Shown: in pieces, positions 1 through 64,000 of the stretch
Layout of the letters: the number at the start of each line of letters is the position of its first letter
How positions within the stretch are numbered: the first letter of the stretch is position 1
DNA from: Nitrososphaera sp.
GTDB lineage: Archaea; Thermoproteota; Nitrososphaeria; Nitrososphaerales; Nitrososphaeraceae
DNA: 64,000 nucleotides
NCBI GenBank assembly: GCA_029263715.1
Contig: JAJUFP010000005.1
Coordinates: forward strand, 62,001-126,000
Direction: 5' to 3'
Translations under genes and position numbers: made by a program
Notes under the pieces: generated by a model
What the model saw: the letters and a program-made list of their open reading frames with translations, nothing else
Database searches by the model: none
Told to the model about the DNA's origin: nothing

Positions 1-249
1 GGCATGCTTTTCGCTGGCCAGCGCCCGAAGCGGCGTCAGGTAAACGGCCTTTTGCCCCTTTTGGATCGTCTTTGCTATGGCCATCATGGCTACCAGAGTC
101 TTGCCGCTGGCGGTGGGTGTGGTTACAAGCACGCTCTTGCCCTCAAGGATGCCGGCGGCAATTGCCATTTCCTGCGGCGGGTAAAGCGATGCATAGTCAT
201 GGGTCTGCATAATAGCCCGCACGGTATCATCGGCAATTGCGGTTGTCAT
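1..249 (-). CDS. hel308: Hel308-like Ski2-family DNA helicase, N-terminal part (cut by window edge)
   Basis: Only the first 83 codons are in the window; the gene continues past base 1. The product starts at an ATG (bases 247-249). It carries a Q-motif-like LYPPQ near residue 23, Walker A TPTASGKT near residues 45-52, and motif Ia YLTPLRALASEK near residues 70-81. This order and spacing match Hel308/Ski2-type superfamily 2 helicases, which unwind lagging-strand DNA at stalled forks in archaea. It follows the SprT-like gene by 42 bases on the same strand and probably ends a replication/repair operon that begins with GINS. A general DEAD/DEAH helicase is the alternative because motifs II to VI are out of view. 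Confidence 0.8.
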   Translation of the reverse strand, partial: MTTAIADDTVRAIMQTHDYASLYPPQEMAIAAGILEGKSVLVTTPTASGKTLVAMMAIAKTIQKGQKAVYLTPLRALASEKHA

Positions 250-291
250 TGTGGCCAGTTTAATATTCCGGCGACCCGAGTTTTTAGTGTT

Positions 292-774
292 TTATTTCAT
301 CTTTCTGAATTCCTGCGATAGCCAGACTATGTAGTTGCGCCGGACATCTCTTTCTTTTATGGACTGGATGCACAGCTGTCTTACAGCCGCCTTGTGGCGA
401 ACCCAGCGATCTCTTTTCCAGCCCCTCAGGATGTAGTGCGGCTTTTCGTCTAGCAGTTCCAGATCCAGGCGGGCCACGGTCCATATGTCGCACTGCTTCT
501 CGCCATGCGGTATGCCGTTTCCCTGTACAAGATGTGTAAGTTCGTGGGCGATGGTGGTATTTCCAACACCCGGCTGCAAGCTGACCTTCTGAGGGTACGT
601 CCAGCTGCACGCAGTCCCAAGGTACCTTGATCCTCTGCTGATGGAGCCGCAGATTACAGGCCTGCTGCCAAGTTCTGGAAATTTTGAATAGACTTTCAGT
701 ATCCTTTGCTTGAAAAGGGGATCGAATTCCCTTTCCGCCCTGCTTGTGAACCTGATTCCCGGCGTGGTCTGCAA
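292..774 (-). CDS. SprT-like zinc metallopeptidase-domain protein
   Basis: A 160-residue protein starting with TTG two bases after the MCM stop codon. It has an HExxH zinc-protease signature (HELTH, residues 77-81) embedded in GNTTIAHELTHLVQ, as in SprT-like and M48-type metallopeptidases. The C-terminal half is basic and rich in Trp and Arg. SprT/Spartan-family enzymes degrade proteins crosslinked to DNA. That role would suit its position between MCM and a Hel308-like helicase, but it is inferred from context. No membrane segment or signal peptide is visible. The third zinc ligand is not obvious. Confidence 0.65.
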   Translation of the reverse strand: MQTTPGIRFTSRAEREFDPLFKQRILKVYSKFPELGSRPVICGSISRGSRYLGTACSWTYPQKVSLQPGVGNTTIAHELTHLVQGNGIPHGEKQCDIWTVARLDLELLDEKPHYILRGWKRDRWVRHKAAVRQLCIQSIKERDVRRNYIVWLSQEFRKMK

Positions 775-776
775 TT

Positions 777-2807
777 CTACGCCTTGGCCCAGAACCCGGG
801 TCTTCTTTCGTATACCCGGCCTTCCCTAGAGAACTTGTTGATCTGGTTTCTGGCTTCCTCTTCTGTGAACCGGCCGGTTTTGACAAGCTCTGATATCAGG
901 TTCTTTTCTTCAACCTCGCTGTTGTCTGTCCCTGACAGGCCGTTGAAAACCTCCATGAACAGCTTTTGTCTAGAGACCTCGCTCTGAGGCTTGCCGTACA
1001 GGACGCCCACGTCCATCTTGCCGGTGTTCACGTCCACGCCGGCAGTCTTGAGCATCTGGTCTACAAGGTATATGGCGCGGTTGGCATCCTCTTCTTCTAC
1101 CTTGTCTTTCAAAAGAAGTCTTGCACGGGCGGTTGCAAGTCTTACAAGGCCCTCAAGCTGTCGTGGAGTTACCGTGATCATGCTTTCTGATTCGGCCTTT
1201 CTCATGTTCATGTAATAGTCGCGTATGATGTTAATTGCGCCAGGAGTAAGGACAGGCTCACCGCGTTTTGCAAAGGTCAGGTACTTGCTGAACAAGTCGA
1301 TGTCAATGGCTGGCTTTGCCGCATGATCCGTGTCGCGGTGGATCTCTAGAATATGGCTTGCAATCAGGCTGTCCTTTTCCTTTTCCGGCATATCTCGGAC
1401 AATGAAGATCAGGTCGAACCTTGTCAGCAGGGGAACCGGGAGGTTCACGTTCTCTGTTATATTCTTGTACGGGTCGTATTTGCCGTACATGGGGTTTGCA
1501 GCCGCCAGTATCGAGGTTCGCGCGTTCAGCGTTGCAACTATGCCGCCCTTTGCCACGGAGCAAGTCTGCTGTTCCATAACTTCATGAAGTGCTGAACGGT
1601 CCTCCGGTTTTATCTTGTCAAACTCGTCTATGCATACAAGACCTTGGTCTCCAAGCACGACGGCACCGGCTTCAAGCATCATTATCCCGGATTTGTCGCG
1701 TATGACTGCTGCAGTAAGGCCTGCTGCCGTTGAACCACGACCAGAAGTGTAAAGCCCCCTTGGAGCGATCTTGGCGGCAAACTTGAGCATCTCTGACTTT
1801 GCCGTTCCGGGGTCACCCACCAGCAGGACGTTTATGTCTCCCCTCCTGTTTGAGCCGTCCTGAAGCTTCTTGGTTACGGAGCCCACTATCAAAAGAAGTA
1901 TAGCTTCTTTTATGACTTCATGGCCGTAGACATGGGGGGCCAGCGAAGCTATCAGCTTTTCGTAAGCGTCGGGCTTGCTTGCGATAGTGCGGATCTGTTT
2001 TTCATCTTCTGTGCTGATGGCAATCCTTTCAACAGTCCTTGTGTCTTTGCTTCCAGCGCGGCCGCCAAGGTACTCTATGTTGTTGCCTTCCATTCTGAGT
2101 CTGAAAAGACTGGTCCTTATCTGCGGCGAAACCTGCTCCTGCTCTATTCTGATAACACCGGTAAGCATTATCCTGTCTCCGGGCCTGCACTGGTCGACCA
2201 GATCTCCCATCACCGTGACCTCGACGTAATGAGGCAGCTGTCCAGCCGGCAGGTCCTCTGGCAGTTCCTGCAGCCGCACCATCTGAAAATCGATAAAGAT
2301 GCTGTGCTCTGGATCCATCTCCAGATCCTTTTCGCCGCATGCCGAGCATTTGGTGGGTTTTTTCAGGACTAGCCCCTTCATTTCGCTCTCACTGACGACG
2401 TTGCAGTTGGCGCAGCGATAGGAGACTTTTTTTGCCAGCGGCTTGACCTCCGATGAGCGGACCACCATTCCTGACACGCTGACCAGCCGGTCTATCAATT
2501 CTGCGTTGATTTCGCGCAGGCCCTTCTGCACAGTATAGTTGCCGATCCTGACTTTGATCCTGCCGTGAATTTCCTGTTCGTAGTCAGGGTGGATCTCCCG
2601 GAGTATGGCTAGGGCAGCCTCGTTGAATGCCTCCAGCATCTCGTCAGGCCTGTTGGTAAGATGTTTGGCCAGGTCTGGATTGAAGGAATCAAAGTCTATA
2701 TAATCAACCACAAGCGATTGGGCGTTTAACGCCATCATGTTGTTTATCCTGTCAAAGTACTTGTATCGGCCATCGCGGTCCTTAAACGCCTTTAGGAACC
2801 GCTCCAC
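777..2807 (-). CDS. mcm: Replicative DNA helicase MCM
   Basis: The archaeal replicative helicase, which forms a ring and unwinds DNA at the fork with GINS and Cdc45/RecJ partners. In this 676-residue chain the N-terminal domain holds a zinc site (C132, C135, C154, C157). The AAA+ domain has Walker A GDPGTAKS (331-338), Walker B CIDEFDKI (392-399) and the arginine-finger motif LLTRFD (460-465). A winged-helix tail follows. The GTG at 2805-2807 is the first standard start. However, the open frame extends upstream through a CTG at about 2853-2855, giving a plausible N-terminus beginning LAEQQ, so the start is uncertain. It lies 34 bases after GINS and 2 bases before the SprT-like gene, indicating one operon. 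Confidence 0.95.
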   Translation of the reverse strand: MERFLKAFKDRDGRYKYFDRINNMMALNAQSLVVDYIDFDSFNPDLAKHLTNRPDEMLEAFNEAALAILREIHPDYEQEIHGRIKVRIGNYTVQKGLREINAELIDRLVSVSGMVVRSSEVKPLAKKVSYRCANCNVVSESEMKGLVLKKPTKCSACGEKDLEMDPEHSIFIDFQMVRLQELPEDLPAGQLPHYVEVTVMGDLVDQCRPGDRIMLTGVIRIEQEQVSPQIRTSLFRLRMEGNNIEYLGGRAGSKDTRTVERIAISTEDEKQIRTIASKPDAYEKLIASLAPHVYGHEVIKEAILLLIVGSVTKKLQDGSNRRGDINVLLVGDPGTAKSEMLKFAAKIAPRGLYTSGRGSTAAGLTAAVIRDKSGIMMLEAGAVVLGDQGLVCIDEFDKIKPEDRSALHEVMEQQTCSVAKGGIVATLNARTSILAAANPMYGKYDPYKNITENVNLPVPLLTRFDLIFIVRDMPEKEKDSLIASHILEIHRDTDHAAKPAIDIDLFSKYLTFAKRGEPVLTPGAINIIRDYYMNMRKAESESMITVTPRQLEGLVRLATARARLLLKDKVEEEDANRAIYLVDQMLKTAGVDVNTGKMDVGVLYGKPQSEVSRQKLFMEVFNGLSGTDNSEVEEKNLISELVKTGRFTEEEARNQINKFSREGRVYERRPGFWAKA

Positions 2808-2841
2808 GTCGTTTGCCAGTGCTGCTGCCGTTGTTTGTTGT

Positions 2842-3375
2842 TCAGCCAGATTTTAACACGTCCTTTTTAAATTTAGAAGCGGCACTATTAATCATCCTAT
2901 AAAGCTCCTTTTCTTCTGCTGCCAGCCGGGATTCCAGCTCCGCCGAGAGCGGTGATGCGGCTGCCAGCTTGACTATCTTTTCTATTCTGGATGTGACAAA
3001 TATGTTCAGCGAAACAAGCAGGTTCTCTCTTTCCCTTTCCTTAAGGCCGTCAAGGTAGTCGTTGACCCGGATATAGAAATCTGGATCTATTCCCGACAGG
3101 TCGTGCGGCCTTGCTATCCTTTCCCGGTTGAGCGTCCTTGAGACGTAGCTGGCCATGTCGTTGGTCTGGATCTCAACCGCATCCTGCTCAAGGAGGATTT
3201 TGGCCACCCAGCGGGGAAGGGAAGACATGTCACCTTCCTTGGCGTCGACTTCTACATTGCCCACCGTTGCCTTGACGTCTCGTTTGTAGGATATCCGCAC
3301 TTCCTCGTTCATGTAGCCGATACGATAGACGCTCTGGATAGTTTCTATACTGAGATCAGAAGACGTATCGGCCAT
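2842..3375 (-). CDS. GINS complex subunit (Gins23/51-type)
   Basis: A 177-residue archaeal GINS protein, part of the CMG-like replicative helicase with MCM. The N-terminal part has a small B-like domain (KEGD...LPRWVAKILLEQDAVEI, about residues 46-70). It is followed by a helical A-like domain from DPDFYIRVNDYL (about 97) to the C-terminus, with the conserved style R-I-E-K-I and E-E-K-E-L-Y segments. The B-before-A order is that of Psf2/Psf3-type (Gins23) proteins, but the A-domain text resembles Sld5/Psf1, so I do not assign the subtype. The start is ATG. Its placement directly upstream of mcm supports the call. Confidence 0.8.
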   Translation of the reverse strand: MADTSSDLSIETIQSVYRIGYMNEEVRISYKRDVKATVGNVEVDAKEGDMSSLPRWVAKILLEQDAVEIQTNDMASYVSRTLNRERIARPHDLSGIDPDFYIRVNDYLDGLKERERENLLVSLNIFVTSRIEKIVKLAAASPLSAELESRLAAEEKELYRMINSAASKFKKDVLKSG

Positions 3376-3513
3376 CGTTGATAGAGAATAGAGACAGCTG
3401 TCGTGTTATATCTTTTGTCCGGACAGTTTTTGTTAATACGCTAGCTAGCTTGAAGCTACTTGCCAAGATCGGCAGCAATCTATTAATGGATTGCAATCTT
3501 CCGTAGGATCTAA
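3376..3513. promoter_or_regulatory. Divergent promoter region between GINS-mcm and rfcS
   Basis: A 138-base non-coding gap. On the minus strand an AAAGATATAAC box (3405-3415) lies about 35 bases before the GINS ATG. On the plus strand CTATTAATGG (3480-3489) lies about 29 bases before the rfcS TTG, consistent with a leaderless transcript. Boxes were recognised by eye only. Confidence 0.5.
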
Positions 3514-4503
3514 TTGTCATCCGCCAAGAAAAGCGACCTATCCCACCTTATGTGGACAGAAAAATACAGGCCCATGAAGCTAGACGAGATTGTCAACCAG
3601 AAGGAGATAGTAAGAGGGATTACAAACTTGGTGAAAAGCCCGGACATACCCCACATGCTTTTTGCGGGGCCCGCCGGCGTTGGCAAGACTACCGCTGCTC
3701 TTTGCATTGCCCGGGAAATCCTGGGAGAGGATTGGAAAAAGAACACGCTTGAGCTTAATGCATCAGACGAGAGGGGCATCAAGATGGTAAGGGAACGGGT
3801 AAAGGAATTTGCAGCCTCTGTCAAACTGGCAACAGACAAGGACTTTGACAAGCCCAAGATAATCATCCTTGACGAGGCTGATGAGATGACCTCCGAGGCC
3901 CAGACGGCCCTCAGACGCATCATAGAGGACAGCTCAAAGACCACGCGATTCATTATAGTCTGCAATTACCTTTCACAGATAATCGAGCCGATTCAGAGCA
4001 GGTGTGTTGTTTTCAGATTTACCCGCCTGCCAAAGGACGACGTGATCGATTACTTGAAGATGATCTGTGAAAAGGAGAAGGTCAAGTACGATGAAAGAGC
4101 TCTTGCCCAGATCTATGATTCTACCGGCGGGGATCTCCGCCACTCCATCAACGTGATGCAGGCCGCCGCCGGAATGGGCAGCATCAACATAGCTAACGTA
4201 AGTACTGCCATAGGCCTTTCTGGCAGATCCAAGGTATCAGAAGTGTTAAAACTAGCTCTTGCCGGCAAGTTCCATGATGCGCGTGCCAAGTTGCTTGAGC
4301 TGACCCAGGTGTACGGGATGTCTGAATCGGATTTCCTAAAGTATGCCAGCCAGGAAGCGTACGAGATGAAATTAGACAGACCTGAAGAACTAGCAGAGCT
4401 AATGGCAGAGTACGATTATAGGCTTTCGACTGGTGCTCATCCGGAGATCCAGTTGGCAGCCTTGCTGGCGCAGATGGGCAAGATTGGCTCTAAAAAGAAC
4501 TAG
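3514..4503 (+). CDS. rfcS: Replication factor C small subunit (clamp loader)
   Basis: A 329-residue AAA+ clamp-loader ATPase that, with the large subunit at 27.4 kb, opens and loads PCNA. It has WTEKYRP near residue 14, Walker A GPAGVGKT (52-59), Walker B ILDEADEM (118-125) and the SRC arginine-finger motif (162-164). The C-terminal collar domain follows. The length is normal for the family. The start is TTG, supported by a TATA-like box about 29 bases upstream. Its 3' end overlaps the convergent zinc-ribbon gene by 4 bases. Confidence 0.95.
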   Translation: MSSAKKSDLSHLMWTEKYRPMKLDEIVNQKEIVRGITNLVKSPDIPHMLFAGPAGVGKTTAALCIAREILGEDWKKNTLELNASDERGIKMVRERVKEFAASVKLATDKDFDKPKIIILDEADEMTSEAQTALRRIIEDSSKTTRFIIVCNYLSQIIEPIQSRCVVFRFTRLPKDDVIDYLKMICEKEKVKYDERALAQIYDSTGGDLRHSINVMQAAAGMGSINIANVSTAIGLSGRSKVSEVLKLALAGKFHDARAKLLELTQVYGMSESDFLKYASQEAYEMKLDRPEELAELMAEYDYRLSTGAHPEIQLAALLAQMGKIGSKKN

Positions 4504-4772
4504 TACTCCTCTTCGAACTCTTCGCCTGACTCTTCCTCTTCTACTTCTTCGAACTCTTCTTCGATCTTTTCTCTTTCATCTGCACTCTTGTACGGCAGGT
4601 CAACTTCGCCTGGTGCTCCGCAGACAGGGCATTTGAATTCGGATGTCTGCCCCTCGAGATCGAGAGGAAACTCTTTTGAGAAAACCTCATCGCATTTGGA
4701 GCAAACGAGGGTGGCCTGTATGTTGTCTTGGCTGAACTTGTGTGCCTGCACCCGGAAAGAGGTATTTGCCAA
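4500..4772 (-). CDS. Small zinc-ribbon protein with acidic tail
   Basis: A 90-residue protein with two CxxC knuckles (CSKC at about 24-27, CPVC at about 48-51). A roughly 25-residue C-terminal tail is almost entirely Glu. This layout resembles small transcription-associated zinc ribbons such as Elf1-like proteins, but no family can be fixed from sequence alone. The start is TTG. A minus-strand TATA-like CTTATAAAAAAG at about 4799-4810 sits 25-35 bases upstream and supports a near-leaderless transcript. It is convergent with rfcS, overlapping by 4 bases. Confidence 0.7.
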   Translation of the reverse strand: MANTSFRVQAHKFSQDNIQATLVCSKCDEVFSKEFPLDLEGQTSEFKCPVCGAPGEVDLPYKSADEREKIEEEFEEVEEEESGEEFEEEY

Positions 4773-4860
4773 TATTCTCTTACCTATTGGAAGGGTCCTT
4801 TTTTATAAGCGTTCTTGTCTTAAGCTTGGTAAGGCACCCTTTCAACGATACTTGAGAGTC

Positions 4861-7206
4861 TCAGTTGTCTTCTATGTCGATGTTTGCCTTGTTTGCGCCA
4901 GCCTTATCCAGATCTGCGCGTGACTTTCTTGCTGACTCGATCATCTTCTTTCTCCTTGGCTGTATTACCAGGACATACAGCGAGCCGGCCAGATAGACTG
5001 CAAGCAGTATCACCTGTGCTACAACAGTCTCAAGGGTGGGATGAATTCCGGTCATTGATGCCATGTTTATGTCAAGGCGTGGCACCGTTCCTATGAGGTG
5101 GGTCGTCGGCAGGTATCCGACTTCCTGGAATTCACGCACTGCATTGCCCATGAACGCGATGGACATGTACGCGCCGATGCCCATAGTCAGCCCAAACAAT
5201 ACGCGCAGGGGAAGTTTCTTGCCAAGTTTTCTTACAACAAAGGTAAGCCCAACTATCACTCCAAGGCCGGCCAAAAGACCGGCGGCCACGTACCATTCCA
5301 TGTATTTTGCAAACGAGAGCATGGCCTGGTAAAACAGCACTGTTTCAAAGCCCTCCCTGTAGACAGTGAAGAATGACAGCATCACAAAGACCATGACACT
5401 TCCGGTGGTTGTTGCCTTCCAGACCTTGGCCTTGACAAACTCGATCCACTTCTTTGTCTCCACCTTGTTTAGAATCCAGAAGCTCACCCAGAACAGCACA
5501 CCCACGGCCGAGACGCCAGCTATTGCCTCGATAAGCTCCTTGCTGGCACCGGAGATGTCGATTACGTACTGTGCCACAAACCACGTGGCGGCGGTTCCGG
5601 CAAAGGCCAGGATGATGCCGTAATAAACATGCTTTTTGAACCGCTCGTTTCTTGATGCCTCAAGGTACGTCAGGATTGCACCAATTATCAGGGCGGATTC
5701 CAGGCCTTCCCGGAATATTATAGAAAAGGAGGTTGAAAATGCGATTGCCGGCGCCACAATTCCAGCGCCGGAGACAAGACGCTCGGACTCGTCAAGACCC
5801 TTTCTTATCTCGACGACTTTTGACAGGACCTGTTCGTATGGGACGTTGGATTGTATCAGGTTTCGCAATTCCGCAAACTTGATCTCCATTTCAAGCGTAA
5901 AGTCAGGATCTATGGGGCGCAGCGGGATCTCGATATTTTCATAACTGTCCAGATACGCCGAGCGGGACGTCAAAAGGGCTCCCTCAGAATTGCCCTCCCT
6001 GTAAAGTCGCAGGGTTTCATCCAGTTTAAGCCTGATCTGGTCGATGTTGTTTCTTACTTCTGCCTTGGCAGGATCTTCTGCCTGGCCTATCTCCTTTCTT
6101 GGACCTTGGTACGTGCCAAAGCCCTGACTCAGGCCTTCAATGTCGGCAAATTGCCCTGATGTGGCAGAACCACCAGAATAATCTGGATCATTTTTCAAAA
6201 GACCTTCTGCAGTGTCTAGCTTTTCAAGTATGTCGTTGACAAACGCTTCGATTTCCTGCGGAGACTCATTGGATTTGATCATCTTACGCAGATCTTCGCG
6301 CATCATTATCTCGATAGTCTCCATCAGCTCAGAGTCGTGCTTTTCTATCGGAGCTTCTAGGAATTCGTAGTTGTCAAGATACGCAGAGATAGCGCGCTGA
6401 TCCGCCTGCCTGTAGTTGCCGGCTTTTACGTCGTTGACAGATTCGGCAAGCAGATTTCTGATATTTGAAAAGTACTGGGCAAGGCCTCCTGTTCCTCCGC
6501 TAATCGACAGGTCTTCGGCAAGGTCTCTTTCAATGGCAGAAACAAGACTTGCTACCGAGTCATAGGGTGCTTTTTCAGAAAGGGATGTTTCTAGATCAGA
6601 AAAGAAAGAAGCAATTTCAAGCCTTCTTCTCTCATCCATAGAATCAGCAATTGTCAGGTACCGGGATTTTGCCACCTCCACCAGACCTATCGCGTTTTCA
6701 TAATCGACCTGCTGCGTTCCGGCGTTTGAGAGCTGGTACGACCGCAAAGCATCCTGCAAAAGGAATCCGGCAGTCTGCGAAGTCGTGGCCCTGTCTGAGG
6801 CCAGTGGACCCATCAGAGTATAGATGCCATCTAGCATATCAGTGATCTTGGCAGCCTCCTGCCTTGCCTGCTGCACAGAAAGAGAGCCATCGTTTATCCC
6901 AAAAGCAAGTTCTGTCAGCGACGACTCAAGGTTGTTTGCTGACTGCTCGTCAAGCTTGAAAAGCTGGTTCTTGATTGCAGGGAATGTTACCGAATGCGGG
7001 ATAAACGCGTGGGCAAAGGCACTATCCATGTCCCCGTTATCAAGGCCGCGCTCTGCAAGCAGGATCTGCGCCCGGATTCTTTCCAGGTTTACAACGACTA
7101 TGAGGGTTTCCTGCTCACCAAGGGGAGCGGCCAGCGCCTTTGAAGAGCTAAGAATGATTAGCGTTGATATAACTGCGACAGCGATTGCGTGTGATCTAGT
7201 TTTCAT
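4861..7206 (-). CDS. FTR1-family iron permease with large N-terminal extracytoplasmic region
   Basis: A 781-residue membrane protein. Residues 1-26 form a signal peptide ending ...KALA. Residues about 30-485 are extracytoplasmic and helical. They include a duplicated unit: a segment beginning SAYLDNYEFLEAP at 274 and one beginning SAYLDSYENIEIP at 416, each followed by a helix rich in Glu and a short amphipathic tail. From about 487 come around seven membrane helices carrying the two iron-permease motifs REGLE (499-503) and REGFE (617-621). FTR1-family proteins move ferric or ferrous iron across the membrane. The duplicated domain may capture metal or dock an oxidase (inference). The start is ATG. 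It is monocistronic, with an AT-rich upstream box near 7267-7276. Confidence 0.85.
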   Translation of the reverse strand: MKTRSHAIAVAVISTLIILSSSKALAAPLGEQETLIVVVNLERIRAQILLAERGLDNGDMDSAFAHAFIPHSVTFPAIKNQLFKLDEQSANNLESSLTELAFGINDGSLSVQQARQEAAKITDMLDGIYTLMGPLASDRATTSQTAGFLLQDALRSYQLSNAGTQQVDYENAIGLVEVAKSRYLTIADSMDERRRLEIASFFSDLETSLSEKAPYDSVASLVSAIERDLAEDLSISGGTGGLAQYFSNIRNLLAESVNDVKAGNYRQADQRAISAYLDNYEFLEAPIEKHDSELMETIEIMMREDLRKMIKSNESPQEIEAFVNDILEKLDTAEGLLKNDPDYSGGSATSGQFADIEGLSQGFGTYQGPRKEIGQAEDPAKAEVRNNIDQIRLKLDETLRLYREGNSEGALLTSRSAYLDSYENIEIPLRPIDPDFTLEMEIKFAELRNLIQSNVPYEQVLSKVVEIRKGLDESERLVSGAGIVAPAIAFSTSFSIIFREGLESALIIGAILTYLEASRNERFKKHVYYGIILAFAGTAATWFVAQYVIDISGASKELIEAIAGVSAVGVLFWVSFWILNKVETKKWIEFVKAKVWKATTTGSVMVFVMLSFFTVYREGFETVLFYQAMLSFAKYMEWYVAAGLLAGLGVIVGLTFVVRKLGKKLPLRVLFGLTMGIGAYMSIAFMGNAVREFQEVGYLPTTHLIGTVPRLDINMASMTGIHPTLETVVAQVILLAVYLAGSLYVLVIQPRRKKMIESARKSRADLDKAGANKANIDIEDN

Positions 7207-7298
7207 GGTTTTTCAGCCAACGTCAAATCCCACAAAGATGGTACAATTAGGCCTACCTAACTCTTCATATTTAAACCATATCGGGAAGGGTCGCAGGC

Positions 7299-7904
7299 TT
7301 AACGTGAAGCCATTGCGATCCTTTCTTGTTCGTTCTTCTTCTTGACGGCGTGGCTTGCCATGTCGTTGTTGGCAGCCAGGATGATCTCTTTTGCAAGAGC
7401 TTCTTCTATGGTTTGTGGATTGGAATACGTTGATTCCCGGACGCCTTCGGCTATGAACCTGAGCGCCAGGTCGACCCGCCTTAGCGGGGCAACATCCACA
7501 GATACGTGGTAGACCACACCACCGTACACTATTCTGGTAGTGTCTTCGTTGGGAGATGAATTTTCAATGGCCCTGACAAGCAGCTCGACAGGGTTCTTGC
7601 CTGTTTCAAGGTGTATTATGTCAAAGGCAGTCTTGACCGTGTTAAGGGTCCTTGCCTTTTTGCCTCCCATCCTTCCGGTGTTCTTGGCGTATTTTTTGCC
7701 AAAATGCATCATCTTGTTGGCAAGGCGCTCTACAACGTTGACATCAGCCTTCTTTAGGCGCTGATGTTCGTGCCTTCCAAAAGTGTTGGGAATCACTGAA
7801 GGCTTGAGGGAGATGGCAGACTTGAGCCCCAGGTCATTGACCTCTATTTCCTTTGTTTCCCACTTGTTGAAAAGCATGATGTTGATCTGTTCTTTTCCGC
7901 TCAT
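7299..7904 (-). CDS. rps7: 30S ribosomal protein uS7
   Basis: A 201-residue archaeal S7, which organises the head of the small subunit by binding the 3' major domain of 16S rRNA. The chain contains the conserved core around [18 protein letters not shown] and the basic block [15 protein letters not shown]. It is the last gene of the RNA polymerase operon. Its ATG overlaps the end of rps12 by 4 bases, implying translational coupling. The N-terminal 60 residues are the usual archaeal extension. Confidence 0.95.
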
Positions 7905-8338
7905 CTTCTCGGCTTCTCCTTTCTGCCGTAAACCAGTTCTCTAAGCGAGACTCCGTTTACCTTGAATACCTGCCATCTGACACCGGGGATATCACCCATC
8001 GCGCCGCCCATCGAACCGCCGATGCCCTCGACCATGACCTCGTCGTGTTCGTCAACGAAGTTAAGAGCACCGTCCTTTGGAAGGAATGCGGTTACCGACT
8101 TGCCGTTCTTTATCAGCTGTACTCTGACGCACTTTCTTACGGCAGAGTTTGGCTGCTTTGATTCGATGCCAACCTTTTCCAGTACTATACCTCTTGCTTG
8201 GGGCGCCCCCTCCAGCGGGTTCGCCTTTTTGTCAAGCATGAGCATTCTTCTTTTGTAATACTTGTCTGCCCATCTGGCGCGGCTTTTCTTTGACTTCAAT
8301 ACCCCGCCGGCAAACAATCCAAGTGGAGATTTACCCAT
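7901..8338 (-). CDS. rps12: 30S ribosomal protein uS12
   Basis: A 145-residue archaeal S12, the decoding-centre protein. The conserved segments [13 protein letters not shown] and a [19 protein letters not shown]-like tail are visible. The start is ATG, and the reading frame overlaps the end of nusA by 8 bases and the start of rps7 by 4. This nusA-rps12-rps7 order is standard in archaea. Elongation-factor genes do not follow in the window. Confidence 0.95.
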
Positions 8339-8810
8339 CTATATTCACCTTATTTCCTGCTAACTGCTGTTCAGGGCTGACTATCAGAACATTGGATATT
8401 TGGAAGTATCGCTTTGCAAGAAGCCTTGCCTTCTCGGCGTTCCTGCCTTCCCTGCCTACCACTGCACCCTTCTTCTTTTGGTCGACCGTGACAACGGCCT
8501 GCTTTGTCCCGTCCATCCTCTCGGAGATGCGGACATCGTTTACCATGTCTGCATTAAGCATGTTGCGGATGAACTCGGCGGCGTCGTCCGAAAACTCTAC
8601 CAGCTCGACTTTCCTGCCAACCACATTCTGCAGCTGTTTGATCGTAGCGCCGCCCTTTCCTATGGCCAAGCCCATCTGGCCTTTGTTGACCACAAAGATA
8701 ACGCGGTCCATCTTCTCGTCAACGATGCAGTCCCGCACGCTGGCGTTCGTAACGTTCGAGAACAGAGATATCAGGTTCAGCTCGTTAGAAGTCAGCTTTA
8801 TCTCCGTCAT
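8331..8810 (-). CDS. nusA: NusA-like transcription termination/antitermination protein (two KH domains)
   Basis: A 159-residue archaeal NusA, reduced to the RNA-binding KH part of the bacterial factor. KH-type GxxG loops are visible as AIGKGGAT (about residues 52-59) and VGREGRN (about 117-123). It lies between rpl30e and rps12 in the conserved archaeal RNA polymerase cluster and overlaps rps12 by 8 bases. The start is ATG. A 111-base gap separates it from rpl30e, so it may also have its own promoter. Confidence 0.9.
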
Positions 8811-8921
8811 CTACAACATCCCTCTAGTGCGATGCCCGTAAGCAGATAACAACTCAATTCATGCTCAGTTCCTATGTCCCATTTAAGTCTTGACGCCGTG
8901 TTGCAGAAATAATGAAGGGGC

Positions 8922-9233
8922 TCATTTGGTCGAGCCTTTCTCAGCCATGATGGCTTTGATCTCCTCGTTGGTGGCGCTTTTGAGTGCTATGGCAGTTACT
9001 CTGAAAGGCCTGTTGCACAGTCTGCCCAGCTGCATCGAATTGCCGTCGAATTCGTAAACTGCAACGTTGGCTGACTTGGCCTGCTCGTCTAGCTTTGTCC
9101 TATCGGCGGCGTCCATGGATTTTGATACCACAATCAACTTGGAGCTCTTGACCGACTGGAGCACTTCCTTTGTGCCGCTCTTGTACTTGTTTGCCCCTAC
9201 TGCGTCTTTGATAACTTTGGCTAGTGTCTTCAT
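8922..9233 (-). CDS. rpl30e: 50S ribosomal protein eL30
   Basis: A 103-residue L7Ae/L30e-superfamily RNA-binding protein, present in the RNA polymerase gene cluster of archaea. It has the typical N-terminus LAKVIKDAVGANKYKSGTKE followed by repeated alpha/beta units. The ATG lies 2 bases after the rpoA stop codon, so it is co-transcribed with rpoA. Confidence 0.9.
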   Translation of the reverse strand: MKTLAKVIKDAVGANKYKSGTKEVLQSVKSSKLIVVSKSMDAADRTKLDEQAKSANVAVYEFDGNSMQLGRLCNRPFRVTAIALKSATNEEIKAIMAEKGSTK

Positions 9234-9235
9234 TT

Positions 9236-12200
9236 TTACTGACCTTCCTTAACCTTCATGTACAGGTCTACCATTCCAGTGCCGACGGGTACTGTGGCAC
9301 CCACTATAACGTTTTCTGTCACGCCCTTGAGCATTTCTATCTGACCTTCCAGCGAAGCTCTGGCTATGGTTGGCACGGTAATCTCAAAGGCAGCCCTAGC
9401 AAGGACCGACGTCTTGGTTCCAGCAATTCCGTGTCTGCCTATCTGCTGCAGATATCCCTTTGAGGTCATCAGATCTGCTACCAGCATGATATGGCGCACG
9501 TCGACTTCAAGACCCTGTTCTTCCAGCGTGTTGGTTATCTCCTTTACCAGCGCGGTTCTTGCGGCCTCTATGCCCAGCGTCTGCCAGATCTCGTAGACGT
9601 TGTTTGTTGTCGTCCTTGTCGTGTCAACACCATCTACAAGTATCACCTTGGCCAGGTTTGAGCCGGCTGTCTGGATGACCCATTCCTCGTCCTGCTTGAC
9701 TATGGTTACACGCTCGATGTCAGGCACGCCCTTGACACGTGTGTTAAGAAGCTTGCTCTTCAGAGTCAAAAGCGTCTGGGCATCCGGTTCGTCTGGCACC
9801 GTTATCTTGACCAGGTTCTTGTTTTCGTTGACCTTGATATCGTACTTCTTTGTGCTTTCTAGGACGGTGCCTACCTCTTGAAGGGTGCATCCCCGTTCGG
9901 CCAGCTTTGCTTCTGAGAGGTAGAATGTCAGGATTCCAGAGTAGTCTGTTTCAGACTTTTCTATCAGGTCTCCTACCTGAGTGAAGAGTATATCCCTGGC
10001 AACTTCAAGGGCCTTCTCCCGAGAAGCGCGGTGTTCCTCGTCAAGGTAGATGTCCATCGTAGGAGTAACAGGTTTCTTTCTGGCGTCCACCAGCTCTATG
10101 AGCCTTGGAAGGCCTAGGGTGACATTTCTTTCCTTTACACCGGCAAAGTGGAAGGTTCTCAAAGTCATCTGGGTTCCAGGCTCGCCTATGGACTGGGCCG
10201 TGACGACGCCGATGGCTTCGCCGGGCTCGGCAAGGGCCTTGTCCACAAGATCGAGAACTTTTTTCATCACTTTCTCTACTCCTTGAACGCTGAGCCTGTT
10301 TTCCATCAAAGCCTTCTCAAGGTTGGCCTTCAACCTTGGATTAAGGTTCTGACCGTATTCTTTTATGATGTTCCTGACATCATTCTCAGTGGCCTTTCTC
10401 CCCTCGTCGACGATGGCCTCGGCTTCGATGAGCCTTGAGATATTGACTGCCTCGCCATGGTCGCTTTTGGCCGGATCTATTCCATCCTCGCCGTACAGGT
10501 ACTGGACTATGTTTCCGTGCGGGTCCCTGACGGTCTGATCGTATTCTATCTTCAGATGCTCCAGCGCGTTGATGAGCCTTCTCTGCATGTATCCTGATTG
10601 CTGGGTCCTGACTGCGGTGTCTACAAGACCCTCCCTGCCACCCATGGCATGGAAGAAGAATTCAAGTGGACTAAGACCATCGCGGTAGTTGGATTTGACA
10701 AATCCTCTGGCGTCGGGGCTGGTCTCGTTGGGTACAAAGTGCGGCAGTGCCCTGTTGCGGTATCCCTTCTGAATTCTCTTGCCCCTGATGGACTGCTGTC
10801 CAAGGGCTGCAGTCATCTGGCCTATGTTAAGCGTTGATCCTCTGGCTCCAGTAGAGGCCATTATTACTCCAGAATTGTTGTCTGGAAATGCCCTGTCTGC
10901 AGTTCTGCCGGCCCTATCCCTTGCACGGGAAAGCTCGTTGACCACGTACAGCTCAAGGGCCTCTTCTGCTGACAGACCTCTAGTGAGCGGCAGTGTGCCA
11001 TCGTTGTACTGCTGGATGAGCTCCTTGACTTTGTCGTAGGTCTTTTGGATAACATCAGAGATCTCTTGCCTTGTTTCCGGCGAAAGCCACAGGTCAGAAT
11101 AGCCGTAGGTGAATCCCTTGTGTGTGATGTACGTCTTGAGCATGGTGAGTATCGAGTCTAGGAACTTGCGCGCAGTGTCTGTTCCGTAGTCCTTGGCAAT
11201 TCTGTGAAGAACGCTGTCTGGCTCCTCGGCACCTATGGATGCCTTGTCAATCACGCCGCTGATAAGCTCGCCGTTTTTGATAACGACGTCCTTGCCCTCG
11301 CCTTTGGAGGCTTTGTTCCACTTTGAGGTGATGACAAAGTTAAAGTCCTTTGGCAGGAACAGCGAGAACAGCTGCTTGCCGGAATACAGTTTCAGGCCGT
11401 CCTTTGTTATTGCCGGCGCCGGGAGAGGACCCTTGTATCCACCGATCAGGGCCATGTTGGCAAACTCGTCTCTGGTCAGCGTTGTTTCGTCTCTGGTAAG
11501 TATGAATGCGCCGGTGATGAAATCCCTGATGCCTCCGATGATAGGTCCGCCGTATCTGGGCGAGATCAGCTGGTCCTGCACCCGCATGAGCAGAGTGGCT
11601 TCGGCCCTCGCTTCCTCGCTTTGAGGAACGTGAAGGTTCATCTCGTCTCCATCAAAGTCTGCGTTGTATGGCGGGCACACTGCCGGATGCAGCCGGAAGG
11701 TGCGGTATGGCAGAACCACAACGCTGTGGGCCATTATGGACATCCTGTGCAAAGACGGCTGCCTGTTAAAGATCACGATGTCGCCATCTGCAAGATGCCT
11801 TTCCACCACGTAGCCTATTGCCAGCGAATCGGCAATGGTCTTTCTGTCCGTCACGTAGTCAAGCCTTATCTTGACGCCGTCAGGCCGGATGATGTAGTTG
11901 GCCCCCGGATAGGTGTTTGGCCCGTTGATGACAAGCAATTTGAGCCTGTCAAGGTTCCATTGCGATACGGTCTCCGGGATGGTTAGCTTTTTGGCCACAT
12001 CGACGGGCACTCCAACGTTGGAGATGGCCAGGTTAGGGTCTGGGGATATGACAGTCCTGCTAGAAAAGTCCACTCTTTTTCCAGACAGAGAACCCCTGAA
12101 ACGGCCTTCCTTGCCTTTGAGCCTCTGCGTCAGGGTCTTGAGGGGACGCCCAGACCTGTGATGGGCTTGTGGAATTCCCGAGACCTCGTTATCAAAGTAC

Positions 12201-13033
12201 GTTGTGACGTGGTACTGCAGCAGATCCACCAGGTCCTGCACGATAAGCGGCGGTGTTCCGGCTTCCTTGCTTTCCTTTAAGCGCTGGTTTACCCTGATGA
12301 TGTCAACCAGCTTGTGCGTCAGGTCATCTTCCGACCTGATGCCTGTTTCAAGAATGATTGACGGTCTGACCGTTACGGGTGGGACTGGCAGCACTTGAAG
12401 CACGAACCATTCCGGCCTTGCAGTGGTCGGGTCGTAGCCCAGCAGAACCAGGTCTTCGTCTGGAACATGACTCATCCTTTCACGTATGGTGATGGGAAGC
12501 AGCCTGTTTTCTCCGGCTTCGGTTCTTTCCACGAATATTGTTGGTTTGGTAAAGATCAGGTCGTATTGATCTTTTCCGCAGTGCGGGCAAACCTTGATCT
12601 TTTTGGCCTTTTCTATAATTTCCTCTTTGATGTTTTCAAGCGTGATTACCGCATACGGAGCCTTGCTTTCCCTGATGGCCTTGTAATATGCCAGATCTTC
12701 TGGATCCAGTTTGATCCTGTTGCAGGCCCGGCATGTGGTGAGTAGCAGCTTGTGCACATCGTCTACAAAGGCTATGTGCAACACCGGCTCTGCCAGCTCG
12801 ATGTGCCCGAAATGTCCGGGGCATTTGGCCGACGTGTTGCCGCAGGTTGCACACTTTTGGCCCGGCTCAAGCGTGCCAAGCCTGTTGTCCATGAGGCCGC
12901 CTTGCACAGGCATGCCGTCTTCGTCGTATGTCTCTGGCGCCGTAACTTCTGCGACGCTGTATTTTCGCACCTCGTTTGGTGACCAGACGCTGAACTTTAT
13001 TCCTCCAAGGATTTTAGCTGATTCGTCCATCAT
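9236..13033 (-). CDS. rpoA: DNA-directed RNA polymerase subunit A, A' and A'' fused
   Basis: The largest RNA polymerase subunit as one 1265-residue chain. It has zinc motifs CATC...CPGH (61-74) and CRAC...CPHC (101-152), the catalytic metal-binding NADFDGD (457-463), and then, after about residue 880, the part that most archaea encode separately as A'', including the trigger-loop region QSIGEPGTQMTLRTFHFAGV. Most archaea split this gene; an unsplit version is a known Thaumarchaeota character. The start is at one of two consecutive ATG codons. It follows rpoB by 12 bases and precedes rpl30e by 2. Confidence 0.97.
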   Translation of the reverse strand: MMDESAKILGGIKFSVWSPNEVRKYSVAEVTAPETYDEDGMPVQGGLMDNRLGTLEPGQKCATCGNTSAKCPGHFGHIELAEPVLHIAFVDDVHKLLLTTCRACNRIKLDPEDLAYYKAIRESKAPYAVITLENIKEEIIEKAKKIKVCPHCGKDQYDLIFTKPTIFVERTEAGENRLLPITIRERMSHVPDEDLVLLGYDPTTARPEWFVLQVLPVPPVTVRPSIILETGIRSEDDLTHKLVDIIRVNQRLKESKEAGTPPLIVQDLVDLLQYHVTTYFDNEVSGIPQAHHRSGRPLKTLTQRLKGKEGRFRGSLSGKRVDFSSRTVISPDPNLAISNVGVPVDVAKKLTIPETVSQWNLDRLKLLVINGPNTYPGANYIIRPDGVKIRLDYVTDRKTIADSLAIGYVVERHLADGDIVIFNRQPSLHRMSIMAHSVVVLPYRTFRLHPAVCPPYNADFDGDEMNLHVPQSEEARAEATLLMRVQDQLISPRYGGPIIGGIRDFITGAFILTRDETTLTRDEFANMALIGGYKGPLPAPAITKDGLKLYSGKQLFSLFLPKDFNFVITSKWNKASKGEGKDVVIKNGELISGVIDKASIGAEEPDSVLHRIAKDYGTDTARKFLDSILTMLKTYITHKGFTYGYSDLWLSPETRQEISDVIQKTYDKVKELIQQYNDGTLPLTRGLSAEEALELYVVNELSRARDRAGRTADRAFPDNNSGVIMASTGARGSTLNIGQMTAALGQQSIRGKRIQKGYRNRALPHFVPNETSPDARGFVKSNYRDGLSPLEFFFHAMGGREGLVDTAVRTQQSGYMQRRLINALEHLKIEYDQTVRDPHGNIVQYLYGEDGIDPAKSDHGEAVNISRLIEAEAIVDEGRKATENDVRNIIKEYGQNLNPRLKANLEKALMENRLSVQGVEKVMKKVLDLVDKALAEPGEAIGVVTAQSIGEPGTQMTLRTFHFAGVKERNVTLGLPRLIELVDARKKPVTPTMDIYLDEEHRASREKALEVARDILFTQVGDLIEKSETDYSGILTFYLSEAKLAERGCTLQEVGTVLESTKKYDIKVNENKNLVKITVPDEPDAQTLLTLKSKLLNTRVKGVPDIERVTIVKQDEEWVIQTAGSNLAKVILVDGVDTTRTTTNNVYEIWQTLGIEAARTALVKEITNTLEEQGLEVDVRHIMLVADLMTSKGYLQQIGRHGIAGTKTSVLARAAFEITVPTIARASLEGQIEMLKGVTENVIVGATVPVGTGMVDLYMKVKEGQ

Positions 13034-13045
13034 TGTTATCCCTCC

Positions 13046-16000
13046 CTAAACCTTCTCCTTTGGCAAGAGCCGCGGACCGACATTCAGGCTCATCATCTCT
13101 TGCAACAGCAGCTTGAATGCGTAGGCAATCACGACCGGAGAAATCTTGGCCTTCTCGCCGCACACACGGCATACATAGCGCCGCTGTTTGACATCATAGT
13201 AGGCCAGCAGGCCGCATATTTCACAGACGTGGATCTCGGCCTTGTCAGACTCTTCTAGCAGCCTGTCCTTTAGCATCATGGAGGCTCCGTAGGCTATGAG
13301 ACAGTCCCGCTCCATCTCACCGAACCTGAGGCCTCCTCCTCTTGCACGACCTTCTGTGGGTTGTTTGGTAAGCATCTGGACCTGTCCCCTTGCCCGGCTG
13401 TGGATCTTGTCGGCAACCATGTGGTGAAGCTTTTGGTAGTACACGACCCCAACGTAGACGTCGGCCGGGAACTTTCTGCCGGTCCTGCCGTCATACATGA
13501 CTTCCTTTCCGGTGTATTTGAAGCCGTATTGCTCCATGGCGGCCTTAAAGTCATCCATCTTCTCGCCAAGGAATGCAGATCCGTCGATTATCTTGCCTCT
13601 AAGCGAGGCGGCCTTTCCTCCAAGGGATTCCATGAACTGGCCGACGGTCATTCTTGACGGAAATGCATGGGGATTGATCATCACGTCTGGGACCACGCCA
13701 TCCTCGGTATACGGCAGGTCTTCTTGGTTGACCAGCATTCCGACTACCCCCTTCTGGCCGTGCCTTGATGCAAATTTGTCTCCAATCTCCGGAATACGCA
13801 TGTCGCGGACTCGGATCTTGTACATCTTGCCGCCCTCCACTGACTGGGTAATCATCACGGTATCAACAACGCCGTTTTCTGACGGCCTGACTCCAACTGA
13901 AGTATCGCGCCGGTACGGCCCCTTGACTTCAAATTCCTTGTATTCTTCCATGAACCTAGGTGGAGAGGTTCTTCCAATCAGTATGTCGCCTCCGTTGACC
14001 ACGGCCTCGTGCATGATTGCACCGTCGGCTTCCAGCAGGCGGTAGGCCTTTTCTCCACGGTAGCCGCGTATGTTGACGTCGGCTTTGGGGATCTCAAAGT
14101 TGTCTTTCATGCCGCCGGGGTACTGCTTTGCCTCTGCCTCGTAGATCCTGTAAAAGAAGGTCCTTCCAAGGCCCCTGTCTACGGCGGATCTGTTGAACAC
14201 GACTGCATCTTCTATGTTGTATCCTTCAAACGGCAATACAGCAACGACGCAGTTCTGGCCGGTTGGCCGGTCTTCCAGCCCAAGCAGGTTTATCGCCTTT
14301 GTGCTTACAACAGGAATCTGCGGATATAGCATGAAGTGCTGCCTGACGTAGGTGCTGGCGTTCATCAGTGGCGTTGAAAATCCAAGGCTCTGTTTTGCCA
14401 TTGCGCTCTCGTAGGTGTTTCTTGGAGACTGGTTGTGCTCTGGATACGGAATTATCGAGGCACCAACTCCGAGAATTGCGGACGGGAATATTTCAAGGTG
14501 CGTGTGCTTTTCTAGATCGATCTTCTTGGGGTCTATGGCCACGTAGCAGTTCTCTTCTTCGTTGGCGTCGACCAGTTCCACAACTCCCATGTAAAGAAGG
14601 TCCATCCAGGAAAGGAACTTTTTAGATACCTTTTCTATTACCTCTGATGTTATCAGCGGTCTGCCGCTCTTCAATACCACGAGCGGGCGCATTACCCTGC
14701 CGGCGTTGCAGCTTACGTAAAGACGCTTTGTTGCATTGGAGTTCTGTGAGCTGTACAGGTAAACACCCACGTGCGGGTGGATCTTGCCGGACCTCCTCAT
14801 GGTCCTAAGGGTTTCCGCCAGATGCTCGCCTTTCTCGATGTAGCCTATGAGCCGACCGTCAACGAATACCCTTGTTCCGTCGGCGCGGAGCTTTTCGCTG
14901 GCCTCGTCGACATTCTGGACGCCGATCTCGTACAACTTTTCGGTGACCTCTGCGCTCAGCACGTGCACTGAAATGATTGCAGATAATGCAAGGTTCTTGA
15001 CCAGACCGCAGTTGGATCCTTCAGGTGTTTCTGCAGGACAGATCCTGCCAAAATGCGTTGCATGCAGATCCCGGGCCTCAAAGTTCGGCTGGCTTCTGCT
15101 CAAGGGTGACTGTATTCTGCGCAGGTGGCTGATGGTTGACATGTAGTTGGTCCTGTCCAGAAGCTGGGTAACGCCCACTCGTCCGCGTCCCCAGTTGCCT
15201 GTTGCAATGGCATTGTTAAGCTTGTCTGAGACGATTCCTGGCCTCACCGCAGCCGCTACCGCATTGATGCCCCTTTTCTGCCCGGAGCGTTCAAGCTGGT
15301 ATTTCATGTCGCGTATGAGATTGCGAAATGCCGTCCTGAACAGGTCTGCAAGCATCTGGCCTGCGAACTTGATCACCTTGTTGCCGTAATGATCTTTATC
15401 GTCGGCCTCTATCCAGCCCAGCTTGAGTTCTGTCAGTTTGCAGGCAGCTTCGCCCAGAAACAGGGCCTTTTCGTGCCTGTTTTCGGGGTTCTTGCCGATG
15501 TGCGGGAGCAGACCCCAGTCCAGCAGGGTCTCGGCCCGCTTGATCTGGAATTCCTCAAGCATACCGGGTGCGATTCTCTTGCTGATGTAGACTATGGCAT
15601 CCCGGCTGGTGGAAACCTCGCCGGACTTTTCGAATGACGGCTCAAGTTCATCCTGAATAATCTCGTTTAGGGAGACTGAATCTGCAATGTCCTTGTCTGA
15701 TTCAAGGCCCAGCGCGCGTATCAACGTGATGAGCGGGATGTCAACTGGCGATCCAGGAATCTTGGTTACGATGGAACCATCAGGCTTCATGATGAGCTCC
15801 AGTTTTGCCCTGTAGCCGACGATGGATGAATAGACCTTGGCCTTGTATAGCAGGGTTCCGGTGGCCTCTTCTTCATCAACAATTATCTTGTTGTATGAGA
15901 GGTCCTCAAGACCCACGATGACACGCTCTGACCCGTTTATGATGAAATATCCGCCAGGGTCACGGGGATCCTCTCCAAATTCAACGAGCTTGGACTCCGG

Positions 16001-16399
16001 CAGGTTGTGTAGAATGCATGTGTTGGACTTGACCATCACCGGCATGTCGCCGATATGTATAAAACGCGATTCAAGGATCTTGCCGTCCTCGACTACGCTG
16101 CATTCAAGCATTACCGGCGAAGCATATGTCAGGTTGCGCAGCCGGGCCTCCATCGGCGCCACGTGGGTGATAGAACCGTCCAGCTCCATTATCCTTGGCT
16201 GCTGGAGCTTTACCTTACCTAGCTTGATCTTGTATGGGTACTCGGCGGTTTCGACCTCTATCTCGCCGACTTCATCAATGATGCTTTGAAGCCCTCTTTC
16301 CATGAATTCATTGTAGGAATTGAGGTGCTGTCTTGCAACGCCTTCTCTTCTTAGAATATCGTTAATAATCGGCCACATCTCGATAGAATTCTCTATCAT
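13046..16399 (-). CDS. rpoB: DNA-directed RNA polymerase subunit B (unsplit)
   Basis: The second-largest polymerase subunit, 1117 residues and not divided into B' and B'' as in many euryarchaea. Conserved blocks include the GSERVIVGLEDLS region (about 154-166), the active-site stretch with IGDKFASRHGQKGVVG (about 870-885) and a C-terminal zinc knuckle CEIC...CRVC (about 1061-1084). The start is ATG; an in-frame ATG seven codons later is possible. It lies 7 bases after rpoH. Confidence 0.97.
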   Translation of the reverse strand: MIENSIEMWPIINDILRREGVARQHLNSYNEFMERGLQSIIDEVGEIEVETAEYPYKIKLGKVKLQQPRIMELDGSITHVAPMEARLRNLTYASPVMLECSVVEDGKILESRFIHIGDMPVMVKSNTCILHNLPESKLVEFGEDPRDPGGYFIINGSERVIVGLEDLSYNKIIVDEEEATGTLLYKAKVYSSIVGYRAKLELIMKPDGSIVTKIPGSPVDIPLITLIRALGLESDKDIADSVSLNEIIQDELEPSFEKSGEVSTSRDAIVYISKRIAPGMLEEFQIKRAETLLDWGLLPHIGKNPENRHEKALFLGEAACKLTELKLGWIEADDKDHYGNKVIKFAGQMLADLFRTAFRNLIRDMKYQLERSGQKRGINAVAAAVRPGIVSDKLNNAIATGNWGRGRVGVTQLLDRTNYMSTISHLRRIQSPLSRSQPNFEARDLHATHFGRICPAETPEGSNCGLVKNLALSAIISVHVLSAEVTEKLYEIGVQNVDEASEKLRADGTRVFVDGRLIGYIEKGEHLAETLRTMRRSGKIHPHVGVYLYSSQNSNATKRLYVSCNAGRVMRPLVVLKSGRPLITSEVIEKVSKKFLSWMDLLYMGVVELVDANEEENCYVAIDPKKIDLEKHTHLEIFPSAILGVGASIIPYPEHNQSPRNTYESAMAKQSLGFSTPLMNASTYVRQHFMLYPQIPVVSTKAINLLGLEDRPTGQNCVVAVLPFEGYNIEDAVVFNRSAVDRGLGRTFFYRIYEAEAKQYPGGMKDNFEIPKADVNIRGYRGEKAYRLLEADGAIMHEAVVNGGDILIGRTSPPRFMEEYKEFEVKGPYRRDTSVGVRPSENGVVDTVMITQSVEGGKMYKIRVRDMRIPEIGDKFASRHGQKGVVGMLVNQEDLPYTEDGVVPDVMINPHAFPSRMTVGQFMESLGGKAASLRGKIIDGSAFLGEKMDDFKAAMEQYGFKYTGKEVMYDGRTGRKFPADVYVGVVYYQKLHHMVADKIHSRARGQVQMLTKQPTEGRARGGGLRFGEMERDCLIAYGASMMLKDRLLEESDKAEIHVCEICGLLAYYDVKQRRYVCRVCGEKAKISPVVIAYAFKLLLQEMMSLNVGPRLLPKEKV

Positions 16400-16406
16400 G
16401 GTGTAC

Positions 16407-16655
16407 TCATCCTTCTACGACATAGCGGTAATATACACTTTCACCCGCAGTGGGACTCTTTCTTGTGATCTTGATGACGTCGCCGGGCCTCACGTCAAGG
16501 TCTTCAAGGGCCTTGTCGCTCCGCAGGACATACGGCAGCTGACCGGGCTTGGCGTTGTACTTCTTCAATACTTCTTCAGCCTCGGTCTTAGAAAGGATCT
16601 CATGCTTTGGCTGGTACGCATGGTTTGTTATCTTGACTACCTTTTTTTCAGACAA
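16407..16655 (-). CDS. rpoH: DNA-directed RNA polymerase subunit H
   Basis: An 82-residue archaeal RpoH (the counterpart of the Rpb5 C-terminal domain), ending in the typical DVRPGDVIKITRKSP...YYRYVVEG. The start is TTG. A strong Shine-Dalgarno GGAGGT (minus strand, bases 16664-16669) lies 8 bases upstream and fixes this start, so this mRNA is not leaderless. It is the first gene of the rpoH-rpoB-rpoA-rpl30e-nusA-rps12-rps7 cluster. Confidence 0.93.
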   Translation of the reverse strand: MSEKKVVKITNHAYQPKHEILSKTEAEEVLKKYNAKPGQLPYVLRSDKALEDLDVRPGDVIKITRKSPTAGESVYYRYVVEG

Positions 16656-16894
16656 AAAAGACTACCTCCAAACACAATAGCTTCTGCTCGATAGAAAACA
16701 TCAAAGTCAAACTTATTGGGAATGAAAAGAGTATATATAAGTATTGTGAATATTTTATATAATCTTTGATTTTATTTGAAGATTAAAAGCGCCAGTTTTC
16801 CGGCTTGATTGAGATGAAGCACGACATTAGAGTTTCTGTACAAAAAAGATAAATAGTAACGGAAATATAGCACGTTAGGTGTGCATTAAGGAGA
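16656..16894. promoter_or_regulatory. Divergent promoter region of the RNA polymerase operon and the PEFG-CTERM gene
   Basis: A 239-base gap with no gene seen. For rpoH it holds the Shine-Dalgarno at 16664-16669 and candidate minus-strand TATA boxes at 16710-16719 (CCAATAAGTT) and 16731-16740 (TTATATATAC). For the plus-strand gene it holds AAAAGATAAATAG at about 16844-16856 and an AAGGAG only one base from the ATG, which is too close to act as a normal ribosome site. A long AT-rich core spans 16731-16790. Confidence 0.5.
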
Positions 16895-17719
16895 ATGGGC
16901 TATAAATCGTATGCACTAATGGCGATATTACTGGCATCGCTAGTACCGGTCATTATGGTAGGCACTGCCCATGCACAGTCTGCCACTTTGACCGTAAACA
17001 CAGACAAAACAGCATATCAAACAGGCGACAGGGTCACCATCTCGGGTAACGTCGGAGCTGTCAAAGCAGGACAGCCAGTTCTGCTGCAGGTTACCGACCC
17101 CAAGAATGTCCTTGTCAGAGTTGACCAGATTGAGGTAATGCCGGATGGTTCTTACACATACACATTCCCGACTGGCGGCATAATGAAGAACAGCGGCGAA
17201 CACATAGTTGTCGTAACATATGGCAGCTTTAGCCAAAGGACAACGTTCCAGTTCACATCACTAGCAGGTCCAACCACCGCGCCTCTAACAATAGACGGTA
17301 CAACCTACCAGATTGAATACTCGATTACCGGCGGAACACTGAATTCGCTGACTGCTGACAAAGATCTGGCAACGATCACTGCTGCAATCACTTCAACAGC
17401 TGATGGAAACCTGACTCTAAAGCTTCCAAGAAACGTAATACAGTCACTCACTGTTGACGGACCAACTGGCGGAGAAGATGAAGACTTCGCAGTCTTTACC
17501 GACGGAGTTCCGGGAATCTATGACGAAACAGCTACAACTGACACATACAGAACAATCAGCATACCGTTCGAACAGGGTACAACTGAAATCGACATAGTCG
17601 GCACATGGATGGTCCCAGAATTCGGCGCTATTGCTGCAATAATACTTGCAGTTGCAATCGTCGGAATAGTAGCAGCAGCCAGGTACAACAAGTTCAGCTT
17701 CATGCCAAAGTTCGGCTGA
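16895..17719 (+). CDS. Secreted surface protein with PEFG-CTERM sorting signal
   Basis: A 274-residue exported protein. Residues 1-28 form a signal peptide (ending THAQS-like, probable cut after AHA or AQS). Residues 30-125 look like a beta-sandwich of the MG2/Ig type (TDKTAYQTGDRVTISGNV). The C-terminus has the sorting motif PEFG (241-244), a roughly 20-residue hydrophobic helix and a short basic tail with Arg263. PEFG-CTERM is known in Thaumarchaeota as a substrate tag for a dedicated archaeosortase, so the mature protein is probably processed and fixed to the cell envelope. It is monocistronic, followed by an oligo-T terminator. Its ligand is unknown. Confidence 0.85.
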   Translation: MGYKSYALMAILLASLVPVIMVGTAHAQSATLTVNTDKTAYQTGDRVTISGNVGAVKAGQPVLLQVTDPKNVLVRVDQIEVMPDGSYTYTFPTGGIMKNSGEHIVVVTYGSFSQRTTFQFTSLAGPTTAPLTIDGTTYQIEYSITGGTLNSLTADKDLATITAAITSTADGNLTLKLPRNVIQSLTVDGPTGGEDEDFAVFTDGVPGIYDETATTDTYRTISIPFEQGTTEIDIVGTWMVPEFGAIAAIILAVAIVGIVAAARYNKFSFMPKFG

Positions 17720-17724
17720 ACAAC

Positions 17725-17745
17725 TTTTTTCCTTTTTTCATTTTT
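17725..17745 (+). terminator. Oligo-T terminator after the PEFG-CTERM gene
   Basis: Three T-runs of six, six and five follow the stop codon within 25 bases, separated only by CC and CA. Archaeal RNA polymerase stops at such T-rich non-template stretches without needing a hairpin. Confidence 0.6.
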
Positions 17746-17779
17746 CAATCCTTACGCCAAGTTATTTTAAAAAAGTCAG

Positions 17780-17872
17780 GGCCTTCGGAGGGATTTGAAC
17801 CCTCCTCAAGCGGTCACTGCCGAGATAACTGACCACAGCCGCCTATACTAACCAGGCTATACTACGAAGGCC
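17780..17872 (-). tRNA. tRNA-His (GTG) with an 18-base intron
   Basis: A minus-strand cloverleaf. The acceptor stem GCCTTCG pairs with CGAAGGC and is extended by G-1 (17872) opposite C73 (17780), the identity pair of tRNA-His. The anticodon stem GGCGG/CCGCT encloses loop CTGTGG...A with anticodon GTG (17834-17836). An extra 18 bases (17815-17832) lie between positions 37 and 38, the canonical archaeal intron site. The T arm is GAGGG-TTCAAAT-CCCTC. No CCA is encoded. Intron ends are inferred from the cloverleaf and could shift by a base or two. Confidence 0.88.
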
Positions 17873-17909
17873 AACGGATGTTTTTTGCGTTTGCTACAGT
17901 ATATAATCG

Positions 17910-18755
17910 TTAGACAGACTTTGAACTTAGCAGCCCGATCCTTACCGTATCAACACCGGCCTGCTCCAGCTTTTCGGCAAGAGCGTTCATGCCTATGGAA
18001 TCGCCGGCAAGATGCCCCATCACCACAAGGTTGCCTTTCAGTTTTTCTTCACGCATCTTGACCAGATCCCCATAGTCTACATGAAGGTATATCACGGTAT
18101 TCACGCCGTGCTCAAAGTATGCCTTAGCTACCGGGTAACCGCCGTTGGTTCCGGCGGCAACTACCAGCGCCCAGTGGCCTGCCTTGCCCTTTTCGCTGCC
18201 AAACCTTACCTGCACTTTTGTTTCAGCATTCTTGAATTCCGGAATCTCAGATATGGACCTGACGATGTCAGAAACGTACTCTGTCTTGCCTGCTTGTATT
18301 TTGTCAAAAATAGTCTTGCGCATGTATTCATCGCACGGCTGATGGATGTTTACAAGCGGCATGCCGATCGTCTCCGCAGCGCCCACAACGTCACTGTATA
18401 TGTCGGCATGGGTTCTTGTTTCAACCCTTTCTTTCAGTTTCTTGACTGCATCCTGGGCAATTTTTCTTGGAACGCCGTGTTCAACCATATACGTGACATG
18501 CCGGTCAAAAACCTTGTAAAAATTGACAGATGCCACGCCTATCGGGTGATGCGCCACCACCGCATCGCATCCAAGGCTTTTCGCCAGCATCAGCTCTGCA
18601 ACGCCGACATCTATGGCCATCAAGACCTTGCCGATGTTCTTGCCGCGCACATGAACCGCGCTGTCGGCAGGCATCCTGTTCCATCCGGCTATCTCCAGAC
18701 CCATCTTCATTATCTGCTCAGTGTTAACGGATCCCATGATTCTGCCAACCAGCAT
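17910..18755 (-). CDS. NIF3-like dinuclear metal-centre protein
   Basis: A NIF3/DUF34-family protein with the metal-binding HHPIG near the middle of the N-terminal half and a second His/Asp site at GHLAGDSIGMN near the C-terminus. Family members bind two metal ions. Their reaction is unsettled; the GTP cyclohydrolase annotation is often over-assigned. The frame is open to a TTG at 18785. I prefer the ATG at 18753-18755 because a minus-strand TATA-like TTGCATAAGA is centred 25 bases upstream; the ATG at 18737 is a third option. It is divergent from Taw1. Confidence 0.85.
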   Translation of the reverse strand: MLVGRIMGSVNTEQIMKMGLEIAGWNRMPADSAVHVRGKNIGKVLMAIDVGVAELMLAKSLGCDAVVAHHPIGVASVNFYKVFDRHVTYMVEHGVPRKIAQDAVKKLKERVETRTHADIYSDVVGAAETIGMPLVNIHQPCDEYMRKTIFDKIQAGKTEYVSDIVRSISEIPEFKNAETKVQVRFGSEKGKAGHWALVVAAGTNGGYPVAKAYFEHGVNTVIYLHVDYGDLVKMREEKLKGNLVVMGHLAGDSIGMNALAEKLEQAGVDTVRIGLLSSKSV

Positions 18756-18822
18756 CCATCTATTATGCTGTTGCGTCTTATGCAAGACTTAAATCAGCTT
18801 GAGACCCTTTTTTGTCCAAAAG

Positions 18823-19866
18823 ATGAGCTGCGCCGACGAATACTTTTCACATCAAACCTCAGAGGACCTGATCCAGATAACCCCGCAGCTGAAATCCAGG
18901 CTGCAGAAAGCAAAGTATGGCATCTACAACCATTCTGCAGTCGAGCTATGCCACTGGACTAAAAAGTCATTCGCAAACGAAGGCAGCTGCTACAAACACA
19001 AGTTTTACGGCATTTCCACCCATAGATGCATGGAGATGACCCCCGCAGCGATGAACTGCGAGAATCGGTGCATCTACTGCTGGCGGCCGGCCGAGTTTTA
19101 TGACACCTTGCAGATGCCGCCAGAGCTTGTGGACGAGCCGGACGCCATTGTTCACAACCTGCTGGAAGAGCGCAGAAAGCTGATAATGGGGTATTACGGC
19201 AACCCAAAGAACGACAAGACCAGGCTAGACGAGTCGCTGCTGCCAGCTCATTACGCGATTTCGCTTTCCGGCGAGCCTACCATGTACCCAAAGCTTCCGC
19301 AGCTGATAAAATATCTCAAGTCGTTAAAGGCCACCAAGTCGATATTTCTGGTAACCAACGGCCAGGAGCCGGACATGCTTCGAAGGCTTGCAAACGAGGA
19401 TGCCCTTCCCACCCAGATCTACCTGTCCACCAATGCATCCAACAAAAAGATGTTTCTTCAGATAAACCGGCCGCGTCACAAAGACTCCTGGGAGAGGTGG
19501 CTTGACAGCCTGCATTTGCTGGCCACAGTAAACACCAGAACGGTGTTGCGCATGACTCTTATCAGGGGTTACAACGACGGCGACGCTTTTGTCGACGAAT
19601 TTGCCGGCCTTATGGCACAGGGAAACCCGCATTTTATCGAGCTCAAGTCATACATGCATGTGGGAATGTCTACCCAGCGGCTTGAAAAGGATGACATGCT
19701 AGAGATGCACGAGGTTCGACATTTTGCAAGCAAGCTTGTCGGCAAGATGCCAGCCTTTGGCATCATGGATGAAAGCGAGATCTCTAGAATAGTGGTGCTG
19801 CAGAACCAGAACCGGTATGTCGACCGCTGGATCAGGGCTTATTTTGAAAGCCCAGAAACCAACTAG
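18823..19866 (+). CDS. taw1: tRNA 4-demethylwyosine synthase (radical SAM, Taw1/TYW1)
   Basis: A radical-SAM enzyme that builds the tricyclic base from m1G37 of tRNA-Phe using pyruvate, the first committed wyosine step. The cluster motif CxxxCxxC appears as CENRCIYC (C79, C83, C86 from this start), with an upstream Cys-rich stretch CHW...GSCYKHKFYGI typical of archaeal Taw1 and ISLSGEPTMYP further on. The length of 347 residues is normal for the archaeal form, which lacks a flavodoxin domain. I chose the ATG (MSCADEY); the frame is open to a TTG 24 bases upstream. The 3' end overlaps the convergent rdgB by 35 bases. Confidence 0.92.
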   Translation: MSCADEYFSHQTSEDLIQITPQLKSRLQKAKYGIYNHSAVELCHWTKKSFANEGSCYKHKFYGISTHRCMEMTPAAMNCENRCIYCWRPAEFYDTLQMPPELVDEPDAIVHNLLEERRKLIMGYYGNPKNDKTRLDESLLPAHYAISLSGEPTMYPKLPQLIKYLKSLKATKSIFLVTNGQEPDMLRRLANEDALPTQIYLSTNASNKKMFLQINRPRHKDSWERWLDSLHLLATVNTRTVLRMTLIRGYNDGDAFVDEFAGLMAQGNPHFIELKSYMHVGMSTQRLEKDDMLEMHEVRHFASKLVGKMPAFGIMDESEISRIVVLQNQNRYVDRWIRAYFESPETN

Positions 19867-20410
19867 CAAACTTTTCCAAAGCCTTCCTTCTATGTGAGTA
19901 ATCGTTCTTGTTGGGTAGCTGTGAGAAAGGCAAGGTCGTTCCTGCCGGTATGAAGATTGGATCAAAGCCCCAACCGCCTTCCGCGATCCTGTAGGCTATC
20001 ATGCCTTGCACCGTGCCTTCAAATACCATCACATTCTGGCCATCATAGTACGCGATCATCGAGGTAAATGCAGCCGATCTGTCTGGCAAACCATCAAGCA
20101 GCCTCATTATTCCGGCATTTCCCAGCGTCTTGAAAACGTATGAAGAGTAAGGGCCGGGGAATCCGTTAAGGCTTTTGATAAAAAGTCCGTCGTCTTCCAC
20201 TATTACCGGCATGTGTGCTTTTTCAAACGCGCTTTTCACCTTTCCTCTTGCCACTATTTCTAGGGAGTCGGACTGGATCTCTAGCGGTTCCACATTTGCA
20301 AAGACCGTCTCGATTCCATGCAAGGAAAGTATTGACTGTACTTCTCTGAACTTGTTCTGGTTTGTGCTGGCAAAAGCCACCGACCGCAAGGCATGCTTTC
20401 TGCTTTGCAA
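19832..20410 (-). CDS. rdgB: XTP/dITP diphosphatase (RdgB/HAM1 family)
   Basis: A house-cleaning nucleotide pyrophosphatase that hydrolyses dITP, XTP and ITP to monophosphates. The nucleotide-binding FASTNQNKFREVQ (about 13-25), the catalytic VEDDGLFI and the substrate segment FPGPYSS, followed later by GWGFDPIF, are all present. The start is an unusual TTG at 20408-20410; internal GTG codons would remove part of the first strand. It follows bud32 by 15 bases on the same strand, as is common in archaea. The 3' end overlaps taw1 by 35 bases tail to tail. Confidence 0.92.
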   Translation of the reverse strand: MQSRKHALRSVAFASTNQNKFREVQSILSLHGIETVFANVEPLEIQSDSLEIVARGKVKSAFEKAHMPVIVEDDGLFIKSLNGFPGPYSSYVFKTLGNAGIMRLLDGLPDRSAAFTSMIAYYDGQNVMVFEGTVQGMIAYRIAEGGWGFDPIFIPAGTTLPFSQLPNKNDYSHRRKALEKFASWFLGFQNKP

Positions 20411-20425
20411 GACAGATAAAAATTA

Positions 20426-21040
20426 TCAGGCGACTCTGGCGTACCTGCCGCGCTGCTCAATTTCACGTACATTTTCCAGCAGCTTCGCAGTCCTTTTTTC
20501 GCCGGCAACCGATGCATAGCCGGCTGCAAAGCTTTCAAAGGCGCCCTCTAGGGCAATGTGGGCGCTGGTGAAGACTTCCTTTGTCAGCCGGATGTCGACG
20601 GCCATGTCTTCGGTTCTTTCCGAATAGTATGCCAGCCCAAAATCCAGCAAAACCAGCCCCTTTTCTGAGAGGATGAAATTTGAGGTTGTTGGGTCGCCGT
20701 GGATTATGTTGTTTGCATGCAGTATTGCTGAATAGCGTCCCATCTCATTGCAGAGGCTCGTCGTCAGTGCATCCTTGGCGCTTGGGCCCTCTACGAATTC
20801 CATCACTATCTCTGTACGGGCCGGATCCACGAAATACATGAAGGGAGTTGCAACCCCTGCCAGCTTGGCCGCAGACATCAGGCTGGCCTCATGGACTGTC
20901 CTTTGCTTGCGCACTGCCAGATCCAGCTCTGCATGGCGGTACTGCTTTGGTGTCCTTATCTTTGAGATGGCCTTCCTGTTGTACCACTCGATCATGTAGA
21001 TGTCGGCTTCAGCGCCCTTTTTGATGAGCGACCGCTGCAA
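20426..21040 (-). CDS. bud32: KEOPS complex kinase/ATPase Bud32
   Basis: A 204-residue minimal protein kinase that acts as the ATPase partner of Kae1 in making the universal tRNA base t6A. The glycine-poor loop KKGAEADIY (7-15), the catalytic HGDPTTSN (114-121) and DFG (133-135) are visible, and the C-terminal GYASVAGEK-RTAKLLENVREIEQRGRY-like tail is typical. The start is TTG. In many archaea Bud32 is fused to Kae1. Here they are separate genes with a divergent PH-like gene between them. Confidence 0.92.
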   Translation of the reverse strand: MQRSLIKKGAEADIYMIEWYNRKAISKIRTPKQYRHAELDLAVRKQRTVHEASLMSAAKLAGVATPFMYFVDPARTEIVMEFVEGPSAKDALTTSLCNEMGRYSAILHANNIIHGDPTTSNFILSEKGLVLLDFGLAYYSERTEDMAVDIRLTKEVFTSAHIALEGAFESFAAGYASVAGEKRTAKLLENVREIEQRGRYARVA

Positions 21041-21073
21041 TAGTAATATAGCCTGACAAATCGAGATAAAAAC

Positions 21074-21397
21074 GTGAGTTTTGAGCCTGGCCCTGGTGAG
21101 AGGGTGATCCTAGGTGAGGACTGCTCCGAGGATAATCTGAAGACAGGAGTTCTGATCCTGACCAACAAGAGGGTCGTCTTTCAGAAAACAAAGGGAAGGA
21201 TGGCAACCCTTTCCAAAAAGGAGGGCGAGATTCTCTTGGACATCCCGCTGAACAAGATATCATCGTTCAAGGCAGAGGGTTTTCTGGTCAAAAAATTTGT
21301 CATCTCGGCCAACAACCAGACCTACAAGTTTGGAGTTTTCAGCGGCGGCCAGTGGCAGAAGCAGTTGAAAGAAGCTATTAGCTCTGCTGGTTCCTAG
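21074..21397 (+). CDS. Small PH-like domain protein
   Basis: A 107-residue soluble protein starting with GTG. The pattern TGVLILTNKRVVFQK followed by IPLNKISSFKAEG and a C-terminal helix is that of bacterial/archaeal PH-like (bPH, GRAM-like) domains, which are small beta barrels of mostly unknown ligand. It sits inside the KEOPS gene pair on the opposite strand: 33 bases divergent from bud32 and overlapping kae1 by 4 bases tail to tail. A function is not assigned. Confidence 0.7.
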   Translation: MSFEPGPGERVILGEDCSEDNLKTGVLILTNKRVVFQKTKGRMATLSKKEGEILLDIPLNKISSFKAEGFLVKKFVISANNQTYKFGVFSGGQWQKQLKEAISSAGS

Positions 21398-22383
21398 CTT
21401 CGCCAGCCGATGTCTACAGTGTCAAGCCGCCAGGACTGTCTGACGTGCGCGTCCTGTACCTGAACGTTCTTGCCGGTTGCCTGGTAGTCCAAGATCGCAG
21501 TCCAGGCTATCTGGGCACCGTTGTCGCCGGAGTACTTTATCGGGCATGTGTAAAACCTGCTGTTCTGTCGTTCACAGGCTGCTTCTAGCATCTGGGAGAG
21601 CCGGCGGTTGGCAGACACACCTCCAACTATAATCATCTCCTTTCTGCCGGTGAACGAGAGGGCCCGCTCGACGACCTCGGCCAGCATAGCAAAGGAGGTT
21701 TCCTGCAAAGAATAACAGACATCCTCTAGCTTGTTGTTTTCTGCCAAACGTTTGGCAGCAGTCAAAAGACCAGAAAACGAAACATCATTTCCCTTCACGA
21801 TGTATGGCAGCTGTATGTAGTTCCCAGAAGACTGGCCGGCAAGTTGCTCTATTCTTCCTCCACACGGCGATGCAAACCCCACCGCGCGACCAAACTGGTC
21901 CAAAAGCTGGCCGATGGTGATATCCAGGGTTTCGCCGAAAACCCGCCAGCGTTGTTGTGAAAATACAAGCATCATCGTATGGCCGCCGGATACAAGCAGC
22001 ACCAGTGGATCGGTTGCGCCGGTGAGCATGGCGCCAAGCTCGATGTGGCCAAGGGCATGGTTCACCGGTACCAGCGGCTTTCTGTAAAAGCCTGACAGGG
22101 TTCTTGCAACCACCGCGCCGACCCGAAGGCACGGACCGAGGCCTGGACCAGCAGAGTACCCGATGATGTCTATTTCCTTCATCGAGACTCCTGCCAAATC
22201 CAGCGATTGCTTTAGCGTTTCAGAAGAGACGTCAATGTGATGCCTTGAAGCCTCCCTTGGGTGGATGCCCTTTCCTTCAGGCGCCCGGTAAACGTCCCGT
22301 GCGTCTGACAGGATTTTCCCTGCAGAATCAACAACAGAGCATCCAAAGGTGTGAGCGGTGCTTTCTATGCCAAGGCAGATCAT
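21394..22383 (-). CDS. kae1: tRNA N6-adenosine threonylcarbamoyltransferase Kae1
   Basis: The catalytic KEOPS subunit that transfers threonylcarbamoyl to A37 of ANN-decoding tRNAs. The ASKHA fold begins with CLGIESTAHTFG (3-14). Metal-ligand histidines lie in NHALGHIELG (H109, H113), and GGVSANRRL and GDNGAQIAW occur near the end. The 329 residues match stand-alone archaeal Kae1, with no Bud32 fusion. The ATG is 2 bases after the stop of the upstream YchF/OLA1 gene, so the two are co-transcribed. Confidence 0.95.
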   Translation of the reverse strand: MICLGIESTAHTFGCSVVDSAGKILSDARDVYRAPEGKGIHPREASRHHIDVSSETLKQSLDLAGVSMKEIDIIGYSAGPGLGPCLRVGAVVARTLSGFYRKPLVPVNHALGHIELGAMLTGATDPLVLLVSGGHTMMLVFSQQRWRVFGETLDITIGQLLDQFGRAVGFASPCGGRIEQLAGQSSGNYIQLPYIVKGNDVSFSGLLTAAKRLAENNKLEDVCYSLQETSFAMLAEVVERALSFTGRKEMIIVGGVSANRRLSQMLEAACERQNSRFYTCPIKYSGDNGAQIAWTAILDYQATGKNVQVQDAHVRQSWRLDTVDIGWRS

Positions 22384-22385
22384 CG

Positions 22386-23588
22386 TTATCCCCTGCTCAT
22401 GGCGGAGACTATCTTGATGACATCGCCATGATTTAGCTTGTGGTCTGCGCCGATCCTCTGTTTTGTCCTTGCATCTACGGCATGCAAGAACCCCTTGGCA
22501 AGATCCGCATGGATGGTCTCTGCAAGATCTTTGGCAGTCGAGCCTTCAGGCAAAAGCCGGACATCGGGCAAGACATTTCCCTTCTTGTCCATCAGCTTGA
22601 ATTCGTCTTCCACAGGATAGACGGCTATCATGTGCAAGAGCTTGAAGCATGTGATGTTGATCGCCTCCTGAACTCCTGTCGAGCCGTACTTTTCCATAAG
22701 CGACCGGACAATGTCGATGGCCTTCTGCTGCTGCGGGTTCAGCGGGACGCCGGGCTTGACATCAAATGAATTGTCGCCAGGCAGGTAGTGGATGACACCC
22801 TTTCGTGATGCCTTTTTCAGCATGGCTTCAGCCTCAGACGCGCATGGAACGACGGTCAGCCCTTCTTTTTTCATCTTCTGGATGTTGGCTTCAGCCTCTG
22901 GCAGGTCAGCCTTGTTGGCGGCGATAATAAAGGGCTTTGATTTTGATCTGAGAATCTGGCAGAAATGCAGTATGTCCTGCTCGTTCCAGAGAACTGGCTT
23001 TTTCATTCCAAGTCCGGATGCATGCAACGCCGTGGCGATTTGATGTTCCCGTATGGCAAGGCCGGACAGGCGTTTTGCCAGCATCTGCTCTATCTTTTGG
23101 CCCTGGCTTTCAGCCTCCCTTGAAGTCTTGCCCCAGTCCCTGCCTATCAGGCTTGCAAGCCAGAGGTCGAATTCTTCTTCAACGAACTTTATGTCAAACA
23201 TCGGGTCGCCGGTGCCTGGCGGAACGGGCTTTCCGTTGCTGTCGGTAGAACCGGATGCATCCACCACGTGAATCAGTGCATCGGCCTGCCTTGCGTCGTC
23301 TAGGAACTTGTTTCCAAGCCCCTTGCCTGCATGGGCGCCGGGAACAAGCCCCGCAACATCAATCAGCTTGACTGGAGCAAACCTGTTTCCATCGATGCAC
23401 ATTGAATGGACAGGGTTGCACTGCACTCCAAACTCCCGGCATGGACACTTGGTCCGGGCGTAGGAAACGCCAACGTTGGCCTCTATGGTGGTAAACGGGT
23501 AATTGGCAGAAGGGACCGCCAGCTCCGTCGCCGCGTTAAAAAAAGTGGATTTGCCAACGTTGGCCTTCCCGATAAGACCGATAATCAT
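22386..23588 (-). CDS. ychF: OLA1/YchF-family GTPase with TGS domain
   Basis: A 400-residue translation-associated P-loop NTPase. It has G1 GKANVGKST (7-15), a DVAG-type G3 (LIDVAGLVPGAHAGKGLGN, about 75-93), G4 NKAD and a C-terminal TGS domain ending in KLNHGDVIKI. An archaeal/eukaryal-type Cys-rich insert (CPCREFGVQCNP, about 48-59) follows G2. The family binds ribosomes or tRNA; the exact role is not settled. The start is ATG. It heads the two-gene unit with kae1. Confidence 0.9.
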   Translation of the reverse strand: MIIGLIGKANVGKSTFFNAATELAVPSANYPFTTIEANVGVSYARTKCPCREFGVQCNPVHSMCIDGNRFAPVKLIDVAGLVPGAHAGKGLGNKFLDDARQADALIHVVDASGSTDSNGKPVPPGTGDPMFDIKFVEEEFDLWLASLIGRDWGKTSREAESQGQKIEQMLAKRLSGLAIREHQIATALHASGLGMKKPVLWNEQDILHFCQILRSKSKPFIIAANKADLPEAEANIQKMKKEGLTVVPCASEAEAMLKKASRKGVIHYLPGDNSFDVKPGVPLNPQQQKAIDIVRSLMEKYGSTGVQEAINITCFKLLHMIAVYPVEDEFKLMDKKGNVLPDVRLLPEGSTAKDLAETIHADLAKGFLHAVDARTKQRIGADHKLNHGDVIKIVSAMSRG

Positions 23589-23656
23589 GCTACGATGGCT
23601 TGAACTGTCTTTCCCGCATTAATATTTTTCAAGCACGACAGACAAGGGTCAGTGAC

Positions 23657-24145
23657 TTGGATGCAAGATTCTGGATAGACAGGCTGGGACTTGAAAAACA
23701 TCCTGAAGGAGGCTACTTTAAAGAAACATACAGGTCAGGAATTGAACTGAACTTGCCAAGCTACGACGGCCCGCGCAATGCCAGCACAGCCATCTACTAC
23801 CTTCTTGATGGCCGACAGTTTTCAGCATTTCACAGTATAAAATCCGACGAGGTCTGGCATTTTTACGCAGGGTCTCCCCTTGTCTTGCATGTTATTGACG
23901 ACGCTGGCAACCTGCACGAAAACAAGCTGGGAAACAATCCAGACAGGGGCGAGACCCTGCAGGCAGTTGTAAAGGCAAACTGCTGGTTTGCTGCTTCCGT
24001 AAGCGAACCAGACTCGTTTTCCCTTGTTGGATGCACGGTTTCTCCTGGCTTTGACTTTCGGGATTTTGAGTTTGGAAGACGTGCAGAATTGATCAGGCAG
24101 TATCCGCAGCACAGCAGCATCATCGACAAGTATAGCTACCAATAA
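23657..24145 (+). CDS. Cupin-superfamily protein (DUF985-like)
   Basis: The conserved GLEKHPEGGYFKETYR, TAIYYLL, SDEVWHFYAG and GCTVSPGFDFRDFE segments mark this protein as a DUF985-type cupin, a small beta-barrel family without an agreed function. I use the TTG at 23657 (about 162 residues) because a TATA-like TTAATATTTTT at about 23619-23629 lies about 30 bases upstream. The frame is open back to 23600, but those residues (CLSRINIFQ...) look non-native. It is divergent from ychF. Confidence 0.75.
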   Translation: MDARFWIDRLGLEKHPEGGYFKETYRSGIELNLPSYDGPRNASTAIYYLLDGRQFSAFHSIKSDEVWHFYAGSPLVLHVIDDAGNLHENKLGNNPDRGETLQAVVKANCWFAASVSEPDSFSLVGCTVSPGFDFRDFEFGRRAELIRQYPQHSSIIDKYSYQ

Positions 24146-24170
24146 TAGTCCGTAAATTCAATTCCGCGTT

Positions 24171-24875
24171 GTGCCAAGCCGGCAAAGCGCGGTGTGTATT
24201 GTAAGCGGAGGTCTGGACTCGGTTTGCTATGCCGCACACTTGGCAAAGGATCACGATATTTACATGATCACTTTTGTCTACGGCCAGCGCGCCAAGCGGG
24301 AGATAAGTGCGGCCAGGCATTTTGCCAAGGTGCTGAAGGCAAAGGACCACAAAATCGTGGACATTGGTTTTATGAAATCCCTGTACGGGAAGAGCAATGC
24401 GCTGACAGACAAGAGCCAGGCGCTGTCTGCCAGCTTTGCCCAGAACCTGGTGGTTCCAATCCGCAATGCAATCTTTATCACCATCGCCAGCGCATGGGCC
24501 ATGAGCATCAACGCAAAGGTAGTCGCGTACGGTGCACATACAGGGGATGTCTTGCACTATGCTGACTGCAGACCAGAATTCTTGCGATCTATGAATGAGG
24601 CATTGAACCTGGCTGACTCGGACAGCATGGCCGCTGGTAACAGGCAGGAGATTAGGATCCTGTCGCCAGCTATAGACGGACTTGACAAATCAAGCCTGCT
24701 AAAGCTGGGCCACGACATTTTAAAAGACAAGATATTCTTGACGTGGAGCTGCTATTCTAACGGCGTCAAGGCGGGAGGAAAATACCTTCATTGCGGCCGA
24801 TGCGAATCGTGTATAAATAGGAAACGGGCATTTATCTCAGCAAACATAGATGATAAAACGCGGTATGCGGCATGA
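24171..24875 (+). CDS. queC: 7-cyano-7-deazaguanine (preQ0) synthase QueC
   Basis: An ATP-dependent enzyme that converts 7-carboxy-7-deazaguanine plus ammonia to preQ0, the precursor of archaeosine in tRNA. The N-type ATP pyrophosphatase loop CIVSGGLDSV (about 9-18) and the C-terminal zinc site formed by CYSN...CGRCESC are present. The 234-residue length is normal. The start is GTG. It overlaps queE by 26 bases, or 11 if queE begins at its second ATG. Confidence 0.95.
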   Translation: MPSRQSAVCIVSGGLDSVCYAAHLAKDHDIYMITFVYGQRAKREISAARHFAKVLKAKDHKIVDIGFMKSLYGKSNALTDKSQALSASFAQNLVVPIRNAIFITIASAWAMSINAKVVAYGAHTGDVLHYADCRPEFLRSMNEALNLADSDSMAAGNRQEIRILSPAIDGLDKSSLLKLGHDILKDKIFLTWSCYSNGVKAGGKYLHCGRCESCINRKRAFISANIDDKTRYAA

Positions 24876-25611
24876 ATCAAGGCAAAAGACTGCTGTCGGC
24901 AGGGTCAGGCTAAACGAGATCTTTACAAGCATCGAAGGCGAAGGGATACTCTTTGGCACCAAGACCATGTTTGTGAGGCTGGCAGGCTGCCCCCTAAAGT
25001 GCCGGTGGTGCGATACCACTTATGCTATTCCCATGGACAGCGGCGCAGATTATTCCATCGACGAAGTCAAGGCCTTGATTGCGCGGGAGCTGCAGCCAAA
25101 CACGTACAAGGTAAACTTCACCGGCGGTGAGCCGCTGGTACAGCATGAGGCCGTCATCGAGCTGGCCAAGTTCGTCAGGGAGAAGGGCCTTCGGACGTAC
25201 CTCGAGTCTGCATGCCACGATTCGTCGCGTTTTTCCAAGGTTTTGCCATTCATCGATATCTGCAAAATTGAGTTCAAAATGCGTGATTCAGGCGTCGTCG
25301 ACAAGAAGAGCTACCCGGCGTTGCTAAAAAGCGAGCTTGAATGCCTCAAGATGGCGGTGCAAGGCGGCAAAAAACCGTACATCAAGGTGGTGGTGACCAA
25401 CTCGTCGGACTTGGAGGAATTCAAGGAACTGGTGTCCAAAATATTCACAGTTGCAAACCCGGTAGACATAGCAGGATTTATAATACAGCCTAGCTTTGAT
25501 ACCGATGAGCCAGTGTTGGACAGGCTTTTGGCCTTTTACGACGCCGTATATCCTTCTTATGAGCATGTACGAATAGTGCCGCAGCTTCACAAATTCATAG
25601 GAGCCAGATAG
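24850..25611 (+). CDS. queE: 7-carboxy-7-deazaguanine synthase QueE (radical SAM)
   Basis: A radical-SAM ring-contraction enzyme producing CDG from carboxy-tetrahydropterin. The cluster motif CPLKCRWC is followed by DTTYA, and NFTGGEPL and the EFKMRDSG segment follow. The 253-residue size fits the family. Start candidates are ATG 24850 or ATG 24865. It lies between queC and folE, so three of the four preQ0 pathway steps (FolE, QueE, QueC) are encoded together; a QueD homolog is not in the window. Confidence 0.93.
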   Translation: MIKRGMRHESRQKTAVGRVRLNEIFTSIEGEGILFGTKTMFVRLAGCPLKCRWCDTTYAIPMDSGADYSIDEVKALIARELQPNTYKVNFTGGEPLVQHEAVIELAKFVREKGLRTYLESACHDSSRFSKVLPFIDICKIEFKMRDSGVVDKKSYPALLKSELECLKMAVQGGKKPYIKVVVTNSSDLEEFKELVSKIFTVANPVDIAGFIIQPSFDTDEPVLDRLLAFYDAVYPSYEHVRIVPQLHKFIGAR

Positions 25612-25620
25612 CATAGCATC

Positions 25621-26202
25621 ATGCAAAACAAGGAAAAGACAATAAACAAGAAAAAAGTGGCCAAGCTGATAAGGCAGCTGCTTATAGAACTTGGCGAGAA
25701 CCCCGACAGGGAGGGGCTCATCGGCACGCCGGTTAGAATGGCAGACATGTACGAGGAGATCTTTGCCGGATACAGGATGGATGCAGAGCTGGACGTGACA
25801 TTCAGCGAGGACGCGGACATGATAATAGCAAGGGACATCCAGTTCTACAGCATGTGCGAGCACCACATGCTTCCGTTCTACGGCAAGATCCATGTGGCGT
25901 ACATACCTGCCGGGAAGGTGTTCGGCGTTTCAAAACTTGTCAGGCTGGTAGAAAAACACTCCCGCAGGCTGCAGATACAGGAGCGGCTGACCAAACAGAT
26001 AGCCGACGAGCTTATGAGGATGGGCGTCAAGGGCGCCCTGGTTCTTGCTGAAGGCGAGCACCTGTGTATGAAGATGCGCGGCGTCAGGAACAACAGCTCC
26101 ATAATGACTGTTGCCTACCGCGGCATAATGGAGCAGAAAGACATCCGCGAGCACATACTTGCGATAATACAGAACCCCAAGGCCGAGTTCAAGTCGGTCT
26201 GA
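25621..26202 (+). CDS. folE: GTP cyclohydrolase I (FolE)
   Basis: Opens the imidazole ring of GTP to give dihydroneopterin triphosphate, the first step towards preQ0/archaeosine and pterins. The zinc-site CEHHMLPF, the catalytic GV-S-K-V-R pattern (FGVSKLVRLVEKHSRRLQ) and the second zinc cysteine in EHLCMKMRGV are all present. The length of 193 residues and ATG start are standard. The gene is 9 bases after queE. Presence of the canonical FolE type rather than MptA is typical of Thaumarchaeota (general knowledge). Confidence 0.95.
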   Translation: MQNKEKTINKKKVAKLIRQLLIELGENPDREGLIGTPVRMADMYEEIFAGYRMDAELDVTFSEDADMIIARDIQFYSMCEHHMLPFYGKIHVAYIPAGKVFGVSKLVRLVEKHSRRLQIQERLTKQIADELMRMGVKGALVLAEGEHLCMKMRGVRNNSSIMTVAYRGIMEQKDIREHILAIIQNPKAEFKSV

Positions 26203-26205
26203 ATA

Positions 26206-26215
26206 GTTATATAAC
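26206..26215 (+). promoter_or_regulatory. TATA box of the 375-residue unknown/rfcL unit
   Basis: The palindrome GTTATATAAC is centred 27 bases before the ATG at 26238. That is the distance expected when transcription begins at or next to the start codon. Confidence 0.65.
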
Positions 26216-26237
26216 AAAAGCAGAGGATCTATGCAGA

Positions 26238-27365
26238 ATGAGCAGCAAGGACGAATCCATCTTCTCAAAGGAAGCCATGATGAGCACCCAGGCTGGAAAA
26301 GAGATCATGAAGCAGGCGCTGCTTCGTGGCAAGGGCTTCAAGCAGTTTAACCAGTACAAGGAAAGGGCAGAATCCGAGTTCCAGTCGTTTGAGGAAAGAT
26401 TCGTCATGTCGCTCCGCAATGCCATGGATTCTGACACCAGTCCGGCCAGCACTATGAACAAGTTTGCCGAGGAGGTTGGTTCTGCAGAGCTTGTGCCGGA
26501 CAGCGCCAGCCTGCAAGACATCAGGACACGGCTGTCGGATGCTGAAACGCTGCGGCAGCGAGTAAGAAGCATATTGAATTCCAACTTTGTTAAGATGACT
26601 TTTCCGGTTTTCGATGCGCTTTACGACGGTGCCGCTGAGTACTTTGGGGATGATGCATCTCAGGAAAAGAGAGAAGCAGTCATAGATGGCCACATTATCG
26701 CCATCGACCTCAGCGAGCCCATGGACAGGATAGTGGACAAGGACGAAGACTTGGAGTACCTTGAGGATTACAAGTTCATGAATCCGTACATCCTTGCCAT
26801 AGCGCGGCAGAAGATCTCGCAGGGAGGTGATGTCGTGTTAAAGGCGTTTGAGGACGGTTTTAAGGACGCCAGAATCGGCCAGTACATCGATGTCAAACTG
26901 AAGATGCGGCCGGCGTCAATAAACGACGAGAACATGAATGAATGCTACAAGAAATATCGCGCGGTGATGGGCACTGCCGGGAGGAACATGGCCCTTAACC
27001 GAAGGCCGCTTTCTGACATATTCCATCTTGGGATGGCCAAGGCCGGCGAGTGTGTGGGCTGCGGCAACGAGATAGAGGACGCCATAAAGAACGGTTCAAT
27101 CAAGATCCCTTCATGGCCGCTGTACTTTACCCTGAATACAGGTGATGTTAGACGTGGCTTTGACCTGACGATGGCAAAAAGCGAGCTGTACCTGGAAGAG
27201 GCCAAGATCGCCTTGGAAATGCTGCCTGAAGAATTCAAGCTAAAGCCGTTCTTGGAGTTCCTGTTTTTGACTGTAAGGCATTACAACCAGTATTGGTACA
27301 ACGAGTTGGTAAGACGCGCGCCCTTTGCCGATTTCCAGAAAAAGATGGAAGCCGCGGTGATGTAA
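26238..27365 (+). CDS. Conserved archaeal protein of unknown function linked to rfcL
   Basis: A 375-residue soluble protein that I do not recognise. It is helix-rich and acidic in the N-terminal third, with a single CVGCGNE knuckle near residue 275 and aromatic-rich text at the C-terminus (RHYNQYWYNEL). The ATG at 26238 was chosen over an upstream extension, which overlaps folE in another frame and reads as nonsense; the TATA box 27 bases before supports it. Its stop is directly adjacent to the rfcL ATG, so it is co-transcribed with the clamp loader and a role near DNA replication is a reasonable guess. Confidence 0.7.
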   Translation: MSSKDESIFSKEAMMSTQAGKEIMKQALLRGKGFKQFNQYKERAESEFQSFEERFVMSLRNAMDSDTSPASTMNKFAEEVGSAELVPDSASLQDIRTRLSDAETLRQRVRSILNSNFVKMTFPVFDALYDGAAEYFGDDASQEKREAVIDGHIIAIDLSEPMDRIVDKDEDLEYLEDYKFMNPYILAIARQKISQGGDVVLKAFEDGFKDARIGQYIDVKLKMRPASINDENMNECYKKYRAVMGTAGRNMALNRRPLSDIFHLGMAKAGECVGCGNEIEDAIKNGSIKIPSWPLYFTLNTGDVRRGFDLTMAKSELYLEEAKIALEMLPEEFKLKPFLEFLFLTVRHYNQYWYNELVRRAPFADFQKKMEAAVM

Positions 27366-28616
27366 ATGTCGTCTGCTCTGATGTGGTCTGAACTATACAG
27401 ACCAAAAAAGATAGAGCAGATGGTAGGAAATGAGGAAGCTCGGCTGGCGGTTGTAAAATGGCTATCCGGATGGGTCAGCGGGACCAAGCCCCTGCTTCTG
27501 GTCGGACCGCCGGGCACCGGCAAGACCACCCTGGTTCACGCCCTGGTCAGACAGTTTGACTACGACTTGGTGGAGACAAACGCCAGCGACACCAGAAGCC
27601 GCGATAGTCTGGAGGCAAGGATAATTCCAGTCCTGAACAACAGGAGCATCTTTGGTAGAAAGATGATGCTCTTCTTAGACGAGGTTGACGGCATATCCGG
27701 CAGGGAGGATACAGGTGGCCTTGATGCTCTTGTTGATATGATGAAGGAGCCCACGGTGCCCGTGATAATGGCGGCGAATTCAAAATCTGTCAAGATAAAG
27801 GAGCTTGCCAAGGTTTGCAAGACCATCGAGTTCAGCCCGGTTCCTCCAAGGCTGCTTTTGATGTTTCTTGATCACGTCTTAAGTGCCGAGGGCAAGAACA
27901 TTGGCCCCGGAGACAAGATAGCCCTGATAATTAACAGCAAAGGCGATATCAGGACCCTGCTTAACAGCGCGCAGTCCGCTGCAGCCGGCTATGCCGCTAC
28001 TGGCAAGGATACTGTAGAGATCGATATTGCAGATGCCATAAATGGGTATTTTGCTGCAAAAAGCAAGGCCGATGCAGTAGCCATGTTATCAAAGGCAGAC
28101 GCGTCTTACCCAGACCCAAGGTTTGGCATGGTCTCGCCCGAAGAAAGAAGGAAGGACATGATGGCCGCCCTGTTCTCCACGATAGTTTCGTCCCGCATAG
28201 ACCATGACAGCATGGCCGATATGCTGGACGTTCTGTCAAAGGTAGATGTCGTCGTGGGCAGAGTCAGCCGTCAGCGGCGATGGAGTTTGCTTCGGTACGT
28301 TGGTAGCATGCTGGCGTATGGCCTGTACGATCCGTCCAAGGGCAAGGAGATAAGGTACAGCCAGTACTCCATGCCGTGGCCGGTGATGGGTCCGATATTC
28401 GCGCGTTCTCAGACCATAAGGAAACTTGCGTCTTTAATAGCTCCGGCAGCTCACATATCGAGGAGGACCTGCGGGACGCTCTTCCTGCCCTACCTCGTTC
28501 AGGCCATGATAACCAGCGGGACGGACCCTGCCGAGTTTGCGGCTAATTTTGAAGAGTCCATGGCTGAGTCTCTAGCCAAAGAGATAGACAGAACCAAGGG
28601 CGGTGCAAAGAAGTGA
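27366..28616 (+). CDS. rfcL: Replication factor C large subunit
   Basis: A 416-residue AAA+ protein forming the clamp loader with the small subunit at 3.5 kb. WSELYRPKK near the N-terminus, Walker A VGPPGTGKTT (about 42-51) and Walker B LFLDEVDGI (about 101-109) are visible. The SRC arginine finger of the small subunit is absent, as usual for the large subunit. The C-terminal part ends in a Lys-rich tail. The ATG immediately follows the preceding stop codon, and its end overlaps the Cys-rich gene by 4 bases. Confidence 0.94.
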   Translation: MSSALMWSELYRPKKIEQMVGNEEARLAVVKWLSGWVSGTKPLLLVGPPGTGKTTLVHALVRQFDYDLVETNASDTRSRDSLEARIIPVLNNRSIFGRKMMLFLDEVDGISGREDTGGLDALVDMMKEPTVPVIMAANSKSVKIKELAKVCKTIEFSPVPPRLLLMFLDHVLSAEGKNIGPGDKIALIINSKGDIRTLLNSAQSAAAGYAATGKDTVEIDIADAINGYFAAKSKADAVAMLSKADASYPDPRFGMVSPEERRKDMMAALFSTIVSSRIDHDSMADMLDVLSKVDVVVGRVSRQRRWSLLRYVGSMLAYGLYDPSKGKEIRYSQYSMPWPVMGPIFARSQTIRKLASLIAPAAHISRRTCGTLFLPYLVQAMITSGTDPAEFAANFEESMAESLAKEIDRTKGGAKK

Positions 28617-28957
28617 GCGAAGACCACTGGATCAGGCTTTTGGTAAAGTACAGGGGCAAATGCGCGGTATGCGGCAAAGACATCCAGGCCGGCGAGTATG
28701 CGCTTTGGTCTAGGGCCTCAAAAGCCATAAAGCATGTCAGCTGCCAGACGCAGCCGCAGAAAGACACATCTGTATTGGAGCTCAAGTGCTTCATATGCGG
28801 CAAGACTGCAGGATGTGCGCAGTGCAGTTATGAGCAGGATTGCAACAGGGAATTGGTCTCGCAGGCCTGCATATGCGAAAGCTGTCTATCAGACAAGAAA
28901 GCTTATGAGAACTACCAGGCCGCGTTTCTAAGCAAGATAGCAAAAGTTAAAATTTGA
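28613..28957 (+). CDS. Cys-rich zinc-binding protein, unknown function
   Basis: A 114-residue protein with a GTG start overlapping the rfcL stop. It has three cysteine clusters: CAVC (18-21) with a later C, CFIC (about 60-63) with CAQC, and CICESC near the end. The spacing suggests two or three zinc knuckles, one of them HNH- or ribbon-like (KYRGKCAVCGKDIQAGE). It may bind nucleic acid, but no family is recognised. Co-translation with the clamp loader is the only functional hint. Confidence 0.65.
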   Translation: MSEDHWIRLLVKYRGKCAVCGKDIQAGEYALWSRASKAIKHVSCQTQPQKDTSVLELKCFICGKTAGCAQCSYEQDCNRELVSQACICESCLSDKKAYENYQAAFLSKIAKVKI

Positions 28958-28981
28958 ATCGGCCTGACCGATACTAATCAC

Positions 28982-29194
28982 ATGTCCAGCGAATACGAGC
29001 ACAATGTTGGCCAGCTTTTGTCTGAAAAGAGGGCCAAGCTTGAAGAACTAAAGCAAAGGCCGGATGAAAACAGAGGCAAGATTGCACAGCTTTCTCTTGA
29101 GATCGAGGCCCTTGAAAACATGTTTGAGAATTACAACCTTGGCATGAACGTCTTTCGTCGAGCACAGGGCGGAAGGCACGGCCTCAGGGAATAA
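28982..29194 (+). CDS. Small coiled-coil protein, unknown
   Basis: A 70-residue protein starting with ATG. Residues 8-50 are predicted to be helical, with leucines in heptad-like spacing (LLSEKRAKLEELKQR...LSLEIEALENMF), then a short basic tail. No domain is recognised. It has the same codon use as its neighbours and lies 24 bases after the Cys-rich gene on the same strand. Confidence 0.6.
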   Translation: MSSEYEHNVGQLLSEKRAKLEELKQRPDENRGKIAQLSLEIEALENMFENYNLGMNVFRRAQGGRHGLRE

Positions 29195-29234
29195 TCATCA
29201 AACGAAAATTATCAGGGCAAAAGCGTGTAATGAA

Positions 29235-29243
29235 TTTATATAT
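29235..29243 (+). promoter_or_regulatory. TATA box of the acyl-CoA carboxylase operon
   Basis: TTTATATAT lies about 36 bases before the ATG of the carboxyltransferase gene, within an 80-base gap. This places the transcript start within about 10 bases of the start codon. Confidence 0.6.
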
Positions 29244-29274
29244 CTACATGCTGGCATAAATTGATCGTATTTCC

Positions 29275-30816
29275 ATGCATGAAGAAAAAGTAAAGCGGCT
29301 GGCTTCAATGAAAAAGTCCGCCGAAAGCGGCGGTGGTCAGGAAAGGATCGAGGCTCAACACAGTAAAGGCAAGCTGACGGCTCGTGAGAGGATTGCCCTT
29401 TTGCTTGATGAAGGAAGTTTTGTAGAGATTGACAAATACGTAACACACAGAAGCGATGACCCATCTCTGCCAAAGTTTTACGGCGATGGTGTTGTGACAG
29501 GCTTTGGCACCGTAAACGGGCGGCAAGTCTTTGTCTTCTCTTATGATTTTACCGTGCTTGGCGGTTCATTAGGCGAGATGACCGGCAAAAAGATAGTCAA
29601 GGCCATGGATCAGGCCATGAAGGTGGGCTGCCCCATCATCGGCATAATCGACTCCGGTGGCGCCAGAATCCAGGAAGGCGTCAGCAGCCTTGACGGGTAC
29701 GGAGACATATTCTTCCGCAACACCATGGCGTCCGGCGTGATCCCGCAGATAACGGCCAGCATAGGCCCCTGTGCCGGAGGAGCCGTGTACTCGCCGGCCA
29801 TGACTGACTTTGTAATAATGGTCGAGAACATTGGCCAGATGTTCGTAACAGGACCGGAGGTAGTCAAAGAGGTGCTGAGCCAGGAGGTCTCCTTTGACGA
29901 GCTTGGCGGCGCCAGAGCGCACGGGACCAAGTCTGGCGTGGCGCACTTTGTCGCTAAAAACGAGTACGATTGCTTTGACAAGATAAAGAAGCTCCTCTCG
30001 TTCCTTCCGCAGAACAATGCGGAGGAGCCGCCGGTGGTGGAGACAAACGACGACCCCAACAGGGTGGATGCCAACCTGATAAACATACTGCCTGAAAACC
30101 CGTACCAGCAGTACGACATGAAGGAGATCATCAGATCCATAGTCGACAACGGCGAATTCTTTGAAGTGCACGAAGTGTATGCTGAAAATGTTCTGGTAGG
30201 CTTTGCAAGGATGGGTGGCAGGACCGTGGGATTGGTGGCAAACCAGCCCATGTACCTGGCTGGCGCGCTGGACATCAACTCGTCCAACAAGGCTGCAAGG
30301 TTCATCAGGTTCTGCGACGCCTTCAACATCCCCATTGTAACTTTGGTGGATACACCCGGCTACCTGCCTGGAACTGACCAGGAGCACAACGGTATCATCA
30401 GGCACGGAAGCAAGCTGCTGTTTTCATACTGCGAGGCCACGGTTCCAAAGATAACCTGCATCATAGGCAAGGCATACGGCGGCGCGTACATCGCCATGGG
30501 AAGTAAGAACCTGCGTGCAGACGTCAACCTTGCATGGCCAAGCGCCGAAATAGCGGTGCTGGGACCGGAAGCTGCCGTCACAATCATCCACAGGAAAGAC
30601 CTGAAGAATGCTCCGGACGCTGCTGCCACAAAGAAAAAGCTGGCAAAGGATTACCGTGACAAGTTTGCCAACCCCTACCTTGCAGCAGAAAAGGGTATCA
30701 TCGATCTGGTAATTGATCCCATGGAGACAAGACCCATGATTATCCGCGCTCTGGAAGCACTGGCCAACAAAAAGGAAGCAAGACCGTGGAAGAAGCACGG
30801 CAACATCAACCTTTAG
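29275..30816 (+). CDS. accB: Acetyl-/propionyl-CoA carboxylase, carboxyltransferase subunit
   Basis: A 513-residue carboxyltransferase of the PccB/AccD5 type with two crotonase-fold halves. It has GGSLGEMTGKKIVKAMD (about 96-112), the oxyanion-hole loops GARIQEGV and SIGPCAGGAVYSPAMTD in the first half, and the corresponding TPGYLPGTDQEH and GKAYGGAYIAMGSK in the second. With the next two genes it makes malonyl-CoA and methylmalonyl-CoA, the two bicarbonate-fixing steps of the 3-hydroxypropionate/4-hydroxybutyrate cycle. The start is ATG, with a TATA box just upstream. Gene naming differs between genomes (pccB or accB). Confidence 0.93.
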   Translation: MHEEKVKRLASMKKSAESGGGQERIEAQHSKGKLTARERIALLLDEGSFVEIDKYVTHRSDDPSLPKFYGDGVVTGFGTVNGRQVFVFSYDFTVLGGSLGEMTGKKIVKAMDQAMKVGCPIIGIIDSGGARIQEGVSSLDGYGDIFFRNTMASGVIPQITASIGPCAGGAVYSPAMTDFVIMVENIGQMFVTGPEVVKEVLSQEVSFDELGGARAHGTKSGVAHFVAKNEYDCFDKIKKLLSFLPQNNAEEPPVVETNDDPNRVDANLINILPENPYQQYDMKEIIRSIVDNGEFFEVHEVYAENVLVGFARMGGRTVGLVANQPMYLAGALDINSSNKAARFIRFCDAFNIPIVTLVDTPGYLPGTDQEHNGIIRHGSKLLFSYCEATVPKITCIIGKAYGGAYIAMGSKNLRADVNLAWPSAEIAVLGPEAAVTIIHRKDLKNAPDAAATKKKLAKDYRDKFANPYLAAEKGIIDLVIDPMETRPMIIRALEALANKKEARPWKKHGNINL

Positions 30817-30828
30817 AGGGTGGGAAGA

Positions 30829-32331
30829 ATGGCAAAAAAAATCTCTAGCATCTTGATTGCAAACAGGGGCGAAATTGCCCTCAGGGTGATACGTGCCTGC
30901 AAGGAGACTGGCATCAGGTCAATCGCGGTATATTCTGACGAAGACGTCAGGGCTGTCCATGTCAAGCGTGCAGACGAAGCCTACCACATAGGTGCTGCGG
31001 CGCCGTCTCAAAGCTACCTCAACATGACCAAGATAATGGAAACGGCCAAGGCTGCTGGTGCAGATGCCATCCATCCAGGTTACGGTTTCCTGTCTGAAAA
31101 CGAGAACTTTTCAGAATTGTGCGAGAAGAACAACATCATATTCATCGGCCCGTCTTCCAAGACCATGCAGATAACCGGTGACAAGATGAAGTGCAAGGCA
31201 GTCATGAAGAAGGCCAAGGTGCCCACTGTCCCCGGTAGCGACAGTGTCATCGATGATGTGGAAAAGGCTGCAGACATTGCCCACGAGGCAGGATATCCGG
31301 TTATGCTCAAGTCAGCATTTGGCGGTGGTGGACGTGGCATCAGGCTCTGCAAGGACGAAAAGCAGCTGCGCCAAGAATTTGAGATGGCCTCTGCTGAGTC
31401 AAGGGCGGCTTTTGGCAAGGCAGCCCTGTTTGTCGAGAAATACCTGCAGAGGATCAGGCACATCGAGTTCCAGCTACTCAGAGACACCCATGGCAACGGA
31501 AGGCACCTGTTTGAAAGGGAATGCTCGATTCAGAGGCGCCACCAGAAGCTTATTGAAATGTCGCCGTCGCCGGTGGTCGACCAAAAGACCAGAGAGAGGA
31601 TAGGCGAGATTGCCGTAAGGGCCGCAGATGCAGTCGACTACCACAATGCAGGCACTGCCGAGTTCCTGCGAGACCCCGAGGGCAACTTTTACTTTATCGA
31701 GATCAACTCTAGGCTGCAGGTAGAGCACCCGGTCACCGAGCTTGTTACAGGGCAGGACCTAGTCAAGCTTCAGATCGCGGTAGCTCAGGGTGAAGAGATC
31801 CCCTTCAAGCAAGAAGATTTGAAGATGAACGGCTGTGCCATTGAATGCAGAATCAATGCAGAAGACCCGTTCTACGACTTTGCACCTTCGGTTGGCCCCG
31901 TCCCGTACTGCAACCTTCCATACGGCCCGGGGGTAAGGGTTGAGACGTACCTCTATCCAGGATGCACAGTCTCCGGCTATTATGACTCGCTGACGGCCAA
32001 GCTTTTGACATGGGGAAGGAACTTTGAGGAGGCCAGGGTCAGGATGCGCAATGCACTGGATGAATTTGTTATTGAAGGCATCAACACCACAATACCGCTG
32101 TACAAGACCATAATGGACGAGCCCAACTTTATCAAGGGCGAGCTTTCGACCGACTACCTTGATCGCTTCAAGATATTTGACAAGATGAACGAAGATGTCA
32201 AGAACCAGGCCAACAGCAAGGCCAAGGCTGCAGTTGCTGCAGCGCTTCTCCACTCAGAGCTGGTCAGGAAAGGAGCCGCTCCGCAGAGCGCGGTCCAGAA
32301 ATCAAGATGGAAGAGCAGGGTGACCATGTAG
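30829..32331 (+). CDS. accC: Acetyl-/propionyl-CoA carboxylase, biotin carboxylase subunit
   Basis: An ATP-grasp biotin carboxylase of about 500 residues that carboxylates biotin on the carrier protein. IANRGEIALRVIRAC near the start, the glycine-rich ATP loop SAFGGGGRGIR, EFLRDPEGNFYFIEINSRLQVEHPVTE in the catalytic region and the biotin carboxylase C-terminal domain are present. It lacks its own biotin-carrier domain, which is the next gene. I chose the ATG at 30829 over the GTG at 30820. The last 30 residues are basic. The gene is coupled to the downstream carrier protein, whose ATG follows its stop directly. Confidence 0.94.
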   Translation: MAKKISSILIANRGEIALRVIRACKETGIRSIAVYSDEDVRAVHVKRADEAYHIGAAAPSQSYLNMTKIMETAKAAGADAIHPGYGFLSENENFSELCEKNNIIFIGPSSKTMQITGDKMKCKAVMKKAKVPTVPGSDSVIDDVEKAADIAHEAGYPVMLKSAFGGGGRGIRLCKDEKQLRQEFEMASAESRAAFGKAALFVEKYLQRIRHIEFQLLRDTHGNGRHLFERECSIQRRHQKLIEMSPSPVVDQKTRERIGEIAVRAADAVDYHNAGTAEFLRDPEGNFYFIEINSRLQVEHPVTELVTGQDLVKLQIAVAQGEEIPFKQEDLKMNGCAIECRINAEDPFYDFAPSVGPVPYCNLPYGPGVRVETYLYPGCTVSGYYDSLTAKLLTWGRNFEEARVRMRNALDEFVIEGINTTIPLYKTIMDEPNFIKGELSTDYLDRFKIFDKMNEDVKNQANSKAKAAVAAALLHSELVRKGAAPQSAVQKSRWKSRVTM

Positions 32332-32844
32332 ATGGAATTTAAAGTCGGCGATCTTGCACAGATGTTGGACGGCGAAGTGCTTCGCACAACGGAGAACAAC
32401 TCCATCCTAGTCAAGATAGGAGACAAGATGCACACTGTAAGGCTGCTCAAGACCGGCACAAACGAGTTTGAATTCATACTGGACAATTCATTTCACCATG
32501 CAAAGGTGATGCAGTCAGGCAGCGCAGAGGTAAAGCTGATGATAGACGGCCAGCCGCTGACGGTCAAAAAGCACTCGAAGCTGACAGAGGTGTTGGAAAA
32601 GGCCTCTGCGCTGGGAGGCGCAGGCGGCGGTGATCGAAACCTTACAAGCCAGATACCTGGCAGGGTGGTAAACATTACTGCACAGCCGGGCACTGCCGTC
32701 AAGAAGGGCGATGTCGTAATGGTGCTTGAATCCATGAAGATGCAGGTAGCCGTCAAGGCCCACAAGGATGGAAACATCAAAGACATCAAAGTAAAGCAGG
32801 GCGCCAGCGTCGCAAGAAACGATCTGCTGGCAGTCATCGAATAA
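32332..32844 (+). CDS. bccP: Biotin carboxyl carrier protein of the acyl-CoA carboxylase
   Basis: A 170-residue carrier. An N-terminal region of about 95 residues with beta-rich text is followed by a Gly-rich linker (GGAGGG). The biotinyl domain then contains VLESMKMQV with biotin-accepting Lys136. It is the third gene of the carboxylase set and begins exactly after the stop of the biotin carboxylase. A biotin protein ligase is not in the window. Confidence 0.94.
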   Translation: MEFKVGDLAQMLDGEVLRTTENNSILVKIGDKMHTVRLLKTGTNEFEFILDNSFHHAKVMQSGSAEVKLMIDGQPLTVKKHSKLTEVLEKASALGGAGGGDRNLTSQIPGRVVNITAQPGTAVKKGDVVMVLESMKMQVAVKAHKDGNIKDIKVKQGASVARNDLLAVIE

Positions 32845-32878
32845 ATACAGAAAGGACTGGCATTTCGCCAATCCCCTT

Positions 32879-33367
32879 CTAGTTTTTCTTTAAAAAGTCC
32901 TTTATCTCGCCGTAGTTTGGCTCCACCAAGGGATTGTCAGAGATCCAGCGGTAGCGCACCTTGCCGTTCTCGTCTAGAATAAAGACCGACCGTTTGGCCG
33001 CGTTGTAGTCCTTCAGCGAGGCTAGGTTCTTCATGACAATGCCGTACTTTTTGATCACCTTGCGGTTGTAATCGCTCAAAACAGGGAAGTTGAGATGGCG
33101 GTTCTGGGTGAAGAACTTGTTGGCAAACGGCCCGTCCACCGATATGCCTATGACGTTTGCCCCGTAGTCCTTGAGTTCATCTATCGAGTCACGCAGAGCG
33201 CACATTTCAGCCGTGCAGACGGGGGATTCTGCAGCAGGAAAGAACGCAAGGATAGTCTTTTTGCCGCGATAATCGCTTAGCTTGTGCATCTTCATGTCAG
33301 GATCCGGCAGTTCAAAATCAGGAGCTTTCTGACCTATTCTTGGAACTGAACTTGTAGATTTAGCCAT
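32879..33367 (-). CDS. Peroxiredoxin (AhpC/TSA, Bcp-like)
   Basis: A 162-residue thiol peroxidase. The peroxidatic motif appears as ESPVCTAEMCALRD, with Cys51 in the PxxxC position and a second Cys five residues later, the arrangement of Bcp/PrxQ-like enzymes that form an intramolecular disulfide. FELPDPDMKMHKLSDYRGKK is the usual N-terminal thioredoxin-fold entry. The start is ATG and it is monocistronic. It is convergent with bccP. Confidence 0.9.
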   Translation of the reverse strand: MAKSTSSVPRIGQKAPDFELPDPDMKMHKLSDYRGKKTILAFFPAAESPVCTAEMCALRDSIDELKDYGANVIGISVDGPFANKFFTQNRHLNFPVLSDYNRKVIKKYGIVMKNLASLKDYNAAKRSVFILDENGKVRYRWISDNPLVEPNYGEIKDFLKKN

Positions 33368-33408
33368 ACCTACAAGACCATCAGAGTTGTCATAAAAAAG
33401 ATTTTCGA

Positions 33409-34590
33409 CTAAGAGTATTTGGACTTGAAGGGCGACAGCGAGCGGAGCTCCTGCACCACCTGTGCCAGTACCTCCACTGCACGGTCAACCTCTTCTGCAG
33501 TGTTCTGCATGCCTAGGCTGAGCCGGAGTGATCCGGTTATCTCCTCGTATGAAAAGCCCATGGCCTTGAGCACGTGGGACGGCTTTTGCTTCTTGACAGA
33601 GCATGCCGAGCCTGTCGAAGCTGCAATGCCGTTTTCATCCAGCTTGATTATCAGGTCCTCGCCGTTTACACCAAAGAAGGTGAAATGCGCATTGTTCGGG
33701 ATTCTGTTTGTAGCAGAACCGTTGAGCCGGCAGTGCGGGATCTTTTCCTGAACGCTTTTTATCAAATAGTCACGAAGCCTTGAAACCTGCTGTTGATAAA
33801 CTGGCAGCCTCTTGCCGGCGATCTCGCAGGCCTTGCCAAATCCAACTATGCTGTGCACGTTTTCCGTTCCCGACCGCAGCAGTGATTCCTGGCCGCCACC
33901 GTGGATTATCGGGTCAATCTTGAAGCCCTGCCGGATGTACAGGGCGCCGACCCCCTTGGGGCCGTTGATCTTGTGCGATGAAATTGACAGCAGGTCAACG
34001 CCCAGCTCTCTGACGTCTATTGGAACTTTACCGACGGCCTGCACCGCGTCCGTATGGAATACGGCCCCATGTTCATGCGCTATTGCCGCAAGCTCCCTTA
34101 TCGGCTGAATGGTGCCAACCTCGTTGTTTGCATACATGATGCTTACAAGCTTGGTTTCAGGCGTTACCGCGTCCTTCAGGTCTGAAGGCTTGATCATACC
34201 ATCACCGCTGACGGCAAGGTAAGTCACTTTGTAGCCGGCCGCTTCAAGGCTTTTGCAGGGCTCCAGCACCGCATCATGCTCGATGCTGCTGGTAACCATG
34301 TGCATGCGCGTCGATGGCTTGTAAAGCATGGTACCCTTGATGGCAAGGTTGTCTGCCTCCGTTCCGCCGGATGTAAAGATGATCTCGTTTGGCTTGGCAT
34401 TTATCAGACCTGCAACCTGCTTCCGGGCCGACTGCAAGGCACGCGTCGTTTCCCGGCCGTAGTAGTGTATGGAAGATGGATTTCCGTACTGTTGCTTTAG
34501 GAAGGGCAGCATTTCCTGTATGACTTCATCGGCTACCGGCGTAGAAGCGGCGTTGTCAAGGTATATCCGTTCAGCTGGCACGCTTGTCAT
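33409..34590 (-). CDS. Cysteine desulfurase (IscS/NifS family)
   Basis: A 393-residue PLP enzyme that removes sulfur from cysteine as a persulfide. YLDNAASTPVADEV at the start, the PLP-lysine segment SISSHKINGPKG, and the sulfur-accepting cysteine loop GSACSVKK near residue 335 are present. It overlaps larE by 20 bases and is the last gene of a unit also containing larC. It could therefore provide sulfur to LarE-type chemistry or tRNA thiolation as well as iron-sulfur clusters; the partner is an inference. Confidence 0.92.
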   Translation of the reverse strand: MTSVPAERIYLDNAASTPVADEVIQEMLPFLKQQYGNPSSIHYYGRETTRALQSARKQVAGLINAKPNEIIFTSGGTEADNLAIKGTMLYKPSTRMHMVTSSIEHDAVLEPCKSLEAAGYKVTYLAVSGDGMIKPSDLKDAVTPETKLVSIMYANNEVGTIQPIRELAAIAHEHGAVFHTDAVQAVGKVPIDVRELGVDLLSISSHKINGPKGVGALYIRQGFKIDPIIHGGGQESLLRSGTENVHSIVGFGKACEIAGKRLPVYQQQVSRLRDYLIKSVQEKIPHCRLNGSATNRIPNNAHFTFFGVNGEDLIIKLDENGIAASTGSACSVKKQKPSHVLKAMGFSYEEITGSLRLSLGMQNTAEEVDRAVEVLAQVVQELRSLSPFKSKYS

Positions 34591-35386
34591 CCACCATCAC
34601 AAGGCTTCCTGTCCTGTAACCGGCTGCATCTATGGCCACAAACTTGAAGCCCAATTCTTTGAGCTTGGAGTCAAGCAGTGCCAGTTTTTCAATATCAAAC
34701 ATCTTTGGAAGCTCGTCTCTTCCAACCTCCACCCTAGCTACGTCGCCATGGTCCCTGACTCTGACCTGACGGACGCCAAAGACCGACTTGACTGCTATCT
34801 CGGAGCTCTCTATCCTGCGCAGCTTCTCATAAGTAACTTTATCTCCCCGCGGTATTCTTGAGGCAAGGCATGCGTTGGAGGGCCTGTCGTATATGGAAAG
34901 GCCGAACCTTTTGGCAATGGCGCGTATCTCTGCTTTGCCCATGCCCAGCTCCACCATCGGGCTTTTGACACCGTTTTCCCTGAGCGCCCTTATTCCCGGC
35001 CGATAGTCTGAAAGATCGTCCACATTGGTTCCGTCTACAATCAACGTGATGCCGTACTTGCTGGCCTGCTCTGCCAGGTGCTGGCCCAGCTCTGTTCTGC
35101 AATGGTAGCAACGCAGGTCGTCGTTTCTGACAAAATCAGAATTCTTTAGCTCGTCGTATTCGATGATGATGTGCTGTACGCCGATCTCCTTGGCAACCTG
35201 TCTTGCCGTTGCAAGCTCTTCTTGGGCCAGAGTCTTATAGTCGGCGGTTATTGCCATCGCTCCGCTTCCGAGGGCCGCCTTTGCCGCCAGGGCCACAACG
35301 GCGCTGTCCACGCCGCCGGAAAGGGCAATTATTGCCTTGTCGCCCTTTGTCCTGAACCACTCAACGAGCCTTTCATAGTTATTCAT
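34571..35386 (-). CDS. larE: LarE-like sulfur transferase for nickel-pincer cofactor
   Basis: A 271-residue PP-loop ATPase with ALSGGVDSAVV (21-31). LarE enzymes convert the two carboxylates of the pyridinium precursor to thiocarboxylates. C173 in PSNACLASRIPRG matches the cysteine that donates its sulfur in Lactobacillus LarE. In addition CYHC (C93, C96) is present, the pattern of LarE forms that hold an iron-sulfur cluster and may use external sulfur rather than sacrificing their own cysteine (family knowledge, applied here by inference). It overlaps larC by 4 bases and the cysteine desulfurase by 20. Confidence 0.88.
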   Translation of the reverse strand: MNNYERLVEWFRTKGDKAIIALSGGVDSAVVALAAKAALGSGAMAITADYKTLAQEELATARQVAKEIGVQHIIIEYDELKNSDFVRNDDLRCYHCRTELGQHLAEQASKYGITLIVDGTNVDDLSDYRPGIRALRENGVKSPMVELGMGKAEIRAIAKRFGLSIYDRPSNACLASRIPRGDKVTYEKLRRIESSEIAVKSVFGVRQVRVRDHGDVARVEVGRDELPKMFDIEKLALLDSKLKELGFKFVAIDAAGYRTGSLVMVDDKRAS

Positions 35387-36630
35387 AGTTGCATGCCTCC
35401 CATCTTTTGGGCAACCTGCACGGAAACCATTTCCATGACTCGCCTGACAGGTATTTGGATCCTCGCCGCTATTATTTTGATATCCTCAAACTCGGGTTTG
35501 AAGCTGATGACCTGGTCCTGTGAGTTTCTGGCCACCTTGACGTGCACGTTAAAATTGTTGCCAGCGATGCTGACTGGCACCGTTACCACAGCCCGTGGAA
35601 GCACAAACCGCTCTACATTTTGCACCCTGACTCCAAGCGTGCCAGACTCTGTAAACAGGATCTCTAGTATGTTGTTAAGCGAAGCATTATCTGACACGAC
35701 CCTGACTAGGTACGTGGGGCGATTCTTTTTGGTGATTCCGGGGATCACGGTTACGTCCTTTACCCCGGCATCTGCAAGCCTCTCGATCAGGCTGCCCATG
35801 ACCTCACCGGAAACGTCGTCGACGTTCGTTTCGACAAGGCAGACCGTGTCCTTTTCTGCTTCAGTAGCAGATTTTCCTATCAAAAGTCTCGTGACGTTGG
35901 CAAAGTTCTTGAATTCCTTTTGCCCGGCTCCGTAGCCTATTTTCTCTGGCATTATGGCAGGGTAGTAGTTAACACTGCCGGCAGCAAGGTTGGTAAGCAT
36001 TGCCGCGCCTGTCGGAGTGGTAAGCTCATCATTGGCCTGTCCGCCGGCCAAGATGAATTTCTTGCCTTTTAAAATGTGAAGGACGGCGTCTGCAGGATTT
36101 GGAACCGTTCCATGGGAAAAGGTTGTTGTTCCACCGCCCACAGCTACTGAAGTGGAAAACACCTTGGCATCAAACAATCCTAGCTCCTGCAGGCCGGTTG
36201 CGCACCCCACCAAATCAGCCAGCGTGTCTATGCTGGACGCCTCGTGCAGATGAACATGATCAAAGTCCTCGCCGTGGATTTCAGCTTCAGCAGATATTAT
36301 GGATTTCAACGATTCAAGCGCAAAGGTTTTGGCTTTCTGCCCAAGGTCAAGGGAATCGCAACATCTAGCAAGGGCGCGAACCATCTCGGCACCCTTCCGT
36401 TCGTGCACCCGGTCCATGCACGTCATCTGAAGCCGGGTTGCGCTAAAGCTGTGGATTACCACCTTTTCAAAGGCTGCCTTGCTTATCTTGCTTTGCGGCA
36501 GAAAATTCTCACAGGCAAAGATCGCGTCTGTCACCTTCTTTTTGTCTGCGCCAGCATCCACCAGGCTGGACAGTAGCATGTCACCAGATATTCCAGCTAC
36601 CTGGCAGTCAATCACTGCGATCTTTGCCAT
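35383..36630 (-). CDS. larC: Nickel insertase LarC for nickel-pincer nucleotide cofactor
   Basis: A 415-residue CTP-dependent cyclometallase that inserts nickel into the pincer nucleotide. The N-terminal DCQVAGISGDMLLSSLVDAG, the metal-binding HLHEASSIDTLADLVG, TPTGAAMLTNLA and ETNVDDVSGEVMG are conserved LarC signatures. In Lactobacillus the protein needs a programmed frameshift (larC1/larC2); here a single continuous frame encodes it. The ATG start lies 36 bases after the His-rich membrane-anchored gene. It is co-transcribed with larE and a cysteine desulfurase. Confidence 0.92.
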   Translation of the reverse strand: MAKIAVIDCQVAGISGDMLLSSLVDAGADKKKVTDAIFACENFLPQSKISKAAFEKVVIHSFSATRLQMTCMDRVHERKGAEMVRALARCCDSLDLGQKAKTFALESLKSIISAEAEIHGEDFDHVHLHEASSIDTLADLVGCATGLQELGLFDAKVFSTSVAVGGGTTTFSHGTVPNPADAVLHILKGKKFILAGGQANDELTTPTGAAMLTNLAAGSVNYYPAIMPEKIGYGAGQKEFKNFANVTRLLIGKSATEAEKDTVCLVETNVDDVSGEVMGSLIERLADAGVKDVTVIPGITKKNRPTYLVRVVSDNASLNNILEILFTESGTLGVRVQNVERFVLPRAVVTVPVSIAGNNFNVHVKVARNSQDQVISFKPEFEDIKIIAARIQIPVRRVMEMVSVQVAQKMGGMQL

Positions 36631-36666
36631 GAATGAGAAAATATCAGCTGGCCGTTTATATCACGT

Positions 36667-37218
36667 TTACTTCCTGACAGGGGTATTCTGCAATGCGGCT
36701 AACTCTTGCTGTATTTGCTCGCTGCTTTCATTGCCGTAAAGCACAAGCAGATGATCGTTGTCGTTTACCACGTAATCGGTTATCGAATCAACCTGCTGAC
36801 CGTTCACATAAAACTTTAATGTCTTGTCGCCTTCGTTGCAGAACTTGGTACCGTCATCGCTGGTAAAGCAGCCGTTGCTGATATCCATCTTTACTGATTT
36901 CAGAAACTCTCCGAAGGGAACCGCCGTGGCGTGCCTGTGCAGCGTTGTTCCATCCATGTTTTCAACGTGTATGAAGTTGGACTTTACCTGATACTTTTGT
37001 TGCGAAAAGTCGATTGCCTGTCCGTTCAGCTTAATGGCAAAGACAGCGTGTACATGCGCCGAGCCGACCGGCCCGTAGGGGTTAACCTGCTGGTACGAGA
37101 GTGACGCGGCAACGGCGGCTATTACAACTGCGATCCCAACCGGGATGGCAATCATCATTGTCTTTTTCTTTTTTCTGCGCTCTGCTGCAAAATAGCTGTC
37201 GTCCCTTTTCTTAGACAT
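36667..37218 (-). CDS. Membrane-anchored His-rich protein, possible metal binder
   Basis: A 183-residue protein. The first 20 residues are highly charged and basic (SKKRDDSYFAAERRKKKK), followed by one membrane helix (about 21-41). The outer domain has a histidine cluster: HVHA (54-57), HVEN and TTLHRHAT (about 92-99). A Cys pair is also present (NGCFTSDDGTKFCNEG). This type of small anchored domain is common in thaumarchaea, but I know no function. The histidines and its position at the head of larC-larE suggest metal handling; this is inference. The start is ATG. Confidence 0.65.
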   Translation of the reverse strand: MSKKRDDSYFAAERRKKKKTMMIAIPVGIAVVIAAVAASLSYQQVNPYGPVGSAHVHAVFAIKLNGQAIDFSQQKYQVKSNFIHVENMDGTTLHRHATAVPFGEFLKSVKMDISNGCFTSDDGTKFCNEGDKTLKFYVNGQQVDSITDYVVNDNDHLLVLYGNESSEQIQQELAALQNTPVRK

Positions 37219-37267
37219 CCAGTTGATTTCGTCCGGTGCTTAATTTAAAGATGATTCCGTTTGTAGG

Positions 37268-37277
37268 TTTATAAATA
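37268..37277 (+). promoter_or_regulatory. TATA box of mdh
   Basis: TTTATAAATA is centred 28 bases before the mdh ATG, giving a leaderless transcript. The 82-base gap is shared with the divergent His-rich protein/larC unit. Confidence 0.65.
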
Positions 37278-37300
37278 ATCCCGCGTGCTAGCATGTCCAA

Positions 37301-38215
37301 ATGACCATAACCATAATTGGATCTGGCAAAGTTGGCGCTTCTGCTGCACTCAATTGCGGTCTGAGGGAGCTTGACGATCTGCTTCTTCTGGACATAGTCC
37401 AGGGCCTTCCACAGGGCGAGGCCATGGACATCAACCACCAGCTTTCAGAGCGGGGTTCTGACTCCATAGCAAGGGGTTCAAACAACTACGAGGACATGCG
37501 CGGCTCTGACTACATTGTTCTTGTGGCCGGCGTCGGAAGAAAGCCGGGCATGACTAGAATGGATCTTTTGAAGACCAACGCAGGAATAGTCAAGGACGTT
37601 GCTTCAAAGATAGCCACGTACGCCAAGGATGCCACGATAATTGTTGTCACCAATCCGCTGGATCCGATGACATACCTTACACTGAAAACCATGGGCACCA
37701 AGAAGAACAAGGTCATGGGAATGGGTGGCATGCTTGATCTTTCCAGGTTCAAGAGCTTCATTCAGGAGGCAACCGGCGTCTCTCGCGATTCCATTCAGGC
37801 CATGGTGATAAGCGAGCATGGCGAGAATATGCTTCCCCTTACCAGATACTCTTCGGTTGGTGGCATTCCGCTGCATGACTTTATCTCCAAGGAAAAGTCT
37901 GCCGAGATCTTTGAGAAAACAAGAAAGGTTGCTGCCGAGGTAATCGCGCTCAAGGGTGCGACTGTGTATGCGCCGGGCAACGCCGTGGCCACCATGATCG
38001 AATCTATGGTCAAGGACAAAAAGACGGTGATCCCAGTCTCTGCCTACCTGGAAGGAGAGTACGGCGTGTCGGATATCTGCATCGGTGTTCCAGCCGTTAT
38101 AGGTGCCGGCGGCGTAGAGAAGGTAATAGAGCTCAAGCTTGACAGCTTTGAGCAGGACGTCTTCAACAAGGGAGTCGCAAGCGTACAAGAGGCCATCAAG
38201 GCCCTCCCGGTCTAG
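37301..38215 (+). CDS. mdh: Malate dehydrogenase (lactate/malate dehydrogenase family)
   Basis: A 304-residue NAD(P)-dependent enzyme interconverting malate and oxaloacetate. The Rossmann loop [10 protein letters not shown] (5-14), [14 protein letters not shown], the active-site Arg region ([11 protein letters not shown]) and the catalytic His in [11 protein letters not shown] are visible. Arg at the substrate-specificity position (GVGRKPG) favours malate over lactate. The start is ATG. It sits between the two halves of the lar gene set and may serve the TCA or 3HP/4HB cycles. Confidence 0.92.
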
Positions 38216-38256
38216 ACCAAACCTTTTATCCTCTTTTCTTTAATGATTTTTAAACG

Positions 38257-39033
38257 ATGGATCTTCGTACTATCCTTGACAAGTTTGCACGCGGCGCCCT
38301 CACTATTGAGGAGGTGGAAAAAGAGATCTCTATCCACGCTGTCGAGCATGTCGAGGATATAGCCAAGCTGGATGTGGGCAGGGAGAGGAGGAAAGGCCTG
38401 CCAGAGATAATCTATGCAGAGCACAAGGAGTACAAGGACATCCACAACATAGCTATGGCAGCCGTCAAAAGAAACGGCCAAGCCGTGGTGAGCAGGATAA
38501 AAAAGCGCGACCTCCCAAGAATCGTCAAGAACCTAGAAAAGAACGGCTTTGATGTGGAGGTCGGCAAGAACAGCACAACAATACTTGTATCAAACGGACC
38601 GGCCAGAAATAGAAAGGCCGGCAAGATAGGCATAGTGGCCGCTGGAACCTCGGACATTGGCGTTGCAGAGGAAGCCAGACTGGTCGCACAGGCTATGGGC
38701 TGCCAGGTCATCACCAGCTATGACATTGGAGTTGCAGGCATGCACAGGATATTTCCGGCATTAAAGCAACTGATGTCAGAAAAAGTAGGCGCGATAGTGG
38801 TAGTTGCAGGCATGGAAGGCGCGCTGGCCTCGGTTGTCACGTCCATGGTCAACGTCCCGGTCATAGGCGTTCCAACCTCGGTGGGCTACGGCTTTGGCTC
38901 CAACGGCGTTGCGGCCCTTGCTTCAATGCTGCAGAGCTGCACTCTTGGCCTTGCTGTGGTCAATATCGACAACGGCGTGGGTGCCGGAGCGTTTGCCGCG
39001 TCCATTGCAAAAAGGGCGCAGAGAGGCAAGTAA
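38257..39033 (+). CDS. larB: Nickel-pincer cofactor biosynthesis carboxylase LarB
   Basis: A 258-residue protein whose C-terminal half resembles PurE (AIR carboxylase): GIVAAGTSDIGVAEEA, DIGVAGMHRI and VVAGMEGALASVV. The N-terminal half has the LarB-type LDVGRERRKGLPEIIYAEHK. LarB carboxylates and hydrolyses nicotinic acid adenine dinucleotide to give the dicarboxylate substrate of LarE. The start is ATG, 41 bases after mdh. With larE and larC 3 kb away, the whole cofactor pathway is encoded here. Confidence 0.9.
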   Translation: MDLRTILDKFARGALTIEEVEKEISIHAVEHVEDIAKLDVGRERRKGLPEIIYAEHKEYKDIHNIAMAAVKRNGQAVVSRIKKRDLPRIVKNLEKNGFDVEVGKNSTTILVSNGPARNRKAGKIGIVAAGTSDIGVAEEARLVAQAMGCQVITSYDIGVAGMHRIFPALKQLMSEKVGAIVVVAGMEGALASVVTSMVNVPVIGVPTSVGYGFGSNGVAALASMLQSCTLGLAVVNIDNGVGAGAFAASIAKRAQRGK

Positions 39034-39104
39034 GGGCCCTGTCAACGTTTATAAGGGCTTTTCATTTTTTGCACTCCAATCGTTAATGGAATCAATGGTG
39101 ATAT

Positions 39105-39779
39105 TTGTTGACTTTTGTTCGTACTCTAAAGAGAATTAGATCAGACAAGACCAATTATCGTAGAAGGGCTGCCGTCCTCATTGGCAGGCACTCATTTGTG
39201 ACCATCAAGGTTACTGACCAGAATATTTCCGCCCAGCTGCTCAAGCCAACTCCCACCGGCGATGTTGTCATCGCCTCTGCCCACAGCAGGGAGCTTGTCA
39301 AGCATGGATGGAAGGGTGCGCTCAACAATCTGCCGGCCTGCTATCTAACAGGCCTTCTTCTTGGCAAGAAGGTTCTTGAAAAAGGCACGCCCAAGGCCGT
39401 GATTTACCTGGGCATGTACAAGTTCACCAGTAGAGTAGCCGCATGCATCAGAGGTCTTGTTGATGCAGGTGTCAACATACCGGTTTCTGAAGAATCCCTT
39501 CCAGAAGACGACAGGATAACCGGCAAGCACATTGCCAATTATGCCGCCGCCCTCAAGGAGGATCAGGAGAAATACAATTCAAGATTCTCTGCGCTTCTGA
39601 AGAGCGGCCTGAAGCCAGAAGACTACCCGTCACACTTTGAAGAGATAGCTCAAAAGATATCCGGCAAGCCCTTTGCAAAGAAGGCGCCCAAGGAAAAGGA
39701 AAAAGATAAAGGTGCAAAAGAAAAGGCACCAAAGAAGGAATCAAAGGAAAAGAGTGAGAAAGGAGGCAAGAAGAAATGA
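39105..39779 (+). CDS. rpl18: 50S ribosomal protein uL18
   Basis: An archaeal L18 that carries 5S rRNA. RIRSDKTNYRRRAAVLIGRHSF and ASAHSRELVKHGWKG are family signatures. The C-terminal 45 residues are an unusually Lys/Glu-rich tail (PKEKEKDKGAKEK...). The start is TTG, either of two adjacent ones. It overlaps rps5 by 4 bases. It opens the visible part of the spc-operon tail. Confidence 0.9.
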   Translation: MLTFVRTLKRIRSDKTNYRRRAAVLIGRHSFVTIKVTDQNISAQLLKPTPTGDVVIASAHSRELVKHGWKGALNNLPACYLTGLLLGKKVLEKGTPKAVIYLGMYKFTSRVAACIRGLVDAGVNIPVSEESLPEDDRITGKHIANYAAALKEDQEKYNSRFSALLKSGLKPEDYPSHFEEIAQKISGKPFAKKAPKEKEKDKGAKEKAPKKESKEKSEKGGKKK

Positions 39780-40384
39780 GTACAGGTCAGCAACAGGTAG
39801 AATGGAAGCCGCGTACCACGCTTGGTCAGATGGTCCTAAGCGGCAAGATCAACTCGATAGAGCAGATATACGAAAACGGCCTTAGAATACAAGAGTCAGA
39901 AATAGTAAAGCACCTGCTCCCGGATATCAAGAGCCAGGTCGTCCACGTCGGCATTGTGCAAAAGCAGACCGACGCCGGAGAGATGACCCGGTTTAACGCC
40001 GTGGTGGCCGTCGGAAACGAGGCCGGCTGGTTTGGCATAGGAAAGGGCAAGGCATCCCAGATGCGTCTTGCAATTGACAAGGCCACCAATGCTGCTTACC
40101 TTAACGTTATCCCGGTAAAGCTGGGCTGTGGCAGCTGGGAGTGCAGATGCAGTCAGCACCACTCCGTGCCCTTCAAAGTCAGTGGAAAGGGCGGCAGCGT
40201 TACCATCGAGATCCTGCCAGGTCCAAGGGGTTTGGGACTGGTAGCCGGAGAAAACATCAGAAGCCTGCTCAAGCTGGCAGGCCTAAAGGACGCGTGGACA
40301 AAGACTTTTGGCTCCACCAATACCATGTCGTCTACCACCAAGGCGATCTTTAACGCGCTGCGGAGCACGTACAGCGTAGGTTGA
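39776..40384 (+). CDS. rps5: 30S ribosomal protein uS5
   Basis: A 202-residue archaeal S5 with the double-stranded RNA-binding N-terminal domain (FNAVVAVGNEAGWFGIGKGKASQ) and the C-terminal fold (GLVAGENIRSLLKLAGLKD). It contains the CGSWECRC segment seen in archaeal/eukaryal S5. ATG overlaps the rpl18 stop by 4 bases. Confidence 0.95.
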   Translation: MSTGQQQVEWKPRTTLGQMVLSGKINSIEQIYENGLRIQESEIVKHLLPDIKSQVVHVGIVQKQTDAGEMTRFNAVVAVGNEAGWFGIGKGKASQMRLAIDKATNAAYLNVIPVKLGCGSWECRCSQHHSVPFKVSGKGGSVTIEILPGPRGLGLVAGENIRSLLKLAGLKDAWTKTFGSTNTMSSTTKAIFNALRSTYSVG

Positions 40385-40848
40385 TGGTTATGGCATATCT
40401 TGTAGTCAGAATAAAAGGGACAGTCAACATTCCCCAGTGGGCCAAGACCACACTGGACAACCTGAACCTTGACAAGCGGTTCCGCGCAACAATAGTTCCG
40501 GAGACTCCAGAGAATCTTGGAATGCTAAGAAAGGTCAAAGAAGTAGTGGCCTGGACCAAGGCAGACGCGGCTGTTGTAAAGGAGCTGCTTGAAAAGAGAG
40601 GCAGGAAGGCAGGTTACAAGCCCCTGACAAAGGAAGATCTCCCCAAAGAATATGCAAGCGTCGAAGACTTGGCGACAGCTATAGCAGACAACAAAGTTGC
40701 TTTATCAAAACTGGAAAGCATCAAACCATGGTTTGCCCTCAGCCCGCCAAAGGGTGGCTTCAAGAGGAGAACAAAGACACAGTACTCGCAGGAAGGAGTG
40801 CTCGGCGACGACAAAGAGCTAGCCGAGATCGTGAAAAGGATGCTCTAG
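40384..40848 (+). CDS. rpl30: 50S ribosomal protein uL30
   Basis: A 154-residue archaeal/eukaryal-type L30 (L7-like) with YLVVRIKGTVNIPQWAKTTL at the start. The first ATG overlaps the rps5 stop by 1 base (TGATG); a second ATG two codons later (MAYLVV) may be the native start. A typical LSPPKGGFKRRTK-like stretch lies at about 119-131. Confidence 0.92.
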   Translation: MVMAYLVVRIKGTVNIPQWAKTTLDNLNLDKRFRATIVPETPENLGMLRKVKEVVAWTKADAAVVKELLEKRGRKAGYKPLTKEDLPKEYASVEDLATAIADNKVALSKLESIKPWFALSPPKGGFKRRTKTQYSQEGVLGDDKELAEIVKRML

Positions 40849-40906
40849 TAAGACTTAATTAAGGTGTCCGCAAACGTGAATCAATTCCAGCATAACAGTG
40901 AGAATT

Positions 40907-41344
40907 ATGGCGACCAGATTTAGGAAAAGTAGAAGGCAACGTGGAAGCAGGTACTGCGGCTGGGGTCAAGTAGGCCAGCACAGGCAGGCAGGCGGAAGAG
41001 GAGGTATTGGCGGTGCTGGAAAGCACAAGCACTTTTGGATAAGAACGGTAATAGAAGAACCCGATCACTTTGGCCACGATCCGTTTAATTCGTTTAACCG
41101 TAACGTCGTGAACAGGTGGCTCAATATAAGAGACCTCGACTCGGTCTTTGCCAAGCACGGAAAGGCCGATGAAAGCGGCAAGGTAGTTTTGGACCTCACC
41201 GCGTTGGGCTATGACAAACTACTTGGCGGTGGCAAGATCAGTGGCGCCTACACGATCAAAGTAGCCAAGATATCGGAAAACGCCAAGGCCAAGATCGCGG
41301 CCGCAGGTGGCGAGGTTATTTCAGATGAACACGACGTCCAATGA
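40907..41344 (+). CDS. rpl15: 50S ribosomal protein uL15
   Basis: A 145-residue archaeal L15 with the Arg/Gly-rich N-terminus (KSRRQRGSRYCGWGQVGQHRQ) that threads into 23S rRNA, followed by GIGGAGKHKHFWIRT. I chose ATG 40907; a GTG three codons earlier is possible. It overlaps the secY start by 20 bases. Confidence 0.93.
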   Translation: MATRFRKSRRQRGSRYCGWGQVGQHRQAGGRGGIGGAGKHKHFWIRTVIEEPDHFGHDPFNSFNRNVVNRWLNIRDLDSVFAKHGKADESGKVVLDLTALGYDKLLGGGKISGAYTIKVAKISENAKAKIAAAGGEVISDEHDVQ

Positions 41345-42755
41345 GAGCGGCCTAAGGCGCGTCATCAGAGCAGCTTCTGCGTACGTTCCTCAGGTTCCCA
41401 AGCCAAAGAAAAAGATCTCCCTAACGGAGAAGTTTGCGTGGACCGGCATCGCGCTTTTAGTCTACCTGATAATGGGTCAGATCCCATTATACGGTGTTAC
41501 AGACGACCCGAAATTCGACTTTCTTGCATTTGCCAGGGTCATCTTTGCAGCACAGCAAGGCACCCTCATGGAGCTTGGAATTGGCCCCATAGTCACGGCT
41601 GGCTTGCTTATGCAGCTGTTGAAGGGCTCGGATCTCATTCGTCTTGATTTCAAGAATCCAGATGACAGGTCGCTGTTTACGTCTGCCACCAAGATAGTAA
41701 CGATAATCGTCATAGTCGCTGAAGGTGCGCTTTACGGCGTGAGCGTTTACGGACCGCTAGTTGCAGGCCCGCAAATAATCCCCATAGTCATTGCGCAGCT
41801 TATAGGAGCAAGCGTCATAGTGATGCTCCTAGACGAGCTCGTTCAAAAGGGCTGGGGTGTTGGTTCCGGTCTAAGCCTTTTCATCATGGCAGGCATTGCC
41901 CAGACAATACTGTGGAGTGTGTTCAGCCCACTTCCCGCAGGCGATGGGCCCATAGGCATCTTGCCTTTTAGCATCCAGGCAACCATCGACGGCCACGGAG
42001 CCGACGCGTTCTTTAGATCAGGTCAGCTTCCAAGCCTGTTTGCACTCTCGCTGACCGTGGGAGTCATACTCATACTAGTATACATCGAGGGAATACACGT
42101 TGACATACCCATCGTTTCTACGAAATACAGGGGATTCACGGCAGTCTATCCCATCAAATTACTGTACACGTCAGTTATCCCAGTCATACTGGCTTCAGCC
42201 CTGTTGGCCAACGCGATCTTTATGGGGCAGATGCTCTGGGCCAACTACAACCCCAACAACCAGAACCCGGCTTTTAACTGGCTAGCTCAATTCGATCCTA
42301 GTCAATCCCAGACTCCAACAGGCGGCGTGCTGTATTACATAACATCGCCAAGAAGCCTTGAAACCGTGGCGGCAGACCCCGTAAGAGCTGTAGTATACGT
42401 GATATTCTTCACCGCAATAGTCACGGTCTTTTCCAGACTATGGGTCGAGCTTGGTGGTCTTTCTGCAAAGACAGCTGCAAGAAACCTGCTTGATGCAGAC
42501 GTCCAGGTTCCAGGTTTCAGAAGATCAGAAGGCTCCGTAGAATCCCTGCTCAATAGATACATACCTGCGCTCACCATCATCAGCGGTGTAATCATAGGCC
42601 TTTTGGCATCGCTATCCGATGTTCTGAACGTCTTTGGGTCGGGAACAGGCATTCTGCTCATGGTCAACATCATGGTAAGCTACTACCAGACACTGGTCAA
42701 AGAACAGGTTGACACGTACATGCCCAAACTGGCGGCTCTACTTGGCAGAAAATAA
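41325..42755 (+). CDS. secY: Protein translocase subunit SecY
   Basis: A 476-residue membrane protein with ten predicted helices, the channel for protein export. The plug-region text after helix 1 (LYGV...), the GVGSGLSLFIMAGI segment, and the basic cytoplasmic loop with DIPIVSTKYRGF are family hallmarks. I chose ATG 41325; a GTG 18 bases upstream is in frame. It overlaps both rpl15 (20 bases) and adkA (14 bases). Confidence 0.95.
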   Translation: MNTTSNESGLRRVIRAASAYVPQVPKPKKKISLTEKFAWTGIALLVYLIMGQIPLYGVTDDPKFDFLAFARVIFAAQQGTLMELGIGPIVTAGLLMQLLKGSDLIRLDFKNPDDRSLFTSATKIVTIIVIVAEGALYGVSVYGPLVAGPQIIPIVIAQLIGASVIVMLLDELVQKGWGVGSGLSLFIMAGIAQTILWSVFSPLPAGDGPIGILPFSIQATIDGHGADAFFRSGQLPSLFALSLTVGVILILVYIEGIHVDIPIVSTKYRGFTAVYPIKLLYTSVIPVILASALLANAIFMGQMLWANYNPNNQNPAFNWLAQFDPSQSQTPTGGVLYYITSPRSLETVAADPVRAVVYVIFFTAIVTVFSRLWVELGGLSAKTAARNLLDADVQVPGFRRSEGSVESLLNRYIPALTIISGVIIGLLASLSDVLNVFGSGTGILLMVNIMVSYYQTLVKEQVDTYMPKLAALLGRK

Positions 42756-43326
42756 ACGCGCCATCATAATTGGAATCCCCGGCGTGGGCAAGACTACGGT
42801 CATAACCCGTGCTGCAGAGTTGTTGGCCAGGAGCCGCAGGACAACAACGGTTGTTTTTGGAACCCTGATGTTTGAAGAGGCCAAAAAAACCGGCTTGCAG
42901 AACCGGGACGAGATGCGCAAGCTGCCAGTGGAGAAACAAAAACAATTGCAAGAGACGGCCGCAAGACGGATATCAGAAATGCACGACGACGTTGTCATCG
43001 TCGACACCCACCTCTTTATAAACACAAATGAGGGATACTACCCGGGTCTTCCCATGAGGCTTCTTACAATCATGAATCCCACCAACTTCATACTGGTTTC
43101 TGCAGACCCGCAGCAGATCGTCGAGCGCAGAAAGACCGATCAGACAAGGCAGCGCGACGTTCTGTCGGTTGAGGCAGTTCAGAAGGAACTGGATATTTCC
43201 CAGACAATGGTTGCAGCTTGTTCTGTGATCACCGGCGCCCCATTCTCCGTGGTTGTCAACGGAGACAACAAGGTTGATGAAGCGGCAGCCCAAGTAACAA
43301 GAATACTGACAGGGGAAGTAAAATGA
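42742..43326 (+). CDS. adkA: Archaeal adenylate kinase (AdkA)
   Basis: A 194-residue archaeal-type adenylate kinase that balances ATP, ADP and AMP. P-loop GIPGVGKTT (9-17), HDDVVIVDTHLFI and the Arg-rich lid-like ERRKTDQTRQRD segment are visible. The start is TTG within the last codons of secY; upstream in-frame sequence is secY text in another frame. It overlaps the DUF106 gene by 4 bases. Confidence 0.92.
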   Translation: MAENKRAIIIGIPGVGKTTVITRAAELLARSRRTTTVVFGTLMFEEAKKTGLQNRDEMRKLPVEKQKQLQETAARRISEMHDDVVIVDTHLFINTNEGYYPGLPMRLLTIMNPTNFILVSADPQQIVERRKTDQTRQRDVLSVEAVQKELDISQTMVAACSVITGAPFSVVVNGDNKVDEAAAQVTRILTGEVK

Positions 43327-43916
43327 TCGACTTTAACAGCATAATCCTGCAGTTCTTCAACCCGCAATACACAAGACACCCCATCTTCCCGGACCTCGTT
43401 TCTGCCACCATAGTGGCATTGGTAATCTCTGTGGGGATGAGCTTTGCCTTTGCGATGCTGAGGAAAAAGACCACAGATGTAGAGAGAACCAACAAGATAA
43501 TGAAGGAGACAAACGAATGGCGCAAGCAGTACACCGACGCCGTAAAGAAGGGCGATAAAGTCAGAATAGAGGAATTGAAGAAGAAGCAGGCCTACGTCAA
43601 CAAGATGGCCATGGAAGTTCAGCAGCAACAGATGAGGCCGATGTTCATTTACATGATACCATCATTTCTTATCTGGATATTTGTCTTCCCATCGATATTC
43701 GGTCAGGTGGTCTCCATCTCGCCAGTATTTATCCCGTGGATAATGTGCAGCGATGAAGACGTCCAGAATCACACCCAGCTGGATGAAAACGGCCAGCCCA
43801 AGGGAGCCTGCACTGTACCAGGCGAAGTGTACCTGTGGGGATGGTTCCTGCTTACATCATTTGCGTTTAGCGGCATAATCGCCAAGATAACAAAGACTGG
43901 CATGCCCAGCATGTAA
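43323..43916 (+). CDS. DUF106/EMC3-type Oxa1-superfamily membrane insertase
   Basis: A 197-residue membrane protein with three helices: one near 22-44 and two in the C-terminal half. A long charged helical hairpin (about 46-100: KTTDVERTNKIMKETNEWRK...) lies between. DUF106 proteins are archaeal relatives of Oxa1/YidC/EMC3 and help insert membrane proteins. Its location immediately after secY and adkA is the standard archaeal order. The loop between the last helices carries extra text with two cysteines (IMCSDEDVQN...GACT). Confidence 0.88.
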   Translation: MIDFNSIILQFFNPQYTRHPIFPDLVSATIVALVISVGMSFAFAMLRKKTTDVERTNKIMKETNEWRKQYTDAVKKGDKVRIEELKKKQAYVNKMAMEVQQQQMRPMFIYMIPSFLIWIFVFPSIFGQVVSISPVFIPWIMCSDEDVQNHTQLDENGQPKGACTVPGEVYLWGWFLLTSFAFSGIIAKITKTGMPSM

Positions 43917-43917
43917 A

Positions 43918-44502
43918 ATGGCCAAAAAACAGATCAGTATAGTTATTTCGGGATGGCCAGCAGTAGGCAAGACCACGATAGCCAGTAGCCTAGCTGAGGA
44001 GTTTGACCTGACCCTTTACAACGGAGGCGACATCCTAAAGATGCTTGCCTCAGAGAAAGGCTATGCCACTTCTACTTCAAGAAGTGACTGGTGGGACACC
44101 CCAGAAGCAAAGCTGTTCATGGAAGAGCGGAAAAAGGACCCAAGCTTTGACAGACTGGTGGACAAAAAGCTTGAAGAGATACTGAGAAAAGAGTCCGCGG
44201 TGATTACCAGCTACACCCTTCCCTGGCTGGTGGACGACAGCAGGATAATCAAGTTCTGGTTAAAAGGGTCTCAGGCCAACCGGGCAAAGAGGATGGCCAA
44301 CCGCGATAACATCAGCTTTGAAGAGGCCGAAAGAATAGTGAGGATGAGAGACGAGGAGAACAAAAAGATCTACTATAACCTGTATGGTTTTACATTCGGC
44401 GAAAACCTGTCGGTTTTTGACTATTCATTGAATACCGACTGTCTCAAGCTTGACGCCCTTATCGAAGTATCAAAGATGATTGTAAGGTACCACACAGGTT
44501 GA
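43918..44502 (+). CDS. cmk: Cytidylate kinase (archaeal type)
   Basis: A 194-residue AAA-like NMP kinase phosphorylating CMP and dCMP. P-loop ISGWPAVGKTTIA (9-21), YNGGDILKMLA and the Arg-containing lid RDNISFEEAERIVRMRDEENKK are present. The start is ATG, 1 base after the DUF106 stop. The tail overlaps cbf5 by 4 bases. Most archaea have eL34 and eL14 genes around it; neither is seen here. Confidence 0.92.
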   Translation: MAKKQISIVISGWPAVGKTTIASSLAEEFDLTLYNGGDILKMLASEKGYATSTSRSDWWDTPEAKLFMEERKKDPSFDRLVDKKLEEILRKESAVITSYTLPWLVDDSRIIKFWLKGSQANRAKRMANRDNISFEEAERIVRMRDEENKKIYYNLYGFTFGENLSVFDYSLNTDCLKLDALIEVSKMIVRYHTG

Positions 44503-45569
44503 GAGTGTTGACTTTTTCCCAGTTCAAAGATTTGGTAAAGGTGGACGATGATGTCACCGACGACAAGTACGGGCATTACCCGGACAAGAGGCCGGTTGAA
44601 TCGCTGCTTTTGTATGGACTGATCCTACTAGACAAGCCGGCAGGGCCCACAAGCCACGAGGTTGTGGCATGGGTCAAAAGAATACTAGAGATAGACAAGG
44701 CCGGACACAGCGGGACTCTGGATCCCGGCGCAACCGGCCTTCTGCCCATAGGTCTTGGAGAAGCAACAAAGGCCCTGTCCGTGCTGCTTTTGGGGCCCAA
44801 AGAATACTATGCCCTGGCAAGGCTGCATGCCCACGCCCCTGCTGAAAGAGTAAGACGGATAATGAAGGAGTTTACCGGCGAGATATACCAGAGGCCGCCG
44901 CAGCGCTCTTCAGTCAAACGTGCAACGCGTGTAAGGACAATCTACGAATTTGACTACATGGAAGATTACGACAGGCTCATATTGATGCGGATCCTCTGCC
45001 AGGCAGGAACGTACATACGCAAAATGATCTACGACGTTGGCGAAGTCCTTTCTCCAGGTGCCACCATGGTTGAGCTGCGCCGCACTAGGGTAAGCAACCT
45101 GTCAGAAAAGGACGGACTGGTAAGGCTGCACGACCTTGCTGATGCCTACCAGCGTTACAAGGAAACCGGCGATGATGGCAAGCTGCGCCGCTTTGTGCTT
45201 CCAATAGAGACCTGCCTTGAGGGCATTCGTGCAGTAACCGTGAGGGACACTGCAGTCAACGCGCTCTGCCACGGTGCGCCGCTGGCAGTTCCCGGCGTGA
45301 TAGCAGTGCCAAAGGACCTGCAGGTCGGCGAGCTGGTCGGTGTTTACACTTTAAAGGGCGAGATAATCGGCCTTGCCGGTGCTGCCATGACCCGCCAGCA
45401 GATAGAGGAAAACAGCAAGGGTGTGGCCTTTGTCATGAAGCGCCTGATAATGAAACCGGACACCTACCCCAAGGCCTGGAAGTCCAAGGGCGCGCAGGAC
45501 GCCAGTTATACGGCAGACGTGCCTTCCAAGGTTGACCTGAACAAACTGGAGCAGGAAGACGAGCTTTAG
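44499..45569 (+). CDS. cbf5: H/ACA RNA-guided pseudouridine synthase Cbf5
   Basis: A 356-residue catalytic subunit of archaeal H/ACA RNPs, also able to act alone on tRNA U55. It has the TruB motif DKPAGPTSHEVV followed by HSGTLDPGATG with the catalytic Asp (D67), the YKETG... region and a C-terminal PUA domain (about 240-320). The start is TTG. The final 40 residues are a charged tail. Its stop overlaps the small antisense-strand Cys-rich gene by 4 bases. Confidence 0.95.
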   Translation: MRVLTFSQFKDLVKVDDDVTDDKYGHYPDKRPVESLLLYGLILLDKPAGPTSHEVVAWVKRILEIDKAGHSGTLDPGATGLLPIGLGEATKALSVLLLGPKEYYALARLHAHAPAERVRRIMKEFTGEIYQRPPQRSSVKRATRVRTIYEFDYMEDYDRLILMRILCQAGTYIRKMIYDVGEVLSPGATMVELRRTRVSNLSEKDGLVRLHDLADAYQRYKETGDDGKLRRFVLPIETCLEGIRAVTVRDTAVNALCHGAPLAVPGVIAVPKDLQVGELVGVYTLKGEIIGLAGAAMTRQQIEENSKGVAFVMKRLIMKPDTYPKAWKSKGAQDASYTADVPSKVDLNKLEQEDEL

Positions 45570-45724
45570 ATATTCTCGCCGATTCCCGGGCGTTTGCGGT
45601 CAAGCATTGCTATTTTCCTTGCAAGGTTTTCCATGGTACCAGGTATATGGCACTGGCATAGGCAATCGTTGCAATCGACGTGGCTGCCGGTCTTGCATTT
45701 TTCCGATATTCCTTTGACACTCAA
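45566..45724 (-). CDS. 52-residue Cys/His-rich metal-binding protein
   Basis: A tiny gene on the strand opposite cbf5, with TTG start and TAA stop. The product has a dense metal-binding patch: C10, H15, C18, C21, C23, C25, H26 (text KTGSHVDCNDCLCQCH), then a basic helix. An in-frame stop lies three codons upstream of the TTG, so the length is fixed. A TATA-like AAAGATAAAATT 27-38 bases upstream gives near-leaderless expression. No family is recognised. It could be a zinc or copper buffer or a small nucleic-acid binder. Confidence 0.65.
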   Translation of the reverse strand: MSVKGISEKCKTGSHVDCNDCLCQCHIPGTMENLARKIAMLDRKRPGIGENI

Positions 45725-45750
45725 AAGTAATTACCGCCTCGAGGAACCGC

Positions 45751-45762
45751 AATTTTATCTTT
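45751..45762 (-). promoter_or_regulatory. TATA box of the 52-residue Cys/His protein gene
   Basis: Minus-strand AAAGATAAAATT, centred about 32 bases from the TTG start. Confidence 0.55.
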
Positions 45763-45780
45763 CGCACTTGGCGATGTTTG

Positions 45781-45789
45781 AAATATATA
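45781..45789 (+). promoter_or_regulatory. TATA box of tRNA-Ser
   Basis: AAATATATA begins 34 bases before the mature 5' end of the tRNA, implying a short leader of about 5 bases. Confidence 0.55.
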
Positions 45790-45814
45790 CAGACGTGTTT
45801 ACACGGAGTTTGTT

Positions 45815-45918
45815 GCCGGGGTCGCCTAGCCCGGTAGGGCGCAAGCCTGGAATCAAGCTGTCCAGCTAGCTTGTGACCCGTAAGGGTCCCGAGGGTTCAA
45901 ATCCCTCTCCCGGCGCCA
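45815..45918 (+). tRNA. tRNA-Ser (GGA) with a 15-base intron and encoded CCA
   Basis: The acceptor stem GCCGGGG pairs with TCCCGGC (G7-T66 wobble). G73 is the discriminator, and CCA is encoded at 45916-45918. The anticodon stem CAAGC/GCTTG holds a loop reading CTGGAA...A with anticodon GGA. The 15 extra bases at 45853-45867 sit at the canonical 37/38 intron site. A long variable arm with stem GACCC/GGGTC marks a class II tRNA, excluding other GGA-like readings. The T arm is GAGGG-TTCAAAT-CCCTC. Intron ends are inferred from the cloverleaf. Confidence 0.9.
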
Positions 45919-46181
45919 TTTCTTGGGTTTGGCCGACAGGCTTGAGGCTAGCAACCCAAAATCCCCTATAAGCGAAAGCGCTCAAGTATGCGTCAAAGAG
46001 AATTAAGTGGTTCATCAAAAGTATGGCCCCATTCAAGCGAGAATTACACAGTGCAGATCAGCCATACCAAGCCCTGATAATCAGCAGAAAAACGAATAGC
46101 TGCGTAATTGCCAGAGAACTTTAAGCTGGTTATTCATCGAATACCTATAAGCGATGAAGTGTAATATGTGATCAACGCGTC
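45919..46181. other. 263-base intergenic region with two weak short reading frames
   Basis: No convincing gene. Two very short plus-strand frames exist: 45988-46077 (29 residues, starting MRQREL) and 46023-46124 (33 residues, starting MAPFKR). The box CCTATAAGCGA occurs twice, at 45965-45975 and 46144-46154; the second lies about 33 bases before the zinc-finger gene. Two overlapping frames with no recognisable motif suggest either a decayed gene or a non-coding transcript. Confidence 0.35.
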
Positions 46182-46337
46182 ATGTGGGGATTCACCATCT
46201 ACCTCATGGGACTGGCGGATTATCTAACCGGACGTAAGCATAGGAAATCGACTTGCGACATTTGCAAGAAAGGGTTCGATACCATCGAGCAGATGGAAAC
46301 CCATAGAAGAAACGAGCATCCAGAGAAACTGCCATAG
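46182..46337 (+). CDS. 51-residue C2H2 zinc-finger protein
   Basis: The text reads as a single classical C2H2 finger: C25-x2-C28-x12-H41-x4-H46 with Phe32 and Met38 at the usual hydrophobic positions. It is preceded by a short hydrophobic/basic segment (LADYLTGRKHRK). Start is ATG and stop TAG. A TATA-like CCTATAAGC lies about 33 bases upstream. Single-finger proteins are widespread in archaea and often bind DNA or partner proteins. Its target is unknown. Confidence 0.65.
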   Translation: MWGFTIYLMGLADYLTGRKHRKSTCDICKKGFDTIEQMETHRRNEHPEKLP

Positions 46338-46419
46338 TACAATAACTACGTTGATTCCACCCCAAGAACCGACAGAATCGTTGATTCACGAAACCAAATA
46401 AAAAAGATAATTTTGTTTT

Positions 46420-47427
46420 TCAGATCAGCAGCCCAAAGTCCCTGGCTATCCTCCTTATGGGGCTTGCTACCGTAAAATCGATGTTGCTGGTAGATGTTCC
46501 ACCTGCAAACAGCAATGCCTTTGCTTTGTACGCATCTGTTTTAGGATCTTTATCTGCAGATACGACGACGCTTCCTGAATCGCCGGGTTGCGAGAATGGA
46601 TTTGCTACTGGCTCTCCGACTATCAACACCTGATCATCAAAATCGCACGGATAACCCCGGTACTCGACGGTTACGGATTGCATTACTGCCACGACCCGTC
46701 CGACGGTTTTTAGAGTGGTTCGCCCTCGTTTCATGACCGTGTCTCCCAGGTTGATGTCTTCCATCCCCTTTACCGAACCGATGTCCATAATTTCGTAGGG
46801 CCTGGCATTTGCAAGCTCGCTTTTGATTATCTCTCCAACAGCAGCGTCATAGTAATTGACAGAACCCGGTGCAGAGGGTTTTATCCTGTTCCATTGGTAT
46901 AGCTTTGCTATGATATCGGCTGGCACTGTTCCTCCCCCATGAGCGCCGGGCTGGATCCAGTAGTCTCCTTTTTTGGCGGCGGGTGGAACGAGGCCTTTGA
47001 CATCCTCGTTTGCCCCCACATGGTTGTTTGTCAGAGCATACAGCCTTTTGGAGTTCATGCCGCGCATTTTGACAACAATACCGAGGGTTCCTGTGGCTGG
47101 CGTCCTGTAATTGATCATGGCCACTCCTCCAGGGAAAGGCCTGTACCTTGCGTCATCCGGTCCCCTTTGCTTGAAACCACCTGGAATTTCTATGATGTCT
47201 GTACTAACTCCATCAATTTCCTTGGCTACCGGTTCTATCTGCATGTTCCGCAACGCTTCATCGGCTAGCTTCTTTGTTACAAAAACCACCATGCCTACTG
47301 TTTCTGTAATTTTGCCTTCGGTAACTTTGTAACCGATTCCTAGCTGCTTGACTTTGCTGCGGACAACAAGACGTTCACGATGTTTTTTAATTATTTTAGA
47401 AATTTTCTGTATGTTTTCGGAAGCCAT
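46420..47427 (-). CDS. Trypsin-fold serine protease with N-terminal domain
   Basis: A 335-residue protein with no signal peptide or membrane segment. Residues about 14-90 form an N-terminal domain (KHRERLVVRSKVKQLGIGYK...EIPGGF). The rest is a chymotrypsin-like fold with a visible triad: H136 in TNNHVG, D194 in YYDAAVG and S284 in QPGDSGSV. The Gly-Asp-Ser-Gly motif and the His and Asp spacing fit an active peptidase. The N-terminal domain also exists alone in the adjacent gene, so it may be a propeptide, inhibitor or targeting unit. The start is ATG, with the AT-rich gap to the next gene upstream. Confidence 0.75.
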   Translation of the reverse strand: MASENIQKISKIIKKHRERLVVRSKVKQLGIGYKVTEGKITETVGMVVFVTKKLADEALRNMQIEPVAKEIDGVSTDIIEIPGGFKQRGPDDARYRPFPGGVAMINYRTPATGTLGIVVKMRGMNSKRLYALTNNHVGANEDVKGLVPPAAKKGDYWIQPGAHGGGTVPADIIAKLYQWNRIKPSAPGSVNYYDAAVGEIIKSELANARPYEIMDIGSVKGMEDINLGDTVMKRGRTTLKTVGRVVAVMQSVTVEYRGYPCDFDDQVLIVGEPVANPFSQPGDSGSVVVSADKDPKTDAYKAKALLFAGGTSTSNIDFTVASPIRRIARDFGLLI

Positions 47428-47490
47428 CGCCAGTTATCCCATAGATCTTGATAATAAGGTTTTTTAGAATCAAAACTAACGGTGTCTTGT

Positions 47491-47784
47491 CTACTTATTT
47501 TCCACGTTTTTTCTCAACTTGAATCCTCCTGGAATTTCCACCACATCGGTTGGTATGCCTTCTATTTCTTTAGGGATTGACGTAAGTCCTTTTGAGACTA
47601 GTTCATCTTGACTGATTTTCTTATCGACATAAAAGATGATTGCAATCTTGTCGGTTATCTTGCCTCCTTCTATTTTGTAACCTACCCCCATCTGTTTAAC
47701 GGAATACTTGCTTCTTATTTTATCGCGGTGTTTTTCCAATACCTTTTTTGCCTTTTCTAAAGTATCGTTAGCCTTCGTGGCCAT
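47491..47784 (-). CDS. Stand-alone copy of the protease N-terminal domain
   Basis: A 97-residue protein matching the N-terminal part of the protease next to it along its whole length: the shared text includes KHR near residue 20, SVKQMGVGYKIEGGKIT and a C-terminal PKEIEGIPTDVVEIPGGFKLR. ATG 47782-47784 is preferred over a TTG four codons upstream. It lies upstream of the protease gene on the same strand with a 63-base gap. It may inhibit or escort the protease (inference), or be a recent domain duplication. Confidence 0.7.
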   Translation of the reverse strand: MATKANDTLEKAKKVLEKHRDKIRSKYSVKQMGVGYKIEGGKITDKIAIIFYVDKKISQDELVSKGLTSIPKEIEGIPTDVVEIPGGFKLRKNVENK

Positions 47785-47841
47785 TATATGTACCAACAGA
47801 TCCGCACTTACAAAGTTAAAAAGCTGACACTTGAAAGATAT

Positions 47842-48552
47842 CTAGCCTGGTCGTATCTCTTTTTTGGTGTCTTTTCTTCCCAGAAATTCAAGCAAAACTC
47901 CAGCAATGATGCCAAGCAAAAACCAGAATGCGGTCATGCCGGCCGCACTGACAGACCTCCACCCGTTGAGAAGCTGCAGATCGACATAATCGACCTCCGG
48001 ATACGGCGGAAACACAAAGTACATCGCCGCAACTATTGCCAGGTAAACTCCAGCAGCTCCAAACGGCCAGTTCTTCCGCCTGGTTTTCCAAAAGGCTATT
48101 GCCGATCCCAGAGCTGCAAGCCCGGAAATAGCAGAATAAGATGAGTAAAGAGAATAGTATGATCGTGCAGCCTCTTGATCAAAGAGAGCCTCAAGACTGG
48201 AAGGGTACTTGGCTGCAGGCATGGCGTACAGTGAGAACCAGGCAACGCCCACAATTATCAGGGCAGCCATCAGCGGCTTTGAAGTGCGGAACTTGGCATA
48301 AACTGCGGCAAATGCCCCGCCGGAAATGCCGCCCGTGATGATGGGGCCGGCCGTCTGCCAGAGATACAGCGACTGCAGGCTCCGTTCATACGCATCAAAG
48401 TCCAGCTCGCCGGTAACCTCCAGAAAAGTCGAATAATTGTCTGCCAGCTTTACAGTGTACGGCCTGACTACAGTTGAATTAAAGGCTGCCAGGATCAGGC
48501 CGGCTACTATGCCGGCTGCAATAGAGACTGCGATAATCCTAGTTGTATGCAA
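47842..48552 (-). CDS. CbtA-like cobalt transporter subunit (membrane protein)
   Basis: A 236-residue protein with about six membrane helices. The order of segments (N-terminal AGIVAGLILAAFN, GGISGGAFAAVYA, AWFSLYAMPAAKYP, and a C-terminal helix pair) resembles CbtA, a B12-linked cobalt permease subunit. The usual CbtB partner, a short His-rich membrane protein, is not next to it. The start is TTG. Because CbtA is a divergent family I rate this as moderate. It would fit the cobalamin adenosyltransferase gene at 51.6 kb. Confidence 0.55.
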   Translation of the reverse strand: MHTTRIIAVSIAAGIVAGLILAAFNSTVVRPYTVKLADNYSTFLEVTGELDFDAYERSLQSLYLWQTAGPIITGGISGGAFAAVYAKFRTSKPLMAALIIVGVAWFSLYAMPAAKYPSSLEALFDQEAARSYYSLYSSYSAISGLAALGSAIAFWKTRRKNWPFGAAGVYLAIVAAMYFVFPPYPEVDYVDLQLLNGWRSVSAAGMTAFWFLLGIIAGVLLEFLGRKDTKKEIRPG

Positions 48553-48554
48553 GA

Positions 48555-48788
48555 CTACAGTTCCTCGTCAAGCTCTTGTATGGCACCGGCCTTCGATATC
48601 TCGTGCAGGCGCATGGCCACCAGCCGGCCGTACTCTTTTTTGTTGATAACACCCTTTTCGTCCAGCATTTCCACAAGCGTGGTAAGCCGAGCGCTCAGCT
48701 CCTCAAGCTGGGTCAGCTCCTTTCCGGTTATCTTTTTTGGCGGCACCAGGTCCTCGTCGCCGCGATCATGTTTGGCCCGTCTTGGCAT
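48555..48788 (-). CDS. Small conserved-looking protein, unknown
   Basis: A 77-residue soluble protein with an ATG start, a basic N-terminal (PRRAKHDRGDED) and a helical C-terminal two-thirds rich in Leu and Glu. No motif is recognised. Its ATG overlaps the stop of the upstream gene, so both are likely one unit. Confidence 0.5.
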   Translation of the reverse strand: MPRRAKHDRGDEDLVPPKKITGKELTQLEELSARLTTLVEMLDEKGVINKKEYGRLVAMRLHEISKAGAIQELDEEL

Positions 48789-49156
48789 CAGCTTACGAGT
48801 TCCAGAACCTTACTTATTATCCTGTCGTGCGGTTTTTCACGCTCAAGCGATAGAAGGAGGATAAGACCGTCCTGCATGGGAAATACCGCGATCTTGATCT
48901 TCTCCCTTTCGGAGAAGGCGTAAACGGTGCGGCCAAACTCCTTGTCAAATTCGCTGCGCATGGCGTTTCGAAGCGCAATCTCGACGTAAAGGCGGTCCAT
49001 GTCCTTTATTGACTCTAGTGGCTTGATGCCCGGACGCATGCCGCCGGCCAACAGTTTACCCATCTTGTCAAGGACGCCGGCGAACCGAACAGACTGGTCG
49101 ATGGCAAAGACTCTGTCGCACATTTCCTGCAATTTCGCATTACTGCTTGCTGGCAA
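48788..49156 (-). CDS. Soluble alpha/beta protein, unknown (thaumarchaeal type)
   Basis: A 122-residue protein with a TTG start. The pattern DRVFAIDQSVRFAGVLDKMGKLLAGGMRPG, then YVEIALRNAMRSEFDKEFGRTVYAFSEREKIKIAVFP, resembles profilin/roadblock-like small sensor folds described in thaumarchaea as a DUF. I do not assign a function. It overlaps the next gene by 1 base and is followed by the CbtA-like gene. Confidence 0.55.
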   Translation of the reverse strand: MPASSNAKLQEMCDRVFAIDQSVRFAGVLDKMGKLLAGGMRPGIKPLESIKDMDRLYVEIALRNAMRSEFDKEFGRTVYAFSEREKIKIAVFPMQDGLILLLSLEREKPHDRIISKVLELVS

Positions 49157-49195
49157 CAGGATTGGTATCGGAAATCTAGCTTAAAAATAGTTGGC

Positions 49196-49552
49196 TTACA
49201 GCCTTTTCTTTGGGAATTCGTGAAGTTCTGAGACACCGCAGCGCTGGCAGCTCTTCTGCTCCTTTTCTACCAGGTAGTTCACGTAAAAGCACTTGGAGCA
49301 CTGCATCCTGACCAGCTGTCCTTCAATTTCAAGCGTGTCTCCATTTTGCCGGAGCACTTGAACGGAGATGAGCCTATCAAGCACCGGATCCATGCTTCTT
49401 GAGAGCTCCTGCGGATCGTACTGCCGGTACCTCAGGTAAAGGCTGACCATCTCTGCGGCTATCACGCTCCTTTCAAATTGCGTTCTTCCCTTGCCGGACT
49501 GCCGGAACAAATGATCGCGGAGGTACCATTCAAGCTCCTGCGGAGTATCCAT
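49196..49552 (-). CDS. Zinc-ribbon protein divergent from ycaO
   Basis: A 118-residue protein. Helical N-terminal two-thirds (YLRDHLFRQSGKGRTQFERSVIAAEMVSLY) precede a C-terminal CSKC...CQRC zinc ribbon (about 85-106). The start is ATG. A minus-strand TTTATTTATCC box (about 49573-49583) lies 25 bases upstream, giving a leaderless message. No family is recognised; a role in transcription or RNA handling is possible. Confidence 0.6.
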   Translation of the reverse strand: MDTPQELEWYLRDHLFRQSGKGRTQFERSVIAAEMVSLYLRYRQYDPQELSRSMDPVLDRLISVQVLRQNGDTLEIEGQLVRMQCSKCFYVNYLVEKEQKSCQRCGVSELHEFPKKRL

Positions 49553-49635
49553 GGTATGGGTAGCCGTAAGAAGGATAAATAAACGATATTTCGGCCAGTA
49601 AGCTTGATATGAACTTGGTGGGGGCTTTATAGCCA

Positions 49636-50964
49636 GTGTCCCTGATTGAGCTGCAGAGCAGAAAGAAGTGGACCGTCAACGGCACTTCCAGAATCAAGCC
49701 TGCACAGGAAACCCTGGAAAAAGTAATCCCGCTATCAAAAAAGATAGGGGTTACAAGGCTTGCCGACATCACAGACATGGATGTGCTGCGCATACCAAAT
49801 TATTCTGCGGTGCTGCCTGGGACTGAAGACTATATCTGGGTATACAGCGGCAAGGGCCCGACCAGAGAGCATGCCATGGCCAGCGCGCTGATGGAAAGCA
49901 TAGAGCGGTATTCCTCCCTTCCTGCAGGAGGGCCACGAAAATTTGTCAGGTCCAGCTTTGCAGAGCTGTCAAAAACCTGCAATGTTCTGCATCCAGACAG
50001 CATCGTCGAGCCCACAAGGTTTGACTACCGCGACGACATGCTGATGGATTTTCTGCCCGGCTTTGACCTAGTCTCAGGCGAGGAGGTGATGGTTCCTGCC
50101 TCCATCGCCCTGTTCCGGTACTCGCCGCCACCTCCAGCCGTAAACCCGTTTGCGTACTCGCACACCAACGGTCTTGCTTCAGGAAACGTCATGGAGGAGG
50201 CCATCTGCCACTCGCTTTGCGAGGTCGTAGAACGCGATGCCATGAGCATTGCAGAGCTGCGGGCCAGTGCCATCCCCTTCCACATCATGCGCAGCGTGGT
50301 GCACTCCCTCAACACTGCTGGATTTCCGGTGCCACCGATTCCGGCGGCTTCCTTTGTTGATGATCCGGGCGTCTTTCCAGAAGTGGACATATCCGGCGTG
50401 GAATTTGAACCGGTAAGGAACCTTGCAGCCAAGTTTGAAAAGGCAGGCATCCCGCTGATAATAAAGGACATCACATCGGACATCGGCATACCCACGTTCA
50501 ACGCCAGCAGCATTGAATGGATATCCCATGATTACGGCTACCTGGCGGAAGGACACGGCACCCATCCCGATGCAAGGATTGCCCTATTGCGGGCCATAAC
50601 AGAGGTTTCCCAGACACGGGCAGCCAACATCCAGGGAGCCCGCGATGACCTGCGGAAGATAAAGTACGGCGAGAACAACACCGATGACAAGCGAGCATGG
50701 CAGTTCATGCAGTCTACCAAAAAGATCCAGTTCTCTGATGTCAGGACCTATTTCCACGAAGACATCCTAGACGATATCAAGTTCATTATCTCAAGACTCA
50801 AAAGCGTGGGCCTTGACCGCGTGATAATTGTGGACCTCACCAATCCGGACCTAAAGATACCGGTAGTACGGGCCGTAGTGCCGGGTCTTGAGACCTTCAA
50901 GATAACCAAATCCGTGATGGGAGTACGTGCAAGGGCGTGTTTTAGACAATGGCAAGACCAGTGA
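49636..50964 (+). CDS. ycaO: YcaO-domain protein (ATP-dependent peptide backbone modifier)
   Basis: A 442-residue YcaO-family enzyme, which activates amide oxygens with ATP to form thioamides or azolines. The nucleotide/Mg site is readable: SALMESIERYS (83-93), EEAICHSLCEVVERDA (187-202) and a later TEVSQTRAANIQGARDD. The C-terminus ends with a Cys-containing FRQWQDQ rather than the Pro-rich tail of azoline cyclodehydratases, as in thioamide-forming YcaO proteins that work with TfuA. The start is GTG. It overlaps tfuA by 16 bases. The substrate is not encoded in view. Confidence 0.92.
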   Translation: MSLIELQSRKKWTVNGTSRIKPAQETLEKVIPLSKKIGVTRLADITDMDVLRIPNYSAVLPGTEDYIWVYSGKGPTREHAMASALMESIERYSSLPAGGPRKFVRSSFAELSKTCNVLHPDSIVEPTRFDYRDDMLMDFLPGFDLVSGEEVMVPASIALFRYSPPPPAVNPFAYSHTNGLASGNVMEEAICHSLCEVVERDAMSIAELRASAIPFHIMRSVVHSLNTAGFPVPPIPAASFVDDPGVFPEVDISGVEFEPVRNLAAKFEKAGIPLIIKDITSDIGIPTFNASSIEWISHDYGYLAEGHGTHPDARIALLRAITEVSQTRAANIQGARDDLRKIKYGENNTDDKRAWQFMQSTKKIQFSDVRTYFHEDILDDIKFIISRLKSVGLDRVIIVDLTNPDLKIPVVRAVVPGLETFKITKSVMGVRARACFRQWQDQ

Positions 50965-51611
50965 TATTTCTAGGCCCCAGCCTGAGCCATGAAAAGGCAC
51001 GCAGCATACTGCCGGATGCGGATTACAGGCCGCCTGCAAAAAAAGGGGATTTCCTCAGGCTGGCGGCAAGCCCCGATGTAAAGATGGTCGGCTTTGTCGA
51101 CGGCGTATTTTTGCAGGACTACCCACCAACGCCCATCGAGGTGTACCAGCTGGCAAGAAAAGAAGGCATGCTTCTAGCCGGAGCCGCAAGCCTTGGTGCG
51201 CTGCGCGCCGTCGAGCTGGAAAAGTTTGGAATGATAGGCATTGGGAGGATCTTTAACCTGTACAAGAACAACAAGATAAACGCCGATGACGAGGTTGCCG
51301 TGACTTTCTCCGACGGGGATTTCCGCCTCCAGTCCGAGGCCATGATAGACATAAGATACAACCTCTTTCTGGCCCACAAGAAGGGCGTCATCAGCAAAAA
51401 GACCAAGGTCGCACTGACCAAGGTTGCAAAAGGCATCTATTTTCCCCACAGAAATTATGCAGACATTATCGACTTGGCCAAAAAACAATACCCCGGTCTT
51501 CAAGACATTGATGCGTTTAAAAACTACATACAGACCAGCAGGAAAAGCCTGAAGGAGATGGATGCAATAAAATTGCTTGAATTCTTTAAGGCGCGGCTGG
51601 CCGGTAGCTAA
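50949..51611 (+). CDS. tfuA: TfuA-like protein, partner of YcaO
   Basis: A 220-residue TfuA-family protein with VIFLGPSLSHEKAR near the start and the conserved GAASLGALRAVEL (about 77-89) and YPPTPIEVYQL-type motifs. TfuA assists YcaO in thioamide formation, probably by helping sulfur delivery. In methanogens the pair thioamidates McrA, which is not expected in this organism. The ATG overlaps the ycaO end by 16 bases; the pair is clearly one unit. Confidence 0.9.
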   Translation: MARPVIFLGPSLSHEKARSILPDADYRPPAKKGDFLRLAASPDVKMVGFVDGVFLQDYPPTPIEVYQLARKEGMLLAGAASLGALRAVELEKFGMIGIGRIFNLYKNNKINADDEVAVTFSDGDFRLQSEAMIDIRYNLFLAHKKGVISKKTKVALTKVAKGIYFPHRNYADIIDLAKKQYPGLQDIDAFKNYIQTSRKSLKEMDAIKLLEFFKARLAGS

Positions 51612-51643
51612 TCTTAAATCACCAAGTCCATCTTTTTCAGTTC

Positions 51644-52213
51644 ATGAAGATATACACCAAGACCGGCGATAAGGGAGAGACAGGCCTTATCGGAGGTGCG
51701 CGTGTCAGCAAGGCCGACCAGCGGATCGTTGCCTACGGGACGGTCGATGAGATCAACTCCAACATTGGGCTTGCAATTTCGCTTCTAAGGCCAAGACAAG
51801 GCATCTTCTCTGACTTGATTGAGGCACTCACCGGGATTCAAAATGACCTTTTCTTAGTTGGGTCTGACCTTGCAGATCCGGATTATCCAGAAAGCAGGTA
51901 CGGCACGCGGCGCACCAGCGAAAACATGGTTACAAAGCTTGAAACAACCATCGACAAGTTTGAAGCAGAACTGGCGCCCATCACATTTTTCATTCTGCCT
52001 GGCGGCAGTGCAGAAGCGTCGCTGCTCCACGTCTGCAGAAGCGTATCAAGAAGGGCGGAGACGGCAGCTGTAGCCCTTTCAAAGATGGCCAGCATCAATC
52101 CGGTGGTTGTAATGTACCTGAACAGGCTTTCTGACCTGTTTTTTGTCTCTGCTAGACTTGCCAACAAGAGGCAGAACGTTCCAGACGTTGCCTGGTCTAA
52201 AGATCAACCTTAA
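51644..52213 (+). CDS. Cob(I)yrinic acid a,c-diamide adenosyltransferase (PduO type)
   Basis: A 189-residue ATP:cobalamin adenosyltransferase. The N-terminal signature KIYTKTGDKGETGLIGG, AYGTVDEINSNIGLA, and the C-terminal RRAETA...YLNRLSDLFF segment are all conserved. It provides adenosylcobalamin, the cofactor of methylmalonyl-CoA mutase. The ATG is 32 bases after tfuA on the same strand, so co-transcription with ycaO-tfuA is possible. Confidence 0.93.
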   Translation: MKIYTKTGDKGETGLIGGARVSKADQRIVAYGTVDEINSNIGLAISLLRPRQGIFSDLIEALTGIQNDLFLVGSDLADPDYPESRYGTRRTSENMVTKLETTIDKFEAELAPITFFILPGGSAEASLLHVCRSVSRRAETAAVALSKMASINPVVVMYLNRLSDLFFVSARLANKRQNVPDVAWSKDQP

Positions 52214-52244
52214 AATGCGGTAATTCCCTGCATTAGGACGTAGA

Positions 52245-52412
52245 TTGGGCCAGATTCGAAACGTCATAATGATAGTAGCCATAACCGCGGCGATGGCCAT
52301 CGCTACGGTGGTTTTCACGTATCTGTTTGATTCGATCCCAAAAGTTCCTGAAAACGATGTGGCGAAATTTCTTGCCGGATTTGCTGTGACTAACTATGAA
52401 CCAAGGCTATGA
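52245..52412 (+). CDS. 55-residue single-helix membrane protein
   Basis: A short frame starting with TTG (MGQIRNVIMIV...), with one membrane helix at about 8-30 and a soluble tail containing LFDSIPKVPENDVAKFLAGFA. Stop is TGA at 52410-52412. Codon use and the continuous hydrophobic stretch support it as real, but no homolog is recognised. It fills the gap between the adenosyltransferase and the HD gene. Confidence 0.45.
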   Translation: MGQIRNVIMIVAITAAMAIATVVFTYLFDSIPKVPENDVAKFLAGFAVTNYEPRL

Positions 52413-52454
52413 TTACGCGCCTAACTCTTTTCAGCGTTCCGGGGGCTGCTAAAG

Positions 52455-53012
52455 TTGGCAGAAGACCTTGCTTCATTTTTCCAGGCCGTGCTGCAGCTCA
52501 AGTCAGTTAAACGCGCCGGCTGGGCATCGAAGGTTGGCATCTCCAACCCAGAGTCGGTAGCAGAACATACTTTTTCCATGTGCGCCTTGGGCATGGTGCT
52601 TTCCGACATGACAGGCCTTGATACCCGGAAGGTGATGAAGATGATTTTGTTGCATGACTTGGCAGAATCCATCGTCGGCGACTATATGCCCGGCGAGATC
52701 AGCTCTTCTCAAAAAAATGCCAGAGAAGGCAGGGCCATGAAGAAGATCCTTTCAAGTCTGCCGGCAGAACTCCGGTCTGAATACAGCAGGATCTGGAAGG
52801 AATACCAGCAGGACAGGACTGAAGTTGCGCGGTTTGTACACAGGATTGACAAGCTGGAGATGGCATTTCAGGCAGACAGGTATGAAAAGGATGGCCACCC
52901 CACCAAATTGCTTGAGCAGTTTTTTGAATCTGCCCGCAAGACAGTTGATGTAAAAGACGACATTGTAAAGGAGATTCTGGACGCTTTAAGGCCATCAAAT
53001 GCACGCCCCTGA
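52455..53012 (+). CDS. HD-domain hydrolase (YfbR-like)
   Basis: A 185-residue HD-superfamily phosphohydrolase. The metal motif is split over VAEHTF (about 35-40) and LLHDLAESIVGDY (about 67-79), with a later Asp in HRIDKLEMAFQA. Relatives include 5'-deoxynucleotidase YfbR. The start is TTG. It lies in a run of small single-strand genes without overlaps. Confidence 0.8.
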   Translation: MAEDLASFFQAVLQLKSVKRAGWASKVGISNPESVAEHTFSMCALGMVLSDMTGLDTRKVMKMILLHDLAESIVGDYMPGEISSSQKNAREGRAMKKILSSLPAELRSEYSRIWKEYQQDRTEVARFVHRIDKLEMAFQADRYEKDGHPTKLLEQFFESARKTVDVKDDIVKEILDALRPSNARP

Positions 53013-53050
53013 CCAATATTCATAAGGCCGGCTCCCGTTAAACACAGGTA

Positions 53051-53374
53051 ATGCAGTATTTTACGGCTCTGAAGATGGGCGAAAAGCGGGTCAAAGCAGC
53101 CCAGGATCTGCTGACCAGATATGCCGGTCATGCGATGCCTGCCCTGGCCCTGAGGGACAACAAGGACAACAAATGGGAGCCGGTTGGAGAGGAGAACCTG
53201 TTTGCAGTGGTAAAGGAAGAGACAGGATACATGATAGCGCTCTGCGACAGCAAAGGGATAGCCAAGACCATAGCCCAGTGGTTCTCTGAAGATGTGAAAA
53301 ACGAGATAGTTGCCAAGCTAAAAGCTGAGCAGAACATGGCGGAGTATTTTGGCAAGCTCTCGCTGCCGATATAA
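53051..53374 (+). CDS. Small unknown soluble protein
   Basis: A 107-residue protein with an ATG start, a helix-rich N-terminus (EKRVKAAQDLLTRY) followed by a beta-rich middle and a C-terminal helix with KLKAEQNMAEYF. No motif is recognised. It lies between the HD gene and the ornithine cyclodeaminase-type gene. Confidence 0.5.
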   Translation: MQYFTALKMGEKRVKAAQDLLTRYAGHAMPALALRDNKDNKWEPVGEENLFAVVKEETGYMIALCDSKGIAKTIAQWFSEDVKNEIVAKLKAEQNMAEYFGKLSLPI

Positions 53375-53395
53375 CTTTAATATCTGAATATCTTA

Positions 53396-54655
53396 TTGCG
53401 GTTTGCTTTGACCGGTCTGCACGAGCAGGAGATAGAGGTAAAGGGTCACCTTATCGACTCGATGATACTCACAAGGATATTTGACCACATCATGGACCTC
53501 AAGGGAGACTTTCAGGTGCTTGAGTTCACGGTGGGAAAGAGAAAGAAGGACCCCAGTTATGCGCGGCTTTTGGTGCGCGGTAAGGACGAAAAACACCTTG
53601 AGCGGATTCTTGAGGCCGTCTACCGCGAGGGCGCGCAGTCCGTGTCCGTGCAGGAAGCCAGACTCCTGCCAGCGTCTGCAGACATGGTGATGCCTGACGA
53701 CTTTTACAGTACCACAAATAACCCCACGCAGGTGTTCTACGGCGGATCTTGGATAGATGTGCAGAACATGATGATGGACAAGTGCATCGTCGTTGATACC
53801 AAGAACAGGACTGCAGAATGCAAGATGATCCGTGACGTGGCCAAGGGCGACATGATAGTGGTAGGCGAGCGCGGTGTCAAGATAACGCCGCAGGAGCGTC
53901 CCCGCGAGGGAGTCGATATCTTTCAGTTCATGAGCAGCAGCAGCTCCAGTGAGAGGCCGACACAGCACATCGCCCGCAAGGTTGCAGAAGACATATTCAA
54001 CACAAAGAAACAAGGAGGCAAGATAATCGTGGTCTCCGGCCCCGTGCTGGTCCACTCCGGCGCCTCAGAAGCGCTGGCGAGGCTTATCAGGACGGGCTTT
54101 ATCGATGGTTTGCTGGCCGGCAACGCGCTGGCAGTGCACGACGTTGAGAATGCGATACTGGGGACATCCCTTGGAATGCACGTCAAGGACGGGACGCTGG
54201 CAGTGAGGGGTCACAGAAACCACATGCGGGCCATAAACGAGGTGTTCAAGGCCGGCGGCCTCAAGGCAATGGTGGAAAACAAGATCCTCAAGTCAGGTGT
54301 CATGTACGAATGCATCAAGCACAACGTTCCCTTCGTGCTGGCCGGCTCCATTCGTGATGACGGGCCCATACCCGACGTGGTCACGGACGTTGTGGAAGCG
54401 CAGCGCAAGTACAAGCAGGTACTGAAGGGAGCCAAGATGGTTCTGATGTTCTCCACCATGCTTCACTCCATAGCTGTTGGCAACATGCTTCCGTCCTCCG
54501 TCAAGGTGGTGGCCGTGGACATCAGCCAGCCGGTCGTAACCAAGCTCATAGACAGGGGGACAGCGCAGGCCATCGGTATAGTGACAGACGTGGGGGCTTT
54601 TCTGCCCATCGTTGCGGACCAGCTGGAAAAGATGGCCCAGAAAAAGCATGCGTGA
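53396..54655 (+). CDS. TIGR00300/LOR-SDH-type protein, archaeal ornithine cyclodeaminase
   Basis: A 419-residue protein of the TIGR00300 family, with an N-terminal domain (HLIDSMILTRIFDHIMDLKGDFQVLEF) and a C-terminal NAD-binding part (KIIVVSGPVLVHSGA, MVLMFSTMLHSIAVGNMLP). Members in methanogens make proline from ornithine, and the family also forms the C-terminal half of cyanobacterial AgrE. That would supply proline here. The start is TTG; a second TTG four codons later (LTGLHEQE) is nearer to the leaderless distance from a TTTAATATC box at 53376-53384. Confidence 0.85.
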   Translation: MRFALTGLHEQEIEVKGHLIDSMILTRIFDHIMDLKGDFQVLEFTVGKRKKDPSYARLLVRGKDEKHLERILEAVYREGAQSVSVQEARLLPASADMVMPDDFYSTTNNPTQVFYGGSWIDVQNMMMDKCIVVDTKNRTAECKMIRDVAKGDMIVVGERGVKITPQERPREGVDIFQFMSSSSSSERPTQHIARKVAEDIFNTKKQGGKIIVVSGPVLVHSGASEALARLIRTGFIDGLLAGNALAVHDVENAILGTSLGMHVKDGTLAVRGHRNHMRAINEVFKAGGLKAMVENKILKSGVMYECIKHNVPFVLAGSIRDDGPIPDVVTDVVEAQRKYKQVLKGAKMVLMFSTMLHSIAVGNMLPSSVKVVAVDISQPVVTKLIDRGTAQAIGIVTDVGAFLPIVADQLEKMAQKKHA

Positions 54656-54660
54656 GGCAA

Positions 54661-54957
54661 ATGTCAGGCGAAGAACCATGGTCTGAATGGCTGGATTTTG
54701 ACGCCAGCAGAGTAGGATCTGTCCCCGAGTCATCCGGAGTCTTTGTCATGCATGCCAGTATGAAGATAATGTACATTGGAGGGTCGGAAAACGTCCGGCA
54801 AGCCTTGCTTGAGCGGCTTTCGGACCCTTGCACTGGCAAGGCCAAGAGGTTCCGGTACCTCCTCACTTCATCTTTTGCGGAAAAAAGCGACCAGATGCTC
54901 AAAGAGTACGCTGAAAAGCATGCTGGCAAGCTGCCCCTGTGCATGGAAAAGGGCTAG
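54661..54957 (+). CDS. GIY-YIG-like small protein
   Basis: A protein of about 98 residues with SSGVFVM and KIMYIGGSENVRQALLERL, which together resemble the core of GIY-YIG nuclease folds, with the second motif as MYIGGS. The usual catalytic Arg/Glu are not clearly identifiable. I chose the ATG at 54661 over a GTG at 54652 that overlaps the previous gene. It is convergent with gatB by 4 bases. Confidence 0.6.
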   Translation: MSGEEPWSEWLDFDASRVGSVPESSGVFVMHASMKIMYIGGSENVRQALLERLSDPCTGKAKRFRYLLTSSFAEKSDQMLKEYAEKHAGKLPLCMEKG

Positions 54958-56393
54958 GTCGTCTCTCTTAATTTCTTGTTAATAAGCTCAAGGGCAGTCT
55001 TGGGATCCGCCCTGCCCTTTGTCAGCTGCATCACTTTGCCAAGCAAAAAGTTGGCCGCGTTTGGGTTCTGCCTTGCATCGGCCACCGCGGATTGCTCGGC
55101 CTTGAAGACAGCCTCGACTGCGTCTGCAATGACGCTGCTGTCAGCTATCCTGGTGGCTTGGCTTTTTCTAGCCACCACAGACGGCATCTCCCCGGTCCGA
55201 ACTACCTGGCCCAGAATCTGCTTGGCCATGGTCCTGTTGACGGTGTTCTGCTCCACCATCCTTGCCAGCTCGGCGATGTGTTCTGGTCCAACCTTGAGCC
55301 CGGCAAGCAGGTTGCCCCCTTCCCGGTCTTTTTCATCTACAAAACTTATCAGGTCCGTCACGATCCAGTTGGCAACCTCTTTGGGTGAATTGTACAGTTT
55401 TATTGTTAACTCGAAAAAGTCTGCAAGCTCTTTGTTTTCTATCAGAACCTGCGCCACGTGCGGCGAAAGGCCCAGAGCTGAAATGAACCGCTCTTTTCTT
55501 GCATCCGGAAGCTCTGGCATGGATGGTTTTAGCGACAAAACAAAGTCCTTGCCGAGTGTTATGGCGGGTATGTCTGGCTCTGGAAAGTAGCGGTAATCCT
55601 GCTCTTCTTCTTTGGACCGGGACTCTTTTGTTATTTTTCTTGCGTCGTCCCAGTGCCTCGTCTCGGCCTTGACTTCAATGTTCCTTGAGACCATAGTCTT
55701 TTGCCTGGCTATCTCGTACCGGACAGCTTTTTCTGCCTCGCTAAAGGAGCCGACGTTTTTTATCTCGACGCGCAAGCCGCCCTGGACTGAGACGTTGACG
55801 TCGCAGCGAACCGATCCTTCCAGCTTTGTGTCGCAGACTCCAAGGTGTTCAACTATGGACGTGATCTTGTTCAAAAACAGCCGTACATCCTTTGGATCAG
55901 AAAAGTCTGGCTCCGTGACTATCTCCACTAGAGGGATGCCGGCCCTGTTATAGTCCACTAGCGCGTAAAGGCTCTTTTCCATGCTGCCGCTTTCGTATAC
56001 CACCCTGCCGGGATCCTCTTCCAACTGCACCCTTCTTATCCTGGCGACCTTGTCATCGCCGTATTGCAGGCTCCCGTCCACACCAATGCTGGTTATGCCA
56101 TACGCGTTGTACTGCGTAAGCTGAAAGTTCTTTGGAAGGTCCGGGTAAAAGTAGTTCTTGCGGTAAAACATTATTTCTTCAGGAACTCTGCAGTCCAGGG
56201 CCAGCGAGATCATCGATGCAAACTCGACCGCCTTTTTGTTTAAAAGTGGCAGCGTTCCGGGCAGCCCAAGGCATGTCGGGCAGACGTTGGAGTTGGGCTC
56301 TTTTCCCCGGTAATCCGTGCCGCATGAGCAGAAGAGCTTGCTCTTAAGCCCGGTCAGCTGGCAGTGGATTTCAAGTCCGATCTTGGTCTGCAT
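54954..56393 (-). CDS. gatB: Aspartyl/glutamyl-tRNA amidotransferase subunit B
   Basis: A 479-residue GatB, the kinase/transamidase scaffold that binds misacylated tRNA. IGLEIHCQLTG at the N-terminus, the zinc cysteines CSCG...CPTCLGLPGTLP, YFYPDLPKNFQLTQ and the YqeY-like C-terminal tail are present. It follows gatA with no intervening base. Together with the adjacent aspS it suits the Asp-tRNA(Asn) to Asn-tRNA(Asn) pathway. Confidence 0.96.
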   Translation of the reverse strand: MQTKIGLEIHCQLTGLKSKLFCSCGTDYRGKEPNSNVCPTCLGLPGTLPLLNKKAVEFASMISLALDCRVPEEIMFYRKNYFYPDLPKNFQLTQYNAYGITSIGVDGSLQYGDDKVARIRRVQLEEDPGRVVYESGSMEKSLYALVDYNRAGIPLVEIVTEPDFSDPKDVRLFLNKITSIVEHLGVCDTKLEGSVRCDVNVSVQGGLRVEIKNVGSFSEAEKAVRYEIARQKTMVSRNIEVKAETRHWDDARKITKESRSKEEEQDYRYFPEPDIPAITLGKDFVLSLKPSMPELPDARKERFISALGLSPHVAQVLIENKELADFFELTIKLYNSPKEVANWIVTDLISFVDEKDREGGNLLAGLKVGPEHIAELARMVEQNTVNRTMAKQILGQVVRTGEMPSVVARKSQATRIADSSVIADAVEAVFKAEQSAVADARQNPNAANFLLGKVMQLTKGRADPKTALELINKKLRETT

Positions 56394-57833
56394 CTACAGT
56401 TCAGGGCTCCTTTGCACTTTGGCTTCCGTTTCAAACATGCTTGCGGCGTCTATCAGAGTCTGCTCGCAGAAAGCATCAGCCATTATCTGCAGTCCCACCG
56501 GCATTCCGTTGCGGGCAAATCCGGCTGGAACCGAGATGGCAGGTATGCCAGTAAGGTTGGCCACAACGGTGTCCACGTCTACCAGGTACATTGTCAGCGG
56601 GTTGTCCACCTTCTCGCCCATATTGAAAGGCAGTATGGGCATGGTGGGACCTACCAGAACATCATACTTTTTGAACAGCGATTTAAGGTCGCGTATCAGA
56701 ATCGAGCGGGCCTGCTGCGCCTTTAGATAATACTTGCCGTAATACCCGGACGACAGGACATACGAGCCGGTGATAATCCTTCTTTTCACTTCCTCGCCAA
56801 AGTTGCTTCGGGCCTTGGAAAAGTAGGTATTCCACTCATATCCTTCAGGGTTCATGTCAAAGCCGTACCGGATGTTGTCGTACCGGGCAAGGTTGCTGCT
56901 GGCCTCTGCCGTGGCGATGGTGTAGTACGACGGCAGAGCATACTGCACCGATGCTACCGATGTTTCTTCGCACTGGCAGCCTACCTTTGCAAAGACATCA
57001 AGGGAGTTGCTGATTATCTTTGAGACTTGTTCATCGGCGCCCTCGACAAATTCCTTTACTAGGCCAACCCGAAGCGGTCTTTTATCTACAGAATACGACG
57101 GCCGGCCGGCGGCGGTGGTATTGTCCTTTTCATCGAACCCTGCAATCACGTTCATCACGGATGCCACGTCTGACACGGTCTTGCCCAGCGGCCCAATCTG
57201 CTCAAGGCTGTTGGCGTATGAAACAAGCCCGTACCTGCTTACAAGCCCGTATGTGGGCTTGAAGCCAACTACAGAGCAAAAGCTGGCCGGGCATCGGACA
57301 GAGCCTCCGGTGTCGGATCCCAGCGAGACTGTGCATTCAAGGGCGGCCACGCTTGCCGCGCTCCCGCCAGAAGAGCCGCCTGGAACCTTGTTTATGTCCC
57401 ATGGGTTTCGGGTCGCCCCATGCCGGCTGAACTCTGTTGTAGAGCCCATGCCAAACTCGTCCATGTTGGTCTTGCCTATCACTATCGCGCCGGCCTGCTG
57501 CAGCCTGTCTACCACCGTCGCGTCGTACGGCGGAACATAATCGTCCAGCATCTTTGAGGCGCAAGTGGTCCTCATGCCCTTTGTGCAGATGTTATCTTTG
57601 ATGGCCACCACAACCCCGGCAAGCGGCCCCACCTTCTCGCCGTCGCGGATCTTCCTGTCAATAATCCTTGCCTGGTCTATGGACGACTTGCTGACGGTTA
57701 TGAATGCGTTTATTTTTGGTTCGACGCGCTCTATTCTTTCAAGCAGCTGGTGTATGTATTCCTCGGCAGAAAACTCTCTGGATGTTACGCCTTGAACCAC
57801 CTCGGCCACGCCTAGTCTGTACAGGGACTGCAT
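56394..57833 (-). CDS. gatA: Aspartyl/glutamyl-tRNA amidotransferase subunit A
   Basis: A 479-residue amidase that releases ammonia from glutamine. The amidase catalytic set is visible: VAIKDNI with the Lys near 82, GGSSGGSAAS with the cis-Ser region (about 155-164) and the acylating Ser in GSDTGGSVR. The start is ATG one base after gatC. Confidence 0.96.
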   Translation of the reverse strand: MQSLYRLGVAEVVQGVTSREFSAEEYIHQLLERIERVEPKINAFITVSKSSIDQARIIDRKIRDGEKVGPLAGVVVAIKDNICTKGMRTTCASKMLDDYVPPYDATVVDRLQQAGAIVIGKTNMDEFGMGSTTEFSRHGATRNPWDINKVPGGSSGGSAASVAALECTVSLGSDTGGSVRCPASFCSVVGFKPTYGLVSRYGLVSYANSLEQIGPLGKTVSDVASVMNVIAGFDEKDNTTAAGRPSYSVDKRPLRVGLVKEFVEGADEQVSKIISNSLDVFAKVGCQCEETSVASVQYALPSYYTIATAEASSNLARYDNIRYGFDMNPEGYEWNTYFSKARSNFGEEVKRRIITGSYVLSSGYYGKYYLKAQQARSILIRDLKSLFKKYDVLVGPTMPILPFNMGEKVDNPLTMYLVDVDTVVANLTGIPAISVPAGFARNGMPVGLQIMADAFCEQTLIDAASMFETEAKVQRSPEL

Positions 57834-57834
57834 G

Positions 57835-58104
57835 CTAGACCATCCTTGGTGCCTTTACAAAGCCGTCCTTGCGGTACTTTGTTCCCAAGACCTCGCCAGC
57901 AAAGTTCGTGGCTTGGTCGTTTCGCAGATCTGCAAGGTTCTTCTTGGCCTTGACTGGCTCGACGTTTTCCAGAGGCATGCTGTCAAGTTTGTCAAGGTAA
58001 GAGATTATCTGCTCTATCTGCGCCGTGTATTTTGATAGCTCTTCGTCAGAAAGATCAAACCTTGAAAGCCAGCTTAGGTGCTTTACTTCTTCCTTTGTAA
58101 CCAT
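57835..58104 (-). CDS. gatC: Aspartyl/glutamyl-tRNA amidotransferase subunit C
   Basis: An 89-residue GatC that wraps and stabilises GatA. The text LSRFDLSDEELSKYTAQIEQIISYLDKLD and the ending LRNDQATNFAGEVLGTKYRKDGFVKAPRMV are typical. The ATG starts immediately after the aspS stop. Confidence 0.92.
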   Translation of the reverse strand: MVTKEEVKHLSWLSRFDLSDEELSKYTAQIEQIISYLDKLDSMPLENVEPVKAKKNLADLRNDQATNFAGEVLGTKYRKDGFVKAPRMV

Positions 58105-59442
58105 TTAAGGGGCCAACCTGTCTATGTCTCTTGGGTAGAAAGTCGCGTCACGGATGTTTTCAATCTTTACCAGCGCCATCAATAGTCTTTCAAGGCCCAT
58201 GCCAAAGCCGGCGTGGGGCGGCATGCCGTAGTCAAAAACACGAAGGTGATAGTCAAAGGATTCTGGTTTTAGTCCCTGCTTTTGCATGCGCTCTACCAGC
58301 TGATCCTTGCGGTTGATCCTTGTGCTTCCAGAGGACATCTCCAGGGGGCCAAACATCAGGTCAAAGGATTCAGATATCTTTGGATCAGCGCTGCTTGGCT
58401 TGACATAGAAGGGTTTTGCAGAAGCAGGCCAGTCCACTATGAAGTAAAAGCCGTTCATCCGCTCGTCAGACAGGCTCTTGAGCGCCTGCGGCGATATGTC
58501 GTCGCCCCACTGGATGCGCTCGCCGGCTTCCTGCAGCTTGTCTATGAGATCGGAATAAGTGTACTTGGGAAACGGAAGCTCAAGGGCGGGTATTGAGATT
58601 TCAAGGAACTGCAGGTCTGCCTTGTTGCGCTCTTTGATCGAGTCGACTATGTTGACTATCATCCGCTCCAAAAGCGACATGACATCGTTGTAATCGGCAA
58701 AGGCCCGTTCTACATCTATTGAAGTAGCTTCAGAAAGGTGTCGGTTGGTCCGCGAAGGCTCGGCTCGGAATATGGGCCCGATCTCAAACACGTTTTCAAA
58801 GGCCATGGTCAGCTGCTCTTTGTACAACTGCGGGCTCTGGGCCAGAAAGGCCTCCCTGTCGTAGTAGAATATTGGAAACAGTGCGGCTCCCCCCTCCGTC
58901 GCGGTGGCTATCATCTTGGGCGTGCTTACCTCCATGAACTGCTGTCTGGATAGAAATTCGCGTATCGAGTTTAGCACTGTCTGGCGGATTCTGAAGACAG
59001 AGCCGAGATAGTTGCGCCTGAGATCGACTGCTCGTAGGTCAAGACGCGTATCAATCCCAACCGGCGAGGTTTTTCCCTGCGTCATGAACGGCGCGGCCTT
59101 TTGTGCTATTGAAAAGGCCCTTATCTCCGTTGGTACGACCTCGACACCGTTTGGCGCCTTTTCCTGCGGCCTGACCTTTCCCTTCACGCAGATGGAGCTG
59201 TGCTCCTTTACCTCCTTTATCATGGCAAAGAGCTGCTCACCGACCTCACTTTTCTTTGCGGTGACCTGCGTCTCGCCGGCCATGTCCTTAAGTATTATGA
59301 ATTGTATGTTGCCATGGTCACGCACGGAGGAAACCCATCCCATGATTACCACTTCGCGGTCTCCGATAGCCGGGCTTATCTCCGACGAGTTATGCGTCTT
59401 TCTCCAATGGTCTAAATCCTCTTCTTTTAGCAGATCGCCCAA
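58105..59442 (-). CDS. aspS: Aspartyl-tRNA synthetase (archaeal type, probably non-discriminating)
   Basis: A 445-residue class II synthetase. The OB-fold tRNA-binding domain ([19 protein letters not shown]) is followed by motif 2 [21 protein letters not shown] and motif 3 [12 protein letters not shown]. No asnS is visible and gatCAB follows directly, so this enzyme likely charges both tRNA-Asp and tRNA-Asn (inference). The start is TTG. It heads the aspS-gatC-gatA-gatB operon. Confidence 0.95.
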
Positions 59443-59629
59443 TTAAATATGGCGAGTTGTACAGAAGAGGTTATTAATTTTTGCAAAATACTCCGGCTCC
59501 GTGTCTGTCAGGTTGGAATCCTGCCTCAGTCAATATGTTCGGGACTTTGCCGAATCGATGGCATGACAAAAGGCCCCCAGAGTGGTTGCTAGCAACATTA
59601 TGGTTATAAGCCCAGAACGGAAAATAACT

Positions 59630-60097
59630 ATGCCTGTGCAACTTGATGATACCGACATTGCCATCATAAACTCGTTAATGCAGGATGGCAGAAAGTCGTT
59701 TCGGGCCATATCAAGGGAGATAAAGGTGAGCACGCCGACCGTGAAAGCCAGGTACGAGCGGCTTGTAAATATCGGGCTTATCAAGTCCGTAAGGCCAGAG
59801 ATCGATTTTTCCAAGATAGACACCAGAAGCAGGAAGCAGTTCACTCCTGCAGACGCCCAAGCGCTAAAGAAAAAGCAGTTCCACAAAACAGAAGATCTGC
59901 GGATAAAGATGCAGTGCGATTTTTGTGGCGGGCCTATCAGCAGCAAACCCAAGGTGCTAAAGTTTGCAAACATCGAGCGTTTTTTCTGCTGCACTTCCTG
60001 CAGGAATAATTACAAAGAAAAGTACGGAGGAAGAATACAGTCAATAGTAGAGCAGTACAGAGAAGAACAAAAGGCCAAGTCATCTCGCCGGCCATAA
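59630..60097 (+). CDS. Lrp-type HTH regulator with C-terminal TRASH metal-binding domain
   Basis: A 155-residue regulator. The N-terminal AsnC/Lrp-like helix-turn-helix (LDDTDIAIINSLMQDGRKSFRAISREIKVSTPTVKARYERL) is followed by a TRASH domain holding C-x2-C and C-C-x2-C clusters (CDFC, FFCCTSC). TRASH proteins sense metals such as copper in archaea. I use the ATG at 59630 because GTTATAAGCC lies 18-27 bases upstream, so the mRNA is leaderless. In-frame GTG/ATG codons upstream give non-conserved text. Its targets are not visible. Confidence 0.8.
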   Translation: MPVQLDDTDIAIINSLMQDGRKSFRAISREIKVSTPTVKARYERLVNIGLIKSVRPEIDFSKIDTRSRKQFTPADAQALKKKQFHKTEDLRIKMQCDFCGGPISSKPKVLKFANIERFFCCTSCRNNYKEKYGGRIQSIVEQYREEQKAKSSRRP

Positions 60098-60124
60098 TAC
60101 AAGCAAGCGATTTTGAAAAAGCTG

Positions 60125-61048
60125 TCAGCCATGCGACAGCACAGTATCGGCTATTTTGTCGATTATGGCAGCGGCCTTGTCTTTGTCGATGATGCCGGTT
60201 ACAAAATGCGGCTTGCCCCCTCCGCGGCCATCCGGACCGGCAACCTCGCGGAATATCTTGTTGCAGTCTAGATCAAGGTCGTTGCTTCTTGCAAAAGTCA
60301 GATAGGCAGAGTCCGGACCGGCATTTGACAGCACGACAACAGTCTTGGCAGATGTTATCTTTTCGCCGGCAAACTCCATAAGCTGCTCGTCTGCCAGGTT
60401 GGAAAATGATCCCTTAAAGACGGTCAGCTGGCCCCTGGTCTGCGGCAGTATGCCGGCAAGTTTTTCCTTGCTTAGGGCCTTTAGTTTTTTCAGGTTATTT
60501 TGGCCGTCGGATTTGACCTTTTTTGCGGTATTCTCGACGGTGTTCAGGTTGGCCCCAAGTTCTTCGCAAACTTTCAGTAACTTGGCTGAAATTGCGACTG
60601 CTATCTCTTTTGCCTGCTGGCCTACAACGAAATCTACTTCGTACTCATTTCCCTTCTTTGACAATCGTGTAACAAGAAAGAATCCGCACTCACTTAGATT
60701 GCCGGCATGCTCCATCGCGCAGGCCGCCACATCATGGTTTTCGATCTCCACGACCCGAACCTCGCCGGATATCCTAGCCTCGTTTGCCCTAAGTCCGGGA
60801 ATCTCTTTTTTTGCATCTTCAAGTGATGGAAAAGACTTTGTCTTTACGGCGCGGCCTTCGGAGATCAACGAGTTTACCATCTTTTCTGCCTTGACAACGG
60901 TATCAATGTCCAGCTGCGGAATTACAATGAAAGCGGTGTTGCCATCTTTGCTGTGCTCCACCTTTCTTACCTGCATGGTCCTGTCCAGAAGCTTTTGCAG
61001 CGCGCCGATAAACGCATGTTCGGCAGTATGCTGTACCCTGCTTTCCAC
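60125..61048 (-). CDS. AlaX-type alanyl-tRNA editing protein with DHHA1 domain
   Basis: A 307-residue stand-alone editing protein. The zinc motifs HTAEH (7-11) and CAMEH (110-114) match the trans-editing domain that removes Ser or Gly from tRNA-Ala. The C-terminal part carries the DHHA1 segment with GPDGRGGGKPHF (about 269-280). There is no aminoacylation domain. The start is GTG, supported by a minus-strand GTATTTATTA box centred 27 bases upstream (61070-61079). It is divergent from purP. Confidence 0.85.
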   Translation of the reverse strand: MESRVQHTAEHAFIGALQKLLDRTMQVRKVEHSKDGNTAFIVIPQLDIDTVVKAEKMVNSLISEGRAVKTKSFPSLEDAKKEIPGLRANEARISGEVRVVEIENHDVAACAMEHAGNLSECGFFLVTRLSKKGNEYEVDFVVGQQAKEIAVAISAKLLKVCEELGANLNTVENTAKKVKSDGQNNLKKLKALSKEKLAGILPQTRGQLTVFKGSFSNLADEQLMEFAGEKITSAKTVVVLSNAGPDSAYLTFARSNDLDLDCNKIFREVAGPDGRGGGKPHFVTGIIDKDKAAAIIDKIADTVLSHG

Positions 61049-61126
61049 AGTTATCGAATTTCCAGACAGTAATAAATACGAAATATTAAGAAGGATTTTA
61101 AATTCCCCAAAACAATCAAGACCGTC
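61049..61126. promoter_or_regulatory. Divergent leaderless promoters of the AlaX-type gene and purP
   Basis: A 78-base gap with two TATA-like boxes: minus-strand GTATTTATTA at 61070-61079, 27 bases from the GTG; and plus-strand GATTTTAAATT at 61094-61104, 28 bases from the purP TTG. Each distance is what is expected if transcription starts on the start codon. Confidence 0.6.
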
Positions 61127-62170
61127 TTGGCAAAATCCGCCAAAGCTATTACCATTGCCACCCTAGGCTCTCACTGCGCCTTGCAGGTTCTAAAAGGAGC
61201 CAAGGACGAGGGTTTCAAAACTCTGCTTGTATGCGAGAAAAGACGCGTCGGCCTGTACAAGCGGTTTGGCTTTATCGACAGCATGATTGTCGTTGACAGG
61301 TTTAACGAGGTTCTTGAAGAAAACTGCCGCAAAAAGCTTGCCAGCTCAAATGCCGTTCTGATACCCCATGGCACACTCATTTCGCAGATGACTTCAGACC
61401 AGATCGAAAAAATAGACACACCGGTCTTTGGAAACAAGTGGATTCTAAGGTGGGAGGCAGACAGGGAGATGAAAGAAAGGCTGATGAGCGAGGCTGGTCT
61501 GAGGATCCCCCTTGCTGTCAAGTCGAAAAACGAGATCAACGGTCTGTGCATCGTAAAGCTGCACGGAGCTGCCGGGGGCCGCGGGTACTACCTTGCGTGG
61601 GATCGCCAGAGCTTTGAGGAAGGGGCCAGAAGGCTCGTAGAACAAAAGGCGATAAGAGGCGAAGAGGATCTTTACATTCAAGAGTTTGTAAGGGGCGTTC
61701 CAGTCTACCTGCAGTATTTCTACTCACCCATAACCGATACGCTGGAGCTGATGGGTATTGACAGGCGTTACGAATCCGACGTGGATGGCATAGGCCGGAT
61801 CCCAGCCAAGCAGCAGCTTGGAGCCGGCGTCGAGCCGTCCTACAACGTTGTTGGCAACCTGCCGCTGGTGCTAAGGGAGTCGCTCTTAGAAGAAGTCTAC
61901 AAGATAGGCGAGGATTTTGTTGCTGCCGCAAAGCGCCTGGTCAAGCCCGGCATGCCGGGGCCCTTCTGCCTTGAAGGGGTGTACGACAGGGAGGGGCGCT
62001 TTACTACCTTTGAGTTTTCAGCCAGGATAGTTGCAGGCACTAACCTGTACATAGACGGCTCGCCATACTCCGGCCTCCTTTACGACGAGCCGATGAGCAT
62101 GGGCAGGAGAATAGCCCGCGAAGTAAAGATAGCGAAGAGGAAGGGCCGCCTAGACGAGGTTGTCACCTAG
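61127..62170 (+). CDS. purP: FAICAR synthetase PurP (formate-dependent, archaeal)
   Basis: A 347-residue ATP-grasp enzyme that makes FAICAR from AICAR and formate, the archaeal replacement for PurH transformylase. IATLGSHCALQVLKGAKDEGF at the start, HGAAGGRGYYLAW (ATP-grasp loop), DRRYESDVDGIGRIPA and FEFSARIVAGTNLY are characteristic. The TTG start is supported by the TATA box 28 bases upstream. The 3' end overlaps the convergent CFI-box gene by 8 bases. Confidence 0.92.
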   Translation: MAKSAKAITIATLGSHCALQVLKGAKDEGFKTLLVCEKRRVGLYKRFGFIDSMIVVDRFNEVLEENCRKKLASSNAVLIPHGTLISQMTSDQIEKIDTPVFGNKWILRWEADREMKERLMSEAGLRIPLAVKSKNEINGLCIVKLHGAAGGRGYYLAWDRQSFEEGARRLVEQKAIRGEEDLYIQEFVRGVPVYLQYFYSPITDTLELMGIDRRYESDVDGIGRIPAKQQLGAGVEPSYNVVGNLPLVLRESLLEEVYKIGEDFVAAAKRLVKPGMPGPFCLEGVYDREGRFTTFEFSARIVAGTNLYIDGSPYSGLLYDEPMSMGRRIAREVKIAKRKGRLDEVVT

Positions 62171-64000
62171 CCCGTGCAATTGCAACGGCCCGGGCCACTG
62201 CAAGTGCTGCAGTTGCTGCTGCAGAAACCACGAACGCGGATGTGCTGATGGCAAGGACAGCCTGCAAATTCAGTGAAAGTGCGGCGGCAGTTAAAGCCAG
62301 CAAGAATACAGTAGCCATCAGCCCAGCCAGCAATACCTTGTTGCCGATCTTTTTTCTTGCTGCAATGGTGGCTGCCGCAACAGCAGGAGATACATAGACC
62401 GCGCCTATCAGTGTGCTGGCAGTTGTGCCGGCCAGTATCGTGCCTGCCTCGCCACCCCCTGCAAAGGAGAATACCTTTTCTGAAGCAAGCAGAACGCTGA
62501 ACAGTGGATACAGGCCTGTTTTGACGGTTGCCTGAAGCCATGGCTGCTGCCTTTCATAATCAGCAACCTGCGGGCTGAAGGAGTAGTAGACAGTGTTAAA
62601 GGTGTTCATAAAAGCAGAGCCTGACGAAGACTGTAGTATGTAATTGTCCCGAAATCCGCGCAGGAATTGTACCTGCGGCGTCAGTTCCGATCCAAAGGCA
62701 GCTGTGGCGATAAGGCAGCCGGATGGTTGTTGACTGGGCTGCGGCTGGCTGGAAGATGTGCCGGTGGCCGTGCCTTGAAGCACGACAAGATCTATCTGTG
62801 CGCTTTCCGGTTCGCCGTTGATGTTCTGGGCGGCAAGTCTGTACGTTCCAGGTTGCAGGAAAGTGTACTGGTAAGAGTACGTTCCCAGATTGGACGACAA
62901 GCGTTGTCTGTGGACCTCTTCTCCGTCCTTTGTAAGAACAAAATCAAATGACGAATTCCTGACCAAATCTCCGGTGGTCGGGTTCTGCAGGTTCATGACA
63001 AAGGTCGTTGGAGCGCCCGTCCTGATTATCTCCGGCCCCCAGGACAGCTGCCAGAGGTACTTTTCATTGTTTGAAAACAGGTCCATCGGGAATTTGGGTA
63101 TTTCCAGCGCTGACAACGTAAAAACTGCCTTGTCACCCTTTGCTGAATCAGCCATGCTGACCAGCTTGGAATTGGAAATGACGAAATGAACCAGTCGTTT
63201 ATCTTCGTAGGTAAAATCGTCTATCTGTATTGACTCAGAAGTGAGCTCCTGCCCGTTAAGAATTCCACGGTAACCGTTGACCTGCAGGTCTGGAAACGAT
63301 TTTGGGAATTGCACTTCCATGTGGAGGACCTGAACCTGATTGACGTATTCTAGGCTCCAGTTAAACGGCATGGAAAACGAGATGGTCTTTGTTGTCTGGT
63401 CGTACGAGAAATCTGTTACTTCGTCGTAGTATGTCCTGACCGACATAGTCTGTGGACCCCCGGCCGTCTCGACCTGGAAGTCCTGTACCTTTGAGACACT
63501 CAGATAAAGGTCAAAAGTCCTATCCTCCTGAAGTTGCAGGCCTGTGCTGGTCTTTTCAAGCGTGACTGCAACGTGATAAAGGCCACCGTCCGACAGCATC
63601 TTGCTTTTTATCTCTGCCGGCAGGCTCTGCCCCACGTCCACGGGGTTGGAAGATGCCGGCTGGCCGTTGACCTGTGCGCCGGCGGCGTTCTTGTCGGGTA
63701 CCAGTTTAGCAAGGACGAGGCCATCGGAGGACCGGAACCTCTGGTCTAAAATGAGCTCGTTTTTGGATTCCACCCTTACTCTGTAGTCCATGCCTGCAAT
63801 GGTAGCGTTGCTGTTTGGTTCGTGGGCCCGAACCGTGAACACCGGCTGTGTTTTCTGCACCTCTTCAATGGAAGCAGGCTTGAGGGTTGCCTCTACTGAA
63901 ACCTGCTTGCCGGCGATGAGAACTGGAATCGATTCATCAAAGCCAAGTCCATGTCCGTACGCATTGGAAATAGAAAGAATCAACAGGGCAGCTAGGACAA
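62163..64000 (-). CDS. CFI-box membrane protein, start beyond the window
   Basis: At least 611 residues are in view and the true start lies beyond base 64000. The first residues in view read as a signal peptide core (VLAALLILSISNAYG) with cleavage near AYG. A long beta-rich extracellular region follows (to about residue 415), with a Ser/Gln/Pro-rich linker (TSSSQPQPSQQPSG). Next is a CFI-box-like segment, CLIATAAFGSEL...LRGFRDNYIL...YYSFSP, and then about three or four membrane helices. CFI-box domains are described as C-terminal modules of archaeal and bacterial surface proteins, with Cys next to a small-residue box. The role is unknown. Confidence 0.75.
   Translation of the reverse strand, partial: VLAALLILSISNAYGHGLGFDESIPVLIAGKQVSVEATLKPASIEEVQKTQPVFTVRAHEPNSNATIAGMDYRVRVESKNELILDQRFRSSDGLVLAKLVPDKNAAGAQVNGQPASSNPVDVGQSLPAEIKSKMLSDGGLYHVAVTLEKTSTGLQLQEDRTFDLYLSVSKVQDFQVETAGGPQTMSVRTYYDEVTDFSYDQTTKTISFSMPFNWSLEYVNQVQVLHMEVQFPKSFPDLQVNGYRGILNGQELTSESIQIDDFTYEDKRLVHFVISNSKLVSMADSAKGDKAVFTLSALEIPKFPMDLFSNNEKYLWQLSWGPEIIRTGAPTTFVMNLQNPTTGDLVRNSSFDFVLTKDGEEVHRQRLSSNLGTYSYQYTFLQPGTYRLAAQNINGEPESAQIDLVVLQGTATGTSSSQPQPSQQPSGCLIATAAFGSELTPQVQFLRGFRDNYILQSSSGSAFMNTFNTVYYSFSPQVADYERQQPWLQATVKTGLYPLFSVLLASEKVFSFAGGGEAGTILAGTTASTLIGAVYVSPAVAAATIAARKKIGNKVLLAGLMATVFLLALTAAALSLNLQAVLAISTSAFVVSAAATAALAVARAVAIARAR

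What the first reader, a model, noticed from the sequence alone, without database searches (positions are those of the whole stretch)
49636..51611. YcaO-TfuA thioamidation pair in a putative ammonia oxidizer, without methanogen McrA context
The two genes overlap by 16 bases and both are complete: YcaO ATP-site motifs (ME..ER and EEAICHSLCEVVER) and the TfuA GAASLGALRA motif are visible. The best known archaeal role of this pair is thioglycine formation in methyl-coenzyme M reductase, which this organism is not expected to have. No small precursor peptide is visible next to the pair. The target could therefore be a conserved protein elsewhere, such as a ribosomal protein or metabolic enzyme. 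If so, this would be an undescribed protein modification.
Basis: partly seen in the sequence, partly recalled or inferred. Interest (0 to 1): 0.75.

Follow-up and report, generated by a model that had tools for sequence, protein, structure and literature searches.

The report
Sulfur-inserting enzyme pair with small-protein partner
Soil and hot-spring ammonia-oxidizing archaea carry an enzyme pair of the kind that swaps an oxygen for a sulfur in a protein backbone, and it travels with a conserved 58-residue protein that is its most likely target.

Summary
The pair is real: ycaO (49636-50964) and tfuA (50949-51611) are complete and overlap by 16 bases. They resemble the McrA-thioamidating pair but fall below its cut-offs. 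The genome has amoA and no mcrA match. That ammonia-oxidizing archaea (AOA) have such a YcaO was already printed (PMC5589413).

New here: a partner. A ~58-residue protein related to leaders of nitrile-hydratase-like (NHLP) RiPP precursors lies divergently upstream of ycaO in 45 of 54 named loci; the other nine are Nitrososphaera and a sister lineage. In the window's genome it is on another contig. In 150 class genomes YcaO, TfuA and the small protein occur in the same 22, all with amoA; 85 further amoA genomes, all family f2, lack all three. In 300 phylum genomes TfuA occurs only with McrA (26) or in AOA with the small protein (7). Five family genomes with TfuA only are fragmentary at the locus or incomplete.

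Best explanation: YcaO-TfuA thioamidates the small protein, predicted fully folded and without a double-Gly or core. Partnership is well supported; the thioamide is inferred.

The parts
49636..50964 (+). ycaO: ATP-dependent backbone-amide-activating enzyme, McrA-thioamidation type
   Evidence: PF02624 263.1 bits; TIGR03266 294.8 bits, cut-off 365; closest solved sequence MJ1094 (6pe3/6peu) E 4.1e-55; AlphaFold model pLDDT 85.1, best Foldseek hit 6peu, M. jannaschii YcaO with peptide, E 4.4e-30
50949..51611 (+). tfuA: partner of thioamide-forming YcaO, overlaps ycaO by 16 bases
   Evidence: PF07812 120.1 bits; NF033432 199.3 bits, cut-off 235.2; solved TfuA domain protein 6xp8 E 1.5e-45. The third member, the small protein, lies outside the window at G000:C11:60392-60550

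Best explanation
YcaO and TfuA of this archaeon form a thioamidation machine of the McrA type whose dedicated substrate is a conserved ~58-residue, four-helix protein related to the NHLP clan (in this genome at G000:C11:60392-60550; in most other AOA lineages divergent to ycaO). Shown: the three genes occur together and are physically linked in several lineages. Inferred from the families: a ThiS-like carrier (one candidate is encoded in this genome) delivers sulfur through TfuA; YcaO binds the small protein, activates a backbone amide with ATP and sulfide replaces the oxygen (+15.977 Da). Inferred and least certain: the site lies in or near the loop between helices 3 and 4 (residues 37-46), where Ser42 and Lys46 are conserved at or beyond the edge of the clan's own signature. 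Because the protein has no cleavage signal that I recognise and no free core, the product would be a modified, folded small protein kept by the cell, not a released peptide.
For: The same 22 of 150 class genomes hold TfuA, YcaO and the small protein. Phylum sample of 300: TfuA in 33 (32 over its cut-off) = 26 McrA genomes + 7 AOA; strong small-protein matches in exactly those 7. Family sample of 70: TfuA 69, small protein 64; of the 5 with TfuA only, 4 have contigs that end inside ycaO (2) or 36 and 346 bp upstream of it (2), and 1 is a 66%-complete genome of the genus where the gene is unlinked. Adjacency: divergent upstream in 45 of 54 named loci with TfuA and at least 700 bp upstream; the other 9 are Nitrososphaera and its sister lineage, where the gene is elsewhere but kept in the 8 of 8 genomes examined. 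It is the only neighbour family that f1 shares with f3 or f5. Five extra ycaO copies without TfuA on the contig held lack it. The gene looks coding: omega below 0.5 in 119 of 119 computable pairs, median 0.14. NHLP-clan relation: 20 of 22 members match NF038399 and TIGR03793 at E<=0.01; the profile finds nitrile hydratase alpha, E 6e-8 for the whole chain. NHLP peptides are named as precursors in YcaO (TOMM) systems (PMC4603692, passages).
Against: No chemical evidence of any thioamide. Co-occurrence is only a few evolutionary events (clade-level presence or loss), so unrelated genes could share the profile; I ran no control for how many do. The NHLP-clan scores that I saw are below curated cut-offs; the best single stretch in nitrile hydratase has i-E 9e-4, and the two solved NHLP leaders (E 0.024, 0.071) rank among unrelated proteins. 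The predicted fold has no Foldseek match at E<=0.001. The McrA enzyme modifies a glycine, and 42 of 59 small proteins have no Gly. No double-Gly and no core. Divergent adjacency also fits a regulator. In this genome the two loci are unlinked.
Confidence: 0.6

Rival explanations
1. The small protein is not the substrate but a leader-like adaptor in trans: it binds YcaO and enables modification of another, conserved protein.
For: It looks like a leader without a core; it is genetically separate and was kept after moving away in Nitrososphaera.
Against: No second neighbour family spans f1 and the other AOA families, though an unlinked conserved target would not be seen this way. The McrA-genome pairs do without it: no match near 24 of them and no strong match in any f15/f44 genome listed.
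Confidence: 0.18
2. Classical RiPP: the small protein is a precursor whose C-terminal ~15 residues are thioamidated, cut off and released.
For: NHLP-clan similarity; thioamide RiPP systems pair YcaO-TfuA with small precursors (PMC8120280, passages).
Against: No GG or GA in 59 of 59 sequences; the C-terminus is a predicted helix inside the fold; purifying selection over the rows compared, not a hypervariable core. Neighbours were not scanned for proteases or exporters.
Confidence: 0.1
3. The small protein is a divergently placed regulator of ycaO-tfuA and the enzyme's target is an unlinked conserved protein such as a ribosomal protein.
For: Divergent gene with short spacing, 50-350 bp in 38 of 49 loci, and TATA-like boxes upstream in most of the 30 regions printed (by eye).
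Against: No DNA-binding family among the matches (Pfam: 4 proteins; NCBIfam: 4 and 22 proteins); median pI 6.1, 4.8 in this genome; similarity goes to RiPP leaders. The known ribosomal YcaO type has no TfuA and pI 4.4 (PMC13063428, passages); here TfuA is present and pI is 6.0, NF040716 34.5 of 700 bits.
Confidence: 0.08
4. Co-inheritance and adjacency are coincidental; the pair is a methanogen relic acting on an unknown protein.
For: YcaO is closest to McrA-type enzymes. A DNA pattern for GFDLQD or GYDLQD (the McrA thioglycine context) has 1 exact and 8 one-mismatch hits in this genome against 2 for the reversed control; the exact one is in frame in a subtilase-like protein.
Against: 45 of 54 loci adjacent, retained when unlinked, and no strong match in genomes without TfuA. 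The eight one-mismatch hits were not examined.
Confidence: 0.04

Closest known systems
McrA glycine thioamidation pair YcaO-TfuA of methanogens (PMC5589413; solved YcaO 6peu/6pe3, 6ci7)
   Same: Both enzymes, gene order and overlap; best sequence and fold matches; neighbouring group in an unrooted, quick tree
   Different: No McrA match in the genome; scores below both equivalog cut-offs; AOA YcaO forms its own group of 70 rows; has a small NHLP-like partner that was not found with the McrA-genome pairs
NHLP / proteusin RiPP precursors (TIGR03793, NF038399; PMC10858898, PMC4603692, passages)
   Same: Helical, nitrile-hydratase-alpha-like region with conserved P-E-F-R..L..P...L
   Different: Stops after about 58 residues: no double-Gly, no core, extra fourth helix; scores seen are below curated cut-offs
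E. coli YcaO thioamidating ribosomal protein uL16 (PMC13063428, passages)
   Same: YcaO modifying a folded cellular protein rather than a RiPP
   Different: No TfuA there, strongly acidic enzyme (pI 4.4), different subfamily
Thioamidated RiPP clusters with YcaO-TfuA (PMC8120280, passages; it counts eight such loci in Thaumarchaeota)
   Same: YcaO-TfuA with a small gene-encoded partner
   Different: Those clusters are read as RiPP pathways with precursor peptides; the AOA small protein is not described in the passages I read

Membership tests
YcaO superfamily (PF02624) | Full-length YcaO domain above gathering score | tested here: met
   263.1 bits, cut-off 25.7, model 1-325
TfuA family (PF07812) | TfuA domain above gathering score, gene next to ycaO | tested here: met
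   120.1 bits, cut-off 30, 16-base overlap
McrA-glycine thioamidation proteins (TIGR03266 / NF033432 equivalogs) | Score above equivalog cut-off | tested here: not met
   294.8 of 365 and 199.3 of 235.2 bits
McrA-glycine thioamidation proteins (TIGR03266 / NF033432 equivalogs) | McrA substrate in the genome | tested here: not met
   PF02249: no match in G000; 27 of 300 phylum genomes match, all in families f15, f44 and f47
McrA-glycine thioamidation proteins (TIGR03266 / NF033432 equivalogs) | Thioamide-forming activity | not testable with these tools
   needs mass spectrometry
uL16-thioamidating YcaO (NF040716-like) | EcYcaO subfamily, acidic, no TfuA | tested here: not met
   34.5 of 700 bits, pI 6.0, TfuA present
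NHLP / Os1348 clan (TIGR03793, NF038399), for the small protein | NHLP leader domain | tested here: inconclusive
   20 of 22 members match at E<=0.01, scores seen are below cut-off; nitrile hydratase alpha E 6e-8
NHLP / proteusin RiPP precursor | Double-Gly (or Gly-Ala) leader/core boundary followed by a core | tested here: not met
   0 of 59 sequences have GG or GA
Azole-forming TOMM system | YcaO of the SagD type, with an E1-like C protein or SagB-type dehydrogenase beside it | tested here: not met
   YcaO 146.7 of 219.25 bits to SagD; no such gene among the seven further window neighbours scanned with Pfam; neighbours in other genomes were not scanned

The most novel reading that the evidence does not exclude
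An McrA-type thioamidase was re-targeted in early ammonia-oxidizing archaea to a folded, core-less NHLP mini-protein, giving a resident sulfur-modified small protein (perhaps a soft-metal, for example Cu(I), binding or sensing protein in a copper-dependent metabolism). One family of ammonia oxidizers (f2, probably Nitrosopumilaceae; 0 of 85 sampled amoA genomes) lost it or never had it. It would be the first thioamide on a stand-alone leader-like protein that I know of.
Probability: 0.3. Interest if true: 0.85.

Novelty: new variant of a known kind. Interest (0 to 1): 0.68.

Why it matters
A YcaO-TfuA pair in ammonia oxidizers has been on record since 2017 (PMC5589413) and my searches found no stated target. 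A named 58-residue partner makes the question testable with one mass measurement. If the partner is the substrate, backbone thioamides are part of the resident proteome of soil nitrifiers, and NHLP-like proteins have a role outside secreted RiPPs.

Tried and rejected
Targets beside the pair: the cobalamin adenosyltransferase, HD-domain, DUF6659 and CbtA neighbours are not shared between f1 and the other families. Small protein as a ThiS-like sulfur carrier: rejected, no C-terminal GG in 59 of 59; a separate ThiS/MoaD-like protein ending in GG exists. McrA-like site elsewhere: 9 pattern hits against 2 in the control, only the exact one examined, in a subtilase-like protein; judged chance, not shown. 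Fold comparison of the small protein: uninformative. Not counted as members: three weak matches outside AOA in the phylum sample (E 2e-5 to 9e-4, genomes without TfuA), a second weak match in G136 and one in G435. Omega: 64 of 183 pairs in the identity band dropped because dS was zero or saturated; the pairs share rows. Tree: quick method, rows under 380 aa dropped, long outgroup branches, midpoint root, so the sister of the AOA group is uncertain.

Full report
1. Observation. The pair is as described: ycaO 49636-50964 and tfuA 50949-51611, 16-base overlap, Pfam domains over essentially their full length. NCBIfam puts both nearest to the McrA-glycine thioamidation equivalogs but below their cut-offs. 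The closest solved relatives by sequence are the M. jannaschii YcaO MJ1094 (6pe3, 6peu; E 4.1e-55) and the TfuA domain protein 6xp8. The predicted YcaO structure (pLDDT 85) matches 6peu best.

2. Organism. Archaeal AmoA is present and McrA gives no match. One same-genus contig matches by length a record titled Nitrososphaera sp..

3. Distribution. TfuA: 22 of 150 class genomes (16 f1, 5 f3, 1 f5). YcaO: the same 22. All 22 have AmoA; 107 of 150 genomes have it, and the other 85 are f2. In 300 genomes of the phylum TfuA is in 33, 32 of them over the cut-off: 7 AOA and 26 of families f15/f44. McrA is in 27: the same 26 plus one without TfuA. So in this sample TfuA sits either with McrA or in this set of AOA.

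4. The partner. I fetched neighbourhoods of 9-20 kb of 20 relatives. Besides the pair, one family, a ~60-codon ORF reading away from ycaO, is shared by f1 and f3, one or two genes from ycaO; tblastn adds L026 (f3) and L028 (f5), making 13 of 20 relatives. Two other families span f3 and f5 only, 4 to 12 genes away. A profile from these 13 finds a strong match in exactly the same 22 of 150 genomes, including the window's own at G000:C11:60392-60550. There, in six further genomes of its genus and in one neighbouring genus, it lies away from the pair, flanked by a DNA-glycosylase-like and an antiporter-like family, with a further gene between in some (those two names are my reading of the translations, no family scan was run). 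In 300 phylum genomes the strong matches are the 7 AOA; three weak ones are outside.

5. Exceptions. Of 70 family genomes TfuA is in 69 and the small protein in 64; among those at least 90% complete and at most 5% contaminated, 37 of 37 and 35 of 37. One genome (59% complete) lacks both. Of the five with TfuA only, two have a contig that ends inside ycaO, one 36 bp and one 346 bp upstream of it; the fifth is a 66%-complete genome of the genus where the gene is unlinked. The 346-bp case resembles L089, where the gene is farther upstream, so absence there is not shown.

6. Named loci. The scan returned 77 loci. Among those with TfuA and at least 700 bp upstream, 45 of 54 have the small ORF divergent within 1.7 kb; the nine others are eight Nitrososphaera-like loci and L086, one group in the tree. 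Over all 49 loci with it, spacing is 50-350 bp in 38. Five extra ycaO copies without TfuA on the contig held have none.

7. Is it a gene? All 119 computable pairs have omega below 0.5, median 0.14. TATA-like boxes lie upstream of most of the 30 starts printed (by eye). Many starts would be TTG, chosen by me from the ORF and the alignment. One hit (G140) was listed with a TAG inside; the ORF ends before it.

8. What is it? 20 of 22 members match the NHLP-clan models NF038399 and TIGR03793 at E<=0.01, below curated cut-offs in every score I saw. The profile finds nitrile hydratase alpha (E 6e-8 for the chain, best stretch i-E 9e-4); the two solved NHLP leader peptides come at E 0.024 and 0.071, among unrelated proteins. 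AlphaFold: four helices (3-20, 22-30, 32-36, 43-57), mean pLDDT 91; no significant Foldseek match. The proteusin leader has a rigid nitrile-hydratase-like helical bundle followed by a mostly disordered part and the core (PMC10858898, passages); here only a bundle plus a fourth helix is predicted. Invariant in 59 of 59: A18, F24, R25, L36; at least 90%: I14, P22, S42, K46. No sequence has GG or GA.

9. Phylogeny. The 65 AOA rows and 5 TfuA-less extra copies form one group of 70 (SH-aLRT 100); three of the five extra copies have long branches. The root is a midpoint, so I claim no sister. Nayak et al. already saw ammonia oxidizers inside the methanogen YcaO clade.

10. Mechanism. Shown: three genes that occur together, physically linked in several lineages and retained when unlinked. 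Inferred: thioamidation of the small protein by ATP-dependent amide activation, TfuA and a sulfur carrier; one ThiS/MoaD-like protein ending in GG is encoded but may serve molybdopterin instead. The site is not known; residues 37-46 are my guess.

11. Literature. In nine searches of the held library no listed title, abstract start or passage that I saw describes the small protein or an AOA substrate; two searches listed 20 of 96 and 25 of 217 papers, and subscription papers are mostly not held. Read: section 5 and passages of PMC5589413; passages of PMC8120280, PMC13063428, PMC4603692, PMC10858898 and PMC3416665.

12. Verdict. Pair confirmed; interpretation partly supported; the novelty is the partner protein. 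The thioamide itself remains to be measured.

Noticed in passing
L178:687-4319 (G115:C67): An AOA genome also carries a fused SagC/SagD-type cyclodehydratase (821 aa, TIGR03604 287 bits) beside a SagB dehydrogenase: an azole-forming TOMM cluster, separate from the YcaO-TfuA pair. G140 has an 836-aa YcaO open frame, not examined.
   Followed up: partly
L123, L128, L132, L134, L136: Extra YcaO copies without TfuA on the contig held and without the small protein, three of five on long branches. The four that I printed sit near genes for proteins with a repeated tryptophan-rich motif such as YGEWAAEWWKWILSIP (by eye).
   Followed up: partly
L180:4618-4896: 92-aa ORF in G136 with an NHLP-like stretch (AWNNPTFRKEFVENP) and a longer C-terminus, a second, different NHLP-like protein; no NCBIfam match.
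   Followed up: partly
L147:5962-8102: A Solirubrobacterales record holds the best-scoring bacterial relative in the listing, an McrA-like YcaO-TfuA pair (35% identity), without the small protein.
   Followed up: partly
L181 (G000:C13:10772): Exact GFDLQD, the McrA thioglycine context, inside a frame of at least 1006 aa that looks like a subtilase (family by eye).
   Followed up: partly
L088, L111, L141: Records titled Nitrosopumilales or Nitrosopumilus carry the pair but group with Nitrosopolaris or Nitrosocosmicus in the YcaO tree; the titles are probably misnomers.
   Followed up: no
window 47842-48552 and 51644-52213: CbtA-like (cobalt transporter) gene a few genes upstream and a cobalamin adenosyltransferase directly downstream of tfuA.
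   Followed up: no
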